A stretch of 64,000 bases of DNA, from assembly GCF_003386195.1 (NCBI RefSeq), contig NZ_QRDX01000009.1, positions 62,001-126,000 on the forward strand. Direction: 5' to 3'. A program made the position numbers and the translations under genes. Under the pieces are notes generated by a model. That model made no database searches and was not told the DNA's origin. It saw nothing but the letters and a program-made list of their open reading frames with translations. Numbering within the stretch: the stretch's first letter is position 1; each line of letters opens with the position of its first letter. Origin of the DNA: Seonamhaeicola aphaedonensis (GTDB taxonomy: Bacteria > Bacteroidota > Bacteroidia > Flavobacteriales > Flavobacteriaceae). Shown piece after piece: positions 1-64,000 of the stretch.

Positions 1-1
1 A

Positions 2-667
2 GGTCAGCGCCATAAAGATAATTTTTACCACACACTTGAAGTGGTGGATAATATTTCTGAACACACCAATAATCTGTGGTTGCGTTGGGCTGCCCTATTG
101 CACGATATTGGTAAAGCACCAACGAAAAAGTTTCATAAAAAAATTGGCTGGACATTTCACGGACATGAATTTGAAGGTTCAAAAATGGTCTATCGGCTTT
201 TCAAAAGATTGAAAATGCCCTTGAATGACAAAATGAAGTTTGTACAAAAAATGGTATTAATGAGTTCCAGACCCATTGTTTTAGCCCAAGATATTGTAAC
301 AGATTCTGCAGTTAGACGTTTGGTTTTCGATGCTGGTGATTATGTAGATGATTTGATGACACTTTGTGAAGCAGACATTACAACTAAAAACCCAAAAAAG
401 TTTAAAAAGTATCATAATAACTTCAAAATAGTTCGTGAGAAGATTGTTGAAGTTGAAGAACGTGATCATGTTCGAAATTTCCAACCACCCATTTCTGGTG
501 AAGAAATAATGGAAACATTCCAATTAAAACCTTCTCGTGAAATTGGCGTTATAAAAGAATTTATAAAAGAGGCCATTCTTGATGGCGATATTCCAAACGA
601 ATACGAAGCAGCATATAAACTTATGCTTGATAAAGGAAAAAAATTAGGTTTAGAAGTTAGAAAGTAG
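2..667 (+). CDS. cca: CCA tRNA nucleotidyltransferase, C-terminal part (5' end outside window)
   Basis: This is the C-terminal part of a CCA-adding enzyme or poly(A) polymerase-type nucleotidyltransferase, which builds or repairs the CCA end of tRNA. The reading frame is open from base 2 with [17 protein letters not shown] before the first internal ATG at 41, so the gene starts upstream of the window. The remaining ~221 residues hold the HD domain that follows the head domain in this family: a His in FYHTLEV, then LLHDIGK with the HD pair at bases 101-106, then FHGHEFEG. The catalytic nucleotidyltransferase head is not in the window. It ends 21 bases before heme A synthase on the same strand. 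The family call rests on the HD motifs and overall layout. Confidence 0.85.
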
Positions 668-688
668 AATTTAAAAATTTTTGAATTA

Positions 689-1708
689 GTGGCAACAAAA
701 GATAATAAAACAGTCATTTATTGGCTATTAACCGGATGCTTCCTGATTTTTATTATGGTTGTGGTAGGAGGAATTACAAGGCTAACCCATTCAGGACTTT
801 CAATTTCCAATTATAAACTTATTTCGGGCACTATTCCTCCTATGAATGAGTTGGATTGGCAAGAAGCGTTTGATTTGTACAAGCAATATCCAGAATATCA
901 AAAACTCAATAGCCATTTTACATTAGAAGATTTCAAAGACATTTACTTTTGGGAATGGTTGCATCGTGTTATTGGCAGACTTATCGGATTAGTTTTCTTT
1001 ATTCCATTCGTTTATTTTTTAATAAGGAATCAACTTTCAAAACCTACAGTTAAAAAAGCAATCATCTTATTGCTCATGGGAGGCTTTCAAGGGTTTTTAG
1101 GTTGGTACATGGTTAAAAGTGGCTTGGTTGACAACCCAGATGTTAGTCATTACAGATTGGCTGCCCATTTAACTACAGCATTTTTAACGTTTGCTTACAC
1201 GTTTTGGGTAGCTCTAGATTTAATATTCCCCAACCCAAAACCTTACAATAAAAAATTCAGGAATTTGTTAAGATGGGGATTAGTGGTTCTACTAATTCAA
1301 ATAATATATGGGGCTTTTGTTGCTGGTTTAGATGCTGGATTTATTCATAATCATTGGCCTATGATGAATGAGGGCAAGTTCATACACCCAACGGTATACA
1401 TAGAACAAGAACCGTTACTAAAAAATTTCATTGAAGGTAAAAGCGGTGTGCAATTTGTACACAGAATGTTAGCCTACATCGTGGTACTTTTTGTTTTTAT
1501 AATTTGGAAAAAATCTAAATCATTAACACTTACGTCATATCAATTAAAAGGAATTAAAATTTTAAATATTTTTGTTTTACTTCAATTTTTACTTGGTGTT
1601 TTTACTATTTTGTTACAAGTTCCTGTTTGGCTAGGTGTAGCTCATCAGGTTGGTGCCTTTTTCTTGTTAAGCGCCATGACATTTACACTACATCGTTTCA
1701 GCAAATAA
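689..1708 (+). CDS. ctaA: Heme A synthase (COX15/CtaA family)
   Basis: This membrane enzyme oxidises the methyl group of heme O to the formyl group of heme A for cytochrome c oxidase. The 339-aa protein has about eight hydrophobic segments, the N-terminal GGITRLTHSGLSI motif that marks COX15/CtaA, and conserved His residues at the helix ends (EWLHRVIGR near residue 92, RLAAHLTTA near 156, QFVHRMLAY and GVAHQVGAF in the second half) that fit the two heme-binding four-helix halves. A long insert between helix 1 and 2 (residues ~45-85) matches the larger Bacteroidota/proteobacterial type rather than the short Bacillus type. The start is GTG at 689. An in-frame ATG does not occur until well inside the first helix. 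Confidence 0.93.
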   Translation: MATKDNKTVIYWLLTGCFLIFIMVVVGGITRLTHSGLSISNYKLISGTIPPMNELDWQEAFDLYKQYPEYQKLNSHFTLEDFKDIYFWEWLHRVIGRLIGLVFFIPFVYFLIRNQLSKPTVKKAIILLLMGGFQGFLGWYMVKSGLVDNPDVSHYRLAAHLTTAFLTFAYTFWVALDLIFPNPKPYNKKFRNLLRWGLVVLLIQIIYGAFVAGLDAGFIHNHWPMMNEGKFIHPTVYIEQEPLLKNFIEGKSGVQFVHRMLAYIVVLFVFIIWKKSKSLTLTSYQLKGIKILNIFVLLQFLLGVFTILLQVPVWLGVAHQVGAFFLLSAMTFTLHRFSK

Positions 1709-1720
1709 AACAAAAAAACG

Positions 1721-1728
1721 TAACTTTG
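1721..1728 (+). promoter_or_regulatory. Candidate -7 box (TAACTTTG)
   Basis: This exact TAnnTTTG match lies 17 bases before the ATG at 1746 of the pRiA4b-like gene. No clear TTG -33 element sits at the expected spacing, so the call rests on the -7 box and the short leader alone. Confidence 0.45.
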
Positions 1729-1745
1729 CTTCATAATTATTTACC

Positions 1746-2258
1746 ATGATTTACAGGTTTAGAGTAATACTTGATAATGATACGGAAGAGGATATTTTTC
1801 GTGATTTAGAAATTAGAGAAACTGATTCTTTAGAGGATTTACACAATATTATTACGCAATCTTTTGGGTTTGACGGAACAGAAATGGCTTCGTTTTACTT
1901 AAGTGATGACCAATGGAATCAAGGTGAAGAAATATCGCTCTTCGATTTAAGTGACGATAACTCTGCGCGCCTAATGATTGAGACCACCATAAATGATGTA
2001 GTTCATGAAGCACAACCAAAATTAATCTACATCTACGATTTTTTAAGTATGTGGACGTTTTATGTAGAGTTAGCTGAAATTGTAGAAGAAGCTGAAAGCA
2101 CAGACTACCCCAACCTAATGTTTGTTCATGGTCAGATTCCTGATACGGCACCAGAATTTTCATTTGAATCAGAAGAAGGAGAAGACTTCGATGAATTTGA
2201 AAATGGTTATGATGTTGATGATTACGAAAGTTTAGACTTTGACGAAAACTGGAATTAA
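1746..2258 (+). CDS. Plasmid pRiA4b ORF-3-like protein
   Basis: This 170-aa protein begins with the fold signature of the pRiA4b ORF-3 family: IYRFRVILDN, then a segment of the type LEDLHNIITQSFGFD followed by a short strand pair and an ISLFDL segment. The family is widespread, often adjacent to unrelated genes, and its biochemical role is unknown. Residues ~135-170 form a very acidic tail rich in Glu, Asp, Tyr and Phe, a feature common in the Bacteroidota versions. It stands between heme A synthase and a convergent unknown gene, with only three bases between the two 3' ends. Despite the plasmid-derived family name I see no mobile-element ends around it. Confidence 0.7.
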   Translation: MIYRFRVILDNDTEEDIFRDLEIRETDSLEDLHNIITQSFGFDGTEMASFYLSDDQWNQGEEISLFDLSDDNSARLMIETTINDVVHEAQPKLIYIYDFLSMWTFYVELAEIVEEAESTDYPNLMFVHGQIPDTAPEFSFESEEGEDFDEFENGYDVDDYESLDFDENWN

Positions 2259-2261
2259 CCT

Positions 2262-3323
2262 CTATTTTAATTTTAAAGGATTTACATTTTCGTAGTTAGT
2301 GGTTAAAAATTGTAATCCACACTCCAAAATTTCACCCATAGTTTTACATTTTAAAAACTTTTCATCTTTAGAATATTTAAAGATGTCCTTTTTTAACATA
2401 TCTATATGTTGTTTTGTAGAAATGGTATCTTCCTTCATACAAGATAATAACATAGCTATACGATTATGACTACTTTTTAATCGTTTTACTAAAATAGAAC
2501 GCTCTTCGGTTTTATATTGAGCAATAGACAGTTTTTCAAAGGTTTCAGAAACCATTCTAACCATATTTATATTTTCTTTAAAAAATTGAGGACGATAAAT
2601 GTTGAACTTACCTTCATAGGATTGTTGATCAAAATCTATAGCCCTTACCTTATAAACAACATGGTCAAAATCATGGGTTGGTACTATCACATAATTATAG
2701 GAACGCATATCACCTAAAAGCCGAATCATACAACGCTCATTAAACTTTACGAACTCCTTAGCAATTTGAGCCTTTTCAGACCTACTACATTCTGGCAACA
2801 TGTTTTTTATAAAAACATCACCCGGAATACCAGAAATATGCTCTTCGATTAAGGTGTCTTTGTAAACCAAAAAGTTAAGATTGTAAGGAGATAACATATG
2901 CTCAAACTCTAAGCCGTAAATTCTGGAAGCATCAGCAGTTTTAATATAAAAATAGGTGAAATTATCATTTAAGATATTCCTGATTTTAATTCTGAATGGT
3001 TTTGAGTTTCCAAACGTACAAAAGTCAATAGCATCAACACTTAAAAAGGGCACCATATCATCATTCCCATCAGAGTGCAGAATGGTATACACCTTTTTTA
3101 AGGAGTGCTCTATTTCCTCACGTTCATAGTCGTTGTAATATACCCTAACCCATAAAGTATCATTTTCCTTTTCATCATATACCACAATAGAACCCTGAAA
3201 TCTGAGCAAATCCTCATAGAAAATAGGAATCTCAGTGTTTCTATTATATTCGGTTAGATAATTGCTTAATTTTTCACTTATTGGATAAGATGGCTTGCGC
3301 TTCGAAATTTTTAAATCCTTCAT
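2262..3323 (-). CDS. Uncharacterised protein with kinase-like residue pattern
   Basis: I do not recognise a named family for this 353-aa soluble protein. The middle of the sequence reads like a small-molecule or protein kinase fold: a strand with a lysine (TYFYIKTADA, Lys128), a helix glutamate (GLEFEHML, Glu139), a hinge-like LIEEHISGIPGD, a catalytic-loop-like LLGDMRSYNYV (Asp205, Asn210) and a metal-site-like VRAIDFDQ (Asp230). All five residues expected of an active kinase appear in the right order and at plausible spacing. The N-terminal 110 residues are different, with predicted strands and a YDEKENDT turn. No signal peptide or membrane helix is visible. The kinase reading is my inference from pattern and is not an established assignment. 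Confidence 0.55.
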   Translation of the reverse strand: MKDLKISKRKPSYPISEKLSNYLTEYNRNTEIPIFYEDLLRFQGSIVVYDEKENDTLWVRVYYNDYEREEIEHSLKKVYTILHSDGNDDMVPFLSVDAIDFCTFGNSKPFRIKIRNILNDNFTYFYIKTADASRIYGLEFEHMLSPYNLNFLVYKDTLIEEHISGIPGDVFIKNMLPECSRSEKAQIAKEFVKFNERCMIRLLGDMRSYNYVIVPTHDFDHVVYKVRAIDFDQQSYEGKFNIYRPQFFKENINMVRMVSETFEKLSIAQYKTEERSILVKRLKSSHNRIAMLLSCMKEDTISTKQHIDMLKKDIFKYSKDEKFLKCKTMGEILECGLQFLTTNYENVNPLKLK

Positions 3324-3417
3324 GCTGTAAAATTAGTTATTTTTGAAGGTTTTGATGCAATCATGTAACAAAATATAGACAGGTTCGTCTTACTCTTATA
3401 ACTAACCCTTGCCAAAT

Positions 3418-3425
3418 TAACTTTG
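3418..3425 (+). promoter_or_regulatory. Candidate -7 box (TAACTTTG) deciding the ABC ATPase start
   Basis: This exact TAnnTTTG match overlaps the first in-frame TTG (3423) of the ABC ATPase gene. A codon inside its own -7 box cannot be translated from this promoter, so the next TTG at 3444 is the likelier start. A TTC at about 3394 is the only weak -33 candidate. Confidence 0.5.
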
Positions 3426-3443
3426 GCACACAAACGTTATAAA

Positions 3444-4352
3444 TTGGAATCCATTCTTACAATTAACAACCTTACCAAAAAATTTGGCAATTTAACAGCA
3501 GTAAAAGACCTCTCTTTCTCCATAAAGAAAGGAAATGTTTATGGTATTTTAGGACCTAATGGTAGTGGAAAATCCACGACGCTTGGTGTTGTTTTAAATG
3601 TGGTCAACAAAACATCAGGAGATTTTCAATGGTTTGACGGTAAAATGTCTACCCATGAGGCGCTTAAAAAAGTGGGCGCTATTATTGAGCGTCCTAATTT
3701 TTATCCCTATATGTCTGGTTATCAAAATCTAAAATTAGTCTGTAAAATTAAGGGGGTTGATTACAGTAAAATTGAAGAAAAACTAAAAATTGTGGGGCTT
3801 TTAGAAAGAAAACATAGCAAATTCAGAACCTTTTCCTTGGGTATGAAACAAAGACTTGCTATTGCCTCTGCCCTATTAAACGATCCAGAGATTTTAATCC
3901 TTGATGAGCCTACCAACGGATTAGACCCACAAGGAATTCACCAAATAAGAGAAATAATAAAGCAGATTGCTGCTAAAGGAACTACTATTTTATTGGCGTC
4001 TCATTTACTAGATGAAGTTGAAAAAGTCTGTACACATGTGGTTGTTTTGAGAAAAGGAAAAAAACTATATTCTGGTAGGGTTGATGAGATGATATCTAGT
4101 CACGGATTTTTTGAGCTTAAATGCAACAAGCAAGAGGCGTTGGTTGAGCTATTAAAAAAACACACTTCCTTTAGTAAAATAAAAGTTGAAAACGATCTGA
4201 TTGTAGCGTTTTTAAATGAGCCTATGCGCTCTGATGATTTTAATAAATACCTTTTTGAAAAAGGAATCATACTTACCCAATTAGTACAACGCAAAGAAAG
4301 TTTAGAAGAACAATTCTTGCAATTAACAGACAACCAAGCCAACCAAATTTAG
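3444..4352 (+). CDS. ABC transporter ATP-binding protein
   Basis: This is the cytosolic ATPase of a two-gene ABC-2 type exporter, with the permease directly downstream (4-base gap). Starting at TTG 3444 gives 302 aa beginning MESILTINNLTKKFG, the usual start of this family. The longer reading from 3423 would start inside the -7 box. Motifs in order are Walker A GPNGSGKST, a signature loop in the variant form SLGMKQRLA, Walker B ILILDEPTNGLDPQG, and the switch His in LLASHLLDEV. The last ~80 residues form the accessory C-terminal domain common in multidrug/bacitracin/NatA-type ATPases. The substrate cannot be told from sequence. Confidence 0.88.
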   Translation: MESILTINNLTKKFGNLTAVKDLSFSIKKGNVYGILGPNGSGKSTTLGVVLNVVNKTSGDFQWFDGKMSTHEALKKVGAIIERPNFYPYMSGYQNLKLVCKIKGVDYSKIEEKLKIVGLLERKHSKFRTFSLGMKQRLAIASALLNDPEILILDEPTNGLDPQGIHQIREIIKQIAAKGTTILLASHLLDEVEKVCTHVVVLRKGKKLYSGRVDEMISSHGFFELKCNKQEALVELLKKHTSFSKIKVENDLIVAFLNEPMRSDDFNKYLFEKGIILTQLVQRKESLEEQFLQLTDNQANQI

Positions 4353-4356
4353 TACC

Positions 4357-5181
4357 ATGTTAAGACTTTTAAATTTAGAATTACAAAAACTACTGCTAAA
4401 TAGAACAAGCATGACACTCATTTTTGTATCATTTGTTTTACCATTTTTTGTCATATTGTTATCCTCACTAAGAATAAACGTTTTTGGCTTTTTTACACTA
4501 GAATTGGGTGAATTAGGAATCTTTAACTTTCCTATTATATGGCATCTGACAACATTTTTTGCATCGCAATTTAAGTTCTTTTTTGCTATTGTGGTTGTGA
4601 GTATGATAGGTAATGAATATAGTAATAAAACCATAAAACAAAACTTAATTGATGGTTTAAGCAAAAAGGAGTTTATCCTATCAAAATTTTACACAATTAT
4701 ATTCTTTTCGTTGATTTCAACAGTATTAATCTTTGTTATTTCCTTTTGTATTGGTTTTTATTATTCAAGTTATAATGAGTTTTCTATTATTATTCAAGAG
4801 ACAGAGTTTTTATTGGCATACTTCATAAAACTAATTGGATTTTTTAGTTTGTGTTTATTCTTTGGTATGTTGGTTAAAAGATCTGCTTTTGCACTAGCAT
4901 TCTTGTTTATTTTATACATACTTGAATGGATATTTTTTGGCTTAATGGTATGGAAACTTGATATGAATACCGCTGAAAAGATCCAGAATTTTTTCCCTTT
5001 AAAATCTATGTATAAGCTCATAGACCAACCATTTCAAAGAATTGCAATGACAAAATTTCCTGAAAAAGCGAATTTATCCTACGATTATGGAGCACATGGA
5101 TACGAAATGCTTATAGTTTTAGCTTGGACAGCCCTATTCATCTTTTTATCGTATAGATTATTAAAAAAGCGTGATTTATAA
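4357..5181 (+). CDS. ABC-2 type transporter permease
   Basis: This 274-aa protein has about six hydrophobic segments. It begins with a short N-terminal cytosolic stretch (MLRLLNLELQKLLLNRTS), the usual coupling region of ABC-2 permeases such as those for gliding-associated or bacitracin-type exporters. A GNEYSNKTIKQNLIDGLSK segment follows the second membrane span, as is typical of this family. It is 4 bases behind the ATPase gene and almost certainly forms the membrane half of the same exporter. The protein ends in the charged KKRDL. Nothing identifies the substrate. Confidence 0.82.
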   Translation: MLRLLNLELQKLLLNRTSMTLIFVSFVLPFFVILLSSLRINVFGFFTLELGELGIFNFPIIWHLTTFFASQFKFFFAIVVVSMIGNEYSNKTIKQNLIDGLSKKEFILSKFYTIIFFSLISTVLIFVISFCIGFYYSSYNEFSIIIQETEFLLAYFIKLIGFFSLCLFFGMLVKRSAFALAFLFILYILEWIFFGLMVWKLDMNTAEKIQNFFPLKSMYKLIDQPFQRIAMTKFPEKANLSYDYGAHGYEMLIVLAWTALFIFLSYRLLKKRDL

Positions 5182-5189
5182 TATCTTTG
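5182..5189 (+). promoter_or_regulatory. Candidate -7 box (TATCTTTG)
   Basis: This exact TAnnTTTG match starts right after the permease stop and lies 21 bases before the ATG of the first T9SS surface protein. It suggests that the surface gene has its own promoter and is not only read through from the ABC genes. No good -33 element is seen. Confidence 0.45.
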
Positions 5190-5210
5190 ATAGCGTTTGC
5201 TATGTAAAAG

Positions 5211-7979
5211 ATGAAAAACAACTTCTTATTTTTATCCCTCTGTGTATTTTCAGTTTTTGGGGTATTTGGTCAAAAAGAGGCAGCTAATTGGTATTTTGGG
5301 CAAAATGCTGGAATTCGTTTTAATGAAGATGGAACAGTTACCGAATTGATAGATGGTGCCTTAAGTACTAATGAGGGCTGCACAACAATATCAGATGAAA
5401 ACGGTAACCTTTTATTCTACACAGACGGGATAACCGTTTGGGATAGAAACCACAAGCCCATGCCCAATGCAAATTCTGCAAGTGGTGGACTTTTTGGTGA
5501 TCCTTCTAGCTCACAATCTGCTATTGTAATACCAAAGCCTAAGGATAACAATATTTACTACATTTTTACAGTTGACACCGAAGGTCCTAACGATCTTGTA
5601 GATTTCGGTTTTAACTATTCCATAGTAGATTTACGCTTAAATAATGGTTTAGGCGATGTAGTGGTAGGTTCGAAAAACATAAACTTACGTCCCGATAGCT
5701 CTGAGAAAATTAGTGCTGTTGTTAAAGATTGTGAGTCAGAAGAACTATGGGTAATCACCTTTGGTCCTTCTGGGAGAACAATAGAAACACCTAACAGGAG
5801 TATCCCTATTCATGATACATTTTATGCTTATGAAGTGTCCGAAAATGGCATAAATACAACTCCTATAGTGTCTACATTTTCTAATTTGAACATAACAGAT
5901 TCTAGAGGATATTTAAAATTCTCAACAGACGGTACCAAAATAGCAAATGCCAATGTTGTATCAGGTTTGTTCCTTTATGATTTTGATGCAGATACGGGTA
6001 TGGTATCTGGGCAGATAGAACTTGCGGTAAATAGCACACGCCCTGATAAACCACAGTCAGCTTATGGTGTAGAATTTTCTCAAAATAACAAGTTTCTTTA
6101 TGTTTCCGCTTATTACGATTCTCGAGACCCCAATGAATTTAATGACCGATTTGCTCAATACACCTCATTAATTCAGTATGATATAACGGCAGCAGATGTA
6201 GCCAATAACGGTATTATTATTGATGAAAGGATTGGCTTTCGTGGTGCATTACAGCTTGGATTAGATGGCAAAATATATCGAGCGATGAGTGAAACTTATT
6301 TTGTTGGGTTACCCAATCTGTCAGTGATAAATACACCTAATTTAAGAGGTGCAAACTGTAATTATGAACACAAAGCTATCAATTTAAGACTGGACTCAAC
6401 ACAAGGGCTTCCCCCATTTATAACATCATTTTTTACTCAAAAGGTTGATATTATTGGTAATGATGGTACAACAACAGATTTACCTTTGTGCGAGGGCGAT
6501 TCATTCGTTTTAGTTGCTCCAGACATTCCAAATGCGTCTTTTCAATGGCAAAAAAATGGTATTGCTATAAATAACCAAACTAATACCTTGGAAGTCACAA
6601 ATGATGAAGTTGGTCTTTACTCGGTACTTATAGATGCCAATACAGGACGATGTGAAGATAGATTTGAAGGATTAGCACGGGTTACATTTAGTGAAAATCC
6701 AATGGCATTTGATAGTGCATTATTTCAATGTGATGAAGATGGTGCGAAAGATGGTTTCACGCTTTTTAATTTAAATGAAGCCAACACAGATTTAACTGGT
6801 GGAAATGAAATATTGTCTACAAAATTCTATATTGATCCTTCTAGAACTCATGAAGTAGATGGCAACTTTTTCGCCAATACAATAAACCCACAAACCATTT
6901 ATGTTAAAGTTTTTAATGAGGAAACGAGTTGTTTCAACTACTCGGAGCTTACATTAGAGGTGAGTGTTACAGATTCAAACGATGCTACTTTAACTGCTTG
7001 TGATGACGATGGTAACGAAGATGGCTTTTACACTTTTATTTTAACAGATATTGAAAATAACATTGTTTCTGGCCTTCCAACAGGACTCAATATTTCGTAC
7101 TATGAAACATATGAAAACGCTCTTTTAGAGCGAAATGATTTAGGGGATACTTTTACCAATACCACACCCTATTCTCAAACTATTTATGCCAGAGTCGAAA
7201 ACGCCAACAACTGTTATGGTATTAGTGAAATTTTATTGACCGTAAACCAATTACCAAACATTGACACTGAAGATTTAACCTATTACTGCTTAAATAATTT
7301 CCCAGAGCCCATAACCATAAACGCAGGTATTTTAAACGATTCACCAAGCAACTATTCTTATAATTGGAGTTCTGGAGAAGACACCTACGAAGTTAATATT
7401 AACGAAATTGGAAACTACTTAGTAACTGTTACAAATAGCAATGGGTGTTCTAAAACAAGAATTGTTACGGTAGAAGCTTCAAATATTGCAACAATTAATG
7501 ACATACAAGTAAAAGATGTTTCACAAAATAATGTGATTACTACCTTAACTTCAGGCGAAGGTGAATATCAATACCAGTTGCTTGATGAAAACAATATTCC
7601 CGTCACTTCATTTCAAGAAAGTAATATTTTCGAAAATGTATTTCCTGGAATATATTACATTAATATAATGGATATTAAAAATAATTGTGGTACTGTTAGA
7701 GATGCTATATCTGTGATAGGGTTTCCTAAGTTCTTTACACCAAATAATGATGGTATACGTGATACATGGCAAGTATATGGTGTATCTGATATGTTTCAAC
7801 CTAATACCAAAATCCAAATATTTGATAGATACGGAAAACTTTTAAAAGAGTTAAGCCCTTCAGATGAAGGTTGGGATGGCTTATTTAATGGTCAAAGACT
7901 GCCATCAGATGATTATTGGTTTTTTGTGAGACTTCAAGATGGTAGAATTTTTAAAAGCCATTTTACTTTAAAAAATTAG
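5211..7979 (+). CDS. T9SS type B sorting domain surface protein, 922 aa
   Basis: This secreted protein has a signal peptide (KNNFLFLSLCVFSVFGVFGQ). Residues ~22-400 begin ANWYFGQNAGIRFN and contain propeller-like strands with SDENGNLLFYTDG and SAYGVEFSQNNKFLYVS, the layout of WD40-like N-terminal modules in Flavobacteriaceae surface proteins. Residues ~430-500 look Ig-like (FQWQKNGIAINNQ). Two Cys-paired repeats follow (FQCDEDGAKDGF and TACDDDGNEDGF), then an SNGC-type module. The last ~85 residues are the gliding motility-associated or type B C-terminal domain (FFTPNNDGIRDTW, IFDRYGKLLKEL, GWDGLFNGQRLP, DDYWFFV). Such domains direct export through the type IX system, usually to the cell surface. 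It heads a row of three such genes. Binding targets are unknown. Confidence 0.88.
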   Translation: MKNNFLFLSLCVFSVFGVFGQKEAANWYFGQNAGIRFNEDGTVTELIDGALSTNEGCTTISDENGNLLFYTDGITVWDRNHKPMPNANSASGGLFGDPSSSQSAIVIPKPKDNNIYYIFTVDTEGPNDLVDFGFNYSIVDLRLNNGLGDVVVGSKNINLRPDSSEKISAVVKDCESEELWVITFGPSGRTIETPNRSIPIHDTFYAYEVSENGINTTPIVSTFSNLNITDSRGYLKFSTDGTKIANANVVSGLFLYDFDADTGMVSGQIELAVNSTRPDKPQSAYGVEFSQNNKFLYVSAYYDSRDPNEFNDRFAQYTSLIQYDITAADVANNGIIIDERIGFRGALQLGLDGKIYRAMSETYFVGLPNLSVINTPNLRGANCNYEHKAINLRLDSTQGLPPFITSFFTQKVDIIGNDGTTTDLPLCEGDSFVLVAPDIPNASFQWQKNGIAINNQTNTLEVTNDEVGLYSVLIDANTGRCEDRFEGLARVTFSENPMAFDSALFQCDEDGAKDGFTLFNLNEANTDLTGGNEILSTKFYIDPSRTHEVDGNFFANTINPQTIYVKVFNEETSCFNYSELTLEVSVTDSNDATLTACDDDGNEDGFYTFILTDIENNIVSGLPTGLNISYYETYENALLERNDLGDTFTNTTPYSQTIYARVENANNCYGISEILLTVNQLPNIDTEDLTYYCLNNFPEPITINAGILNDSPSNYSYNWSSGEDTYEVNINEIGNYLVTVTNSNGCSKTRIVTVEASNIATINDIQVKDVSQNNVITTLTSGEGEYQYQLLDENNIPVTSFQESNIFENVFPGIYYINIMDIKNNCGTVRDAISVIGFPKFFTPNNDGIRDTWQVYGVSDMFQPNTKIQIFDRYGKLLKELSPSDEGWDGLFNGQRLPSDDYWFFVRLQDGRIFKSHFTLKN

Positions 7980-8105
7980 AATTACTGTTTAAAAAACTTA
8001 GTAATAATGCATTTAATCCGATTTTCTTTGCGTTTTATCTATAAAAAAACTATTTTTCCAGCTTAAAACTAAATCATATTATTGTTTTTACCCAAATAAA
8101 ACAAA

Positions 8106-11100
8106 GTGAAAAAGAACCTACAGATTAACTTCGCAGCAATATTACTGTTTCTCGGCGTCAACATAATCTTTTCGCAGCAAGTTTCCATCAACAATAATAT
8201 TCCATTACAAAGTCTTATTGAAAACAATTTGGCTAATGGATGCGTAGAAATATCTAATGTATCTTCATCTATAAATGGAAGCTCAGATGGTTTTACTAGT
8301 TATGGTGCATTTCAAAGATCTGGGTCTAATTTTCCTCTTGAGAATGGTATCGTTTTATCTACTGGCAACGCTTCTTCAGGTGGCAATACCTCCAATGGCA
8401 ATGAATTAAGTGAAGGCTCTAGAAGTTGGGGAAGTGATTCTGATATAGAATCTTTTATTGGGCTAGGAACCATGGCTAATGCTACTGTTATTGAATTTGA
8501 CTTTGTATCGTTAACCGATATGATTCAATTTAATTATGTTTTAGCATCAGAAGAGTATTTTGCAAATTTTCCATGTAATGCCTTTGATGGTTTTGTATTC
8601 CTCATAAGAGAGACCTCTAGCACAGGCCCTTACCAAAATATAGCAGTTGTTCCTGGTGGCTCTGATCCAGTTACCGTAGGAAATATTCATGACGCTATCC
8701 CAACACAATGTGCCGCTTCAAACGATCAATATTTTGATGGCTACGGTTTTGGTGATACTAACTATAATGGTAGAACTACCGTTCTTACTGCTGGGACTAC
8801 AGTACTTCCTAATGTACAATACCATGTAAAATTGGTCGTTGCAGAATCACCAGATCTTACGCAACCTCATCCCCTTTCTGATACTTCAGTATTTATTGAA
8901 GCAAACACATTCACCGAATTAGATTTAGGTGATGATATTAACACCTGTTCTGGAAGTGTTACTTTAAATGGTGAAATTCAAAATCCATTGGCTTCTTATG
9001 CTTGGTTTAGAGATAATATTTTGATTTCGGGCGAAACAAATCCTACACTTACAACTTCTACAAGTGGATTGTATAGAGTGGAAATATCCATTAATGGTAA
9101 TAACTGTATCATTCAAGATGAAGTAAATGTAACTATAGATACAGAATTAGCTGCCAACCCAATTTCAAATTTTTATTTATGTGACAATGATAATAATGGG
9201 CTGGAAACATTCGACCTTTCTACAAAAAATACCGATGTAGAGAATGCTGTACAAAATCTACCCATAAATTATAGTATCACCTATTATACTTCTACAATAG
9301 ATAGAGATACTCCAGCAAACAATATTACCAGTCCAATAATATCAAGTGGTCAAACCATTTATGTTCGTGTAGAAGATCTAAACACTGGTTGCTTAATTTA
9401 TGGAGAATTTGATTTAATAGTGAATCCCTTACCAATTGTAACACAACCATCTAGTTTAGACGTTTGTGATAATGACAATATACCTGATTCTAGCACAGAG
9501 ATAGATCTTAGTCAAAAAGATAACCAAATAACCGGTAGCAATCCTGATTTATTTGTTACCTATCATTTTACACCAATGGATGCCAATTCTGGATTGAATC
9601 CGATTTCACAACCATATGTGAATACGAATCCTACTGAGACACTTTATGTAAGAGTAGCAAATAATACAACTGGATGCGTTATTTCATCAGGTTTAACATT
9701 AACCATTAATGTTACAAATGGTAATACAGGCATTGTACGTAATACGCAGTATATTGATGCTTGTGATAGTGACCATGATGGCTACTATGACAATTTTGAC
9801 TTAACTAGTGTTCTAAACGATATATTAAATGGTGAAACCGGATTTTTACCCCCTACCTATCATACTAGTCAGGCAGATGCAGAATCTGGAAGTAGTCCTA
9901 TTGCTAACCCAGGTAATTATGCAAATACAGATCAAGATGAGCAAGTTATTTATTTAAGGTTAGAAGATAATACAACGGGATGCTTAGCTATAATTCCTAT
10001 TGAAATACATACGAATTTGTTACTAACCGGAACCAACATTCCAGCCACAGGGTTTGCTTTTTGTGATGAGGATGATGATGGCAGCGTAGATGTATATCTT
10101 AATACACTTGAAAATGTTATTGCCAATGGACTACCTAACGTAAGTGTTACCTATTATGAAACTGAAGCAAACAGAGACGCCAACACCATGCCTATAGATA
10201 CTTCAAACCCTTATGTATTGACGTCTTCGGTAACAGTGTATCTCAGAATTGAAAATGGTTCTTGTACTGAACTTTCAGAAGTACTACTACGCATTAACCC
10301 CGTGGTAACATTTAGTGATATAAATCCTATACCATACTGCGATAATGATGATGATGGATTCACAACTGTTGATTTTAATTCTTTTAATGATATAATTACA
10401 GCTGGTACTCCAGATTTTAATGTGCGTTATTTTTTAAACCCCACTGATGCTGATAACGGGACTAACCAACTTCCCCAATATTATGACACATCTTCGGGAA
10501 CATTTTACGCAAGAATTGAAAGTAATATTACCCCCTGCTATACGGTTAACGATTTTCAACTGGAAGTTATACCTGCTCCTACAGTAATGCAACCAGCAGA
10601 TCAATACTATTGTAATGACAACAATAGTAGTGTAAGAAATATAAGGCTTCAAGATTTAATAGATAATAACAGTATTGTTATAGACCCAACAAATTTAATT
10701 ATTGAGTTTTTTGACAATCAAACTGACGCTGATAATTTTGATGTGAATAACCCTTCGAATAATCTCGATAAACAGAGTTATGATGCAACTACACAAACTA
10801 TTTATATTCGTGTGGAATCTACAGATGCTACGGCTTGTTATAATACCACATCATTTAATATTGTTGTAAATACCAATCCAGATATCATTCCTATAAGCCC
10901 TTATCAGATATGTGTAGATGCAGGTACTTCAGATGCTGACTTCTACATGAGAGACAAAGATCTTGAAATATTAAATGGTCAATTTGATAAGACAGTGCGA
11001 TATTTTAGAGACGTCCTTATGACTGATGAAATAGACAAAAACTTGGCGTACAACAGTAATGGTGCTGAAACTATATATGTACGTGTTGAAAATATTTCCG

Positions 11101-12989
11101 ATTTAACCTGTTACAAAGAAGCTTCATTTTTATTAGAAATAGGGACCAATCCAAACTACAATAGCAATTTTACAAATTTTCCACCTGATTGCCAGAATGA
11201 AGCGCTTCTAAGAACATTTGACTTAGAAGCTAAACGACAGGAAATTGCAACAGGAAGCACTAATGCATTAGATATTCAATTTTATTTAGACGAAAATGAC
11301 GCTATAATTAAAGCCAACAATAGCCTCCCAGATTTGTATGACTCTCAAGAATTACAAGGTCAATTTTATACAAGAATTGAAAATACAGCTAATGGTTGTT
11401 TTATTATTGAGGAAGTAAGATTTAATACGTTTCCAAAACCTGTATTTCAAACCGCTACTATAGATCCTGTATGTGACACAGATCATGATGGTAATACTTA
11501 CTTTGATTTAACTAACGCCCTATTTCTTGTAGATAACATTAGGTTTGGTGGTGTTACATACACTTACTACTTAGATGATATTCTAAGTATGCAGATTCCC
11601 CCAAACCAAATTAATAGTTATCCAGTTTCAGGTACCACAACAATATATGTTCAAGTTGAAACAGATACAGGCTGTACAGACTCTATTCCTTTATTGTTAC
11701 AAGTTAATCTGCCACCACTTATAAATACTATTGATAATATATCAGATTGTATAAACCCAACGAACACTTATGATCTAAGTCAAATTGATGACATTGTTGT
11801 AAATAACACTAATGATGTAACAATTAGCTATTATGAATCATCAAATGACGCTCTAAATAACACAGGAGCATACAATGGAAAAATATTCAATTACCCCTCT
11901 GCAGGTAGTTTTCCTATTCACGTTAGAGTTGAAGATAACAATAATGGGTGTCCTATTTTCACATCTTTTAATTTAGAAATCAATCCAAATCCATTATCAG
12001 GTACTACACCAAATTTAATTTATTGTGATGATGATTTTGATACTTCTAACCGACTAGAGTTTAATTTAAGTGATAATGATGCTGTTATTTTAGGAGGACA
12101 AAACCCTAACGACTATTCAGTGTATTATTATAGAAACGACGTTAACAATGCAGAAGACGATAGAAACAGACTAGACCTTCCATACCTTGCTACCAATGGA
12201 GAAACAATATATGCTAGAATTGAAAATAATAGCACTGGGTGTTTTAGCGTTACTCAATTTCAAACTATAATAAACCCTTTACCAGTAATTCCGCTAAATG
12301 ATATAGAATCTGTTTGTATTAATGATTTACCAAGAACACTTAGTGCAGATACCGGTAACTCTGGTGACACTTATCTATGGTGGACAGGAGAAACCACACC
12401 AACCATAGAAGTAGATTTGAGTGATTTGTCACCTGATAGATGGGTAGAGGTTACAACTGCGTCTCCACAAAGTTGTTCTTATAGAAGAGAGTTTGATCTT
12501 ATTCAATCTGTTCAAGCAACAATAGAAGCCACAGCAACAGCAGACTTCACAGACCCCAATACAATTACCGTAACTGTTAGTGGTATTGGTGATTACCAAT
12601 ATATTTTGGACAATGGCGAACCACAAGACTCCAATGTATTTACCAATGTTAGTTTAGGACCTCATATAGTAACTATCATAGACCTTAATGGTTGTGAACC
12701 CATTGAAACTGACGTTTTTGTAATAGACATACCAAAGTTTGTAACGCCTAATAATGACAGATATTTTGATACATGGCATATAGTAGGTATTGAGAGATTA
12801 CCAGGAACATTGGTTTATATATACAACAGATATGGAAAATTATTAAAGACGCTTCATCATACGTCAATAGGTTGGGATGGCACCTTTAATGGGCAAAATA
12901 TGCCTGCTGATGATTATTGGTTTTCTGCCGATATTATCCACAATGGTGAATCTTTCAATATAAAAGGACATTTTGCGTTAAAGAGATAA
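8106..12989 (+). CDS. Choice-of-anchor L / T9SS type B sorting domain protein, 1627 aa
   Basis: The start is GTG at 8106, followed by a signal peptide (KKNLQINFAAILLFLGVNII, then FSQQ). Residues ~30-290 match the choice-of-anchor L module: ENNLANGCVEISNV, ENGIVLSTGNAS, YVLASEEYFANFPCNAFDGFVF and later a VPGGSDPVTVGNIHDA stretch. An Ig-like segment follows, then about eleven repeats of ~80-90 aa, each opening with a CDNDNDG-like turn and FDL and closing with IYVRVE plus a second Cys before the next VNP linker. The last ~90 residues are a type B sorting domain in which NNDG reads NNDR (KFVTPNNDRYFDTW). The paired Cys per repeat suggest one disulfide each, which is inference. It is likely a surface adhesin or filament. 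Confidence 0.88.
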   Translation: MKKNLQINFAAILLFLGVNIIFSQQVSINNNIPLQSLIENNLANGCVEISNVSSSINGSSDGFTSYGAFQRSGSNFPLENGIVLSTGNASSGGNTSNGNELSEGSRSWGSDSDIESFIGLGTMANATVIEFDFVSLTDMIQFNYVLASEEYFANFPCNAFDGFVFLIRETSSTGPYQNIAVVPGGSDPVTVGNIHDAIPTQCAASNDQYFDGYGFGDTNYNGRTTVLTAGTTVLPNVQYHVKLVVAESPDLTQPHPLSDTSVFIEANTFTELDLGDDINTCSGSVTLNGEIQNPLASYAWFRDNILISGETNPTLTTSTSGLYRVEISINGNNCIIQDEVNVTIDTELAANPISNFYLCDNDNNGLETFDLSTKNTDVENAVQNLPINYSITYYTSTIDRDTPANNITSPIISSGQTIYVRVEDLNTGCLIYGEFDLIVNPLPIVTQPSSLDVCDNDNIPDSSTEIDLSQKDNQITGSNPDLFVTYHFTPMDANSGLNPISQPYVNTNPTETLYVRVANNTTGCVISSGLTLTINVTNGNTGIVRNTQYIDACDSDHDGYYDNFDLTSVLNDILNGETGFLPPTYHTSQADAESGSSPIANPGNYANTDQDEQVIYLRLEDNTTGCLAIIPIEIHTNLLLTGTNIPATGFAFCDEDDDGSVDVYLNTLENVIANGLPNVSVTYYETEANRDANTMPIDTSNPYVLTSSVTVYLRIENGSCTELSEVLLRINPVVTFSDINPIPYCDNDDDGFTTVDFNSFNDIITAGTPDFNVRYFLNPTDADNGTNQLPQYYDTSSGTFYARIESNITPCYTVNDFQLEVIPAPTVMQPADQYYCNDNNSSVRNIRLQDLIDNNSIVIDPTNLIIEFFDNQTDADNFDVNNPSNNLDKQSYDATTQTIYIRVESTDATACYNTTSFNIVVNTNPDIIPISPYQICVDAGTSDADFYMRDKDLEILNGQFDKTVRYFRDVLMTDEIDKNLAYNSNGAETIYVRVENISDLTCYKEASFLLEIGTNPNYNSNFTNFPPDCQNEALLRTFDLEAKRQEIATGSTNALDIQFYLDENDAIIKANNSLPDLYDSQELQGQFYTRIENTANGCFIIEEVRFNTFPKPVFQTATIDPVCDTDHDGNTYFDLTNALFLVDNIRFGGVTYTYYLDDILSMQIPPNQINSYPVSGTTTIYVQVETDTGCTDSIPLLLQVNLPPLINTIDNISDCINPTNTYDLSQIDDIVVNNTNDVTISYYESSNDALNNTGAYNGKIFNYPSAGSFPIHVRVEDNNNGCPIFTSFNLEINPNPLSGTTPNLIYCDDDFDTSNRLEFNLSDNDAVILGGQNPNDYSVYYYRNDVNNAEDDRNRLDLPYLATNGETIYARIENNSTGCFSVTQFQTIINPLPVIPLNDIESVCINDLPRTLSADTGNSGDTYLWWTGETTPTIEVDLSDLSPDRWVEVTTASPQSCSYRREFDLIQSVQATIEATATADFTDPNTITVTVSGIGDYQYILDNGEPQDSNVFTNVSLGPHIVTIIDLNGCEPIETDVFVIDIPKFVTPNNDRYFDTWHIVGIERLPGTLVYIYNRYGKLLKTLHHTSIGWDGTFNGQNMPADDYWFSADIIHNGESFNIKGHFALKR

Positions 12990-13014
12990 AGGTATAATTT
13001 CAAAAGAAACCTTT
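12988..13014 (+). terminator. Possible terminator after the 1627-aa surface protein gene
   Basis: AAAGGT and ACCTTT pair around an inner TTTC/GAAA stem, starting at the stop codon and followed by a T-rich tail. The stem is short and has a bulge, so it is a weak call. Confidence 0.4.
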
Positions 13015-13102
13015 TCCTTTAACTATTATACTTATTTTATACATTTTATCTAAAAGTTTTAAACCTTTAAAGAGTATAAGGGTCTAAAATAAATATTTAA
13101 TT

Positions 13103-13110
13103 TATTTTTG
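13103..13110 (+). promoter_or_regulatory. Candidate -7 box (TATTTTTG)
   Basis: This TAnnTTTG match lies 57 bases before the ATG of the 1925-aa surface protein, leaving a leader of about 50 bases. It suggests separate transcription of the third surface gene. Confidence 0.4.
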
Positions 13111-13167
13111 ATGTTCGTTCTGTTCATAACAGTCGATTCACCAACAACTAAATCGTAAAAAATTGCA

Positions 13168-16100
13168 ATGCAAACTAGCTCCCTTTTAAGAAATCTGCTA
13201 TTTGTTTTAGTACTTCTTTTTTCTAGCATAGGATATTCACAGCTTAGTAAGAAACACTATATACCGCCTTTGACAGAGTCTGGAGATGGTTCTTCAGCAC
13301 CACAAGATCAATATATTTATATCTCAACTCCAAGTAACTTACCTGTAAATATTACTATTAAACCAGTTGGATTGGGAACTAATGGTCATATAAATGGAAG
13401 TGTCTCAAAAAATAATCCTTTTATATACTCTATAGGAACTGGTAGAGACACACAACTTTTTGTTAATCATAATGAGACTAGCAGCATAAAATCAAATAAG
13501 GGATATATCATAGAGGCCCAAGACCTAATATATGTTTCGGTAAGAATTAACGCTGGTTCACAAGCAGGAGCTTTAGTTAGCAAAGGTGAAAATGGATTAG
13601 GCACAACTTTTAGAATTGGTGCTTTTACTAATCAAGCTGGTCGAACGTCCAGAATCCAAAACGGGGTTACTACTTACAGTGAAAATTTAATGAGCTTCCT
13701 CTGTGTAATGGCTACCGAAGACAACACTACTATTACATTTTCTGATATAGACAACAATACAGAAGTAGAAAATTTTAGCGGTACATTTCCGTATGATAGA
13801 GTACTGAATAAAGGAGAAAGTTATTGTATTGCAATGAACAGCTATTCCGCAGTATATCCCAACAATAATAAAACGGGGCTTATTGGTTCACTGATTACAT
13901 CGAATAAACCCATAGTGGTAAACTGCGGCTCTGCTAATGGCAGTTTTGATGCTGGAAATGGAAGAGATTACGGCATAGATCAAATTGTAGATTATTCGAA
14001 AGTTGGAACAGAATATATTTTTGTAAAAGGAAATGGGACAAACGCTTGGGAAAATGTTTTAATTGTTGCTCATACTAATAATACCACAATCAATATTAAT
14101 GGGGACACTACTCCTATAGCAACAATAAATGCTGGAGAATTTTATGTAATTGAAGGAGATCAGTATATTAATAATAATATGTATGTTCTAACTTCAGAAC
14201 CTGTATTTGCTTATCAAGGAATTGGAGGTTTAAATAGTGATGGGCAACCATCCCAGGCAAATCAAGGCTTATTTTTTGTGCCACCTTTAAATTGTGAAGC
14301 CCGGGGCAACCTTGACAATATTGCTGATATAACTAGTATTGGAGGACTTACTTATACTGGAGGAATAAACATTGTTTCTAAAACAGGTAGTACAGTTTCT
14401 GTAAACGGTACTGCCATTTCTGGCGGAAGCCCTGTAACTGGGAAACCAGATTATGTTACATACCAATTAACAGGCTTAAGTGGAAATATTTCAGTAGAGA
14501 GCACCGATGAATTATATGTCTCTTATTTCAATCAAAATGGCGTGGCAACCTCAGGAAGCTTCTACTCTGGGTTTCCGTCGGCTCCAGAAATTAATTTTGA
14601 TGTAGACTTTACTCCTAAGGGAAATTGCATTGGCAATGACCTTAAATTATCAGTAGCCAATGCTCAAAGCTTTGAAAGTTTTAAGTGGTTTTTTGATGAT
14701 GGTTCTGGGTTTATAGAAATGTCTGAAACTAGTAATGAAATTATTCCAACCCAGCCAGGAATATACAAGCTTATAGGTATTATACCTTGTACACTTCGAG
14801 AACTTGAGTCTAAAGAAATTCCTGTGAGTATTTGTCCTGATGATATTGATAATGACGGTATTATTGATAATTTGGATATTGATAATGATAATGATGGTAT
14901 TTTAAACTGTACAGAGTCAAGAGGCGATGTAACCATCAATTTAAATGATTTAAATAATCCAATTCTGGAATTTCAAGATACTACTACGGATGCCACAATC
15001 ACTTCAGGAACTTTTACAACTACAAATAGTTCGGGAGTAGCAAATACTTTTACTGGTAACGATTTAGGAAATTTCACCAGTACCGTAGTGGCAGCTGCAA
15101 GTGCTGAAGGTAACTATGCTATGACATTTACCGAGTCTGTAAATGTAAACTTGTCCGAAGACATTTCTTATATCCATACGTCAGTGGATGGTGAATTTTT
15201 TATTGCTAAAATCACTCCAGCCAATAAAAATATTACTTTGTTAGATCCAGACGACAGACTACTTGTTGATTCAAATTTTGATGGTCTTTTTGAGACAGGT
15301 ATTACACAAATTTCAGGTTCTGAGATCCATTTTAAATACAATCCTTCTCCTTTAGGAGCAACACCTTTTGAATTTTTTGCAAATCAGGTAGATGGTTTCG
15401 GATTCATTCATAGATTAAGTAATTTAACAGACAACTCTAATTTTCAAGCATATATTTCACTTAACTGCTTTAAAAATGATAATGATAATGACGGGATTAA
15501 AGATGAATTGGATCTTGATAGCGATAATGACGGTATACCAGATTTTGTTGAAAATCAAGGTACACTAGTTGCTCTTTCTGGAGTTGATTTAGACACAAAC
15601 GGATTAGATGATATTTACGATATAAACTCATTACCAATTGATACTGATTCAGATGGTGTTGTTGATTTTTATGATTTGGATAGTGATAATGATGGTATTT
15701 ATGATTTAATTGAATCAGGACAGTTAGGTATATTATCTGATACTGATTTGGATGGTATAGAAGATGGTCCAAATTATGGTGTAAATGGTTGGGCAGATGC
15801 TGCCGAAACTTTGCCAGATAGTAACTTAATTGGATATACACCAAACGATTTAGACACTGATACTATTTTCTCTTACTTAGATTTAGATAGTGATGGTGAT
15901 GGCTGTAGCGATGTCATAGAAGCTGGCTTCTCTGATGGTAATGCTGATGATTTAATAGGTGATAATCCAGTAGTAACCGATCCCAATAATGGTGTAGTGA
16001 TAAATGTTTCTGATGGCTACTCATTACCAAACAGTGATTATCTTGATATTGCACCAATTACTATTACAACGCAACCTGTAAACACCACAGTTTGTGAATT

Positions 16101-18945
16101 ATCAAATGGTACTATCAGTGTAGTTTCCCCTGATGCCGAAACCTATCAATGGGAATTAAGCGCTGACGGAATGAACTGGAATGTACTTTCAGATGACATG
16201 ATATATTCTGGGGTTACTACTGAAAACTTAACCATTAGTAATGCACAGCTATCTTTTGATAATTACCTATTTAGAGTAAAATTAGATAGATCCGGAAATA
16301 GCTGTGGGCTATATTCTGATGAAGTAGTTTTAACGGTTGATACGCTTCCTGTTGCAAATACAGCTGCTAACATGTTATTATGTGATGATGACAACAATGG
16401 TACTATGCCTTTTGATTTAGAATCACAAAACAGTTCAATAAATACGGTTTCAGGAATGACCATAACTTATCACGCCTCACAAGCTGATGCTGATAATAGA
16501 GCTAACCCTATAACAAGTCCATTTGAAAGTGGTAATACCACCATTTATGCACGCGTTGAAAATGATGCTAATACTACTTGCTATGATGTTTCTAGTTTTG
16601 ATTTAGAAGTTTATGAAAGTCCGTTCCCTTCTCTGGCTGTCACACCACTTCAAGAATGCGATGACACTTCAGTTGGTACGGATACCGATGGCTTAAAAGT
16701 TTTTGACTTAACTCAAAAAGAAACTGAAATTTTAAACGGACAAAGCGCAACAGATTTTAGTCTGACTTATTTTATTGATGCTGCTTATTCAATTCCAATT
16801 GTATCACCATCTTCATTTGTTGGCTCCGTTCCAGGAGGTCGAACCATTTATGTTAGAATGACTAACAATCTTTACAATACTTGTATAGCTGATACAACTT
16901 TTGATGTGGAAGTCTTTAGTTTACCTATTGTAAATAACCCGAACACTTATAGACAATGCGATGACGCGTCAAATGATAGAGAAGCTTATTTCAATTTAAC
17001 TTTAGATTGGATTAAGGAAGAAATCAACCCTAATTATATTTCCGAAGGTTTAACATTTACATATTATAATGATCAAACCCAAGCAGAAACCATTGGAGGC
17101 ATTGAGATAATAGATGAAACGAACTATTTTGTTGACTTATCTACAAATTCTTCAGAAACGGTTTGGATTAGAGCCACAAATCCTAATGGCTGCTACCGTG
17201 TAGTACCTTTATCATTAGAAATCAACCCCTCAAGTGCCACTTTAGATAACTATAATCCAGATCCATTGTTTCAATGTGATGAAACAGGTTCAACAGTAAG
17301 AGGAAATGTTGCTTCCTTCAATTTAACTGATATTCATAATGATATACTAAACATTTTTGTACCATTAAACGTAACTATTCATTTTTACGAAAGTCAAGTG
17401 GATGCCGAGTTGGAAACTAATGAAATACCAGATATTTCCAACCATCAAAATACAAGTTCACCTATTTCACAAAACATTTGGGTTCGAGTAAAAAGTGATT
17501 TAGGTAACGATTGCTTAGGATTAAGAGAATTTACATCATTATTAAATGTAGAGACGTTACCCTTTGCATATCCAGTTACATTTAGTAGCCAATGTGATTA
17601 TGACACGAACGATACGGTTTTGAGCTATCCGTTTGACACTTCAAATCTAGAAGCCGATATTTTGAATGGTCAAGATCCTATGAATGTTACCATAACATAT
17701 TTTGATAATGTTGGAAATCCTTTGTTATATGCAGACGGAACCTCAGTAATAAGTCCCATTCAACCAACATTTCTAACAGAAAATCAAACCATCACGGTTA
17801 GGGTTACTAATAATTCTACAAATGACCCAGATGGCGCATGTTATGACGAAACTAATGTAGAGTTCTTTATAGATGAGCAACCCATAATTGCAAACCAAGT
17901 ATCTCCTCAAGTTTTTTGCGATGATGGTTTAGATCTAACCCAAGAAAATGACGGCTTACACAATTTTGATTTGTCGGCATTTGAAAGTACCATCAGAGGC
18001 TCTCAAAACAACATGGAAATTTATTTCACATACATTGATGAAAATGGATCAACTGTAACCAATGAAGCTACTAATTTTCCAAATACACTCATTTCATCTA
18101 ATCAAATCATAGACGTTGAAGTAATCAATCCTATAAATACGACTTGTTCTGCATTTACAACTATAGAATTAAGCGTTAACCCTTTACCTGAGTTTATACT
18201 TGAAGAAGAAATACTTGTTTGCGGCAACCCTTTTATACCGGAAGATATAATTCCGGTTCAAATCAATGCTTCTGAAACCTTTACCTATGAATGGCGTTTT
18301 GAAGATGGTAGTATTGTTGGAAATACACTTGTATTACCTAGCAGCAACATACCTTTACCAGGTAAATATACGTTAACATTAACAAACCCAACCACATTAT
18401 GTTCAAAAACACAAACTGTGGATGTTAAAGCAGCAGATCCTCCAAACATAACACTTGATGATATCGAAATCGTAGACCTCTCTGAAAATAATTCTGTAAC
18501 AATTATTAATCCTTCTAGCCTTGGCAATAGTACCTATATGTTCTCTTTGGTATCAGACGATAATCAAGTTTATTTCCCATATCAAGAAAGTCCTGTATTT
18601 AACAATGTTAGAGCAGGATTTTATACGCTATTTGCTCAAGATGTAGAAACAATTTGTGACGAAGTTCAATTACGGATATCAGTCATAGGACATAGGAAAT
18701 TTTTCACACCTAATGGAGATGGTACTAATGAGCATTGGCAAATACAAGGCTTAGATATGACCCATGCTGGAAGTGTAATACGTATTTTTGATCGTTATGG
18801 TAAATTGTTAAAACAGCTAGATCCTCTGTCTGTAGGTTGGGATGGCACCTTTAATGGAGTTCTGATGCCTACTGATGATTATTGGTTTAGCTTAACTTTA
18901 CCAGATGGTAGATCGTTGCTCGGTCATTTCACCTTGAAACGCTAA
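13168..18945 (+). CDS. IgGFc-binding-like / T9SS type B sorting domain protein, 1925 aa
   Basis: This is the largest gene in the window. After a signal peptide (LLFVLVLLFSSIGYS) residues ~25-430 resemble the IgGFc-binding protein N-terminal module of Bacteroidota surface proteins (YIYISTPSNLPVNITI, later EPVFAYQGIGGLN). Four calcium-binding, thrombospondin type 3-like stretches follow near residues 557, 770, 825 and 893 (DIDNDGIIDN, DLDSDNDGIPD, DLDSDNDGIYD, DLDSDGDGCSD). Then come an Ig-like domain and about six Cys-paired repeats of the type also seen in the two upstream proteins. The C-terminal ~85 residues are the type B sorting domain (KFFTPNGDGTNEHW, IFDRYGKLLKQL, GWDGTFNG, DDYWFSL). 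The likely role is an exported, calcium-stiffened surface adhesin. The ligand is unknown. Confidence 0.88.
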   Translation: MQTSSLLRNLLFVLVLLFSSIGYSQLSKKHYIPPLTESGDGSSAPQDQYIYISTPSNLPVNITIKPVGLGTNGHINGSVSKNNPFIYSIGTGRDTQLFVNHNETSSIKSNKGYIIEAQDLIYVSVRINAGSQAGALVSKGENGLGTTFRIGAFTNQAGRTSRIQNGVTTYSENLMSFLCVMATEDNTTITFSDIDNNTEVENFSGTFPYDRVLNKGESYCIAMNSYSAVYPNNNKTGLIGSLITSNKPIVVNCGSANGSFDAGNGRDYGIDQIVDYSKVGTEYIFVKGNGTNAWENVLIVAHTNNTTININGDTTPIATINAGEFYVIEGDQYINNNMYVLTSEPVFAYQGIGGLNSDGQPSQANQGLFFVPPLNCEARGNLDNIADITSIGGLTYTGGINIVSKTGSTVSVNGTAISGGSPVTGKPDYVTYQLTGLSGNISVESTDELYVSYFNQNGVATSGSFYSGFPSAPEINFDVDFTPKGNCIGNDLKLSVANAQSFESFKWFFDDGSGFIEMSETSNEIIPTQPGIYKLIGIIPCTLRELESKEIPVSICPDDIDNDGIIDNLDIDNDNDGILNCTESRGDVTINLNDLNNPILEFQDTTTDATITSGTFTTTNSSGVANTFTGNDLGNFTSTVVAAASAEGNYAMTFTESVNVNLSEDISYIHTSVDGEFFIAKITPANKNITLLDPDDRLLVDSNFDGLFETGITQISGSEIHFKYNPSPLGATPFEFFANQVDGFGFIHRLSNLTDNSNFQAYISLNCFKNDNDNDGIKDELDLDSDNDGIPDFVENQGTLVALSGVDLDTNGLDDIYDINSLPIDTDSDGVVDFYDLDSDNDGIYDLIESGQLGILSDTDLDGIEDGPNYGVNGWADAAETLPDSNLIGYTPNDLDTDTIFSYLDLDSDGDGCSDVIEAGFSDGNADDLIGDNPVVTDPNNGVVINVSDGYSLPNSDYLDIAPITITTQPVNTTVCELSNGTISVVSPDAETYQWELSADGMNWNVLSDDMIYSGVTTENLTISNAQLSFDNYLFRVKLDRSGNSCGLYSDEVVLTVDTLPVANTAANMLLCDDDNNGTMPFDLESQNSSINTVSGMTITYHASQADADNRANPITSPFESGNTTIYARVENDANTTCYDVSSFDLEVYESPFPSLAVTPLQECDDTSVGTDTDGLKVFDLTQKETEILNGQSATDFSLTYFIDAAYSIPIVSPSSFVGSVPGGRTIYVRMTNNLYNTCIADTTFDVEVFSLPIVNNPNTYRQCDDASNDREAYFNLTLDWIKEEINPNYISEGLTFTYYNDQTQAETIGGIEIIDETNYFVDLSTNSSETVWIRATNPNGCYRVVPLSLEINPSSATLDNYNPDPLFQCDETGSTVRGNVASFNLTDIHNDILNIFVPLNVTIHFYESQVDAELETNEIPDISNHQNTSSPISQNIWVRVKSDLGNDCLGLREFTSLLNVETLPFAYPVTFSSQCDYDTNDTVLSYPFDTSNLEADILNGQDPMNVTITYFDNVGNPLLYADGTSVISPIQPTFLTENQTITVRVTNNSTNDPDGACYDETNVEFFIDEQPIIANQVSPQVFCDDGLDLTQENDGLHNFDLSAFESTIRGSQNNMEIYFTYIDENGSTVTNEATNFPNTLISSNQIIDVEVINPINTTCSAFTTIELSVNPLPEFILEEEILVCGNPFIPEDIIPVQINASETFTYEWRFEDGSIVGNTLVLPSSNIPLPGKYTLTLTNPTTLCSKTQTVDVKAADPPNITLDDIEIVDLSENNSVTIINPSSLGNSTYMFSLVSDDNQVYFPYQESPVFNNVRAGFYTLFAQDVETICDEVQLRISVIGHRKFFTPNGDGTNEHWQIQGLDMTHAGSVIRIFDRYGKLLKQLDPLSVGWDGTFNGVLMPTDDYWFSLTLPDGRSLLGHFTLKR

Positions 18946-19018
18946 ACCATATTTTTATAAACTTTAAATTCAATTTCCCAACTACTTTAAGTAATTTAGA
19001 CACTTTATCTAAATTAGT

Positions 19019-21022
19019 ATGCAGTTTAAAATTGAATCAGAATTTAGTCCCACCGGAGATCAACCAGAAGCTATCAATCAATTAGCTGAAGGCATCCTAA
19101 CTAATGAAAAACACCAAACACTATTGGGGGTAACGGGCTCTGGAAAAACCTTTACAGTTGCCAATGTTATTGAAAAAGTACAAAAACCAACATTAGTTCT
19201 GGCACATAACAAAACATTGGCAGCGCAACTGTATTCTGAGTTTAAACAATTTTTTCCTAATAATGCTGTTGAATATTTTGTATCTTATTACGACTACTAT
19301 CAACCAGAGGCCTACATTCCTGTAACAGGAGTTTATATTGAAAAAGACTTATCAATAAACGAAGAAATTGAAAAAATGCGATTAAGCACCACGTCTTCCT
19401 TACTTTCAGGAAGAAGAGACGTTTTAGTAGTAGCATCAGTTTCTTGTTTGTATGGCATAGGAAACCCTATAGAGTTTCAAAAAAACGTATTAACGCTAAA
19501 GAGAGATCAGGAAATTTCAAGAACGAAATTATTACACATGCTGGTTCAAAGTTTATATTCGAGAACCGAAGCAGATTTTAATCATGGAAATTTCAGAATT
19601 AAAGGAGACACTGTTGACATCTTTCCCAGTTACGCAGATAATGCCTACCGCATTCACTTTTTTGGTGATGAAATTGAGGAGATTGAATCCTTTGATATTC
19701 TAACCAATCAGATTATTGAAAAATATGAGCATTTGAATATTTATCCAGCTAACATGTTTGTAACCTCACCAGATATATTACAAAATGCTATCAATGATAT
19801 TCAAGACGACCTCGTAAAACAATATGATTATTTCAAGGAAATAGGCAAACATCTTGAGGCAAAACGATTAAAAGAGCGTACGGAATTTGATCTTGAAATG
19901 ATTCGTGAATTAGGTTACTGTTCTGGTATTGAAAACTATTCACGTTATTTGGATGGACGACAAGCAGGGTCACGCCCATTCTGTTTACTAGATTATTTTC
20001 CTAAAGATTTCTTAATGGTTGTTGATGAAAGCCACGTAACAATATCACAAGTTCACGCTATGTATGGCGGTGATAGAAGCCGAAAAGAAAATTTAGTAGA
20101 ATACGGCTTCAGGCTACCAGCTGCACTAGATAACAGACCACTTAAATTTGAGGAATTTGAAGCCCTTCAAAATCAAGTAATTTATGTTAGTGCAACCCCT
20201 GCTGATTATGAATTACAAAAAACCGATGGGGTTTATGTTGAACAAGTAATCCGGCCCACTGGATTACTGGACCCAGAGATTGAAGTCCGCCCGAGTTTAA
20301 ATCAAATTGATGATTTAATAGAAGAAATTCAACTTCGTGTTGAAAAAGATGAACGCACCTTGGTTACAACGCTTACCAAACGAATGGCAGAAGAATTGAC
20401 TAAATATTTAGACAGAATTCAAATTCGTTGTCGCTATATACATAGTGATGTTGATACCTTGGAACGTGTTGAGATTATGCAAGATTTGCGTAAAGGGTTA
20501 TTTGATGTCCTAGTAGGTGTTAATTTACTAAGGGAAGGTCTAGACTTACCTGAAGTGTCTTTGGTTGCCATTTTAGATGCTGACAAAGAGGGGTTTTTAC
20601 GCTCAACCAGGTCGCTTACCCAAACAGTAGGTAGAGCTGCCAGAAACATTAATGGAAAAGCCATCATGTATGCTGATAAAATAACCAATAGTATGCAAAA
20701 AACCATTGATGAAACCAATTACCGACGGGAAAAGCAAATACATTACAATAGTAAAAACAATATTACTCCAAAAGCACTCAATAAAAGTTTAGACAACGCC
20801 TTAGCTAAAAATTCGGTAAGTACTTATAAATACAAAATGGACGCTTTAAAGGCAGCAGAACCAGAAAGTAACTATTTAAGTAAACCTGAATTAGAGAAAA
20901 AAATCAAACAGCGTCGTAAACAAATGGAAGAAGCTGCTAAAGCTTTAGACTTCATGTTAGCAGCTCAATTAAGAGACGAAATAAAAATTTACCAGCAAAA
21001 ACTAGAAAAGCTAAAAGTATAA
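19019..21022 (+). CDS. uvrB: Excinuclease ABC subunit B
   Basis: UvrB is the DNA helicase-like damage-verification subunit of nucleotide excision repair, handed the lesion by UvrA and then recruiting UvrC. The 667-aa length is normal. Visible features are the start [17 protein letters not shown], Walker A GVTGSGKT at residues 37-44, the beta-hairpin region [12 protein letters not shown], helicase motif II DESH, motifs V/VI in [13 protein letters not shown] and TVGRAARN, and the C-terminal UVR coiled coil ([16 protein letters not shown]) that contacts UvrC. It is alone on its strand, with a hairpin overlapping its stop codon. Confidence 0.97.
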
Positions 21023-21038
21023 ACTTTCAGCTTTTCTA
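21003..21038 (+). terminator. uvrB terminator overlapping the stop codon
   Basis: TAGAAAAGCT and AGCTTTTCTA form a perfect 10-bp stem, extended inward by AAAGT/ACTTT around a short AT loop. The uvrB stop (21020-21022) lies in the loop. The T-run is within the 3' arm, so its strength is uncertain. Confidence 0.55.
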
Positions 21039-21088
21039 ATACCCGAAGGTCTACACAATACTATTATAAATTACTTAGCAGATTTATA

Positions 21089-21496
21089 TTAATTGTACTG
21101 CGTTTTAAAAATATCAATCAACACGTCTGGAGGTACTATTTTATTAGGAAAGCTCTCCATTAAATACAACACTTTAGTAATAGATTCATGACTTAAACCC
21201 ATTCTTAAACCAAAATTATATAGTTTTATAATGCCTACTGAATTGTCCTGATTACCTTGATCAATATTCATTAACAATACCAATCTGTGAAACTGAACAA
21301 TGCGTTCACTATGCGATTTTAAATGAACATAAGTGACTGGATGCTCTATTAAGTAATCAAAATCTGATCTGCTAATCCCGAGTTGTTTAGCAACCCCCAA
21401 CAGAAAACCATACTCTACATCGTTAATTTCTTTGTCATACTTCGCAAATGCAATCATTTCAGAAAGCAGACTTAACTTTTCTACTCTGTTAATCAT
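21089..21496 (-). CDS. TerB-like helical protein
   Basis: This small 135-aa all-helical protein has a pattern resembling the TerB/DUF533-type fold: SEMIAFAKYDKEINDVEYGFLLGVAKQLGIS has the acidic-residue plus Glu spacing of its metal-binding loops, and a second such segment is degenerate. No signal peptide is present. It is convergent with uvrB (66 bases between 3' ends), and I see no functional tie to excision repair. TerB-like domains are linked to stress responses and membrane-associated complexes, but nothing here proves a role in tellurite resistance. Confidence 0.5.
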   Translation of the reverse strand: MINRVEKLSLLSEMIAFAKYDKEINDVEYGFLLGVAKQLGISRSDFDYLIEHPVTYVHLKSHSERIVQFHRLVLLMNIDQGNQDNSVGIIKLYNFGLRMGLSHESITKVLYLMESFPNKIVPPDVLIDIFKTQYN

Positions 21497-21873
21497 TGTT
21501 CGGAAAAGGATTAATTAATTATGATATAAAGTTACTCAAAACCATCCTTTTATAATCGTTGATATAATGTAACTCATCGAAAAACCAAGCGTTTTTTATC
21601 GTTAATTTTAATGACTTAATCTCATTTTTAAAAATTATTTTTTGATAAGATAATAAATTACTTCAAATCTCATACAATCAAAAAATAACATAAAAAATTG
21701 ATTATCAACAATTTAAAATAATATGTTAATTTGTTTAATTTCAAACAAAATATAATTTTGTTATTAGTTTATAAAAATTTTTGAAAACGCAGATTTTTAT
21801 TATCTGATAGAAAAATAGAAACAAAAAAGAGCAACATAAAGTTGCTCCTTAAAAATTGTAATTAAAAAAAGTT
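21497..21873. other. AT-rich intergenic region
   Basis: This stretch of 377 bases lies between the TerB-like gene (leftward, 5' end here) and the 3' end of sucC. It is extremely AT-rich and holds no credible gene. It contains the sucC terminator at its right end and an AT palindrome ACAAAAT-ATA-ATTTTGT at 21745-21761. Any promoter of the TerB-like gene should lie in its left part, but I cannot mark one with confidence. Confidence 0.6.
21829..21847 (-). terminator. sucC rho-independent terminator
   Basis: A perfect 7-bp stem GAGCAAC/GTTGCTC with a 5-base loop is followed on the minus strand by six T residues and a further T-rich stretch. It lies 27 bases past the sucC stop codon. Confidence 0.85.
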
Positions 21874-23064
21874 TTATACTAAAACTTCTTGTACTTTATC
21901 TGCTGCCTCTTGAAACTCAGTAGCACTCAATACCGCTAACCCAGAATTATCAATTAATTCTTTAGCAATATCAGCATTAGTTCCTTGTAAACGAACAATA
22001 ATAGGAACTTCTATATTACCCATATTTTTATAAGCATCTATAACACCTTGTGCTACACGGTCACATCTCACAATACCACCAAAAATATTGATTAAGATAG
22101 CCTTAACTGCAGGATCTTTTAAAATGATTTTAAAGGCTTGCTCAACACGTGCCGCATCGGCTGTACCACCAACATCTAAGAAGTTAGCTGGTTCACCACC
22201 CGCTTGTTTTATTAAATCCATAGTAGCCATTGCTAAACCAGCACCATTTACCATACATCCAACATTACCATCTAAATCTACGTAATTTAAACCTACTTCT
22301 TTAGCCTCTACCTCAATAGGGTTTTCTTCACGTAAATCTCTTAAATCTACATAATCCTTATGTCTGTAAAGCGCATTATCATCAATAGTTACTTTAGCAT
22401 CAACTGCTAAAATTTTGTTATCACTGGTTTTTAAAACTGGATTTATTTCAAATAAAGACGAATCGGATTTTACGTAAGCCGTATAGAGCGCCATTACAAA
22501 TTTGGTCATTTCTTTAAACGCCATTCCTGACAAACCTAAGTTGAAAGCTACACGTCTTGCCTGAAAAGGTAGTAATCCAACCGATGGGTCTATCTCTTCA
22601 GTAAAAATTAAATGAGGTGTTTCTTCTGCAACAGTTTCAATATCCATACCTCCTTCGGTAGAATACATGATCATATTACGCCCTGTACCCCTATTCAATA
22701 AAACAGACATATAAAACTCTTCTGTTTCACTTTCACCGGGATAATAAACATCCTCTGCAACCAAAACTTGGTGTACTTTTTTACCTTCAGCAGAGGTCTG
22801 TGGTGTTATTAGATTCATACCTATTATCTTACCAGCTATTTCTTCAACCTCTTGTAAATTTTTAGCTAGCTTCACACCACCACCTTTTCCACGTCCACCT
22901 GCATGAACTTGTGCTTTTATTACATACCAACTCGTTCCTGTTTCATTAGTCAACTGTTTTGCAGCTGTAACCGCTTCACTAGCATTTTGTGCTACAATAC
23001 CGCGCTGAATACGCACTCCAAAACTGCTTAATATTTCTTTACCTTGATATTCGTGTAAGTTCAT
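21874..23064 (-). CDS. sucC: Succinyl-CoA synthetase (ADP-forming) subunit beta
   Basis: SucC is the ATP-grasp subunit that binds nucleotide and CoA-linked intermediates in the TCA-cycle step succinyl-CoA to succinate. The 396-aa length is standard. The N-terminus MNLHEYQGKEIL is diagnostic. The ATP-grasp core has VIKAQVHAGGRGKGGGVKLA and the C-terminal CoA-ligase domain has FLDVGGTADAARV and INIFGGIVRCD. The partner sucD is not adjacent, which is common in Flavobacteriaceae. It has a -7 box just upstream and a terminator just downstream, so it is probably a single-gene unit. Confidence 0.97.
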   Translation of the reverse strand: MNLHEYQGKEILSSFGVRIQRGIVAQNASEAVTAAKQLTNETGTSWYVIKAQVHAGGRGKGGGVKLAKNLQEVEEIAGKIIGMNLITPQTSAEGKKVHQVLVAEDVYYPGESETEEFYMSVLLNRGTGRNMIMYSTEGGMDIETVAEETPHLIFTEEIDPSVGLLPFQARRVAFNLGLSGMAFKEMTKFVMALYTAYVKSDSSLFEINPVLKTSDNKILAVDAKVTIDDNALYRHKDYVDLRDLREENPIEVEAKEVGLNYVDLDGNVGCMVNGAGLAMATMDLIKQAGGEPANFLDVGGTADAARVEQAFKIILKDPAVKAILINIFGGIVRCDRVAQGVIDAYKNMGNIEVPIIVRLQGTNADIAKELIDNSGLAVLSATEFQEAADKVQEVLV

Positions 23065-23089
23065 AATTTGCTCAATATTTTAAGAAAAG

Positions 23090-23097
23090 CAAATGTA
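23090..23097 (-). promoter_or_regulatory. Candidate -7 box of sucC (TACATTTG on minus strand)
   Basis: This exact TAnnTTTG match lies 25 bases upstream of the sucC start. A TTG nearby is too close for a standard -33 element. Confidence 0.45.
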
Positions 23098-23227
23098 TAG
23101 AATAGCAATTACTTTCGCTAATAATTAATTGTGAAAACTTGTTATATTTCAAATAAGTTAAATAATTAACAGAATGTTTAATTTGTATAATTTTTTAGTT
23201 ATTTATTTTTATTTCGATTGAATAAAA

Positions 23228-23235
23228 TATCTTTG
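23228..23235 (+). promoter_or_regulatory. Candidate -7 box of lysA (TATCTTTG)
   Basis: This exact TAnnTTTG match lies 18 bases before the ATG at 23254. The upstream in-frame TTG at 23218 precedes this box, which supports the ATG as the true lysA start. Confidence 0.5.
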
Positions 23236-23253
23236 GTAAAAAATTTGAAAATT

Positions 23254-24489
23254 ATGACGGAAAATCAATTGCTTAAAATAGCACAAGATTTTGGAAGCCC
23301 TGTTTATGTTTATGATGCTGAAAAAATTGAAGGGCAATATAAGAGACTTACCAACGCATTTAAAGATGTTAAAAGCTTAAAGATAAATTATGCTGTTAAA
23401 GCATTATCTAACATATCCATATTAAAACTTTTACACTCATTAGGTTCTGGCATAGATACCGTTTCCATTCAGGAAGTTCAACTTGGTTTAACCGCTGGTT
23501 ATAAACCCGAGCAAATTATATTTACTCCCAATGGTGTTTCTTTAGATGAAATTGAGAAGGCCGCTAAATTAGGTGTAAAAATTAATATTGATAATTTATC
23601 TATTTTAGAACAATTTGGAACCAAGCACCCAGATATTCCAGTATGTATTCGTATTAACCCGCATGTAATGGCGGGAGGAAATTCAAATATTTCAGTTGGA
23701 CATATCGACTCTAAATTCGGAATTTCCATTCACCAAATTCCACACATTTTGCGTATTGTAGAGAATACCAAAATGACTATAAATGGTATACATATGCATA
23801 CGGGTAGTGATATTTTAGATATTGAAGTGTTCCTGTATGCTAGCGAAATATTATTTAAAACTGCCAAACAATTTAAAAATTTAGATTTTATTGATTTTGG
23901 ATCGGGATTCAAAGTACCATATAAAGCAGGTGATATTGAAACCAATATTGAAGAACTTGGAAAAAAACTTTCCAAAAGGTTTAACGACTTTTGTAAAGAG
24001 TATGGCAAAGAATTAACCTTGGCGTTTGAACCAGGTAAATTCTTAGTAAGTGAATCTGGCAACTTTTTGGTGCAAGTTAACGCTGTAAAACAGACCACCT
24101 CAACTGTTTTTGCTCAAATTGATTCTGGTTTTAATCACTTAATAAGACCTATGTTTTACGGGTCACATCATGATATTATAAATATCTCTAATCCAAGAGG
24201 TAAAGAGCGTTTTTATACTGTTGTGGGATATATTTGTGAAACCGATACTTTTGGTAGCAACAGGCGTATTAATGAAATTAGCGAAGGTGATGTATTATGC
24301 TTTAAAAATGCTGGAGCCTACTGTTTCTCCATGGCTAGTAACTACAACTCTAGATATAGACCAGCAGAAGTACTATGGTATAAAAACCAAGCCTATTTAA
24401 TAAGAAAAAGAGAAACGTTTGATGACATTACAAAAAATCAAGTTGAAGTAGATTTTTCTTCAAAAAAAGAAAAAGCATTGGTTAAATAA
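23254..24489 (+). CDS. lysA: Diaminopimelate decarboxylase
   Basis: This PLP enzyme of alanine racemase fold III converts meso-diaminopimelate to lysine. I chose the ATG at 23254, giving 411 aa, because the TTG at 23218 lies upstream of the -7 box. The PLP lysine is Lys49 in NYAVKALSN. Other family marks are HMHTGSDI, the glycine-rich phosphate loop DFGSGFKVPY (GSG where many have GGG), FEPGKFLVS, and C-terminal ICETDTF and AGAYCFSMASNYN, where the Cys and Tyr complete the active site across the dimer. It is monocistronic, with its own terminator. Confidence 0.95.
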   Translation: MTENQLLKIAQDFGSPVYVYDAEKIEGQYKRLTNAFKDVKSLKINYAVKALSNISILKLLHSLGSGIDTVSIQEVQLGLTAGYKPEQIIFTPNGVSLDEIEKAAKLGVKINIDNLSILEQFGTKHPDIPVCIRINPHVMAGGNSNISVGHIDSKFGISIHQIPHILRIVENTKMTINGIHMHTGSDILDIEVFLYASEILFKTAKQFKNLDFIDFGSGFKVPYKAGDIETNIEELGKKLSKRFNDFCKEYGKELTLAFEPGKFLVSESGNFLVQVNAVKQTTSTVFAQIDSGFNHLIRPMFYGSHHDIINISNPRGKERFYTVVGYICETDTFGSNRRINEISEGDVLCFKNAGAYCFSMASNYNSRYRPAEVLWYKNQAYLIRKRETFDDITKNQVEVDFSSKKEKALVK

Positions 24490-24513
24490 ATCAAGGTTAA
24501 ATCTTAGTTATTA

Positions 24514-24545
24514 AATGCTCAACTTATGTTGGGCATTTTTTTTTG
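24514..24545 (+). terminator. lysA rho-independent terminator
   Basis: AATGCTCAAC pairs with GTTGGGCATT (one wobble pair) around a 4-base loop and is followed by nine T residues. It lies 25 bases after the lysA stop. Confidence 0.88.
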
Positions 24546-24703
24546 CTGATTACAAATAAAAAACATTATCTTTAAAATAAATATTCTATTCTATAGAGTG
24601 TTTATCCCTTCTCTTAATAGCAATAAAATACTGCCCTAAATTAATTATGATGTTAGAATAGCTCTAACACATGTAACTATTAATTAATTTAAACCAACCT
24701 AAA

Positions 24704-25429
24704 ATGAAAAAACTATTTTTTTTATTGTTACTGCTGCCAATGCTAGTAGTATCACAAGAGAATGAATCTTATTTACTAAATCTATCAGAGATTACTGTAA
24801 AAAATGGCCACAACGCTCAATTTCTTGAGGGTGTAAAAGCCTGGAAAGAGTGCTACCTAGAAAATAACGGCGAAGACAAATGGAATATGTGGAAACGTAT
24901 ACAAGGCGAAGGCACGGTTTATACTCTAACAAGTATGATGGCTAATTGGGCCGAAATGGATGAAGATGGCGATGATGCCAGTAAAGAATGTAGAATGACT
25001 GTTGTTAATTTAATTATGCCTCATGTTGAAAGCATACATTATAACATAGGGTGGTCTATGCCAGATTACAGTAGAAGCACACCTCTTGAAGACATGGGAC
25101 TCGTTTGGGTCTATAATGTTAAAGTCAATAATTCAACGGCATTTAAAGAGGTTGTTTCTGAAATAAGTAAAGCAGTTAAAGCAGCCGAAGGTGATAACAG
25201 AGGTACTTGGTACAGTGTTGTTGGGGGTGGACCAGAGGTGTCAGACTATTTCATAGCAGTTCCTTTTAAAAACTTCGCTGGGTTAGATGTTGACACCGAT
25301 AGCGTTTGGACAGTTTACGAAAAAGCCAATGGCAAAAAGAAAACTGATGCACTTAGAGATAAATTCAGAGCTTGCATTGATAGTGATTGGGCATATATAT
25401 ATACCCTTAACAAAAAACTTTCAAACTAA
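24704..25429 (+). CDS. Secreted protein with two tandem alpha/beta halves
   Basis: This 241-aa protein has a clear signal peptide (KKLFFLLLLLPMLVVSQE). The mature part looks like two related halves of ~105 residues. Each opens with a strand (LNLSEITVKNGH and VWVYNVKVNNST) followed by a helix, a GxW or GTW turn and a VYTL/FIAV strand, as in dimeric ferredoxin-like (ABM-type) barrels. I do not recognise the family by name. It is the first gene of a co-directional surface cluster running to 29,957, and its start is preceded by the leader AACCAACCTAAAATG, shared with other genes of the cluster. A hairpin terminator follows, so it may be transcribed alone. Confidence 0.6.
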   Translation: MKKLFFLLLLLPMLVVSQENESYLLNLSEITVKNGHNAQFLEGVKAWKECYLENNGEDKWNMWKRIQGEGTVYTLTSMMANWAEMDEDGDDASKECRMTVVNLIMPHVESIHYNIGWSMPDYSRSTPLEDMGLVWVYNVKVNNSTAFKEVVSEISKAVKAAEGDNRGTWYSVVGGGPEVSDYFIAVPFKNFAGLDVDTDSVWTVYEKANGKKKTDALRDKFRACIDSDWAYIYTLNKKLSN

Positions 25430-25452
25430 CTTCAATAATCTTATACTATACA

Positions 25453-25480
25453 GAAAAGCCCTTCTAAGTATGGGCTTTTC
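25453..25480 (+). terminator. Hairpin terminator after the tandem-domain protein gene
   Basis: A perfect 9-bp stem GAAAAGCCC/GGGCTTTTC with a 10-base loop starts 24 bases after the stop codon. The T-run is inside the 3' arm and the tail is poor, so termination may be partial. Confidence 0.6.
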
Positions 25481-25542
25481 AGTGTGTGGGTAATTGAAAT
25501 TATTTTATTTACATAATAGCAACCAATAAAAACCAACCAAAA

Positions 25543-26418
25543 ATGAAAACTCTTAGAAATCTTTCTCTTTTATTAGTTATAATCTTTTTATCTGCATGCA
25601 AAGATGCTCAAGTGGAAAAAAATATTATCATGTACTCTAACGTTTGGGATGAAATTGTGAATAAGGGCAATTTAGACCAGATCAATGACACCAATTTCGA
25701 CAGCAATATCACCATGATTTCCAGTCCTGAAAATATAGTGGGTATTGAAGATTTCAAAGCTTATTATTCAAACTTTATAACCGGGTTTTCAGATATTGAA
25801 TTTACCATTAATGAAATCTTTGGTCAAAATGATAAAATTGTAAAACACTGGAATTTTAAGGGTACGCACTCTGGGAATTTCTTCGGGATTCCAGCTACTG
25901 GAAAAACGGTTGACTTATCTGGCGCTACCATTGCCGTAATGAAAGATGGTAAAATTGCTCAAGAACAAGATTTTATGGATAACATGCTATTTATGCAACA
26001 ATTAGGAATTGTTTCTAACCCTGAAAATGTTAGCTTAATTGAGGGTATATATAAATCATTTGCAGCTGGTGATGTACCCAATGTACTTGCCGCTTTTGAT
26101 GCTAATATTTTATGGAACGAAGCAGAAAATTTTCCTTATGCCGATAAGAATCCATACATAGGACCAGATGCAGTTTTAAATGGTGTTTTTGCTCGTGTAG
26201 GTGGTGAATGGGAGAATTTCACCCTAGTTGATTTAAAACTTCATAATATGTCTAACAACTATGTTTTAGCAACTGGTCGATACCAAGGGAAGTACAAGAA
26301 AAACGGAGCGTCTATTAATGCACAAATGAGTCATTTATGGCAGTTAAAAGATGGAAAAGCAATTAGCTTTCAACAAATGGTTGACACTAAGCATGTGAAT
26401 GATGCCATAAAAAAATAG
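25543..26418 (+). CDS. Lipoprotein with two NTF2/SnoaL-like domains
   Basis: This 291-aa protein has a lipoprotein signal ending LSAC (Cys20), so it is probably anchored in a membrane after lipidation. The mature part has two cone-shaped NTF2-like domains. Residues ~25-155 carry the ester cyclase/SnoaL pattern (NFKGTHSGNFFGIPATGKTVDLSG, seen in polyketide cyclase-like proteins), and residues ~160-288 carry the nuclear-transport-factor-2 pattern (IEGIYKSFAAGDVPNVLAAFD, MSHLWQLKDGKAISFQQM). NTF2 domains bind small hydrophobic ligands or act as enzymes, and none can be assigned here. It precedes the AlgJ-like gene by 27 bases and could supply or hold a substrate for the acylation genes, which is speculative. 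Confidence 0.72.
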   Translation: MKTLRNLSLLLVIIFLSACKDAQVEKNIIMYSNVWDEIVNKGNLDQINDTNFDSNITMISSPENIVGIEDFKAYYSNFITGFSDIEFTINEIFGQNDKIVKHWNFKGTHSGNFFGIPATGKTVDLSGATIAVMKDGKIAQEQDFMDNMLFMQQLGIVSNPENVSLIEGIYKSFAAGDVPNVLAAFDANILWNEAENFPYADKNPYIGPDAVLNGVFARVGGEWENFTLVDLKLHNMSNNYVLATGRYQGKYKKNGASINAQMSHLWQLKDGKAISFQQMVDTKHVNDAIKK

Positions 26419-26445
26419 ATGTTATCCAATATTTAACTACCCTTT

Positions 26446-27483
26446 ATGAAATTAAAACAGTCCTTTATAATAGCGTTGATCTTAACTCTAATCGCTTTAA
26501 CCATTTGGGAGTTATATTGGCGAACCCAAACAGATTATTACATCGCTTATTTAGAAGATGATAGAAATTTGTGGGCAGAAGAACGATCTAAAGTTGAGAC
26601 AGCAACTTCCAAGGATATAATCTTGCTAGGTGCTTCAAGAACAGGTTATAACTTTAACACTCATATTTGGGAAGAAACACAAGGTATAAAACCAATAAAC
26701 CTATCTGCCAATGGCAAACCTTTTACACCATTTTTTGAGGACATTGTTAATAATACAGATTTTAACGGCACATTAGTTATTGGTGTAGTACCTATAGCTA
26801 TTTTTGAAAAGTTTAGAATAAAAGCAGCAAAACAATGGGTAGAACATTATTATAACAGAACCTATGCTCAAAGATTAGGTTTTAAACTGTCAAAACCGTT
26901 ACAACGGCATTTGGTTATGTTATCAGCTTCCGAATTAAAAAGTTATAACAATCTGGATTTAAAATCTCTAATAAACACTATTTCTATTAATGATGGTAGA
27001 ATAAAAACTAACGGTTTTAAGTTGGTTAACATTGGTTATAATGATGAAGACAGAAACCTCATCATGTTTCCGCGTATGACTAATAATCCAATATATCAAA
27101 AAGAAATTACAGATATGTGGGATAAAGTTATACCTATTCTACCAGACTACTCTGATAAGGTTGAAAAAGAAGCGGCCTCTGTAATTACTGAACTTTCATT
27201 ACTTATCAATACATTTAAAGCTAAAGGTGGTAAAATCATCTTTATTCGGCATAAGGCAGAAGAAGGCTGGCTCAAGCATGCAAAACGTATGATGCCAAGA
27301 AAAAAGGTCTGGGATAAATTTATTCAAACTGTAAATTGTCCTGCCTATCATTTTGAAGATTACGAATTCATGTCTAAATATTATTTACCTGACTGGTCAC
27401 ACCTAAATGCTGAAGATGCTAAAACCTACACTAAAGACATGGTAAATCAATTAATCAAAGATGGACACTTAACAAAGCACTAA
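26446..27483 (+). CDS. AlgJ/DltD-like SGNH acyltransferase-type protein (intact copy)
   Basis: This 345-aa protein has one N-terminal membrane anchor (residues 6-25) and an extracytoplasmic domain with SGNH-hydrolase marks: the nucleophile-like Ser64 in LLGASRTGYNF and a C-terminal catalytic pair in DWSHLNAEDA. Relatives such as AlgJ/AlgX or DltD work with MBOAT proteins to transfer acyl groups to surface polymers, and an MBOAT gene lies downstream in the same cluster. The direct neighbour is a paralogue of the same length that is interrupted by a stop. The acceptor polymer is not identifiable. Transfer of an acetyl or other acyl group to a cell-surface glycan is the most likely role. Confidence 0.72.
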   Translation: MKLKQSFIIALILTLIALTIWELYWRTQTDYYIAYLEDDRNLWAEERSKVETATSKDIILLGASRTGYNFNTHIWEETQGIKPINLSANGKPFTPFFEDIVNNTDFNGTLVIGVVPIAIFEKFRIKAAKQWVEHYYNRTYAQRLGFKLSKPLQRHLVMLSASELKSYNNLDLKSLINTISINDGRIKTNGFKLVNIGYNDEDRNLIMFPRMTNNPIYQKEITDMWDKVIPILPDYSDKVEKEAASVITELSLLINTFKAKGGKIIFIRHKAEEGWLKHAKRMMPRKKVWDKFIQTVNCPAYHFEDYEFMSKYYLPDWSHLNAEDAKTYTKDMVNQLIKDGHLTKH

Positions 27484-27501
27484 CAACCAAAACCAACCAA
27501 A

Positions 27502-27627
27502 ATGAAATTAAAAAAATCACTAATTATTGCAATTGCGATTACTATAATTGCAACGGTAGTATGGGAAATGTATTGGCGCTCCCAAGGTTTCCATCCAACC
27601 CTAAACGATGAAAAAGCTCTATAGGCC
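27502..27627 (+). pseudogene. 5' part of second AlgJ/DltD-like gene, cut off by an amber codon
   Basis: ATG 27502 opens a frame encoding MKLKKSLIIAIAITIIATVV, a membrane anchor closely matching the intact paralogue. After 40 codons it meets TAG at 27622-27624. The paralogue has Trp (TGG) at the aligned place (NLWAEERSK against AL-stop-AMTRAK), and the frame stays open and homologous to 28539. Counting the stop as one residue, the full frame is 345 codons, equal to the paralogue. A single TGG to TAG change explains it. It may be a real nonsense mutation or a sequencing error. Confidence 0.75.
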
Positions 27628-28539
27628 ATGACCAGAGCTAAAGTTGAATCAGCCACTAAAGATGATGTCGTCATACTTGGGTCGTCAAGAGCTTATTTTG
27701 ATATACAAGTAGACCAATGGAAAAAATTAACAGGGAAAGAACTTCTGCAATTAGCATCAACAGGATCTTCCCCACTTCCTACATTTCATGACATCGTAAA
27801 TAATACTGATTTCGACGGTACTATTGTTGTAGGCGTTACCCCTGGATTATTCTTTTCTACCACCTTTCCAAAAGCATTTCCTTGGGAACGACCGCAAGCC
27901 AAAGTAGACCACTACTTTGATGGAACTTATGCGCAGCGATCAAACTTTCTATTATCTGTACCCTTACAACAAAATTTGGTACTAATGTCTGCCGATGAGG
28001 AAGAATGGGCCGACGATCTCGATTTAAAATCCTTATTAAGAAATGTTCACTGGGGAAAACGAATTCCTCCTCCTGCCCAACCTCCATTCTACAATTTTGG
28101 AGATGTTTCCATTCCCAGAAATATAAGCATGATGCCAAAAACGGTAACAGATACTGCTTTTGCTAACTCGATTATCAAAGTTTGGCATTTCTTTGGTAAA
28201 GGATCACCTGCTCCAGATAAAGACGGAACAACATCTTTTTTCATGAAGGATGTTGAAAAATTCAAGAAAAAAGGCGGTAATCTAATTTTGATTCGCCCGC
28301 CTTCTAGCGGAGGTGTGAGAATGGGTGAAAAAATGGGGCTACCTAGAGAAAGGTTTTGGGATTCATTAGTCAATTTAGCTCAAGTTAAAAGCTATCATTT
28401 TGAAGATTACGATCAATTTAAAAATTTAACCTGTCCTGAAGAATCCCATCTTTCGATTGAAAACGCGAATTATTACACAGAAGAATTAATAAAAATTCTA
28501 AAAAAAGACAACGCTTTAACCATCCAAAAACCTAACTGA
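27628..28539 (+). CDS. AlgJ/DltD-like SGNH protein, residual open frame of interrupted paralogue
   Basis: The open frame from ATG 27628 gives 303 aa and holds the whole SGNH-type domain (ILGSSRAYFD with the nucleophile-like Ser, and EESHLSIENANYY near the C-terminus) but not the membrane anchor, which lies upstream of the amber codon at 27622. If translation restarted here the product would stay in the cytoplasm and probably could not acylate a surface polymer. Overall it follows the 26446 gene residue for residue in long stretches (VNNTDF, PLQQNLVLMS, HFEDYDQF), so the two come from a tandem duplication. It ends two bases before the MBOAT gene. Confidence 0.68.
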   Translation: MTRAKVESATKDDVVILGSSRAYFDIQVDQWKKLTGKELLQLASTGSSPLPTFHDIVNNTDFDGTIVVGVTPGLFFSTTFPKAFPWERPQAKVDHYFDGTYAQRSNFLLSVPLQQNLVLMSADEEEWADDLDLKSLLRNVHWGKRIPPPAQPPFYNFGDVSIPRNISMMPKTVTDTAFANSIIKVWHFFGKGSPAPDKDGTTSFFMKDVEKFKKKGGNLILIRPPSSGGVRMGEKMGLPRERFWDSLVNLAQVKSYHFEDYDQFKNLTCPEESHLSIENANYYTEELIKILKKDNALTIQKPN

Positions 28540-28541
28540 TT

Positions 28542-29957
28542 ATGTTATTTAATTCACTAAGTTTTATACTTTTTTTAATTATCGTTCTTGCCCTGTATTA
28601 TTCTAAAATCTTTAACTGGACTAACAAAAAGCGTATGCTTCTTCTTTCCAGTTATATATTCTACGGTATGTGGAATCCACCATTAGTTATTTTACTATGG
28701 ATATCTACAATGATAGACTGGACTGCCGGAAAACGTTTAGCTATTGAAGAGAACCAAAAGAAACGCAAAATGTGGCTTATATTAAGTATGCTTGTTAACC
28801 TTGGCTTTTTAGGTTTCTTTAAATATGGAGATTTTCTTCTAGAAAATTTTGTAATAATTATGAATGCGATTGGAATAGATTTTCAGGCAAAACCTATGGA
28901 TATTATTCTGCCTATGGGAATTTCATTTTATACGTTCCAAACCATGTCTTATACCATCGATATGTATAAAAGGAAGACGGAACGAGCCAGAACATTTTTA
29001 GATTTTGCTTTATATGTTACTTTCTTTCCACAATTAGTCGCAGGACCTATTGTTAGAGCTAAAGATTTAATCACACAATTTTACGAAGAAAAGAAAGCCA
29101 CCACCAATCAGTTTATTTGGGGGCTATTTTTATTAACCATTGGCTTATTTCAAAAAGTGGTTATGGCAGATACACTTTTGGCAGGAACATCCGATGATGT
29201 TTTTGGGTCTACCAAACTACTTCATGGAGTTGATGCCTGGGTAGGAACTATAGCCTTTTCTGGACAGATATTCTTTGATTTTGCAGGCTATTCTACTTGT
29301 GCCATAGGCATTGCTTTAATGTTAGGAATTATTCTGCCAGACAACTTTAAATACCCTTATGCATCTCTTGGGTTTTCAGACTTATGGAGACGCTGGCATA
29401 TATCATTATCTAGTTGGTTACGAGATTATTTGTACATCCCGTTAGGAGGAAATCGTCACGGTATTACTAGAATGTATGTTGCTTTAATGGTTACTATGTT
29501 GCTTGGTGGTTTATGGCATGGAGCCGCATGGACCTTTATGGTTTGGGGTGGTTTACATGGTACCTATTTAATATTGGAACGCTTACAAAGACGCTATTTA
29601 CCATTTGAAATCACCAAATGGAACGGTATGCTTTTGGCATTTATCACCTTTAGTTGTGTGAATATCACTTGGGTGTTTTTTAGAGCTAACTCTTTTGAAA
29701 AAGCTTGGAATATGGTTAAATCTATGTTCTATATGCAAACCGGGGGCGAAAAAATATTAGATACCTTTACTATTATTAAGGTAACTACAGTAATTGCAAT
29801 AATGTTTTTGTGCCATTGGTTTATGAGAAACACTTCTATGAAAGAAGTCTCTTTAAAAACATCGCCCTATGTATTAGGTGTCGTATGGGCCATCATGACT
29901 TTTTTAATAATTATTGCTCAAGGAAGTGGTGAACAGTTTATTTATTTTCAGTTCTAG
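28542..29957 (+). CDS. MBOAT family O-acyltransferase (AlgI/DltB type)
   Basis: This 471-aa polytopic membrane protein moves activated acyl groups across or within the membrane to an extracytoplasmic partner. Diagnostic segments are the N-terminal LLLSSYIFYGMWNP, the cytoplasmic-loop motif SDLWRRWHISLSSWLRDYLY followed by IPLGGNRHG, and the catalytic His326 in LLGGLWHGAAWTF. It sits two bases after the interrupted SGNH gene and in one cluster with the intact SGNH gene, the usual AlgI/AlgJ or DltB/DltD pairing. Because the DltA/DltC partners and alginate genes are absent here, the acyl group and the acceptor are unknown. Confidence 0.92.
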   Translation: MLFNSLSFILFLIIVLALYYSKIFNWTNKKRMLLLSSYIFYGMWNPPLVILLWISTMIDWTAGKRLAIEENQKKRKMWLILSMLVNLGFLGFFKYGDFLLENFVIIMNAIGIDFQAKPMDIILPMGISFYTFQTMSYTIDMYKRKTERARTFLDFALYVTFFPQLVAGPIVRAKDLITQFYEEKKATTNQFIWGLFLLTIGLFQKVVMADTLLAGTSDDVFGSTKLLHGVDAWVGTIAFSGQIFFDFAGYSTCAIGIALMLGIILPDNFKYPYASLGFSDLWRRWHISLSSWLRDYLYIPLGGNRHGITRMYVALMVTMLLGGLWHGAAWTFMVWGGLHGTYLILERLQRRYLPFEITKWNGMLLAFITFSCVNITWVFFRANSFEKAWNMVKSMFYMQTGGEKILDTFTIIKVTTVIAIMFLCHWFMRNTSMKEVSLKTSPYVLGVVWAIMTFLIIIAQGSGEQFIYFQF

Positions 29958-30251
29958 TGGATGACCAATTATAAAGAAATTGTAACAATTGTTAAACCTT
30001 AGCGTCCAATTGGTTATCCAATAAGGCTTTAGGTTGAATTGTTAAACCCAGAGAGTTGCCCCTATCTTTTATAACCACTTTAACATTACATGATGTTAAT
30101 CTGCTTTTAAATGCTAACAACTAAACACAATGAAGCGAAACTTTAAATTCCTCGTTTTAACCATCCTTGTAGTGGCAAATATAAAATAGAAAACGTTGAT
30201 TGAAGTAAGTGAATTAAAATAAAACCACCAATCATTGAAGAAAACCAAATC
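29958..30251. other. Intergenic region between MBOAT gene and FIST operon
   Basis: These 294 bases separate the surface cluster from the signalling operon. They contain a direct repeat AATTGTTAAACC at 29987-29998 and 30037-30048, an imperfect stem-loop between the two copies, and a 19-codon frame at 30130-30189 coding MKRNFKFLVLTILVVANIK, which resembles a signal peptide cut short. No TAnnTTTG box is obvious before the first FIST gene. Confidence 0.5.
29986..30041. repeat. Imperfect inverted repeat / stem-loop
   Basis: CAATT...AACCT on the left pairs with AGGTT...AATTG on the right around an inner perfect hairpin ATTGG-TTAT-CCAAT. It could be the MBOAT-gene terminator, an operator or a mobile-repeat remnant. 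It lacks a proper T-tail. Confidence 0.4.
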
Positions 30252-31388
30252 ATGAAAGCAAAATCGATAAAAGGAAAATCAATCGAAGCCATAAAAACGG
30301 CTTTAAAAGATAGTATGATAGATGGTTTTAAGCCAACACTCGCTTTTGTTTTCATAACAAATATTGAATTTGCAGAAGCCTTGGCTGAACTATTCGATAA
30401 AGAAGGTATTGCCATTTTTGGAGCAAGCTCAAGCCAAAAATTTACAGAACAAGGCATTGAAGCAGAAGATATTGTTGTGCTTTTATTAGACATTAAAACG
30501 GATTGTTTTAAAATTCTATTGAAAGATTATCAAAAAATGTCTCCATACGAATCTGCCCAACAAACTGGTGAAACTGGAATTCAGGCTTTTAAAAATCCAG
30601 GTTTTATTATCTCTCCTGCAGATTATTTAATGCCCGGTGAAGATATTATCAAAGGACTAAGAGATACAGCTGGTAATAATGCTACTATCATGGGGGGTAC
30701 AGCTGGAGATCCAAATAGTTTTACAGGTATTGTATTTACAAATAATGCATCCACTGCAAGCGGTCTTCTAGCCCTCATAATTGACCAGGATAAAATTACT
30801 TTAAATGGGCTTGCTGTTTCAGGCTGGAAGCCAGTCGGAATAGAAAAGGAAATCACTAAGTCTGAAGGTTCATGGGTATATACCATCGACAATGAACCCG
30901 CCATGAATGTTATCCGAAAATTTTTGGGCAGTAACATATCATTAAATAAACCAGCTGAAGGTTTGGTTCGTTTGGATTCAACGTTTCCTTTGCAATTTCA
31001 AAGAGCCTCGAGAACCCCTATGATGAAACCCGTATTACTCTGGAACACAGAAGATGATTCTGTAATGGTTGGCGGGCAAGTGAAAGATGGCCAACACTTT
31101 CGTTTTTCACTGCCTCCTGATTTTGATGTAATTGATACGGTAATTGAAAGTACAAGAAAGGAAAAAGAAAAAAATATGCCTGACGCTGATGCATTGATTG
31201 TTTTTTCCTGTGTAGGCAGGTTAGAAACATTAGGCCTCATGGTTTCTCAAGAAATAGAAGGACTGGCAACCATTTGGAACAAACCTATGATAGGCTTTTT
31301 CTGTATGGGTGAATTTGGAAAACTTGATGACGGGCCCTGTGATTTTCACAGCACTACAGTAAGTTGGGTGGCATTAAAAGAAAAATAA
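30252..31388 (+). CDS. FIST domain sensor protein 1
   Basis: This 378-aa cytosolic protein is made only of the FIST N-terminal and C-terminal domains. Marks are ALKDSMIDGFKPTLAFVF, the GASSSQKF segment, PADYLMPGEDIIKGL, MGGTAGDPNSF, the LAVSGWKPVGIEKEITKSEG block, and the C-terminal ALIVFSCVGRLETLG with FFCMGEFGKLDDG. FIST domains are thought to bind small ligands such as amino acids and usually sit on kinases or chemoreceptors. Here the domain is free-standing, and a FIST paralogue and a histidine kinase follow on the same strand. It probably gives the input for the downstream kinase by protein contact, which is inference. Confidence 0.88.
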   Translation: MKAKSIKGKSIEAIKTALKDSMIDGFKPTLAFVFITNIEFAEALAELFDKEGIAIFGASSSQKFTEQGIEAEDIVVLLLDIKTDCFKILLKDYQKMSPYESAQQTGETGIQAFKNPGFIISPADYLMPGEDIIKGLRDTAGNNATIMGGTAGDPNSFTGIVFTNNASTASGLLALIIDQDKITLNGLAVSGWKPVGIEKEITKSEGSWVYTIDNEPAMNVIRKFLGSNISLNKPAEGLVRLDSTFPLQFQRASRTPMMKPVLLWNTEDDSVMVGGQVKDGQHFRFSLPPDFDVIDTVIESTRKEKEKNMPDADALIVFSCVGRLETLGLMVSQEIEGLATIWNKPMIGFFCMGEFGKLDDGPCDFHSTTVSWVALKEK

Positions 31389-31481
31389 AATCATGAATCG
31401 AGCATATTCAAAACGTTATCAACTGGGAAAACAAGTACTAGCGAACAATATGCTACCGATTTAATATAATATTATAAACGC

Positions 31482-32621
31482 ATGAAAGCAAAATCGATAC
31501 AAGGAAAATCAACCGAAGCTATTAAAACGGCTTTGGAAAATACTATGGCAGATGGCTTTAAGCCCACGCTGGCCATTGCATTTGTATCCATAAGCCAAGA
31601 CAGAACCGCTATCAGTAAGTTACTTGATACTGAAGGCATTGCAATTTTTGGCTGTACAACCAATGGCGAGTTTATTGATGAAAAACCAGAAAAAGATTCC
31701 GCAGCCATTCTTTTACTTGACATGAAAAAAGAACATTTTGAAATTTATTTTGAAGAATACCCCGAAAAAAACTTCAGAGAAGTGGCAAACTCCATTGCGA
31801 AAAAGTCAAAATTAAGATTTGCAAAACCGGCATTTTTAATTGGCACTAGCGATCCGGCTTGTGATGGCGAAGAAATATTGCACGGACTGGAAGATGTAAT
31901 TGGCAAACAAGCAACCATTTTTGGCGGTGCGGCTGGTGATGATTATGCATTCACAGAAACCTTTGTTTTTTCCAATGCAAAGGACAGTAAATGTGGTTTA
32001 GTATGTATAGCATTGGATGAAACCAAAATAGATATTCTTGGAGTTTCCACCTGTGGTTGGAAGGCCGTTGGTACAGAAAAAACCGTCACAAAAAGTGAAG
32101 GAAATCATGTGTTTTCCATTGATAATATTCCTGCTTTAGATATTACCGCTAAATACGGGGGCTTAGAAAACATCACCCCAGAGAATACTGATCTTCTTGT
32201 GGAAATTGCATCCAATTTCCCTTTGCAATTACAACGAGAAAAAGGAGATCCTATTATGCGTCCTGGCTTGGTAGTAGATTGGTCTGATCATTCTTTTTAC
32301 ACGGGCGGTACCGTACCGCAAGGTTCTAAAGTCCGCTTTTCATTGCCACCAGATTTTGATGTGATTGATAAAGTTGTTAAAGAAGTTGAAAAACTAAAAG
32401 AAACCAAAATGTCCGAAGCAGATGCGGTTGTAGTTTTTAGTTGCGCTGGAAGAATTCTTACGCTTGGACCATTGATGTCTAAAGAACTTGACGGTGTTAA
32501 AAATGTTTGGAACGCACCTATGGCAGGTATGTTTAGCAATGGGGAGTTTGGTAGAGCCACCGGTGGAAATATTGAACTACATAACCTCACTACTTGTACC
32601 GTGGCCTTAAAAGAAAAATAA
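31482..32621 (+). CDS. FIST domain sensor protein 2
   Basis: This is a paralogue (379 aa) of the preceding gene, with the same N-terminal KAKSIQGKSTEAIKTALE block, FGCTTNGEF, LIGTSDPACDGEEILHGL, FGGAAGDDYAF, STCGWKAVGTEKTVTKSEG and the C-terminal VVVFSCAGRILTLGPL. Loops that would contact ligand differ between the two copies (TNGEFIDEK against SSQKFTEQG), so they may sense different compounds or form a hetero-pair. Its stop codon abuts the ATG of the histidine kinase (TAA then ATG with no gap), implying translational coupling of sensor and kinase. Confidence 0.88.
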   Translation: MKAKSIQGKSTEAIKTALENTMADGFKPTLAIAFVSISQDRTAISKLLDTEGIAIFGCTTNGEFIDEKPEKDSAAILLLDMKKEHFEIYFEEYPEKNFREVANSIAKKSKLRFAKPAFLIGTSDPACDGEEILHGLEDVIGKQATIFGGAAGDDYAFTETFVFSNAKDSKCGLVCIALDETKIDILGVSTCGWKAVGTEKTVTKSEGNHVFSIDNIPALDITAKYGGLENITPENTDLLVEIASNFPLQLQREKGDPIMRPGLVVDWSDHSFYTGGTVPQGSKVRFSLPPDFDVIDKVVKEVEKLKETKMSEADAVVVFSCAGRILTLGPLMSKELDGVKNVWNAPMAGMFSNGEFGRATGGNIELHNLTTCTVALKEK

Positions 32622-34772
32622 ATGAACCCACAGCTTCAAACCATACACGATTTTATTCAGCAGAATGAAAATTTAACTGCCGATGAAAAGACGGCGCTCC
32701 TAAAATTGGTCAAGAAAGTGGATTCCGATTTGACGATTTCAGAATTCAAACTGGAAAGAACGGAGAAAGTAAAACGCACCACTGGTATTTTATTGGAAGA
32801 AACCATAGAAGAGCTGGAACAGAAGCGAAAAGCTGTTGAAGTACAAAACCGAGAACTAGAAATTGAAACGGCACTTGAAAAAGTAAGAAGCAGAACCATG
32901 GCCATGCAAAAAAGTGAAGAACTACCTGAAGCTGCGAACAACTTATTTCTACAAGTTCAGGCATTGGGTATACCCGCATGGAGTGCAGGGTATTGCATTT
33001 GGGAATCCGAAGATAAAAAATCCGCTTCCTGTAATATGAGTAGTGAAGGCGAAATCCAAAAAGGTTTTTCACTACCAACTATTGGTGAAGGATATAATTT
33101 TTATGGCCCCTTAAAAAATGGAGAAAGCTTTTATGTCGCAGAATTAGGAGGTAAAAAATTGGTGAAGCATTATGACTTTATGAAAACTCTCCCAATTGTT
33201 GGAGAGGTCTTAGAGGGATTTGATAAAAAAGGCATTTCCTTACCAACCTTTCAAATATTCCATATCGTTTATTTTACACATGGTTATCTTATGTTTATAA
33301 CCTATGAAGCTGTCACAAATGATTGGGATATTTTCAAACGTTTTGGAAAAGTTTTTGAACAAACCTATACCCGTTTCCTAGACCTTCAAAAAGCCGAAGC
33401 ACAGGCTAAAGAAGTTTTAAAACAATCAAGTTTAGATCGGCTTAGAGCTAAAATTTCTTCCATGAGAACGTCTAAAGATCTTGACCAGATCATTCCTTCT
33501 ATATGGAATGAGTTGGATATTCTTGGAGTCCCTTTTATTCGTTGTGGGGTATTTATAATAAATGAAGCACATGAAAAAATAAACACCTATTTATCTGCAC
33601 CAGACGGAAAAGCTTTAGCAGCTTTTGAATTGGGTTATGACACCAATGACATTGCAAAAAATGTTGTATGTAACTGGAAGAAAAATAAAATCTATCAAAC
33701 GTCGTGGAGCAAAATGGAATTTGTGGCCTTTATGACAGATCTTGTAGATAAAGGCTTGCTTAAAGACCTCATGTTCTATCAAGGAGTCGAAACACCGCCA
33801 GCCCAGTTACATTTAAATTTTGTCCCTTTTGAACAAGGGATGCTATATGTAGGTAACACTATGCTTTTAAAGGAAAATGAAATCGAGATCATTCAATCCT
33901 TGGCCAAGGCCTTTAGTACAGCCTATGCGCGTTACGAAGATTTTAAAAAACTTGAGGCGGCCAAAGAACAAGTAGAGAAGGCTTTGATAGACCTTAGGCA
34001 AACGCAATCCCAACTCATTCAATCCGAGAAAATGGCAAGTTTGGGTGAATTGACCGCGGGAATCGCTCATGAGATACAGAACCCCTTAAATTTCGTCAAT
34101 AATTTTTCGGAAGTCAGTAAGGAATTGTTGGAGGAAATGTTGGAAGAACTAAAAAATGGTGAGATTGAAGAAGTAAATGAACTTGCTAGTGATGTCATTC
34201 AAAACCTCGAAAAAATCAATCATCACGGCAAACGAGCCGATGGTATTGTAAAAGGTATGTTACAACATAGCCGGACCAGTAGTGGCGTAAAGGAACCCAC
34301 TCATTTGAACACCCTTGCCGATGAATATTTACGATTGGCCTATCATGGGTTACGTGCTAAAGACAAGTCGTTTAATGCCAACATTCAAACGCATTTTGAT
34401 GAATCCATAGGAAACATAGACATCATACCACAGGATATTGGACGCGTTTTATTAAATTTAATAACCAATGCCTTTTATGCAGTTACTGCAAAAAAGAAAC
34501 AACAGCCATCAGACTACGATCCGACGGTTACGGTCACCACAAAAAAAATAGACAGTGGTATTTCTATTTCGGTAAAAGATAACGGCAATGGGATCCCAAA
34601 AAGTATTTTGGGCAAAATTTTTCAGCCCTTCTTTACCACCAAACCTACCGGACAAGGTACCGGACTGGGCCTAAGCTTAAGTTATGACATTGTAAAAGCT
34701 CACGTAGGAGAAATTACAGTGGAGTCAACTGAAAATATTGGAACGGAATTCATTTTAACATTACCCATTTAG
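32622..34772 (+). CDS. Soluble histidine kinase with two sensor modules
   Basis: This 716-aa protein has no signal peptide and no membrane helix. Residues ~15-95 are coiled coil. Two GAF-like sensor modules cover roughly residues 85-260 and 275-450, both introduced by the recurrent ALEKVRSRTMAMQKSEEL or LDRLRAKISSMRTSKDL segment. A second coiled coil (KEQVEKALIDLRQTQSQ) leads into the dimerisation helix with the phosphorylatable His483 in GIAHEIQNPLNFV. The ATPase has N-box LLNLITNAFYAV, G1 DNGNGIP, F-box FQPFFTT and G2 GTGLGLSLSYDI. It starts directly at the stop of the second FIST gene. The likely job is to autophosphorylate in response to FIST and/or GAF input and pass phosphate to the receivers downstream. 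Confidence 0.9.
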   Translation: MNPQLQTIHDFIQQNENLTADEKTALLKLVKKVDSDLTISEFKLERTEKVKRTTGILLEETIEELEQKRKAVEVQNRELEIETALEKVRSRTMAMQKSEELPEAANNLFLQVQALGIPAWSAGYCIWESEDKKSASCNMSSEGEIQKGFSLPTIGEGYNFYGPLKNGESFYVAELGGKKLVKHYDFMKTLPIVGEVLEGFDKKGISLPTFQIFHIVYFTHGYLMFITYEAVTNDWDIFKRFGKVFEQTYTRFLDLQKAEAQAKEVLKQSSLDRLRAKISSMRTSKDLDQIIPSIWNELDILGVPFIRCGVFIINEAHEKINTYLSAPDGKALAAFELGYDTNDIAKNVVCNWKKNKIYQTSWSKMEFVAFMTDLVDKGLLKDLMFYQGVETPPAQLHLNFVPFEQGMLYVGNTMLLKENEIEIIQSLAKAFSTAYARYEDFKKLEAAKEQVEKALIDLRQTQSQLIQSEKMASLGELTAGIAHEIQNPLNFVNNFSEVSKELLEEMLEELKNGEIEEVNELASDVIQNLEKINHHGKRADGIVKGMLQHSRTSSGVKEPTHLNTLADEYLRLAYHGLRAKDKSFNANIQTHFDESIGNIDIIPQDIGRVLLNLITNAFYAVTAKKKQQPSDYDPTVTVTTKKIDSGISISVKDNGNGIPKSILGKIFQPFFTTKPTGQGTGLGLSLSYDIVKAHVGEITVESTENIGTEFILTLPI

Positions 34773-34774
34773 TT

Positions 34775-37273
34775 ATGAAACAGTACCTAACCTTCATCCA
34801 TATCGCACTATGTTTTAGCATATTTTCTTTTGCGCAAACGCCAGAAACGGTAACTATTGTCCAAACCAAAATAGATAGCATAAAACAACTGCTCAATAGC
34901 CATAATAAAGCAGACGAGGAAAAAGTACGACTGCTTAATGAATATGCAAGGGCATCCTTCTATGAAATGAATTTTATGGACGGTTTGAAAGCGACCCATA
35001 AAGCGCATGAACTTTCCAAAGATATTGACTTTGAAGGAGGCATGGTTATGTATTACGAAACATTATCCATGTTTGTCGGCTATGGTGCGATGGCCGACTA
35101 TTACCAGAAACAGGCAGAGTGGTTATCATTACAACCAGAAAAAAATCTGGAGAAGTACTATTTAGAGCTACCCAATGCGCCATATAATTTTGAAGGCGCC
35201 TTAGAAAACTGGTTAAATCAATTCTCTGAAGCATATACCTACTTTGAAACGCTAGACGCCAAAGAAATACAGGCCACTATTCTATCTTGGATTATGTATT
35301 TTTATGTAAGGCAAAATAACTTTGAGGAAGCATTACAAACAAGCCAAAAAGGGATAGAACTCGCAGAGGAACTCAATCAACCGTACCTTGTTTTTTTGTT
35401 TATGTCGCGTAAAATGAATCATTTAAATGACTTGGGCAGACAAGAAGAAGTCAGCCGTATTGAAGCAGATTTAGTTGAGTTTATTGCCAAGAATAAAGAC
35501 GCCAACACCATAGGTTTAATTACCAGTACGATGGCATTCGGATATCGTTTGAGTGGGAGACATGCTCTAGCCATTGAATATCACTCACAAGCCATAGAAA
35601 AATTTGAGCAAAGTAATGATACCATGATGTTGGCACATTCGTACAACAGAATTGCATTTGCCTATGCACATCTGGAAATGTTCGATAAATCAGTTGAAAT
35701 GCACGAAAAAAGCATAGCTATACGGGAACATAAAAATGACAAAGAGGCGCTAATTAATGACTATAACAGCGCTGTTTTTCCCTATTTCTATATAAAAAAT
35801 TACTCCAAAGCCAGGGAGTATATGAAACTGGCCATGGAAACAACGGATGAGCAAAGACTCATATACCTAAAGGCCAGACAAAATTCTCTGGAAGGGCAAA
35901 TTCTTATGGATCAGGAACAATATGCTGAGGCTATTCCAATCATTCAAAGTGCACTTGATACCTATCTGGAACATAACAGGTTTCAATCAATGCCATTCGC
36001 ATATATGTTTTTGGCCCGATGTTATTACAACCTCGAAAATTATCCTGAAGCATTGAAAAATGCACTTTTAAGTTTTAAAATTGAAAACGAGAATAATCGA
36101 CACAGGATTAGGGTAAAGCATGAAATCACCCTGTTGATTGCTGAAATCTACAATAAAATGGGGGATCAAGGTAATGCCTATCGTTATATGAAAATACATC
36201 ATGATTTTCGGGATGCCAATGACAAACTGGATGCGGCAAACAGACTGGCCGATGCCAAAGTACTCTCCATAATAGAAAAAAGTCAAAATAGAATTGATGC
36301 CATTGAAAAGGAAAGAGAGCAATCTATACAGAGAAACCGTATCCAGCGATTATGGCTTTTTAGTATTGCAGGTGGATTACTTTCGGCTTTATTCCTTGCC
36401 TTAATATTGTATCGCAATAATAAGAGCAAACAAAAAGCCAATAAACTGTTGCAAGCGCAAAAAGAGGAAATTCAGGATACACTAAAAAAACTTGAAGCTA
36501 CCCAAACCCAACTTATTCAATCCGAAAAAATGGCATCGCTTGGGGAATTGACCGCGGGCATAGCCCACGAAATACAGAACCCGCTAAACTTTGTCAATAA
36601 CTTTTCAGAAGTCAGCAATGAACTTATTGATGAAATGCACGAAGAAATTCAAAAGGAACATTATGATGAGGTTAAGGCCATTGCTTCTGATTTGCGGATG
36701 AATCTTGAGAAAATCAATCATCATGGCAAACGTGCCGATGCCATTGTTAAAGGGATGTTACAACATAGTCGAAGTAGTAGCGAAACTAAAGAACCAACTG
36801 ATATTAACAAACTGGCGGATGAATACTTCCGTTTGGCTTACCATGGTTTACGTGCTAAAGACAAGAGTTTTAATGCCACCATGGAAGCAGATTATGACGA
36901 AAGTATTGGCGAGGTGAAGATCTTTGCCCAAGATATTGGGCGGGTTATTCTCAACCTCTTAACCAATGCATTTTATACGGTACACAAAAAGAAAACATCC
37001 AGTCCTGATAACTATACACCAACCGTAATCCTAAAAACCAAAAAAGGAAAGGAATACGTAGAATTACAAATTACCGATAATGGTAGTGGTATCCCAAAAG
37101 ATGTAGTGAGTAAAATATTTCAGCCCTTTTTTACCACCAAATCAACGGGTGAAGGTACAGGTCTGGGGCTAAGTTTGAGCTACGATATAGCAAAAACACA
37201 CGGTGGCGATCTAAAAGTAGACACTACAGAAGGTAAAGGAAGCACCTTTACTTTGGTTCTACCTATTGAATAA
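34775..37273 (+). CDS. Membrane TPR histidine kinase
   Basis: This 832-aa protein begins with a signal peptide (QYLTFIHIALCFSIFSFAQ). Residues ~30-500 are TPR-type helical repeats (for example AIEYHSQAIEKFEQSNDTMMLAHSYNRIA split over neighbouring helices), placed outside the cytoplasm. A membrane helix (LWLFSIAGGLLSALFLALIL, residues ~527-546) and a coiled coil follow, then the kinase core with His598 in GIAHEIQNPLNFV, LLNLLTNAFYTV, DNGSGIP and GTGLGLSLSYDI. The kinase core is nearly the same as in the previous gene, pointing to duplication with different sensors. It starts two bases after that gene. It probably brings envelope signals to the same receivers. Confidence 0.9.
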   Translation: MKQYLTFIHIALCFSIFSFAQTPETVTIVQTKIDSIKQLLNSHNKADEEKVRLLNEYARASFYEMNFMDGLKATHKAHELSKDIDFEGGMVMYYETLSMFVGYGAMADYYQKQAEWLSLQPEKNLEKYYLELPNAPYNFEGALENWLNQFSEAYTYFETLDAKEIQATILSWIMYFYVRQNNFEEALQTSQKGIELAEELNQPYLVFLFMSRKMNHLNDLGRQEEVSRIEADLVEFIAKNKDANTIGLITSTMAFGYRLSGRHALAIEYHSQAIEKFEQSNDTMMLAHSYNRIAFAYAHLEMFDKSVEMHEKSIAIREHKNDKEALINDYNSAVFPYFYIKNYSKAREYMKLAMETTDEQRLIYLKARQNSLEGQILMDQEQYAEAIPIIQSALDTYLEHNRFQSMPFAYMFLARCYYNLENYPEALKNALLSFKIENENNRHRIRVKHEITLLIAEIYNKMGDQGNAYRYMKIHHDFRDANDKLDAANRLADAKVLSIIEKSQNRIDAIEKEREQSIQRNRIQRLWLFSIAGGLLSALFLALILYRNNKSKQKANKLLQAQKEEIQDTLKKLEATQTQLIQSEKMASLGELTAGIAHEIQNPLNFVNNFSEVSNELIDEMHEEIQKEHYDEVKAIASDLRMNLEKINHHGKRADAIVKGMLQHSRSSSETKEPTDINKLADEYFRLAYHGLRAKDKSFNATMEADYDESIGEVKIFAQDIGRVILNLLTNAFYTVHKKKTSSPDNYTPTVILKTKKGKEYVELQITDNGSGIPKDVVSKIFQPFFTTKSTGEGTGLGLSLSYDIAKTHGGDLKVDTTEGKGSTFTLVLPIE

Positions 37274-37305
37274 ATGTGTAAATTTAACTAAACAACTAAC
37301 CATGT

Positions 37306-37680
37306 ATGAAAATTTTAGTAGTAGATGATGAAAAAGATGTCCAAATCTTATTTCAGCAACGGTTTAGAAAAGAAATTAAAAACGGTGACCTGAATTTTAT
37401 GTTTGCATTTTCCGCTGAGGAAGCCATAGAAACTTTGCAAGACATAGAGCAGGAAGCGGTATTGATACTATCTGATATTAATATGCCCGGTATGAGCGGG
37501 CTGGAGCTTCTGGATTATATTAAAAGACATTACGACACCCCGCCTCCAGTGGTGATGATGATAACAGCTTATGGTGACGAAGAGAATCGAAGAAATGCCA
37601 AAATATTGGGAGCCGATGCGTTCCTCACCAAACCTCTGGATTTTAAATCCCTGAAAGACGAACTTCTAAAATTGAGCTAA
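37306..37680 (+). CDS. Single-domain response regulator (CheY-like)
   Basis: This 124-aa protein is a receiver domain only. The acidic pocket is VVDDEKD, the phosphoacceptor is Asp57 in ILSDINMPGMSG, the switch Thr is Thr87 in MITAYG, and the conserved Lys is Lys109 in FLTKPLD. With no output domain it may act as a phosphate relay or sink between the kinases and the next receiver, or bind a target protein. Its stop overlaps the start of the receiver-cyclase gene (TAATG), so the two are translated in a coupled way. Confidence 0.92.
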   Translation: MKILVVDDEKDVQILFQQRFRKEIKNGDLNFMFAFSAEEAIETLQDIEQEAVLILSDINMPGMSGLELLDYIKRHYDTPPPVVMMITAYGDEENRRNAKILGADAFLTKPLDFKSLKDELLKLS

Positions 37681-38720
37681 TGACAAAAATATTAGTTGTA
37701 GATGATGAAACGGATTTGGAAATTCTGATTAAACAGAAATTCCGAAAAGAAATACGTGGCAACAAGTATGAGTTTCTTTTTGCTATAAACGGCATTGATG
37801 CTCTGGATAAACTAAAAGACCAACCCGATGTTGACATTGTTTTAAGCGATATCAACATGCCCGAAATGGATGGCCTTACCCTACTGACCAAGCTAGGTGA
37901 ATCACGTCCTTTAATCAAGTCTGTTATCGTTTCGGCTTACGGCGACATGGAAAATATTAGAACTGCCATGAACCGGGGCGCTTTCGATTTTATCACCAAG
38001 CCCATCAACTTTGAAGATTTGAATATCACAGTTGAGAAGACCATAAAACAAGCCAACCAATTAAAAGAAACGCTTTTAGCCATTAAAGAAAATAATATTT
38101 TAAAAATGTATGTAGATGAGACTGTCTTGAATTTCATGGGGAGCAAAGAGTATGAGACTACTATTATGGCCAGTGAAACTATTGAGGGTACCGTTTTATT
38201 TATTGATATTTGCGGATTTACGACCATTAGCGAATCCACTTCACCAGATAAGGTGGTTGAATTGATAAATGCCTATTTTGAAGTTATGGTTAAGGAAATA
38301 ACAGATCAAGAAGGCTTCATTGATAAATTTATTGGAGATGCGGTTATGGCCGTTTTTAGAGGCGATTATCATTTAGACCGTGCTATTGATGCAGCTTTAG
38401 CTGTTAGGAATAGCATCAATGATTTACCTGCTTTAGAAGATGTTATAGCCTTTAAACCCAAAGTTTCCATTGGTATAAAAAGTGGAGAAATGATTTCGGG
38501 GAATATTGGCTCCTCCAGTTTAAAGCGATTGGATTATACGGTAATTGGAGACACCGTAAACACCGCAGCCAGACTACAAGATGCCGCTAAGCAAAACCAG
38601 ATAGTTATTTCCGAAGATTGCTACCAACAAATTAAGGAATCCTTTGTTTGTGAAAGTCTAGGAAGTATTTCAGTTAAAAATAAAGCCAATCCTTTAAATA
38701 TTTATGCCGTTATAGAATAA
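37680..38720 (+). CDS. Receiver domain fused to class III nucleotide cyclase
   Basis: In this 346-aa protein residues 1-125 are a receiver (Asp57 in VLSDINMPEMDG, Lys107 in ITKPIN). A linker helix (ENNILKMYVDETVLNFM) leads into a class III cyclase domain from ~residue 168: metal ligands Asp176 (FIDICGFT) and Asp220 (FIGDAVMAVF), base-contact Lys216 and Thr287 (RLDYTVIGDTVN), and transition-state Asn294 and Arg298 (VNTAAR). All catalytic residues are present. The Lys/Thr pair fits an adenylate cyclase of the class IIIb kind rather than guanylate. Pyrimidine specificity, as in Pycsar cyclases, cannot be excluded by eye. It is followed after 21 bases by a Pycsar-effector-like gene, which suggests that its product is read by that membrane protein. 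Confidence 0.92.
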   Translation: MTKILVVDDETDLEILIKQKFRKEIRGNKYEFLFAINGIDALDKLKDQPDVDIVLSDINMPEMDGLTLLTKLGESRPLIKSVIVSAYGDMENIRTAMNRGAFDFITKPINFEDLNITVEKTIKQANQLKETLLAIKENNILKMYVDETVLNFMGSKEYETTIMASETIEGTVLFIDICGFTTISESTSPDKVVELINAYFEVMVKEITDQEGFIDKFIGDAVMAVFRGDYHLDRAIDAALAVRNSINDLPALEDVIAFKPKVSIGIKSGEMISGNIGSSSLKRLDYTVIGDTVNTAARLQDAAKQNQIVISEDCYQQIKESFVCESLGSISVKNKANPLNIYAVIE

Positions 38721-38741
38721 CCTCCAAAATCAATAAGTCAC

Positions 38742-39302
38742 ATGGAAGAAGAAGATAACATAAAACAAGTGCCAATAGTAGAAAAAAATAAACACCTTGA
38801 TGATCTTGTAGATCATTATTGGGGCAGCATAAACTATATTTTCAACCTTATCAGAGCCTCTGAAATTAAAGCGGGGCTTATTTTATCATTTTATGGCATT
38901 GTATTAAATTTTGTTTTTAAAAGTGCTGATACAGTTTTAGAATCAGGACAAAACAAAATTGGTTTCTACATCTTAGCGGGTTTATGGTTTGCCTGTACTG
39001 TTGTTTCTATTTTCTATAGTATCCGGTGTTTTATGCCAAAAATTGAAGGTAAATATGATAAGAATATTTTCTTTTTTGGTGATGTCATCCAAAAATATGG
39101 AGACATAAAAGAATTTTCAAAAACGTTCTACGCTATTAGTAAAGATGAAGATCAATTATTTGACCAACTAGGACAACAGGTTTATGTTAACTCTAGGATT
39201 GCTGCAAGCAAATTTAAAAGTATTAACAATTCCATAAGGTTTTTAGCAGTTGGCCTTTTTTTGATGATTATTTTGGGAGTTTTTTATGTAATTAACAGTT
39301 AG
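38742..39302 (+). CDS. Pycsar effector-like membrane protein (DUF5706/PycTM type)
   Basis: This 186-aa protein has the layout of Pycsar TM effectors: a short helical N-terminus (DLVDHYWGSINYIFNLIRAS), the motif SEIKAGLILSFYG at the start of helix 1 (residues ~43-59), helix 2 at ~73-94, a cytosolic region with NIFFFGDV and QVYVNSRIAASKFK, and a last helix at ~164-184. In characterised Pycsar systems such effectors sense a cyclic pyrimidine nucleotide and damage the inner membrane during phage infection. Here the neighbour upstream is a receiver-cyclase, giving the cyclase/effector pairing but inside a two-component operon. Whether the output is defence or ordinary membrane signalling is open. 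A separate promoter-like box follows, so it is the last gene of the operon. Confidence 0.82.
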   Translation: MEEEDNIKQVPIVEKNKHLDDLVDHYWGSINYIFNLIRASEIKAGLILSFYGIVLNFVFKSADTVLESGQNKIGFYILAGLWFACTVVSIFYSIRCFMPKIEGKYDKNIFFFGDVIQKYGDIKEFSKTFYAISKDEDQLFDQLGQQVYVNSRIAASKFKSINNSIRFLAVGLFLMIILGVFYVINS

Positions 39303-39326
39303 TAAAATACTCATTAACACACGATA

Positions 39327-39334
39327 TAATTTTG
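39327..39334 (+). promoter_or_regulatory. Candidate -7 box (TAATTTTG)
   Basis: This exact TAnnTTTG match lies 23 bases before the ATG of the DUF1624-type gene. It marks a likely transcription boundary after the Pycsar-effector-like gene. Confidence 0.45.
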
Positions 39335-39357
39335 TTGATATTCTTACTTAAAACTAG

Positions 39358-40542
39358 ATGATTAAAGTCAAATCTACCAGAATTCAATCTATTGATGTTT
39401 TAAGAGGCTTGGTAATGATTCTCATGGCACTAGACCATGTTAGAGATTTTTTTTACCATGGTTCTTTTTTAAATGACCCTACCAATTTAGAAACCACTAC
39501 CCCAATTTTGTTTTTCACAAGATTTATAACACACTACTGTGCCCCCGTTTTTGTATTCCTAGCTGGAACTGCTGCTTTTTTATATGGAAGCAACAAAGCA
39601 AAGCCTCAGTTATTTAAATTCTTAATAACACGTGGTATCTGGCTTGTTATTCTTGAAATTATTTTAAACAACCTTCTTTGGAAATTTGACATTACTTATA
39701 GCAGACTCATCTTACAAGTTATATGGGCCATTGGTATATCTATGGTTGTACTATCCTTCTTGATATTTCTAACAAAAAGATGGCTCTTGTTTGTTGGTTT
39801 ACTAATTACATTGGGTCATAATTTATTGGATGGCATTATTATGAAAGGCACTGAACCTACATCAATTTTTTGGTATATCTTACATCAGCCAAACGTAATA
39901 TCTTTGAATGAAAATAGAGATTTGGGAATATTTTACCCTGTACTCCCCTGGATCGGTATAATGATATTAGGTTACTGTATAGGTCAATTATATGTTAAGA
40001 ATTCTAATGCTAATTCTAGAAAAAAATGGTTATTATTTTTGGGTATTGGTGCAACAACAATGTTCTTTATTTTAAGAGGTATTAATTTTTATGGAGATCC
40101 AGCACCGTGGCAACATCAAGATACTCTAACAAAAACAATTTTATCATTTTTCAAGGTTACAAAATACCCACCCTCGTTAGCTTATACGCTTATAACCATA
40201 GGTCCCTCTTTACTTTTTCTCTATGCTATCGAATCCGTCAAAAATAATATAACCGATTTCTTTTTGGTTTTTGGACGTGTACCATTATTTTATTATTTCT
40301 TACACATTTTTGTAATTCATATATTAGCTATTATTGGTGTTTTGATTTTTGGTGGTGATTGGCAAATTATGATCTTATCTAAAGACATGTTTTCCAATGG
40401 TAAATTATTAAACTATGGCTATTCCTTATACGCTGTTTATTTAATTTGGGTGGGTGTTATTATATTGCTTTATTTTCCTTGTAAAAAGTATATGATTTAT
40501 AAAGCAAAAAATAGAAATAAATGGTGGTTAAGCTACTTGTAA
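39358..40542 (+). CDS. DUF1624 / heparan-alpha-glucosaminide N-acetyltransferase-like membrane protein
   Basis: This 394-aa protein has about ten membrane helices. The N-terminus RIQSIDVLRGLVMILMALDHVRDFFYH, split over the first helix, carries the conserved Arg-Gly and Asp-His of the HGSNAT/DUF1624 acyltransferase family. YPVLPWIGIMILGYCIGQL and the FGRVPLFYYFLHIFVIH region further on are also typical. Members move acyl groups across membranes onto sugars, but the substrate of the bacterial versions is mostly unknown. It stands three bases before an amino-acid permease gene, so the two probably share a transcript. Confidence 0.85.
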   Translation: MIKVKSTRIQSIDVLRGLVMILMALDHVRDFFYHGSFLNDPTNLETTTPILFFTRFITHYCAPVFVFLAGTAAFLYGSNKAKPQLFKFLITRGIWLVILEIILNNLLWKFDITYSRLILQVIWAIGISMVVLSFLIFLTKRWLLFVGLLITLGHNLLDGIIMKGTEPTSIFWYILHQPNVISLNENRDLGIFYPVLPWIGIMILGYCIGQLYVKNSNANSRKKWLLFLGIGATTMFFILRGINFYGDPAPWQHQDTLTKTILSFFKVTKYPPSLAYTLITIGPSLLFLYAIESVKNNITDFFLVFGRVPLFYYFLHIFVIHILAIIGVLIFGGDWQIMILSKDMFSNGKLLNYGYSLYAVYLIWVGVIILLYFPCKKYMIYKAKNRNKWWLSYL

Positions 40543-40545
40543 ATT

Positions 40546-41841
40546 ATGATTATAAAGGATAAAGGGCTAAAAAGACGAATTGGTGTTTTAGGTCTTTCGG
40601 CTAATATTATTAACATCATTGTTGGGTCAGGTATTTTTGTTTTACCTGCTATTGTAGCTTCTCATATGGGACCCGCAAGTATTATTGCTTATGTATTCTG
40701 TGGCTTTTTAATGGCAATGATTATGTTATGCTTTGCCGAAGTTGGAACAAAAGTGACCAACACAGGAGGACCTTATACATACATAGAGGCCGCTTTTGGT
40801 GATTATGCTGGTTTTATATCTGGCTTTTTTGTTATTGGTACATTTTTATTCGCTGATGCAGCTGTTTCAAATGCTTTGGTAGATGTACTTGCATCTAATT
40901 TACCATATTTCAGTGAAACGCCTGTAAAAATCTTGTTTCTTTTTATCCTTTTTTTTGGCTTGGCATACATTAATGTAATAGGTTTAAAACAAGGCATAGG
41001 CTTAGTTAAATTTAACACCATTGCCAAACTAATTCCTTTAATACTTTTAATTCTAGTTGGATTTAAAGATGTATCTCAAAGTAATTTGGTAATTGAAACC
41101 ATCCCCAGTATTTCAACCTTGGGAAAAACTTCTCTTATTTTATTTTTTGCCTTCCAAGGGTGTGAAACAGGATTAATCATTGGTGGAGAAGTAATTAACC
41201 CTAAACGCACCATACCCCGAGCAATTTTTACTAGTATTGCTGCCGTTGTTATCATATACATTTTAGTTCAAACAATATCACAAGGTATACTTGGAAGTGA
41301 ACTCCCTAATTATAAGGCAACACCACTTGCTGATACAGCTGAAATAATATTCGGAAAACTAGGGTACAGCTTATTAATTATTGGGGGCATTATTTCCATG
41401 TTCGGCTATATGAGTGGATCCATTTTAAATAGTCCAAGGGTTGTCTATGCACTTTCAAGAGATAGAGTAATACCAATTAAAGGATTATCTAAAATTCACA
41501 AATCCTTTGCTACGCCTTATGTGGCCACAATAATTTATGCATCTATTGGTTTTATTTTTGCTATTTCTGGAAGTTTTGAGCAACTTGCAGTGATAGCCAG
41601 TAGCTCAATGTTATTTATATATTTAGGGGTTGCGCTTTCTGTTATTAAATTACGATATCGCTCTAGAGATAATAATAGCTCCTTTAAAACTCCCGGAGGC
41701 TTATTAATCCCCATAGTTGCCATACTTATAATATTTTTCTTTTTATCTAATATTTCAAAAAAAGAAATGATTGGAACAACCATCTTCATTGTAGTTTTAA
41801 GTTTAATTTATTTGTTAAACAGAGTATTTCAAAAAAAATAA
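40546..41841 (+). CDS. APC family amino acid permease
   Basis: This 431-aa protein has twelve predicted membrane helices. The first helix carries the unwound substrate-binding motif GSGIFVLPA, followed by GPASIIAYVFCGFLMAMIMLC in helix 2 and the TGGPYTYIEAAFGDYAGF block, which together mark the amino acid/polyamine/organocation superfamily. The AFQGCETGLIIGGEVINPKRTIPRAI segment is the conserved helix 6 to loop region. It imports or exchanges an amino acid or amine that cannot be named from sequence. It follows the DUF1624-type gene by three bases. Confidence 0.9.
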   Translation: MIIKDKGLKRRIGVLGLSANIINIIVGSGIFVLPAIVASHMGPASIIAYVFCGFLMAMIMLCFAEVGTKVTNTGGPYTYIEAAFGDYAGFISGFFVIGTFLFADAAVSNALVDVLASNLPYFSETPVKILFLFILFFGLAYINVIGLKQGIGLVKFNTIAKLIPLILLILVGFKDVSQSNLVIETIPSISTLGKTSLILFFAFQGCETGLIIGGEVINPKRTIPRAIFTSIAAVVIIYILVQTISQGILGSELPNYKATPLADTAEIIFGKLGYSLLIIGGIISMFGYMSGSILNSPRVVYALSRDRVIPIKGLSKIHKSFATPYVATIIYASIGFIFAISGSFEQLAVIASSSMLFIYLGVALSVIKLRYRSRDNNSSFKTPGGLLIPIVAILIIFFFLSNISKKEMIGTTIFIVVLSLIYLLNRVFQKK

Positions 41842-41912
41842 TTTTTGAAATAAATCAACCGGCATGAGCAAAAATTAAATTATCTCTATATTTAAGAAAA
41901 AATTATTTTCAA

Positions 41913-42866
41913 ATGTTATCCTTAACTACCACAAGCATGATTAAAATGGTGATGGCTAGCGCACTTGGTTTGTTCAGTTTATTAGCTATTAAAGCACAAG
42001 AAGAAGGATTCAAGGAAGTACAACTTACACACACTAGTTCAGATAACAGATATGCTAGTTACAATAAAAACGGCACCAAAATTTTATTTGAATCCAATCG
42101 AGATGGTAAGTGGCAAATTTACACAATGGATATAAATGGTGAGCACCAAAGAAAATTATTCAGAAGTGCCTCTAATGATAGAAGACCCTCATGGCACCCG
42201 TATAGAGATATGGTAATATTTGATTCTGACAAAGATGGGGGGACCGAACTATTCACCTACTCTTTTGAAACTAATTCTGTAAATAAAATAAAGGTTCCTT
42301 TGAACGGTGATAAAACGTTTGCTAGGTTTGCTCCTAACGGTGTCGAAATTGTTTTTTGTCATAAAAAAAACGAAGAAGTTACGGATTTATATATCTGTTC
42401 TTTGAAAGGAAAAAGGCTGCGTAAAATTGTTTCGAATAAGCATATTAATCTATATCCTCATTTTTCTCCAAGAGGTGATAATGTGCTTTATTTTTCAAAT
42501 AGAAACACTCAGGGTGAAAGTAACATTATTTATTCGTACAATATTATTACTGAGGATAGAGACCGCTACACATATTTCAAAGATCATAGTGAATACCCCA
42601 ATTGGTCCAATGTAAGAGGTAAACAAATTGTATATTCAGCTCAGGTTGGAGATGATATGAAACAGCCTGAAATTTATACCATGCGGAATGACGGTAGATA
42701 TAAAACAAGAATCACTTTTAACGATACAGAAGATATTTTACCCAGTTGGTCGCCTAATGATATTAATTTATTAATTACAGGGTATAGAAACGGACACTAC
42801 CAAATATGTAAAATTTTATTAAAGGAGCCGTTAGATCCTAACAACAAGTATAAAGTAGGTGAATAG
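41913..42866 (+). CDS. TolB-like beta-propeller secreted protein
   Basis: This 317-aa protein has a signal peptide (KMVMASALGLFSLLAIKAQ). The start may be ATG 41913 or, better placed for the signal peptide, ATG 41937. The rest is a series of PD40/WD40-like blades with the repeating pattern ASYNKNGTKILFESNRDGKWQIY, split across blades, plus SWHPYRDMVIFDSDKDG, FSPRGDNVLYFSNRN and SWSPNDINLLITG. This resembles TolB C-terminal propellers, which act as protein-protein platforms in the periplasm, but the TolB N-terminal domain is absent. The gene ends one base before the convergent DinB-like gene. Confidence 0.78.
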   Translation: MLSLTTTSMIKMVMASALGLFSLLAIKAQEEGFKEVQLTHTSSDNRYASYNKNGTKILFESNRDGKWQIYTMDINGEHQRKLFRSASNDRRPSWHPYRDMVIFDSDKDGGTELFTYSFETNSVNKIKVPLNGDKTFARFAPNGVEIVFCHKKNEEVTDLYICSLKGKRLRKIVSNKHINLYPHFSPRGDNVLYFSNRNTQGESNIIYSYNIITEDRDRYTYFKDHSEYPNWSNVRGKQIVYSAQVGDDMKQPEIYTMRNDGRYKTRITFNDTEDILPSWSPNDINLLITGYRNGHYQICKILLKEPLDPNNKYKVGE

Positions 42867-42867
42867 T

Positions 42868-43425
42868 TTAATTTTTTAGTTTTCCTTGAAAAACAGAGAC
42901 TTTAGAATTAAACGGATTACCTGAAGCACGTCTTAACATAACTATCTGTCCACAGTGCCATAATGCATCAGAAATTGGTCCGTTAATGATGTTCCAAAAA
43001 GGTACTGAGGTTTCTTCAAATTTGAATATTTCTTTTGAGCTTTTAAATACATCAGACACCATCTTTAAATTCATTAAAGTTTGTTTCCTTTTTTCATTAT
43101 AACTGAGTTCAGATTTGGTTTCATCTTTATTGTGTTCTAAAATACTATTCCTTATAAAACGTGACAAACCGTAAAGATGATCAATGGTTTCTCCAGTATT
43201 ACGACCCGATTCACTTGGTTTGTATTCCAGATCTACATCTCTCAACCCTTCGGTAGCCCAATAATACCGGAACCCCAAACCATCAATCATTCTAGCAACA
43301 ATGAAATTTGAGTCATAGGTTTCTGGATAGTCTTCTATTTCGTAAAAAGGTAGTTTTTCAGATTCCACTTGGGCCATACTTAGAGTTGATAACAATATAA
43401 AGAAAATAAAAATCTGTTTATTCAT
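42868..43425 (-). CDS. DinB-like secreted protein
   Basis: This 185-aa protein has a signal peptide (NKQIFIFFILLSTLSMAQ). The body fits a DinB/YfiT four-helix bundle: RYYWATEGL in helix 1, TIDHLYGLSRF with a metal-ligand-type His in helix 2, and DALWHCGQIVMLRRASGNP near the C-terminus with the second His. DinB proteins bind divalent metal and often catalyse thiol-dependent transfers, but an exported version has no known substrate. Its ATG overlaps the stop of the PPK2 gene by 8 bases (ATGAATAA), implying translational coupling. Confidence 0.72.
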   Translation of the reverse strand: MNKQIFIFFILLSTLSMAQVESEKLPFYEIEDYPETYDSNFIVARMIDGLGFRYYWATEGLRDVDLEYKPSESGRNTGETIDHLYGLSRFIRNSILEHNKDETKSELSYNEKRKQTLMNLKMVSDVFKSSKEIFKFEETSVPFWNIINGPISDALWHCGQIVMLRRASGNPFNSKVSVFQGKLKN

Positions 43426-44269
43426 TATTTAATTGTTGTTTATATAATTCAATATTTGCTTTAATATCATCATCTAATTCTGGTTCCTTGATATCAGTAT
43501 AGGTTTTTAGCGTTTCATAAATAATTTTTGCAACTATGTATCTTGCAGATGGTTTATCATCGGCAGGAATGGTATACCAAGGTGCATGCTCTTTAGAGGT
43601 TTTGTTAATAGCCTCCTCGTAGCATATTTGGTATGCATCCCATAGCTTACGTTCTTTTAAATCTCCGGGTGAAAATTTCCAGTTCTTTTCTTCCATTTTT
43701 AACCGTCTTAACAATCGGTACTTTTGTTCCTCTTTTGATAGATTTAAAAAGAACTTAAAAATGATGGTTCCGTTATCTGCAATATGCTTTTCAAAATTAT
43801 TTATTTGCTTAAATCGAGCATTCCAAAAGTCATCATTGATGTCTTTAACAGAGTTAACAGAAGGTATATTTTCACCTAAAATATATTCAGGATGTACTCT
43901 TGTAACAAGAACATTTTCGTAGTGCGTTCTATTAAAAACTCCAAATTTACCCCTTGCAGGTAATGCAATATAATGACGCCAAATATAATCATGCTTTAAC
44001 TCTAATTCTGTGGGTACCTTAAAACTGTGCACCACAACCCCTCTGGCATTAAAATCTTTAAAAACCTCTCTTATTAAGCTATCTTTTCCTGCCGTGTCCA
44101 TACCTTGTAAACAGACTAAAACAGCATATTTACCATGGGCATACATAGTGTCTTGAAGTTCGCCAAGTTTTTTTCTTATCTTCTTTAATTCGTTTTTAGC
44201 ATCATCAATGACAACCTTAGTTGGTCTATCCTTTAATGAAATAGTTGAAGTTACTTTATATTCACTCAT
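43418..44269 (-). CDS. Polyphosphate kinase 2 family protein
   Basis: This 283-aa PPK2-type enzyme moves phosphate between polyphosphate and nucleotides. The P-loop is LQGMDTAGKDS. Other family marks are SFKVPTELELKHDYIWRHY, the lid-like FNRTHYENVLVTRVHPE, and KFFLNLSKEEQKYRLLRR. The length is that of class I/III single-domain PPK2. Class, and therefore ADP versus AMP preference, is not certain by eye. It leads a two-gene minus-strand unit with the DinB-like gene. Confidence 0.92.
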   Translation of the reverse strand: MSEYKVTSTISLKDRPTKVVIDDAKNELKKIRKKLGELQDTMYAHGKYAVLVCLQGMDTAGKDSLIREVFKDFNARGVVVHSFKVPTELELKHDYIWRHYIALPARGKFGVFNRTHYENVLVTRVHPEYILGENIPSVNSVKDINDDFWNARFKQINNFEKHIADNGTIIFKFFLNLSKEEQKYRLLRRLKMEEKNWKFSPGDLKERKLWDAYQICYEEAINKTSKEHAPWYTIPADDKPSARYIVAKIIYETLKTYTDIKEPELDDDIKANIELYKQQLNNE

Positions 44270-44347
44270 TACATTTATTTATATTTTTAATAAATATACT
44301 AAAACCATAATTTCGATGAACGGTAAGCCCATTAATTATGTTTTTTA

Positions 44348-44355
44348 TACTTTTG
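44348..44355 (+). promoter_or_regulatory. Candidate -7 box (TACTTTTG)
   Basis: This exact TAnnTTTG match lies 31 bases before the ATG at 44387 of the secreted coiled-coil protein. Confidence 0.4.
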
Positions 44356-44386
44356 AATCACCTACTTATGAACCAATATAAATACC

Positions 44387-45118
44387 ATGAAAAGAATTTA
44401 CACCTTTTTGTTTACCTTTTTTACGTTTTCATTTCTTTTTTCACAAGATTATTGTACCAATGCTGATTCGAATCTTATCTACGCTTATTCTAACGTGAAA
44501 GACGCCTATGAATCTAACAATTTAGATCATTTAAAATATTATTCTAATAAGTCATTAAAATCTTTTGAAAAGGCGAAAATCAATTTAAAAAAATGTGGTT
44601 GCGAAACCGCTTTTGATTTGGTATATGACGGTGCAGAATTACTATCAAAAGTAGAAAATCAAGCAACTTTTGAAGATGGACGCTTTTTTGTAAAACGTGC
44701 TAAAGAAATTACTCAGAAAGCCATTGCAGCTCTAAATAAATTTACTATCAATAATGTTAGCACTAATCAAACTGATGATTTAAATGCTTTACAACTTGAA
44801 AAAGAACGTTTAGAGCAACAGCGGCTTGTATTAAAACAAAAAGAAGAAGCACTAGCTAAAAAATTGGCGGAACAAAAAGTAAAGACTAACACTCTAGAAA
44901 AAGAAAAGCTTATTGAGAAATATGAAGCAGCGATTGTAAAAAATATTGAAATTTATAACGAATTATTAAAACTTTACGGGAGTTCTTCTAAATTAAACTC
45001 AGAAAACGCCAATAAAAATGAGCTTAAATCCAAAAGTATTGAGGAAATAAAAGATTACTACATAGAACACATTAAATCTGTTACCAATACCTATTTAGCT
45101 GAATTGAACGACATTTAA
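44387..45118 (+). CDS. Secreted coiled-coil protein, unknown
   Basis: This 243-aa protein has a signal peptide (KRIYTFLFTFFTFSFLFSQ). The mature N-terminal part has the Cys pattern DYCTNADS and LKKCGCET over a helical hairpin with AYSNVKDAYESNN, which resembles tetratricopeptide-type helices. Residues ~130-185 are a long coiled coil rich in Gln, Glu and Lys, and the C-terminal ~50 residues are again helical. I do not know the family. The gene stands alone between two minus-strand units and shares a bidirectional terminator with the next one. Confidence 0.62.
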   Translation: MKRIYTFLFTFFTFSFLFSQDYCTNADSNLIYAYSNVKDAYESNNLDHLKYYSNKSLKSFEKAKINLKKCGCETAFDLVYDGAELLSKVENQATFEDGRFFVKRAKEITQKAIAALNKFTINNVSTNQTDDLNALQLEKERLEQQRLVLKQKEEALAKKLAEQKVKTNTLEKEKLIEKYEAAIVKNIEIYNELLKLYGSSSKLNSENANKNELKSKSIEEIKDYYIEHIKSVTNTYLAELNDI

Positions 45119-45121
45119 AAC

Positions 45122-45150
45122 AAAAGGCTCTGATTAAATCAGAGCCTTTT
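45122..45150. terminator. Bidirectional terminator
   Basis: A perfect 12-bp stem AAAAGGCTCTGA/TCAGAGCCTTTT with a 5-base loop is flanked by A-run and T-run on both strands. It lies between the convergent 3' ends at 45118 and 45154. Confidence 0.92.
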
Positions 45151-45153
45151 AAT

Positions 45154-46317
45154 TTACTTTGAAGCAAACAGTTTTACATCTTGTTCGCTGACCTCGGAAC
45201 CTCCAAGAATAATAAGCCGCTCCACCACATTGCGTAGTTCACGAATATTACCTGTCCAGTCATAATCTTGTAGTAATCTTATAGCTTTATCAGAAAACGA
45301 TTTCTTAGCGGTTCCTTGCTCATTAGCAATTTTATCTGCAAAATGATTTACTAATAACGGAATATCTTCACGCCTATCATTTAAAGCTGGAACCTTTATT
45401 AAAATAACGGCAAGTCTATGATATAAATCTTCACGGAATTTACCTTCCTCAATTTCCCTTTTCAAGTTTTTATTGGTAGCTGCAATGACGCGCACATCTA
45501 CTTTAATATCTTTATCACTACCCACCCGTTGAATTCTGTTTTCTTGTAGAGCCCTGAGCACCTTAGCTTGAGCAGATAAACTCATGTCTCCAATCTCATC
45601 AAGAAAAATAGTACCTCCATTAGCAGCCTCAAATTTTCCAGCTCTGTCTTTATTGGCACTAGTAAAGGCACCTTTAACATGACCAAACAACTCACTTTCA
45701 ATCAACTCACTAGGTATAGCCGCACAATTCACTTCTATCATATTACCTTTAGAACGTTCACTTTTTTCATGAAGCCAATGCGCTACAATCTCTTTTCCAG
45801 TTCCGTTTGGTCCCGTAATCAAAACACGAGCATCTGTTGGAGCCACCTTTTCTATAATATCTTTTATTTGAGAAATAGCCTCACTCTCCCCAACCATTTC
45901 ATATTTTTTGCTAACCTTTTTCTTTAGAATTTTGTTTTCTACTACTAATTCTTTACGGTCTAATGCATTTCTAACGGTATTAAGTAATCTATTTAAATCT
46001 GGTGGTTTTGATATATAATCGTAAGCTCCTAAACGCATAGTATTAACAGCCGTATCCAAATCACCATGACCAGAAATCATCACTATTGGTGTTTCAGGTT
46101 TTATTTTCTTTACGGCTTCTAATACTTCAACACCGTCCATTTTAGGCATTTTAATGTCGCAAAGCACTAAATCATAATCATCATTTTTTATTTTTTCAAT
46201 TCCAGCTAATCCATCTTCAGATTCTTCTACTTCATAGGTATTACTTTCTTCAGAAAGAATTTTAACCAGTACACGTCTAATGGCCGCTTCGTCTTCAATT
46301 ACAAGTATTTTGGGCAT
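45154..46317 (-). CDS. Sigma-54 type response regulator without DNA-binding domain
   Basis: This 387-aa protein has an NtrC-like order. The receiver covers residues 1-120 (Asp54 in VLCDIKMPKMDG, Lys104 in ISKPPD). The AAA+ domain has Walker A GPNGTGKE (169-176), the sigma-54 contact loop reading GAFTSA (216-221) where the classic form is GAFTGA, Walker B GTIFLDEIGD (235-244), and the C-terminal NIRELRNVVERL. The protein stops about 20 residues later, so the Fis-type helix-turn-helix present in most members is missing. It may activate from solution or via a partner. It is the last gene of a minus-strand operon with MscS and an ABC exporter. Confidence 0.9.
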   Translation of the reverse strand: MPKILVIEDEAAIRRVLVKILSEESNTYEVEESEDGLAGIEKIKNDDYDLVLCDIKMPKMDGVEVLEAVKKIKPETPIVMISGHGDLDTAVNTMRLGAYDYISKPPDLNRLLNTVRNALDRKELVVENKILKKKVSKKYEMVGESEAISQIKDIIEKVAPTDARVLITGPNGTGKEIVAHWLHEKSERSKGNMIEVNCAAIPSELIESELFGHVKGAFTSANKDRAGKFEAANGGTIFLDEIGDMSLSAQAKVLRALQENRIQRVGSDKDIKVDVRVIAATNKNLKREIEEGKFREDLYHRLAVILIKVPALNDRREDIPLLVNHFADKIANEQGTAKKSFSDKAIRLLQDYDWTGNIRELRNVVERLIILGGSEVSEQDVKLFASK

Positions 46318-46327
46318 ATGCTTTTAT

Positions 46328-47209
46328 TTATTTTTGAATAATATGAACATCTCTTTGAGGGAATGGTATAGTGATGTTGTTTTCTCTAAACAGGCGGTCT
46401 ATTTCAAAGCGAATATCACTTTTAGGGAAACGAACGTTAAAACTATCATTAACCGTAAAAGCAATTCTAAAATTTAGGGAACTTTCACCAAAATCGGTAA
46501 AAAACACTATTGGCTCTGGAAACTCCAATACATCTTTATGTGCTTTTGCCGCTTGTAGTAATAATTGCTTAACCAATTGCACATCACTACCATAAGCTAC
46601 CCCAACTTCAACAGTCTCTCTGGTAGCCACACCATTTTGTGTCCAATTATATAAACTGTTTGTTAAGTATAAATGATTGGGTATGATTAAAACTTTATTG
46701 TCAGCCGTTGTTGCTCTGGTTGTTCTTAGTTTTATCTCTTCTACTCTTCCTACTTTCCCTTCTAATTCAATAATATCTCCAACGTGAACCGTTTGATCTA
46801 ACAAAATAAAAACACCAGATATGATATCTTGAAAAAGGGTTTGTAGAGCCAAACCTACCCCTATAAGAAGTCCTGCAGAGGCTGCCAAAACAGCATTTAT
46901 ATTGACACCAATGGTGCTGAATGCTATTAGCAACACAATTAGATAAATAAACCACTTTGAAAAAGAAAAAACAGTAATAAATTTAGCCTTATCTTCTTTA
47001 GGTAATTTTCTAGTCACTATCCTTCTTACTAAAGAAAGTAAAACATTGGTCAACACAAAAGAGGCCAAAACAATTAGTAGAAACCCAATAGTTATAACAA
47101 TAGTACCCGACTCATTTTTATAAAGTACAACGTTTACAAAATCAATGAAACTTTCAATTATTGAACTTTCACTAATAACTTCTTCAATATGTTTTGATTT
47201 TTGAATCAT
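46328..47209 (-). CDS. MscS-type mechanosensitive channel
   Basis: This 293-aa protein has three membrane helices in the N-terminal ~130 residues. The third is the pore helix with the small-residue pattern AASAGLLIGVGLALQTLFQD, followed by the SGVFILLDQTVHVGDIIELEG beta domain typical of MscS, in which the ISGVF segment links pore and vestibule. It releases solutes under hypo-osmotic tension. It lies between the ABC permease gene (1-base gap) and the sigma-54 regulator (10-base gap) in one operon. Confidence 0.92.
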   Translation of the reverse strand: MIQKSKHIEEVISESSIIESFIDFVNVVLYKNESGTIVITIGFLLIVLASFVLTNVLLSLVRRIVTRKLPKEDKAKFITVFSFSKWFIYLIVLLIAFSTIGVNINAVLAASAGLLIGVGLALQTLFQDIISGVFILLDQTVHVGDIIELEGKVGRVEEIKLRTTRATTADNKVLIIPNHLYLTNSLYNWTQNGVATRETVEVGVAYGSDVQLVKQLLLQAAKAHKDVLEFPEPIVFFTDFGESSLNFRIAFTVNDSFNVRFPKSDIRFEIDRLFRENNITIPFPQRDVHIIQK

Positions 47210-47210
47210 A

Positions 47211-48521
47211 CTAGTACTTTATCCACTTTAATAATTCTTTATAAGAAGGTTTTTTACCATACATTAAAATACCAACTCTGTATATTTTCGCGGCAAACCA
47301 AACCGTTAGCATAAATGTACCAATCAAAATTAATAAAGACAATACTTGTTGCCAAATAGGAACTCCAAAAGGGATGCGCATTAACATAACCACTGGCGAT
47401 GTAAAAGGTATGTATGAGAAAACAGTAGACACTGTACCATGTGGATCTTCAATCACTGTAAATATACCAATATAAACTGCTAAAATTAATGGCATTAGTA
47501 TAGGCAACATAAATTGTTGTGTGTCTGTTTCATTATCAACGGCAGCTCCAATTGCTGCATAAAGAGAACTATATAACAAGTACCCAACAACAAAGAAAAA
47601 CACGAATGCTACTATAAGGTTTATTAAGGGCATATTGCTTAATGCTTGTTTAAAGGATTCAAAATAAAACTCTGTACCCTTATCGGATGCCATCTCAATT
47701 AGTTCTTGTTGTGGCATAGAAGAATCCACTAAACTAATACCTAGAACTAGAGAAACAATTGTCATCAAGAGTCCACCAAAAACTACCCAAATTACGAACT
47801 GTGTGATTCCTGCCAACGAGGTACCAAATATTTTACCTAACATAAGTTGCACCGGCTTAACCGAAGAAATAATTACCTCTATAATTCTACTTGTTTTTTC
47901 TTCTATAACACTGCGCATTATCATATTACCATAAATTATGATAAACATAAATAACAAATAACCCGCAGCACAACCAAAAATAAGCTTGATAACACTATCC
48001 ATTTTTGAAGACTGTTTCCCTGAAAAGTTCTCCTGACCGATATTAATATTAACTTTTGAAGCCTCAATTTTTGAAATATCAATACCTGCTTCCTGTATTT
48101 TTAAATTGGTAAAGGCCTTTTCTAGTTTTCTTTCTAAATCAGAAATTAATGTAAGCGAAGGAGATTCTTTAGAATAAAATTTTATGTGGTTTGAAACTGA
48201 ATCTATATTTTTAATATTTTCTATATGTAGTAACCCATAATTAGTAGTTTCATTTACAATATCTTTAGCAGAATCCAACGAAACCCCTTCTAGTAAATCA
48301 TAATGAACATTGCCTGAATCCTTAAAAATATTCTTAACCAAACCAGATTCATCTAATATTGAAATAACTCTTATTTTTTCGTTATTTAGATTTGATAAAT
48401 AGGCCACTACAGCTATTAGTGCAATCATTATTATAGGACTAAGAATAGTCATTACAATAAATGATTTGTTTTTAACCTTGGTTAAATATTCACGTTTTAT
48501 AATGAGTGGGAGATGATTCAT
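47211..48521 (-). CDS. ABC transporter permease (NatB type)
   Basis: In this 436-aa protein the N-terminus PLIIKREYLTKVKNKSFIVMTILSPI is the standard first segment of NatB-like ABC-2 permeases. A large extracytoplasmic domain follows (~residues 45-180), then five or more membrane helices with SVIEEKTSRIIEVIISSVKPVQLMLGKI, split around the conserved IEEK motif. The NatA/NatB pair is known as a sodium exporter in Bacillus, but many relatives export other substrates. It lies two bases behind its ATPase. Confidence 0.88.
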   Translation of the reverse strand: MNHLPLIIKREYLTKVKNKSFIVMTILSPIIMIALIAVVAYLSNLNNEKIRVISILDESGLVKNIFKDSGNVHYDLLEGVSLDSAKDIVNETTNYGLLHIENIKNIDSVSNHIKFYSKESPSLTLISDLERKLEKAFTNLKIQEAGIDISKIEASKVNINIGQENFSGKQSSKMDSVIKLIFGCAAGYLLFMFIIIYGNMIMRSVIEEKTSRIIEVIISSVKPVQLMLGKIFGTSLAGITQFVIWVVFGGLLMTIVSLVLGISLVDSSMPQQELIEMASDKGTEFYFESFKQALSNMPLINLIVAFVFFFVVGYLLYSSLYAAIGAAVDNETDTQQFMLPILMPLILAVYIGIFTVIEDPHGTVSTVFSYIPFTSPVVMLMRIPFGVPIWQQVLSLLILIGTFMLTVWFAAKIYRVGILMYGKKPSYKELLKWIKY

Positions 48522-48523
48522 GT

Positions 48524-49450
48524 TTAATTATTCTGAACGGTTTGAATAAAAATATCGTTTGCACTTGGTATAACCTCAACAAAATGATTAATTCTTGCTT
48601 GTTGATTTAAAAATGAAATAAGGTCTTGGGCGGTTTCATTTTGAGAAAGTCTAATGTTTAATTTCAAATCATTATTCAACGATTTGAAATTGGCCTCAGT
48701 AACAACAAACTTTTCAGCCAAATTAGTTTTTAATGCTATTTTGTTATTCGCTTCCAAACCAACTTCAAACGTGTTGGTTTTATATTGTCTTTTAATATCA
48801 ATAAGTTTCCCCTCTAAAATTTTATTTGACTTGTTGATTAAAGCAATATCATCGCATAATTCTTCAACAGATTCCATTCTATGTGTAGAAAAAATAACTG
48901 TGGCACCGTCTTCACGTAAGCGCAAAATCTCATCTTTGATTAAATTGGCATTGATAGGATCAAATCCAGAAAAAGGCTCATCAAAAATCAACAACTTAGG
49001 GTTGTGCAAAACCGTCACCACAAATTGAATTTTTTGTGCCATCCCTTTTGAAAGTTCCTGAATTTTCTTATTCCACCAGTCACCTATTTCTAAGCGGTCA
49101 AACCAGTATTTTAAGCGTTGTTTTGCTTCTGTTTTTGTTAAACCTTTTAATTGAGCTAAATACAAGGCTTGCTCACCTACCTTCATAGATTTATACAATC
49201 CTCGTTCTTCAGGTAAATAACCAATGTCTTTGATATGTGTAGGATTTAGTAAATCACCATCTAAACGCACTTCACCAGAATCTGGCATGGTAATTTGATT
49301 AATTACTCGAATCAAGGTAGTTTTACCAGCACCATTAGGACCTAAGAGACCAAATATACTGCCTTTTGGTACTTGGATAGACACATTATTTAGGGCCCTA
49401 AATTCTCCGAAATGTTTTGAAACTTCACTTACTTCTAATAAGTTGGTCAT
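48524..49450 (-). CDS. ABC transporter ATP-binding protein (NatA type)
   Basis: This 308-aa ATPase has Walker A GPNGAGKTT, signature loop ELSKGMAQKIQF, Walker B LLIFDEPFSGFDP and switch His in STHRMES. The C-terminal ~85 residues are the accessory domain of NatA-like ATPases, with the family-typical continuation EELCDDIALINKSNKILEG. It is the first gene of the four-gene operon ATPase-permease-MscS-sigma-54 regulator. The downstream channel and regulator suggest a role in osmotic or envelope stress, which is inference. Confidence 0.92.
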   Translation of the reverse strand: MTNLLEVSEVSKHFGEFRALNNVSIQVPKGSIFGLLGPNGAGKTTLIRVINQITMPDSGEVRLDGDLLNPTHIKDIGYLPEERGLYKSMKVGEQALYLAQLKGLTKTEAKQRLKYWFDRLEIGDWWNKKIQELSKGMAQKIQFVVTVLHNPKLLIFDEPFSGFDPINANLIKDEILRLREDGATVIFSTHRMESVEELCDDIALINKSNKILEGKLIDIKRQYKTNTFEVGLEANNKIALKTNLAEKFVVTEANFKSLNNDLKLNIRLSQNETAQDLISFLNQQARINHFVEVIPSANDIFIQTVQNN

Positions 49451-49565
49451 ACTTTTTTAAACAATCTTGTTGGTTTGTAAATATATTAAATGTTTGTATG
49501 AGACCTTCAATAATAGTTACAATTTAATAATTTGAAAATGTTAGGCGATTGGTATATAAACAAAA

Positions 49566-49594
49566 CCCATCCTTAAAATAATATTAAGGATGGG
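49566..49594 (-). terminator. dnaJ distal terminator
   Basis: An 11-bp stem CCCATCCTTAA/TTAAGGATGGG with a 7-base AT loop is followed on the minus strand by TTTTG TTT. It lies about 165 bases past the dnaJ stop. Confidence 0.7.
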
Positions 49595-49623
49595 AAAAAA
49601 ATTGCTATGAAAAAGAAAAATTA

Positions 49624-49641
49624 CCACTAATTGAAATTAGT
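49624..49641 (-). terminator. dnaJ proximal hairpin
   Basis: CACTAA and TTAGTG (extendable through AATT) form a small stem, followed on the minus strand by a broken T-rich run. It may be a weak first terminator or an mRNA-end stabiliser ahead of the stronger hairpin at 49566. Confidence 0.45.
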
Positions 49642-49757
49642 GATAGTTCAAATATAATTCTTTTTTCTAAATTTTTAACATTTATAGTATATAACTTGCA
49701 TTTTAATTCTTTCTTTATTGATAAAGAAACACCTAAATCATATCTAAAACACTGGGT

Positions 49758-50870
49758 TTAAGAGAACATATCTTTAACTTTTTCAAAAAATGATTTATCA
49801 GAACTTTCTGGCTTAGGTTCAAAATGTTCATCTTCTCTCATACTTTCAAAAAACTCTCGTTGCTGCTTGCTTAATGTTTTGGGTGTCCACACATTAACAT
49901 GTACTAATAAATCACCTCTTCCGTAGCCATTGATACTAGGTATACCTTTTCCGCGTAAGCGTAAAATTTTTCCAGATTGTACTCCCGCTTCAATCTTAAT
50001 ACGCACTTTTCCTGTTACAGTATCTATTTCTTTTGAAGTTCCTAAAACCGCATCGGGATAACTTACATATAAATCGTAATGCAAATTATCTCCTTCACGT
50101 TGTAATTTCTCATGAACTTCCTCTTCAATAACCACTAAAATATCACCAGCAATACCATTACCGGGAGCTTCATTTCCTTTACCAGACACTTTAAGTTGCA
50201 TACCATCAACTACACCAGCAGGTATTTTTATTGAAACGGTTTCTTCAACCATTTTTAACCCTTGAGAATCAGCATCGGCAGGTTTTTTATCAATAGTTTC
50301 ACCAGCACCACCACACACATTACAAGGCGATGAGGTTTGCATTCTACCTAAAATAGTATTAGCAATTCGGGTTACTTGCCCAGTACCATTACATGTAGAA
50401 CATGTTTTGTAAGTTGTTCCTGGAGCTTTAACTTTTCGTTTTACTTTTATCTTCTTTTCAACACCGTTGGCAACTTCCTCAAGAGTTAATTTAACTCTTA
50501 TACGTAAATTACTTCCTTTTACTCTACGCTGACCGCCTCCGCCTCCAAAACCAGAGAATCCGCCTCCAAAGGCGCCCCCAAAAATATCTCCAAACTGACT
50601 GAATATGTCATCCATATTCATACCACCACCAAAACCACCTCCATTTTCAAAGGCTTGGTGTCCAAATTGGTCATAACGAGCTTTTTTATCAGCATCACTT
50701 AATACCTCGTAGGCTTCGGCTGCCTCTTTAAATTTAGCCTCAGCTTCTTTATCATCTGGGTTTTTATCTGGATGATATTCTATAGCTTTTTTACGATATG
50801 CTTTCTTTATTTCTGAAGCACTAGCACCTTTACTAACCCCTAATACTTCGTAATAATCTCTTTTTGCCAT
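49758..50870 (-). CDS. dnaJ: Molecular chaperone DnaJ with one zinc centre
   Basis: DnaJ delivers unfolded proteins to DnaK and stimulates its ATPase. The 370-aa protein has the J domain (residues 1-65, [12 protein letters not shown] with the HPD triad), a Gly/Phe-rich region with [13 protein letters not shown], a zinc-finger region and the two C-terminal substrate-binding domains. Only two CxxCxGxG motifs are present (CSTCNGTG and CNVCGGAG), whereas textbook DnaJ has four. This leaves one zinc site and a shorter finger region, a form I associate with Flavobacteriaceae. It is 9 bases behind grpE. Confidence 0.95.
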
Positions 50871-50879
50871 ATTTTATTT

Positions 50880-51440
50880 TTATTGCCCAATAACAACTTT
50901 TGGAAACCGAATTACCTTTTCTCCTAATTTATATCCTTTTTCAATGACATCAATGATTTTACCCTTAAGGTCATCTGTTGGTGCAGGAATTTGTGTAACC
51001 GCTTCATGGTTATCTGCATTAAAATTATCTCCCTTTTCAACCTTGATGGACGCTAATCCTTTTTGCTCTAAAGTTGACAACATTTTCTGATAGATAAGTA
51101 CCACGCCTTTACGTAACTCCTCTGCTTCTTTATCTTCTTCAATATGCGTTAAAGCACGTTCAAAATCATCTATAATTGGTAATAAAGCTACCATTACCTC
51201 TTCGCTAGCGGTTTTAAATAAATCTAAACGCTCTTTTGAGGTTCTTTTTTTATAGTTTTCAAACTCAGCAAATAAACGTAAAAACTTTTCTTTTTCTTGC
51301 TTCACTTCTTCCTCAAGCTTCTCTTCCTTGGTCAACTCCTCTACTAGTTCCTCTGCTTGATTTTCTACATCAATTGTTTCTGTTTCAGTAGCGTCTATTT
51401 GTTCTTGTTCAATATCTGTGTTTTTTTCTTTTTTGCTCAT
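50880..51440 (-). CDS. grpE: Nucleotide exchange factor GrpE
   Basis: GrpE releases ADP from DnaK. The 186-aa protein has a very acidic, low-complexity N-terminus (residues ~5-45), a long dimerising helix with FLRLFAEFENYKKRTSKERLDL, and the C-terminal beta domain marked by FNADNHEAVTQIPA and GYKLGEKVIRFPKVVIG. It is the first gene of the grpE-dnaJ unit. dnaK is not in the window. Confidence 0.96.
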   Translation of the reverse strand: MSKKEKNTDIEQEQIDATETETIDVENQAEELVEELTKEEKLEEEVKQEKEKFLRLFAEFENYKKRTSKERLDLFKTASEEVMVALLPIIDDFERALTHIEEDKEAEELRKGVVLIYQKMLSTLEQKGLASIKVEKGDNFNADNHEAVTQIPAPTDDLKGKIIDVIEKGYKLGEKVIRFPKVVIGQ

Positions 51441-51692
51441 TTCTAAATTCTATTTAGACTATTTGTGAAATTAGTTGGCAAAAGTACTGCCATTATTATA
51501 AAAATGTCAAAATGTCACCAATTATTTTTTAATTTTTTTATCCTTTTATTCTTATTACCTTTTTAGTAGCAGATAATACTGCAGTTACCTTAAACCTTTC
51601 ATTTCCTACGTATTCAATATATATATTTGAACATCTTGGATTCATAGTTTCAATTGGTTAACTTTACAGATATAACACTAAAAAAATATATT

Positions 51693-52346
51693 ATGAAAAA
51701 ACGAATTGTAACTAGTTGTGTAATAGTAAGCCTTTCAATAGCTCTTTTTAGCTGTAAAGACAAAGCTAAAGAAGCTGAAACTAAGGAAGCCGAAACTCCT
51801 ACTGTTGTTGAAGTTTCCTCTGAAACCTATACCGTTAATACGGAAGCATCCACCATTGAATGGCGCGGTTTTAAACCTACGGGAGAACATAACGGGACTA
51901 TCAATTTAGCCAATGGCTCTTTTGAAATGACCGATGAAAATATTGCCGGCGGTAATTTTACCGTAGACATGAATTCTATAGTAGATTTAGATATACCAGC
52001 CGATGATGAGAAAAACGCCAAATTAGTAGGCCATTTAAAAAGTGCTGACTTTTTTGATGTTGAAAAGTTTCCTACAGCAACATTTGAAATTACTGGTATA
52101 GAAGATAAGGAAGGTAAAACCATGCTTTCTGGGAATTTAACCCTAAAAGAAAAAACTAATAATATTACATTCCCTATAAATGTTTCTCAAGAAAATGACA
52201 CTCTTTCCTTATCCAGTGAAACTTTTACAATTGACCGTTCTAAATGGGATGTACGGTATGGCTCAAAATCATTTTTTGATAACTTAGGAGACAAATTTAT
52301 CAACGACGATATTGAAATAACCGTATCTGTTAAAGCAACTAAATAA
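51693..52346 (+). CDS. YceI family lipoprotein
   Basis: I chose ATG 51693 (217 aa) because it opens a lipoprotein signal KKRIVTSCVIVSLSIALFSC with lipobox LFSC. The TTG further up at 51654 would add residues that spoil the signal. A spacer rich in Glu, Ala and Thr follows, then the YceI lipocalin-like barrel: STIEWRGFKPTGEHNGT, FTVDMNSIVDLDIP, HLKSADFFDVEKFPTATFE and a C-terminal FTIDRSKWDVRYG. YceI proteins bind isoprenoid-type lipids in the envelope. The physiological ligand is unknown. Confidence 0.9.
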   Translation: MKKRIVTSCVIVSLSIALFSCKDKAKEAETKEAETPTVVEVSSETYTVNTEASTIEWRGFKPTGEHNGTINLANGSFEMTDENIAGGNFTVDMNSIVDLDIPADDEKNAKLVGHLKSADFFDVEKFPTATFEITGIEDKEGKTMLSGNLTLKEKTNNITFPINVSQENDTLSLSSETFTIDRSKWDVRYGSKSFFDNLGDKFINDDIEITVSVKATK

Positions 52347-52363
52347 TTATAAAACAAATTTTT

Positions 52364-52399
52364 TAAAAAGCCACTTTATGTAAATAGAGTGGCTTTAAA
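52364..52399 (+). terminator. Terminator after the YceI gene
   Basis: AAAGCCACT pairs with AGTGGCTTT (9 bp) around a 12-base AT-rich loop, with TAAA on the left and TAAAT on the right. It ends 16 bases before the next ATG, so it may also attenuate that gene. Confidence 0.65.
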
Positions 52400-52414
52400 T
52401 TTCAATTGCACAAT

Positions 52415-53323
52415 ATGAAACAACCTCTATTCCTTTTTACAATTTTTGCAATTCTATTATCCTGTAATCCATCAAAAAAACAAACCAATCCAGATTCAGA
52501 AGAATGGGTTTTCCTATTTAACGGAAATGATCTTACGGGATGGGATATTAAAATTTCTGGTCATGAGTTAAACGACAACTATAAAGAAACATTTATTGTG
52601 CAAGACAGTATGATAAGAGTGAACTATAATAATTATGAAACTTTTGACGATAAATTTGGACACATGTATTACGAAACCCCCTTTTCATATTATAAGTTGA
52701 GTTTTGATTATAGGTTTATAGGTAAACAAACTCCAGGAGGGGCACATTGGAACGTAAGAAACAGCGGTGTTATGCTGCATTCCCAATCTGCTGCAAGTAT
52801 TGAAATAGGACAAACTTTTCCCGTTTCTGTAGAATTGCAATTATTGGGTGGACTAAACGATGGTATAAGACAAACTGCCAATGTTTGTACGCCTGGAACT
52901 GCTGTAGTATTTAATGACACCATCAACTTTGAGCATTGTATCCGATCTAACTCCAAAACATTTAATGGTGATCAGTGGGTTCATGTAGATGCCACGATAA
53001 TGGGTGGCGAATACATGGAGTTTTTTGTTAATGGTGTATCGGTTTTAAAATTCGACAAACCTCAAATTAATGGCGGATTTTCTTTTGAATGGGAAAAAGG
53101 TAAAGATTGGGACCGAAATAAAATTGTTAGAGATAAGCAAAGTTGGATAGCCAAAAAAGGAACCATTTTAACTGAAGGTTATATTGCATTGCAAGCTGAA
53201 AGCAGCCCTATAGATTTTAAAAACATTAAACTTTTAGACCTATGCGGTTGTATGGACCCAAAAGCAAGAAATTATAAAACCTATTATATTAAGGATAAGC
53301 CTGAGAGCTGTGAATACAAATGA
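52415..53323 (+). CDS. DUF1080 / 3-keto-disaccharide hydrolase-like lipoprotein
   Basis: This 302-aa protein from ATG 52415 has a lipoprotein signal KQPLFLFTIFAILLSC. The TTG at 52406 adds only three residues and is less likely. The body has the DUF1080 sandwich pattern WVFLFNGNDLTGWDIK, YKLSFDYRFIGKQ, NSGVMLHSQ, QWVHVDATIMGGEYMEFFVNG and GYIALQAESSPIDFKNIKL. Relatives are concanavalin-like hydrolases acting on 3-keto-glycosides. The C-terminal extension CGCMDPKARNYKTYY with a later ESCEY is Cys-rich and not part of the core domain. It follows the YceI gene but a hairpin lies between them. Confidence 0.85.
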   Translation: MKQPLFLFTIFAILLSCNPSKKQTNPDSEEWVFLFNGNDLTGWDIKISGHELNDNYKETFIVQDSMIRVNYNNYETFDDKFGHMYYETPFSYYKLSFDYRFIGKQTPGGAHWNVRNSGVMLHSQSAASIEIGQTFPVSVELQLLGGLNDGIRQTANVCTPGTAVVFNDTINFEHCIRSNSKTFNGDQWVHVDATIMGGEYMEFFVNGVSVLKFDKPQINGGFSFEWEKGKDWDRNKIVRDKQSWIAKKGTILTEGYIALQAESSPIDFKNIKLLDLCGCMDPKARNYKTYYIKDKPESCEYK

Positions 53324-53328
53324 TTGAA

Positions 53329-53351
53329 AAAATTATTGTTCTAATAATTTT
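53329..53351. terminator. Possible AT-only terminator
   Basis: AAAATTATT and AATAATTTT form a 9-bp stem with a 5-base loop between the convergent ends at 53323 and 53385. It is all A/T and therefore weak. Confidence 0.35.
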
Positions 53352-53384
53352 AAACTAAAGACAAGAACTCATTAAAACTACCCA

Positions 53385-54287
53385 TTAAATCAAATCCTCT
53401 AAGGCAGGCTTTAAATGATGATACTTAAAATGAAAACCTTTACTTTCTATTTTTTTAGAACTAACCCGCTGACTATCAAATAAAACTGTATGCATTTCAC
53501 CAAGTACAAGTTTCATTACAAACTTTGGAATATTTGGCAAAACCAATGGCTTTCTCAGGACTTTAGCAATGGTACGTGTTAACTCCTTATTTGTAACAGG
53601 GTTTGGTGCAACACCATTGTAATTACCTATTAAACCATTTTTGAGGATGAACAAAAACATATTGGCTAAATCTTCTATATGAATCCATGATTGCCATTGT
53701 TTCCCACTTCCAAAAGCTGCTCCCAAACCAAATCGAATTGGTTTAACCATTTGGGGTAATGCCCCTCCTTTGTTTGACATTACTAAACCAATTCTTACTT
53801 TTGAAGTGGAAATATTAACATCTGTAAATAATTCAACCGCTGCTTCCCATTGCTTAACTACTTCTCCTAGAAATGTTTTATCAAACCCCTTAAAATTTTC
53901 TTCATAGTAGTTAGTGAGAGAACTGGGATAAACACTTATACCACTTGCAGATACTACTTGTTTTATGTTATGAGATTCTCCTTTTAAAGCGTTAACTAAA
54001 AGCTTAACTCCTTCCACTCTACTAGAAATGATTTCTTTTTTATACTCTGGTGTCCATTTTTTTGATACTGTAGCTCCAGCTAGATGGATAATGGCATCTA
54101 CATTCCTAAAACATGCTTTGTCTATTTCTTGGCTCTCCAAGTTCCAATAAAACCCTTGATAATTTCCATCAGTCTTAATTTTAGATTTATTGGTAGTCAA
54201 ATAATTAACCAATATGCCTTGTTCATGACAAGATTTAACAATTTGTTGACCTATGAGACCTGTGGCTCCTGTTATTAATACCCTCAT
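53385..54287 (-). CDS. TIGR01777 family epimerase (SDR superfamily)
   Basis: This 300-aa protein has a Rossmann start RVLITGATGLIGQQIV, the family-typical DAIIHLAGATVSKKWTPEYKKEI (split over two elements), SSRVEGVKLLVNAL, SGISVYPSS in place of the usual catalytic Tyr segment, FGSGKQWQSWIHIEDL, and the C-terminal DUF1731-like region VLRKPLVLPNIPKFVMKLVLG. These proteins are related to SDR39U1, and the substrate is unknown. It is monocistronic or weakly linked to mnmD upstream, 171 bases away. Confidence 0.88.
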   Translation of the reverse strand: MRVLITGATGLIGQQIVKSCHEQGILVNYLTTNKSKIKTDGNYQGFYWNLESQEIDKACFRNVDAIIHLAGATVSKKWTPEYKKEIISSRVEGVKLLVNALKGESHNIKQVVSASGISVYPSSLTNYYEENFKGFDKTFLGEVVKQWEAAVELFTDVNISTSKVRIGLVMSNKGGALPQMVKPIRFGLGAAFGSGKQWQSWIHIEDLANMFLFILKNGLIGNYNGVAPNPVTNKELTRTIAKVLRKPLVLPNIPKFVMKLVLGEMHTVLFDSQRVSSKKIESKGFHFKYHHLKPALEDLI

Positions 54288-54458
54288 ACTTTAAAATTAC
54301 GAAATGGTGCCTCCAATTGCTAATAAATTAAGTTAGGTTTAACAATTGGGACAAATGACATAGGGCTGTAACTGCTCACTATATGCTGTTAACTAAATAC
54401 TTGGTTGCCCATAACATTTAGCTCTTAATCAAATTATAAATTATTGAATCGCTAAATA

Positions 54459-55175
54459 TCACGCTCCTTTACATGCACGTAACATTTCCCTTTTACCGGG
54501 AGGACCTGGGAGTTTTTCTACTGAAAACCCAACAGACTGCATAGCTCTGCGCACACTTCCTTTTGCAGAATAGGTCACCAAAACACCATTGTCTTTTAAA
54601 GCGTTAAACATTTTTTTGAATATGTCTTCTGTCCATAATTCTGGTTGTACCCGGGCACCAAAAGCATCAAAATAAATAAGATGAAAAGCATTGCTGTCTT
54701 CAATATCGTCAAAACATTTATGTTGTTTTGTAAGTGAAAATTTTTGAGAAATCTGATGCTTTTCCTCCCAGGAAACATCATGAATTTTATTAAAAACCAT
54801 CTTGCACTGTGGCATATTTAATTCAGAAGCATAATTCAAAAGTTCTATTTCATCTTTAGAAACAGGATATCCTTCAACACCTACATAATCAATTTGGGTT
54901 TTAATCTTAGCAGATTCCAAAAATGTGATCAAAGCATTAAGGCCTGTTCCAAAACCAATTTCTAGAATGGATAAATCATTTTGAGACTTATCGACTCTGC
55001 TCGAAGTGAGGTCAACATTTAATTCATTTACGTTCCAAAGATGATGTAACCCATGTTTTATGAATACATGATATGCTTCTTGAATGGCACCATATTTAGA
55101 ATGGTATTGTTCATTCCACTCTGGAATATGAATGGTGGTTGAACCATCAGCAGTAATAATAATTTCTCTTTTCAC
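54459..55175 (-). CDS. mnmD: tRNA 5-methylaminomethyl-2-thiouridine methyltransferase MnmD
   Basis: MnmD completes mnm5s2U at the wobble position of certain tRNAs using S-adenosylmethionine. This 238-aa protein is the stand-alone form without the MnmC oxidoreductase domain, as is usual outside gamma-proteobacteria. Marks are the N-terminal EWNEQYHSKYGAIQEAYHVFI, the SAM loop ILEIGFGTGLNALI, LIYFDAFGARVQPELWTEDIF and the C-terminal TYSAKGSVRRAMQSVGF followed by LPGPPGKREML. It is 102 bases from the unknown lipoprotein gene on the same strand. Confidence 0.93.
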   Translation of the reverse strand: MKREIIITADGSTTIHIPEWNEQYHSKYGAIQEAYHVFIKHGLHHLWNVNELNVDLTSSRVDKSQNDLSILEIGFGTGLNALITFLESAKIKTQIDYVGVEGYPVSKDEIELLNYASELNMPQCKMVFNKIHDVSWEEKHQISQKFSLTKQHKCFDDIEDSNAFHLIYFDAFGARVQPELWTEDIFKKMFNALKDNGVLVTYSAKGSVRRAMQSVGFSVEKLPGPPGKREMLRACKGA

Positions 55176-55277
55176 TATTGAGATATTAAAAAACTAATAA
55201 ACATAGAATTAGAGGTTTCCTTATATGAAAATTTCACTTTAAAATGGTTAAATAATGAAATTTGGGAATGGATTTAC

Positions 55278-56615
55278 TTATATGTTTAAACCTATATCTA
55301 AAAGAGCTACAGCATCTTTGATTTCTTTTGGAGTTCCATAGATTATATAAATTTCATTTCTATAGGCTTCATAAATATTATCGTCTAGTTGGGTTCTATT
55401 AATCATACCTCTAATCCTATTTGAAAATCCATATTTACTCATAGTTGGTATCCTTTTGAGATCATAAGACAATTTGATAAGATTACCTCTAAAATCTTTA
55501 TAGGCTATACTGTTATCTGTTTCATTAACACCAATAATCACATTTTTATTAACATCTGTTTTAGGCTGGTATAAACCTAAAGCCTTTCCTTGAGTTTCTA
55601 TATTAGAATCGGAAAGTATAAAAACGGTATTATCAGCATCTGGAAAACCACTACCAACACTCTCTTTGTCAGTAATAGCCCATTGTCCATTCGTTTTCCT
55701 GTAATATAGATATTTTGTAGTCCATACACTCCTATCATGTCTAAGAGACCAAACACCTGTCATTACATTCATATCATTATCAGAACCTGGATGCACTCCA
55801 CTTGGAGCCTTTATGGAAATGTCCGATTGTACAGCATTTGGATTCCATAATTTTGTACCGGCACGATGTTGGTTGATACAATGCCCTGGAGGACGAATAA
55901 ATGAAATTTGATAATAGTGTTTTACGATACTTATAGATATTCCGTATTGTCCTGAAATATCTTCATAGGTTCCATAATAATCAAATTCACTTTTAACCTC
56001 ATCCAATTGTTTACCTTCCAATTCTTCTTCGTCAAGTCCATCTTCATCAGAGTTTCCTCCGTCATTTCTATATGGGTCCTCTCCAATATTTTCCCAGCGT
56101 GTAAAATCATATTGTCCATCGCCATGCCAAAGCGCCAAAGGCCTAGGCTCTACAATTAATTTTTTTCCATCTTCTGTTTGTGTAATGGCACATGGTGAAC
56201 CTAAGGTTTCAAAAAAACCAGCTTGAGTAGGGTTGTATCTGCCACCATGAGAAGCATCTCTAATGGCCACCTGACCTGCTCTACCATACCTATCTGATTC
56301 TGGCCCCATAATATCTCCCAAACCAGGAATAACCACCTCGTTTATCACTCCTCCACCATTTGAGGTAATTCCTATTTGAAAACCTGATGGGCCAGATTGT
56401 AAATGATGCGTAGTAACCCTTGGGTTAGATTCAGATATGATATCAAAAGTCTCTGAGGCTTCCGGTGTTTCTTCTTTTGGCTCTTCTACTTCTTCTTCTT
56501 TTTCTTCAGGCATTTCAATTTCAGGTGCCTCTTCGATATCCCCACTTTTTTGGCAATTCAAAAATAATTGACTAACCAAAAACAAACTAAAAACTGTAAG
56601 TCTGAATAATTTCAT
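55278..56615 (-). CDS. Unknown lipoprotein, 445 aa
   Basis: I do not recognise a family. The N-terminus is a lipoprotein signal KLFRLTVFSLFLVSQLFLNC. A strongly acidic, Pro/Glu-rich linker (residues ~27-55) lifts the mature domain off the membrane. The rest looks like an all-beta domain with FQIGITSNGGGVINEVVIPG near the N-terminus and the DRYGRAGQVAIRDASHGGRYNPTQ segment, a pattern reminiscent of carbohydrate-binding or mutarotase-like sandwiches. A second acidic insert rich in Asp, Glu and Gly lies near residues 185-205 and may bind calcium. A role at the cell surface, possibly in glycan handling, is only a guess. Confidence 0.5.
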   Translation of the reverse strand: MKLFRLTVFSLFLVSQLFLNCQKSGDIEEAPEIEMPEEKEEEVEEPKEETPEASETFDIISESNPRVTTHHLQSGPSGFQIGITSNGGGVINEVVIPGLGDIMGPESDRYGRAGQVAIRDASHGGRYNPTQAGFFETLGSPCAITQTEDGKKLIVEPRPLALWHGDGQYDFTRWENIGEDPYRNDGGNSDEDGLDEEELEGKQLDEVKSEFDYYGTYEDISGQYGISISIVKHYYQISFIRPPGHCINQHRAGTKLWNPNAVQSDISIKAPSGVHPGSDNDMNVMTGVWSLRHDRSVWTTKYLYYRKTNGQWAITDKESVGSGFPDADNTVFILSDSNIETQGKALGLYQPKTDVNKNVIIGVNETDNSIAYKDFRGNLIKLSYDLKRIPTMSKYGFSNRIRGMINRTQLDDNIYEAYRNEIYIIYGTPKEIKDAVALLDIGLNI

Positions 56616-56925
56616 ATTCTAATTAAATTTTATTAAATCTATAGAACAAATATTACTTAAAGAAACATTTTATCCATCCTGTAGTGTATGCAAACATATT
56701 GATTTGAAGAAAACGAAGAAATAGCCATAGAATTATTATAGAACTACCTCATTTTAAGGCAGGAATTATAAAAATCTCTATTTAAACATACCCAATATTA
56801 ATACATAAATATAACAACACAATTATTGGTTTTATAATATGAAAATTTCAATTTTAAATGATTTAAATAAAGACAACTATTTTTAACGTTTTTATTATAA
56901 CTTTGTCTTGTAAAATGATGAGATT
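56616..56925. other. Divergent intergenic region
   Basis: These 310 AT-rich bases lie between the divergent starts of the unknown lipoprotein gene and ilvE. The right end carries a good -7 box for ilvE. The left part should carry the promoter of the lipoprotein gene, but the nearest match (AATATTTG on the minus strand) is imperfect. No gene is seen. Confidence 0.6.
56898..56905 (+). promoter_or_regulatory. Candidate -7 box of ilvE (TAACTTTG)
   Basis: This exact TAnnTTTG match lies 20 bases before the ilvE start codon. The -33 region is AT-rich without a clear TTG. Confidence 0.55.
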
Positions 56926-57993
56926 ATGAGCACAATAATCAATGACATAGAGATTATAAAAGCAGAGTCTTCTAAAATTAATGAGGTGGACTTTGACAAT
57001 TTGACCTTTGGAAGTGTGTTTTCTGACCATATGCTGGTTTGTGATTATAAGGAAGGTAAATGGCAAGCACCTAAAATTATGCCTTATCAACCAATCACAT
57101 TAGACCCTTCTGCAAAGATTTTCCATTACGGACAGTCCGTCTTTGAAGGTATGAAAGCATACAAAGATGTAGATCAAAATGTCTGGTTATTTCGTCCTTT
57201 AGATAACTTTAAGCGTTTAAATATTTCGTCTAAACGTCTATCAATTCCGGAATTGCCTGAAGCATATTTCATGGAAGGACTGAAAGCGTTATTAGAACTT
57301 GATAAAGATTGGATTCCAACAAATGATGGAAGTTCATTATATATTCGTCCGTTTGTTTTTGCATCTGGACAAGGGTTTCATGCGTCTCCTGCTGATGAAT
57401 ATAAATTTATAATCTGTACTGCTCCTTCTGGATCGTATTTTTCCGGTGATGTAAAAGTTCTCATTGAAGAAACGTATTCTAGATCTGCAAATGGCGGTGT
57501 TGGGTTTGCAAAAGCAGGTGGGAATTACGCTGGACAGTTTTATCCGACACAATTAGCAAAAGCCAAAGGTTATCATCAGGTTATTTGGACCGACGATAAC
57601 ACACATGAATACATCGAGGAAGCCGGTGCTATGAATATTTTTGTTAGGATAAATGATACTTTGATTACAGCTCCAACAAGTGATAGGATCCTTGATGGTA
57701 TTACGCGGAAAAGCATTATTGAATTAGCAGAATCTGAAGGTATCGATGTAGAAGTTAAAAAAATAACTGTAACGGAAGTTGTTGAAGCTGCTAAAAATGG
57801 AACACTAAAAGAAATGTTTGGTGCTGGTACGGCGGCCGTAGTCTCTCCGATTTCTGCGTTTGGATACAAAGGCACAGACTACGAATTACCTAAGTTAAAT
57901 GATACGTATGCAAGTTTCTTAAAAAAACGTATTACAGACATTCAAACCAATAAAACTGAAGACCCATTTGGATGGCGTTTTAAAGTTGTTTAG
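56926..57993 (+). CDS. ilvE: Branched-chain amino acid aminotransferase
   Basis: This class IV PLP aminotransferase performs the last step of valine, leucine and isoleucine synthesis. The 355-aa length is that of the larger IlvE/BCAT type. Features are FGSVFSDHMLV, DPSAKIFHYGQSVFEGMKAY, LYIRPFVFASG, the PLP-lysine block NGGVGFAKAGGNYAGQ, the EYIEEAGAMNIF motif that contacts PLP, and EMFGAGTAAVVSPI at the C-terminal side. It has its own promoter-like box and a strong terminator, so it is a single-gene unit. Confidence 0.95.
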   Translation: MSTIINDIEIIKAESSKINEVDFDNLTFGSVFSDHMLVCDYKEGKWQAPKIMPYQPITLDPSAKIFHYGQSVFEGMKAYKDVDQNVWLFRPLDNFKRLNISSKRLSIPELPEAYFMEGLKALLELDKDWIPTNDGSSLYIRPFVFASGQGFHASPADEYKFIICTAPSGSYFSGDVKVLIEETYSRSANGGVGFAKAGGNYAGQFYPTQLAKAKGYHQVIWTDDNTHEYIEEAGAMNIFVRINDTLITAPTSDRILDGITRKSIIELAESEGIDVEVKKITVTEVVEAAKNGTLKEMFGAGTAAVVSPISAFGYKGTDYELPKLNDTYASFLKKRITDIQTNKTEDPFGWRFKVV

Positions 57994-58007
57994 TAACTAA
58001 TTGAGCA

Positions 58008-58043
58008 TAAAAAAAAGAGGAACATTAATGTTCCTCTTTTTTT
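58008..58043. terminator. Bidirectional terminator after ilvE
   Basis: A near-perfect long palindrome AAAGAGGAACATT/AATGTTCCTCTTT is flanked by an A-run on the left and a T-run on the right. It serves ilvE and the convergent MazG-like gene. Confidence 0.93.
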
Positions 58044-58072
58044 GGATTCTTCTTGAATGATAAATTACAAAG

Positions 58073-58459
58073 TTATTTTTTCAAAATAGCATCTATGTTT
58101 GGTTTAAAATAATGAGGTCCTTTTAATACCTTACCATCTTCTCGATAAATAGGTTCTCCATCTTCACCTAATTTACTCATATTACTACGTTGAATTTCTT
58201 CAAAAACTTCCTCAATTTTATATTGTAGACCATGCTCAATGATAGTACCACATAAAATGTAAAGCATATCTCCTAAGGCGTCTGCTACTTCAACCAAATC
58301 ACCATCATTAGCAGCATCTAAATACTCTTCATTTTCTTCACGCATTAATTTATAACGCAACATATTTTTTTCTGCTCCTAAATTGGCTTTAGGGCTTTCT
58401 CTATGACCTATTTTAAACGCTGTATGAAATGCTTTAACTGCCTCAATTTTGTCTTTCAT
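58073..58459 (-). CDS. MazG-like / PRA-PH-type nucleotide pyrophosphohydrolase
   Basis: This 128-aa all-alpha NTP pyrophosphohydrolase has the metal-binding pattern REENEEYLDAANDGDLVEVADALGDMLY, split around the central acidic EExxE and ExxD residues. The start KAFHTAFKIGHRESPKAN is usual for the phosphoribosyl-ATP pyrophosphohydrolase-like group in Bacteroidota. It probably cleaves a nucleoside triphosphate (house-cleaning) and is not the histidine-pathway enzyme, because no his genes are nearby. Its 5' end is 51 bases from a divergent small membrane-protein gene. Confidence 0.85.
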   Translation of the reverse strand: MKDKIEAVKAFHTAFKIGHRESPKANLGAEKNMLRYKLMREENEEYLDAANDGDLVEVADALGDMLYILCGTIIEHGLQYKIEEVFEEIQRSNMSKLGEDGEPIYREDGKVLKGPHYFKPNIDAILKK

Positions 58460-58510
58460 GAATATTTAATATTTAATCTAATTCCTTTACTTTTGCATAA
58501 AAGTAATTAT

Positions 58511-58696
58511 ATGTTTAGTAAAGGTCAAATCATTTTTGGAGTTTTATTCTTTATAGTGTTTGCTATCATTATAGCCTTTACTTATCGAAAAGATATAAAA
58601 CTTCACAAACGCTTTTATGCAGGTAGTATATGGATACTTATTGCCTTTATTGCTTTTATACTTTTTATTGCTGCTATTAAATTTTTCTTCAAATAG
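58511..58696 (+). CDS. Small membrane protein, 61 aa
   Basis: ATG 58511 opens a 61-aa protein with two hydrophobic helices (GQIIFGVLFFIVFAIIIAF and WILIAFIAFILFIAAIKFF) joined by a basic loop RKDIKLHKRFYAG. A longer reading from 58403 would overlap the divergent gene and has no support. I know of similar small two-helix proteins in Flavobacteriaceae but no function. It faces away from the MazG-like gene and has its own short upstream region. Confidence 0.6.
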   Translation: MFSKGQIIFGVLFFIVFAIIIAFTYRKDIKLHKRFYAGSIWILIAFIAFILFIAAIKFFFK

Positions 58697-58822
58697 TCAA
58701 AAAAATAATATAACGATACACTGGGAAATTTTTGTTTTAAATTGTTATACTAACAAAATAACTAAAATTGACGCAACCTTTTTCTGCCCTTTGCATCTAT
58801 TTAGTAACTAAACCAACTAAAA

Positions 58823-58909
58823 ATGAAGACACTATTAATTATCTCCATTCTTATTGTTATTAATATTTTACTATTAGTTTTTAGTGTAAATAAAAAAACA
58901 GAACCTTGA
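58823..58909 (+). CDS. Candidate 28-aa single-helix membrane protein
   Basis: ATG 58823 encodes a 28-aa peptide with one long hydrophobic stretch (LLIISILIVINILLLVFSV) and a charged tail ending EP. Support comes from three signs: the leader AACCAACTAAAAATG, shared with clear genes in this window; an upstream TTG (58768) with a CCTTTG element ~20 bases downstream as a possible promoter; and a hairpin terminator overlapping its stop. Length alone makes it uncertain. Confidence 0.45.
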   Translation: MKTLLIISILIVINILLLVFSVNKKTEP

Positions 58910-58925
58910 TTTAAGATTCTGCTTT
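58899..58925. terminator. Bidirectional terminator
   Basis: CAGAA...CTT pairs with AAG...TTCTG (one mismatch). On the minus strand it is followed by seven T residues, a good terminator for the DPP III-type gene. On the plus strand it ends the 28-aa frame. Confidence 0.75.
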
Positions 58926-58950
58926 GTTTAAAAAAGCACTTATAATTTAG

Positions 58951-60990
58951 TTAGTTTACTTCTGGTAAAAAATTATAATTTCTACTATAATCTAACATTT
59001 GGTCAGCAAATGTTTTGGGCTGTATTACTTCAATAGCTGTAATTTCTCCAACTTCATTTTTCTCAGCCATTAATACTGGATTCACAAAACCTGAATAAGG
59101 AGCCGACGTAAATTGTTTGTTCCTTTCTAAAACTTCAGCATGAATAGCTTGGTCTACTTTTACACCGTAGCCTTCTACCAATTGTTCTACGGCGGCATAG
59201 TCACCTTCAGATTTTATGCGTTGTGTTTCACGTAATAAATCACCAAAAAGCTCACGAAGCTTTTCGTAATTATTAATATTGAAATAGGTCTTTCCGTTTT
59301 TAACTACTTTTTCTATTATATTATCTTCCTTTCCTTTTTCAAAAACCCAAGCACTCACCCATTGCCTGTTTCTCATGTGGGCTTCTTCCACATCATCACC
59401 TAAATTTAATCGAATTAACTGCATCATCAGTCCGTTTCTTATATAGCCATCATATGCAGCTTTTCCAACAGCCTGCCAATCATCTACTAAACCCAATTCT
59501 TGAAGCTTTGAATCATACAAGAAATAAAGGGCCACTAAATCTGCACGACCTTCTTCTAAAGTTGAAGCATAATTCTTTAATGTTTCTTTGGTTTCTCCAA
59601 CACCAGGGTTTAATATTCCTGAGGCATGACCAATAACCTCATGTAACGCCGTATGTAACTTATCTGCTAACTGACCATATTTTTCCTCCAATTCATATTC
59701 CTCATCATCATGCACAAATTCCTTTAACCTTCCCGAACTTGCTGAATTATTGTATGCTTCTATTATGTTTCCTAAAGAAACCGATTTACTACCTACGGCA
59801 GCACGAATCCAATTAGCATTTGGTAGATTAACTCCAATAGGGGTACTGGGAGAGGCATCTCCAGCTTCTCCTGCAACATTTACTACTTTATAAGTAACAC
59901 CAACTACATTTGCTTTTTTATGTTCATTCATAATAGATGAATTGTCTTCAAAATATTGGGCATTATCCGATAGCACCTTCATTTTTTGAGACATATCAAA
60001 ATCATTAATCTGAACAATAGTTTCATAAGATCCTCTATATCCTAATGGGTCATTATATACCTCAATAAAGCTATTAATATAATCTATATTACCTTCGGTG
60101 GCATTAGTCCAGGCTACATTGTAGTCATCCCAAATTTGCAAATCGCCCGTTTTATAATATTCAATCAATAAACCAATTGCCTCCCCTTGAGCTTTATTTT
60201 CAGCAACACCTTTGGCCAATTCTAACCACTTGATAATTTCATCAATAGCACTACCGTAAAGTCCACCAGATTTATAAACACGCTCTTTAACTATACCATT
60301 TTCTTTTACCAACTGCGAGTTTAACCCAAACGATAATGGTTTTTCAGGATTAGGTGATTGCTTTGCTGCATAAAAGCTTTCAACATCAGCATTGGTAACA
60401 TTAGGACCATAAAAATTTACCGCAGAAAGCGCCACATTATCAATACCCTTACTCTGATTTACTTTTTTAGAATCTTTATCATTAAAAATAACATCAAAAG
60501 CTTCTCCCTCTAAAGTTATATTCGTACTAGCTAATAACTGCTTAAAATAATCCGCGGAAAAATCTGGTTTTATTTTATCATTAGAATAATGATGATGTAT
60601 GCCGTTACTGAACCAAACTCGTTTTAAATACACCTCAAAAGCCTTCCAATTGTCTGTAGACTTATCACCCTCATAAGAAGTATAAATATTTTCAAGTGCT
60701 TTTCTAATAGTTAAATTATGTCTGTAATTTTGATCCCACATAATATCTCTTCCACTCAAACCTGCTTGCGTAAGATAATAGACTAATTTTTGTTCCTTTA
60801 AAGTCAATTGTTCCCAACCAGGTATTTGATACCTTAAAACTTTGATATCTGCAAATTGTTCAACGGTATAATCGAATTTGTCTTCTTTAGTTATATTATT
60901 AGAATTCACAGATTTCTCTGTTTTACCATCAACACAACCTAATAAAAAAACTAGACTCAATACTATAATTAAAAAGTATTTGAATTTCAT
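58951..60990 (-). CDS. Dipeptidyl-peptidase III-type metallopeptidase lipoprotein (M49)
   Basis: This 679-aa protein has a lipoprotein signal KFKYFLIIVLSLVFLLGC. The zinc motif of family M49 is HEVIGH at residues 450-455, and the third ligand lies in EEGRADLVALYF about 30 residues later. Other conserved segments are YLTQAGLSGRDIMWDQNYRHNLTIR, split over helices, YKSGGLYGSAIDEIIKWLE and NGLMMQLIRLNLGDDVEEAHMRNRQ. DPP III removes dipeptides from the N-terminus of oligopeptides, and here it would act in the periplasm or at the surface. Database entries for this family in Flavobacteriaceae may carry an unrelated dihydrofolate reductase label, which the sequence does not support. Confidence 0.9.
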   Translation of the reverse strand: MKFKYFLIIVLSLVFLLGCVDGKTEKSVNSNNITKEDKFDYTVEQFADIKVLRYQIPGWEQLTLKEQKLVYYLTQAGLSGRDIMWDQNYRHNLTIRKALENIYTSYEGDKSTDNWKAFEVYLKRVWFSNGIHHHYSNDKIKPDFSADYFKQLLASTNITLEGEAFDVIFNDKDSKKVNQSKGIDNVALSAVNFYGPNVTNADVESFYAAKQSPNPEKPLSFGLNSQLVKENGIVKERVYKSGGLYGSAIDEIIKWLELAKGVAENKAQGEAIGLLIEYYKTGDLQIWDDYNVAWTNATEGNIDYINSFIEVYNDPLGYRGSYETIVQINDFDMSQKMKVLSDNAQYFEDNSSIMNEHKKANVVGVTYKVVNVAGEAGDASPSTPIGVNLPNANWIRAAVGSKSVSLGNIIEAYNNSASSGRLKEFVHDDEEYELEEKYGQLADKLHTALHEVIGHASGILNPGVGETKETLKNYASTLEEGRADLVALYFLYDSKLQELGLVDDWQAVGKAAYDGYIRNGLMMQLIRLNLGDDVEEAHMRNRQWVSAWVFEKGKEDNIIEKVVKNGKTYFNINNYEKLRELFGDLLRETQRIKSEGDYAAVEQLVEGYGVKVDQAIHAEVLERNKQFTSAPYSGFVNPVLMAEKNEVGEITAIEVIQPKTFADQMLDYSRNYNFLPEVN

Positions 60991-61140
60991 TTTGAAAATC
61001 TATTTTTATTATTTCTTTTAAAATATTTAAACATTAATTCGAAGCGAATTATTAATTGCAACAAAAATAGATGATTTAAGTAAAAAATCAATGTTAAAAT
61101 ATTGCCAATACTAAAAAATAATAACAACTTAAAAATTGAT

Positions 61141-61148
61141 TATCTTTG
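61141..61148 (+). promoter_or_regulatory. Candidate -7 box (TATCTTTG)
   Basis: This exact TAnnTTTG match overlaps the in-frame TTG at 61146, arguing that the SRPBCC gene starts at ATG 61176. Confidence 0.5.
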
Positions 61149-61175
61149 AGTTACTCAAATACCCTTTTTACTAAA

Positions 61176-62195
61176 ATGAAAGCATTCAAGTATATTTTAT
61201 TTCTACTGTTCATTGCTATCATTGCCATAGCCATTTATGTTGCTGTACAACCTAATTCATACGAGGTTTCCAGAACCCGAACCATTAAAGCTCCTGCCCC
61301 TGTTATTTATTCCAATGTTATTGATTTTAAAAATTGGGGAGATTGGTCATCGTGGGTAGAAGTTAATCCTGATATAAAAATAACCTTAGCAGATAACACC
61401 AGAGGTGTTGGTGGTTCTTACTCTTGGGAGGATAATGATGGTATTGGTACTATGACTACACTTGAAGCCATTCCTTATACCTCCATAGAACAGGAAATTC
61501 AGTTTGCTGATTTTCCAAAATCTGATATTTCATGGACTTTTAAAGCAACCGATGATGGTGCTACTGATGTTACTTGGACTATTTCTGGAAAAAATTTATC
61601 CTTTGGCTTTAAAGCATTTGCTGCCTTTAACGGAGGAATGGACAAGCAAATTGGCCCACATTACGAACGTAGTTTAGAAAAACTAGATAGCATTATACAA
61701 CTTAAGTTAAAAGCTTTCAGTGTAAATATTGATGGGATTACCGAATATGGTGGTGGCTTTTATATGTATAAAACAACTTCAGCAACGGACACTAATATTA
61801 GCCAAATTATGCAAAAACAATATGCAGATATAATGGACTATATGGCCCAAAATAATATTGTTGCCAGCGGTATGCCATTTACCATTTATAACGAAATGAA
61901 TACAGAAAACGGACATGTTATTATGAGTAATGCCATTCCTACCAGGAGTAAAGTTAATGTTGAATATAGTAGTGAAATTTTATGTGGTTATATACCCAAA
62001 ACCAAGGTACTCAAAACCACATTAAAAGGTAATTACAGTAATTTACCTAAAGCTTGGGAAGCTACTATGAAACATATTGCTGAGAATAGTTTAGAAATGT
62101 CTGGTATAAAACCCTTTGAGATTTACACCAACAACCCGAAAAATTTACCCAATCCAGCCAATTGGGTTACAGAAATATATATTCCAATAAAATAA
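61176..62195 (+). CDS. SRPBCC plus GyrI-like domain protein
   Basis: I chose ATG 61176 (339 aa) because the upstream TTG lies inside the -7 box. The N-terminal hydrophobic helix (KYILFLLFIAIIAIAIYVAV) is a membrane anchor. Residues ~35-180 are a START/SRPBCC-type domain (RTIKAPAPVIYSNVIDFKNWGDWSSW is the standard opening, split over strand and helix). Residues ~185-339 are a GyrI-like effector-binding domain with GGGFYMYKTTS and YEVYT-like EIYTNNP near the C-terminus. Both domains bind small hydrophobic or cationic ligands. The fusion is common in Bacteroidota, with no assigned function. Confidence 0.83.
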   Translation: MKAFKYILFLLFIAIIAIAIYVAVQPNSYEVSRTRTIKAPAPVIYSNVIDFKNWGDWSSWVEVNPDIKITLADNTRGVGGSYSWEDNDGIGTMTTLEAIPYTSIEQEIQFADFPKSDISWTFKATDDGATDVTWTISGKNLSFGFKAFAAFNGGMDKQIGPHYERSLEKLDSIIQLKLKAFSVNIDGITEYGGGFYMYKTTSATDTNISQIMQKQYADIMDYMAQNNIVASGMPFTIYNEMNTENGHVIMSNAIPTRSKVNVEYSSEILCGYIPKTKVLKTTLKGNYSNLPKAWEATMKHIAENSLEMSGIKPFEIYTNNPKNLPNPANWVTEIYIPIK

Positions 62196-62230
62196 TCTGA
62201 ATATTTAATATATTGCAAAGAATCTGTAAA

Positions 62231-62302
62231 TGTTATCCTGAACTCGTTTCGGGGTCTCATTTACTAAGATATTAAGATGCTGAAACAAGTTCAGCATGAC
62301 AA
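62231..62302. repeat. Inverted repeat resembling a dispersed palindromic element
   Basis: The left arm TGTTATCCTGAACTCGTTTC and the right arm, whose reverse complement reads TGTCATGCTGAACTTGTTTC, are ~80 percent alike over ~28 bases and face each other across a short centre. Similar CTGAACTTGTTTCAG palindromes are scattered in many Bacteroidota genomes. No gene is inside. Confidence 0.6.
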
Positions 62303-62322
62303 TTTTATTTTTGGCTGTGTAG

Positions 62323-62688
62323 ATGAAACACATTTTATTAGTTTTTCTTGGTGGAGGCTTTGGTAGTGTTTTGCGCTATGTTATTGGAAAATACTTAAAT
62401 AGCCCATCAAACGGAATACCTTACGGTACTTTTGCTGCGAATATTTTAGGAAGTTTGCTTATTGGTATTATTTTAGGGTTGGCAGCCAAAAATAACTCCT
62501 TAACACAAAGTCAAACCTTATTGCTAGCCACTGGTTTTTGTGGTGGTTTTACCACTTTCTCTACCTTTGCTTACGAAAATCATGTGTTTTTAAAAGCTGG
62601 CGATTTTACGAGTTTTGCTGTTTACACTATGGCCAGTTTTATAATTGGCTTTTTAGCGGTGTTTTTAGGTATGTTTTTGGTAAAATAA
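62323..62688 (+). CDS. crcB: Fluoride efflux channel CrcB/Fluc
   Basis: This 121-aa protein has four membrane helices. Diagnostic motifs are GGGFGSVLRYVIGKYL, PYGTFAANILGSLLIGI with the pore Asn, and GFCGGFTTFSTFAYE with the conserved Phe box. It works as a dual-topology dimer that lets fluoride leave the cell. I see no fluoride riboswitch in the 127 bases upstream, which hold a palindromic repeat instead. Confidence 0.95.
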   Translation: MKHILLVFLGGGFGSVLRYVIGKYLNSPSNGIPYGTFAANILGSLLIGIILGLAAKNNSLTQSQTLLLATGFCGGFTTFSTFAYENHVFLKAGDFTSFAVYTMASFIIGFLAVFLGMFLVK

Positions 62689-62864
62689 AATCTTGATTCT
62701 GCAAAAATTTGAACTATACTTTTAAATCAAAGTTTTCTCCCACAATTATGTTGAATTTATTTTAACATTAAAAACAGATTTTACTTACTTTTAATGGGAT
62801 AAATATAATTCTGATAAAATAATTGTGTTTATTCATATGTTAGCAGAAATTAAAACCATTCTTT

Positions 62865-63164
62865 TTGGAAAAAGTAATTTTCATAAATGAACCAGAAAAA
62901 AGTATAGAAGAAATTCAAAGTCTAATTAAAATCGTTTATAATGGCTTTATGGCTTTAGCAATGGACTATGGCTATTATGTTAAAAATACATTTGGTTCTG
63001 CCAAAGATGGAAAACATGAAATATTTGAACTAAGAGATAGTATAAACTATAGAATTAGAAGTGCAAATCTTCATTTTTATCTTTTGATTGATAGAAAATT
63101 TTTTATCGAACACAGATTTGCTAAAATGCTAAAAAACCCACTGCCTTTAACGGGTATCATATAG
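62865..63164 (+). CDS. N-terminal part of a frame-disrupted HEPN-like gene
   Basis: This open frame of 99 aa has no ATG. It starts from TTG 62865, or from ATG 62837 in another frame with a second frame change. It encodes EKVIFINEPEKSIEEIQSL, VYNGFMALAMDYGYYV and a segment LIDRKFFIEHRFAKMLK before it loses sense at NPLPLTGII-stop. In the -1 frame the sequence from 63131 on reads KKPTAFNGYHIGNPHFEMATDE and runs without a stop into the next frame (63182-63799). The switch point is A AAA AAC at 63131-63137. The two frames together make a ~311-aa protein. On its own this frame is not a complete protein. Confidence 0.6.
   Translation: MEKVIFINEPEKSIEEIQSLIKIVYNGFMALAMDYGYYVKNTFGSAKDGKHEIFELRDSINYRIRSANLHFYLLIDRKFFIEHRFAKMLKNPLPLTGII
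63131..63137 (+). other. A AAA AAC heptamer at the frame switch
   Basis: In the upstream frame the codons are CTA AAA AAC, which is an X XXY YYZ slippery heptamer. A -1 shift here joins the two open frames. The same A-run could equally be a site of a one-base loss. Confidence 0.5.
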
Positions 63165-63181
63165 GTAATCCTCACTTTGAA

Positions 63182-63799
63182 ATGGCCACAGATGAAGTTA
63201 TGGCAATTTATGATAGTATCATTTTTCATTTATCTTCTTCTTTTGATTACTTAGCAATGTTAACTCAATTTATTTTTGGACAAAATCCTCAAAAAAACCT
63301 TCAGTGGATAACGCTTGTAAAGCATTGTTACAATAAAGAAAGTGAATATGGAAAAAGAAAGTTTGTAGATAATATTAAAAGAGTAGATTCTGAATTTGTA
63401 AGTAAGTTTAATGATTACAGGTCTGAGTTAATTCATAGAAAAAAATCAACATCTTTTGCTAATGTGTCTTGGGAATTAAAATCAGGACATGTAACAACTC
63501 AATTTGAATGCTCTGACAAAATTAAATCCAATCTTAAAAAAATTATAAACAAAGATTTAAGGTACTGTATCACATATGCTTCATTCATGGTAATAAAAGA
63601 AACGTTGTTAAAGATATCAGATGTGTTACACGGAATGCACGATGAGTTCAGAGAAAACTATAATCAACTTCCAGTTATGAATAAAGGTGAGTTGCAAATT
63701 TTTTCTATGTCTGGTCGAAATAGCACTCCTGAAAGTCCTTCTGTTAGCTACTGGAAAAAATTTATGGAATACAAAAAAACTTCTGCTAACACCGGCTAA
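63182..63799 (+). CDS. HEPN-like domain, C-terminal part of the disrupted gene
   Basis: The ATG-started 205-aa frame continues, in the same frame, upstream sequence without a start (YHIGNPHFE lies before the ATG), so the ATG at 63182 is probably internal. The protein is helical, with AIYDSIIFHLSSSFDYLAML and, after a variable loop, FNDYRSELIHRKK. RSELIH is the R-x4-H motif that forms the RNase site of HEPN domains. HEPN proteins are common in toxin-antitoxin, abortive-infection and RNA-processing systems. No antitoxin gene is adjacent in the window. Confidence 0.55.
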   Translation: MATDEVMAIYDSIIFHLSSSFDYLAMLTQFIFGQNPQKNLQWITLVKHCYNKESEYGKRKFVDNIKRVDSEFVSKFNDYRSELIHRKKSTSFANVSWELKSGHVTTQFECSDKIKSNLKKIINKDLRYCITYASFMVIKETLLKISDVLHGMHDEFRENYNQLPVMNKGELQIFSMSGRNSTPESPSVSYWKKFMEYKKTSANTG

Positions 63800-63832
63800 A
63801 AAGCATTGCAGATTAAAGTAACTGTGTTCCAT

Positions 63833-63908
63833 CTCAGAGTTAAATCAAATTATTACTCAAGAATTTATTATCTTTTAATTCTCAAAGCAGAACTACGTTA
63901 ACTCTGAG
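63833..63908. repeat. 11-bp inverted repeat
   Basis: CTCAGAGTTAA (63833-63843) and TTAACTCTGAG (63898-63908) are perfect reverse complements flanking 54 AT-rich bases, between the HEPN-like gene and the next start. It could be a weak terminator, an operator or a mobile-repeat remnant. Confidence 0.45.
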
Positions 63909-63927
63909 TTCACTGATAAAAAATTGA

Positions 63928-64000
63928 ATGAAAAATGTAAGTTATCTATTCTTACTTTTAGCCTTGATCGCCGAATTATTTGGAACAGTAGGTGGATTTG
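63928..64000 (+). CDS. Start of a TauE/SafE-like (TSUP) permease, 3' end outside window
   Basis: ATG 63928 opens KNVSYLFLLLALIAELFGTV followed by GGF and runs off the window after 24 residues. The hydrophobic helix with AELFGTVGGF resembles the first helix of sulfite exporter TauE/SafE-type permeases. The fragment is too short for a firm call. Confidence 0.45.
   Translation, partial: MKNVSYLFLLLALIAELFGTVGGF

Follow-up and report, generated by a model that had tools for sequence, protein, structure and literature searches.

A HEPN-like gene lies split between two reading frames near the end of the 64,000-nucleotide stretch of Seonamhaeicola aphaedonensis DNA that was analysed (the window), and the frames overlap at a run of A. 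The locus raises the question whether this break is a regulated frameshift, an error of sequencing or a lesion, and also where such a gene would have come from. We hold it highly probable that the locus is a broken cassette lying outside its array, derived from a chromosomal integron-type system of the family Flavobacteriaceae that would work without the IntI domain. The features on which this reading draws are collected in Table 1.

Table 1. Features of the split gene and its surroundings (window positions, all on the forward strand)
Feature	Position	Strand	Remarks
crcB-like gene to the left of the insertion	62323..62688	+	Pfam CRCB 2.1e-29
Putative cassette start box (R' type) GTTAGCA	62839..62845	+	complements the end box exactly
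5' half of the HEPN-like gene	62865..63164	+	frame 0, TTG start, TAG end
Frame overlap holding the putative lesion	63125..63161	+	heptamer at 63131-63137; relatives lack the heptamer near here
3' half of the HEPN-like gene	63125..63799	+	-1 frame
R-x4-H motif RSELIH	63419..63436	+	R and H invariant in 15/15 relatives
Putative cassette end box (R'' type) TGCTAAC	63784..63790	+	exact complement of GTTAGCA
Left half of the cassette's putative attC, rest lost	63784..63810	+	resembles the left half of the L038 and L039 sites
Shortened remnant of the 300-nt repeat, read as an ORF-less cassette	63811..63908	+	85-87% identity to full copies, in two pieces
Start of TauE-like gene, which continues beyond the window end	63928..64000	+	Pfam TauE 1.5e-31 on L017:1929-2654

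Frames, heptamer and relatives of the split gene

The ORF analysis of the window showed frame 0 to be open from 62844 to 63161 with a stop at 63162, and the -1 frame to be open from 63125 to 63796 with a stop at 63797. The frames overlap by 37 nt, and A AAA AAC lies inside this overlap in the X XXY YYZ phase. When the two halves were joined, the resulting protein aligned over its full length with five relatives, with a one-column gap at the join. The frame analysis and the alignment confirmed what the initial annotation had claimed, namely that two open frames are joined by a -1 step and that coding sense continues across it; its placement of the step exactly at A AAA AAC stood in part, as the heptamer is in phase and compatible with a -1 join, but the position of the join was resolved to the overlap only.

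In all 15 distinct relatives the gene was found uninterrupted in a single frame. These comprised 13 from GTDB contigs together with L011 and L014 from a family scan; the scan had given five relatives, and the other three were taken to be L042, L047 and L049 and were counted once. Comparison with L038 and L039 revealed past constraint on both halves of the window gene (pN 0.15-0.16 against pS 0.63-0.81), and the C-terminal half gave no match in the six other genomes of the genus. The split gene by itself is an ordinary broken copy of a gene that is whole in its relatives, and a recent lesion is the simplest reading of the frame break: a small indel in or near the A-run would have shifted the frame. 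The lean toward decay expressed in the initial annotation was borne out by these relatives, but two of the reasons given for it were not. Close to the position of the window's own TTG (62865) some relatives likewise begin with GTG or TTG, and the absence of an ATG therefore does not point to decay. The competing third-frame ATG at 62837 exists, but it arises at the cassette border, where AT runs into the box GTTAGCA. The integron cassette context had been missed.

The main rival to a lesion is a sequencing or assembly error at the A-run in a gene that is intact. The genome is a draft of 41 contigs and the break falls at a homopolymer, and the strong past constraint seen in both halves would fit such an error; the adjoining attC, however, has decayed as well, as expected of an abandoned cassette, and an error is in our judgement unlikely.

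The other proposal was a programmed -1 shift at A AAA AAC, by which the cell would keep a toxic nuclease scarce. In its favour are the right phase of the heptamer and the coding sense that runs on across it, and a chance density as in the window would give only about 0.012 A6C copies in 31 positions. Runs of A are also hot spots for indels, and the coincidence is therefore weak evidence for programming. The comparison of homologues that had been suggested as a check was run and gave the outcome named in advance as speaking against a programmed shift: the gene is in one frame in every relative, and no heptamer lay near the join in any of the 13 scanned relatives, AAAAAAC being wholly absent from the gene in eight of them and placed well away from the join in the remaining five. 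In the four closest relatives (from one Lutibacter, one Flavobacteriaceae and two Bacteroidetes MAGs; identity 61-74%) the gene is free of AAAAAAC. Folding of the downstream RNA at 63138-63217 against shuffled copies showed no stimulator; this RNA was less structured than its shuffles (z +1.12), 171 of 200 of which folded as well or better. Furthermore, AAAAAAC occurs in the window at chance frequency, with 50 copies observed against 51.4 +/- 7.4 expected. With bacterial programmed -1 frameshift genes of the dnaX type the window gene shares the A AAA AAC in the right phase, but it differs in that the heptamer is not conserved in relatives and no stimulator was detected. Given the single-frame relatives, the unconserved heptamer, the missing structure and the chance frequency of A6C, programmed frameshifting was rejected, its probability being close to nil. 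Under the lesion a regulated frameshift would not be needed, and slippage would yield at most traces of the full-length protein.

The initial annotation had also called the gene HEPN-like on the strength of RSELIH, which is indeed encoded in the C-terminal part. The R and the H of the motif are invariant among the relatives. The Lutibacter relative was modelled (mean pLDDT 83, pTM 0.86) as a mostly helical protein of about 310 residues in which the motif closes helix 168-191 and precedes a beta hairpin. In the available text of PMC3710099 the HEPN motif is described as lying where a helix ends, which agrees with the modelled position. On the other side, the joined protein matched no family in Pfam or PADLOC at E<=1; Pfam searches with the 15 relatives returned scattered weak matches to unrelated families (best E 0.014) and no HEPN profile; and a fold search with the model yielded nothing at E<=0.001, its best-ranked entries being unrelated helical proteins and not solved HEPN structures. 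Compared with the HEPN superfamily, including PDB 3jrt, the family of the window protein is alike in the invariant R-x4-H at a helix end and in its mostly helical model, but differs in having no profile or fold match, in its length and in the hairpin after the motif. The term HEPN-like holds at the level of a sequence motif, and the product is probably an RNase of the HEPN type, predicted to be of the toxin or defence kind. A precedent for HEPN genes in integron cassettes is the 'integron cassette HEPN' of PDB 3jrt, as described in the available part of PMC3710099. A search of viral contigs, which reaches close relatives only, recovered nothing related to the joined protein.

Boundaries and surroundings of the probable cassette

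The start and end boxes that enclose the gene are exact complements of each other, and the same GTTAGCA box opens the cassette of the relative in L039. The locus would span about 62840-63908 as an integron gene cassette that is broken and outside its array, its gene encoding a mostly helical protein with the invariant R-x4-H; the crossover is expected between G 62839 and TT 62840. The attC of the window is degenerate and fused with a remnant of a repeat, whereas the relatives in L038 and L039 have full sites. A covariance-model search of the window attC returned nothing at E<=1, and a 2.3-kb search with filters off scored the whole region 63784-63903 at 13.3 bits (E 0.015). Because this attC is degenerate, support for a cassette comes from the end boxes and the relatives; the attC would have decayed along with the gene.

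The relatives were found in cassettes of their own. In L039, a relative with 74% identity lies among 11 successive sites, each 131-134 nt long, behind a tyrosine recombinase; the genes listed between the sites all point in one direction, and the 7-mer at a cassette start, compared by eye, was the exact reverse complement of the 7-mer at the cassette end in 10 of 10 consecutive pairs. In L042 (Gillisia lutea, Flavobacteriaceae) the relative occupies the first cassette position behind the recombinase and has exactly pairing ends; neighbouring ends at that locus pair exactly in four of six cases. Exact pairing was also seen for the relative's cassette in L045 (Maribacter), and pairing was less good in L038 (6 of 7 bases) and L043 (5 of 7). 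The HEPN-like gene of the Lutibacter MAG (L038:6001-7058) is a single cassette with a full attC, and no array was found in the 12.9 kb of that locus.

In the sibling species G002 and G003, crcB is followed by a DUF1684 gene, which here lies beyond the TauE-like gene. Because crcB adjoins the DUF1684 gene in these two genomes, the HEPN-like and TauE-like genes were recognised as an insertion; the cassette and the TauE-like gene would sit between crcB and the gene that follows it in two siblings. The other four siblings had no match to the DUF1684 gene within the 1.5 kb examined. The TauE-like gene is possibly a second cassette, but the site at its 3' end is very weak (6.9 bits); a homologue with 86% identity occurs elsewhere in G002.

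attC-like sites, the linked recombinase and known integrons

A covariance model, R1, was built from 18 sites of L039 and L042. The attC-like sites fold as hairpins with covariation, the hairpins being on the bottom strand. In the window's genome R1 gave 30 sites at E<=0.1, 29 of them with E<1e-5. It was run within the phylum, and its false-positive rate rests on control regions; 73 of 296 genomes across the phylum had matches, 54 of them outside the family (a count of rows). Within the family R1 matched 334 of 397 genomes at E<=1e-4, and a profile of the recombinase matched 246 of 397 at E<=1e-60, so attC-type sites are present in more genomes than a strong recombinase match. The sibling G001, for instance, has sites and no recombinase match at that threshold.

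The linkage between sites and recombinase was determined in two sets of loci. The first held 40 loci, being the top 41 rows of the recombinase profile minus the training genome G117, and the second held 20 loci from the next lower group, from G231 down with G127 skipped. One first-set locus (L055 of G137) is not independent of the model, because its recombinase and that of the training locus L039 have almost the same N-terminus. Sites were found in 28 of the 40 and 16 of the 20 loci; in 13 of the 16 remaining loci less than 500 bp of contig is left downstream, and L080, L082 and L086 have 1.8, 2.2 and 9.4 kb downstream yet no site, and may have lost the array or carry divergent sites. Around the 60 recombinase genes, 192 of 193 sites were downstream and co-oriented (129 of 129 in the first set and 63 of 64 in the second), the sole exception being one site of L120 in the second set that lies upstream in the other direction. 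On the upstream side of the first set no site was detected in 361 kb. From the recombinase gene to the first site the distance is 408-1540 bp. As a control, 20 regions about 200 kb from such genes were searched, 14 in genomes of the first set and six in other genomes of the family, and these 397,620 bp held one site in all. GTT and AAC cores were present in 127 of 129 sites, and neighbouring cassette ends paired exactly in 123 of 147 cases (84 of 100 and 39 of 47), against 6.4% in a shuffle of the first set.

The region directly after the recombinase was surveyed in 31 chosen loci: L039, L042 and, from the loci with sites, 22 of the 28 in the first set and seven of the 16 in the second. In 27 of the 31 a first-cassette start box was located behind the recombinase, and in 24 of these 27 an ATATA box was seen by eye within about 13 nt upstream of the start box, 30-172 bp after the gene; in the other three the box is 320-386 bp away and its flanks are unlike the attI-like site. 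We read ATATAAC..GTT after the recombinase as an attI-like site. An Rfam search of nine loci at gathering thresholds gave no match. By every mark computed, the system is integron-like: it would consist of a tyrosine recombinase and a short attI-like site, followed by same-direction cassettes separated by attC hairpins, and by analogy with known integrons the recombinase would cleave the folded attC on its bottom strand at G^TT and join it to attI.

Catalytic motifs of tyrosine recombinases were identified in 40 of 42 proteins, the other two being unscored by the motif pattern. The motif-to-motif spacing was 63 residues in 40 of 42, compared with about 106 in IntI4 by alignment coordinates; the recombinase lacks the IntI-specific segment. 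All 12 proteins examined fell below the TIGR02249 cut-off (265 bits). Canonical IntI above this cut-off was found in none of the 397 family genomes, a null result to be read together with 0 of 14 named control genomes, which provided no positive control. The cut-off of NF040815 (tyrosine recombinase/integron integrase) was passed by five of ten proteins. A structure model of the recombinase (mean pLDDT 77, pTM 0.53) ranked XerA and IntI4 highest. At its N-terminus the protein carries an additional domain of roughly 85-100 residues, and HARP (PF07443) was listed in four of nine N-terminal pieces, weakly, the best reaching E 7.3e-5 and 22.7 bits where the cut-off is 25. Binding of branched DNA is a property of HARP domains. 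The recombinase would act without the extra domain of IntI, and its weakly HARP-like N-terminal domain may take over part of the hairpin recognition.

According to the available text of PMC9668308, IntI has an additional domain near patch III, and IntegronFinder identifies IntI by that domain; because of this the recombinase would probably escape IntegronFinder. Since it fails the test that defines IntI, the system was filed as a variant integron and the protein was not filed as IntI. With IntI integrons (class 1 and chromosomal) the system shares a recombinase gene, an attI-like site, co-oriented cassette arrays, GTT-core attC hairpins and complementary ends. It differs from them in a recombinase that has no IntI segment, stays under TIGR02249 and bears an extra N-terminal domain, and in the place of the recombinase gene, which is upstream of the array and in the same direction. 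Among solved proteins, XerA/XerC-like recombinases (5hxy, 4a8e) rank nearest in sequence and structure, and they likewise have no IntI segment; here, in contrast, the enzyme is linked to attC-like arrays and has the N-terminal domain.

We favour with moderate confidence the view that Flavobacteriaceae, and partly other Bacteroidota, have a second kind of integron that is overlooked by IntegronFinder, with a XerA-like recombinase lacking the IntI domain and a HARP-like N-terminus that maybe recognises the attC hairpin. Cassettes such as the HEPN-like gene of the window would then occur singly elsewhere in the chromosome. It is doubtful, though a reading of some weight, that these are known integrons with a known, merely shortened IntI: Bacteroidota are named among integron-bearing phyla in the available parts of PMC8618304 and PMC9668308, and half of the proteins scored pass NF040815, but the uniform shortfall against TIGR02249 and the short motif spacing argue otherwise, and no description of such a system was found in the open-access literature as far as its text was available. 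Another XerA-type mobile repeat system that merely resembles an integron would suit the nearness of the recombinase to XerA and its missing IntI segment, but is very improbable given how closely integron logic is matched, in the cores, paired ends, bottom-strand hairpins, co-oriented genes and attI-like start.

In the available text of PMC9024848 (IntegronFinder 2.0), one complete integron is given for Bacteroidetes proper, that of Salinibacter ruber, to be set against the attC-type sites in 334 of 397 family genomes. The open-access literature, in its available parts, held only general mentions of integrons in Bacteroidota and the Salinibacter integron. Should the recombinase prove functional without the IntI domain, one could test directly which part of an integrase enables it to act on folded single strands. 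If the reading of a second kind of integron is true, a major environmental group would hold a large store of cassette genes, among which PemK-like, ParE-like and restriction-enzyme genes were seen.

The 300-nt repeat in the window's genome

The 3' flank of the window cassette recurs through the genome as a 300-nt repeat, whose start GATGGAA complements its own inner box TTCCATC. At 10 of the 18 sites examined the repeat followed directly after the G of attC, one of the ten being a partial match. When the cassette after the repeat end had a scored site, its ends still paired (5 of 5; L020, L022, L023, L024 and L025); in L021 a further copy of the repeat follows at its end. A reading of the repeat as the recombination site was rejected on comparison with L039, which showed it to lie directly after the G of attC as a cassette with no ORF; the repeat is best read as such an ORF-less cassette. 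Contig ends fall within repeat copies (G000 contigs C1, C3, C12, C13 and C15-C19), so the array has probably been fragmented by assembly.

One attC in L021 (2267-2399) has the core GAT instead of GTT and is without the repeat, and the end of the next cassette pairs with a GTT-type start. Beside the repeat, genes for a ParE-like toxin, a PemK-like toxin and a restriction enzyme of the MvaI/BcnI type were observed (L018:3383-3670 and 4254-4586, at the end of G000 C3; L023:341-1537, on C18).
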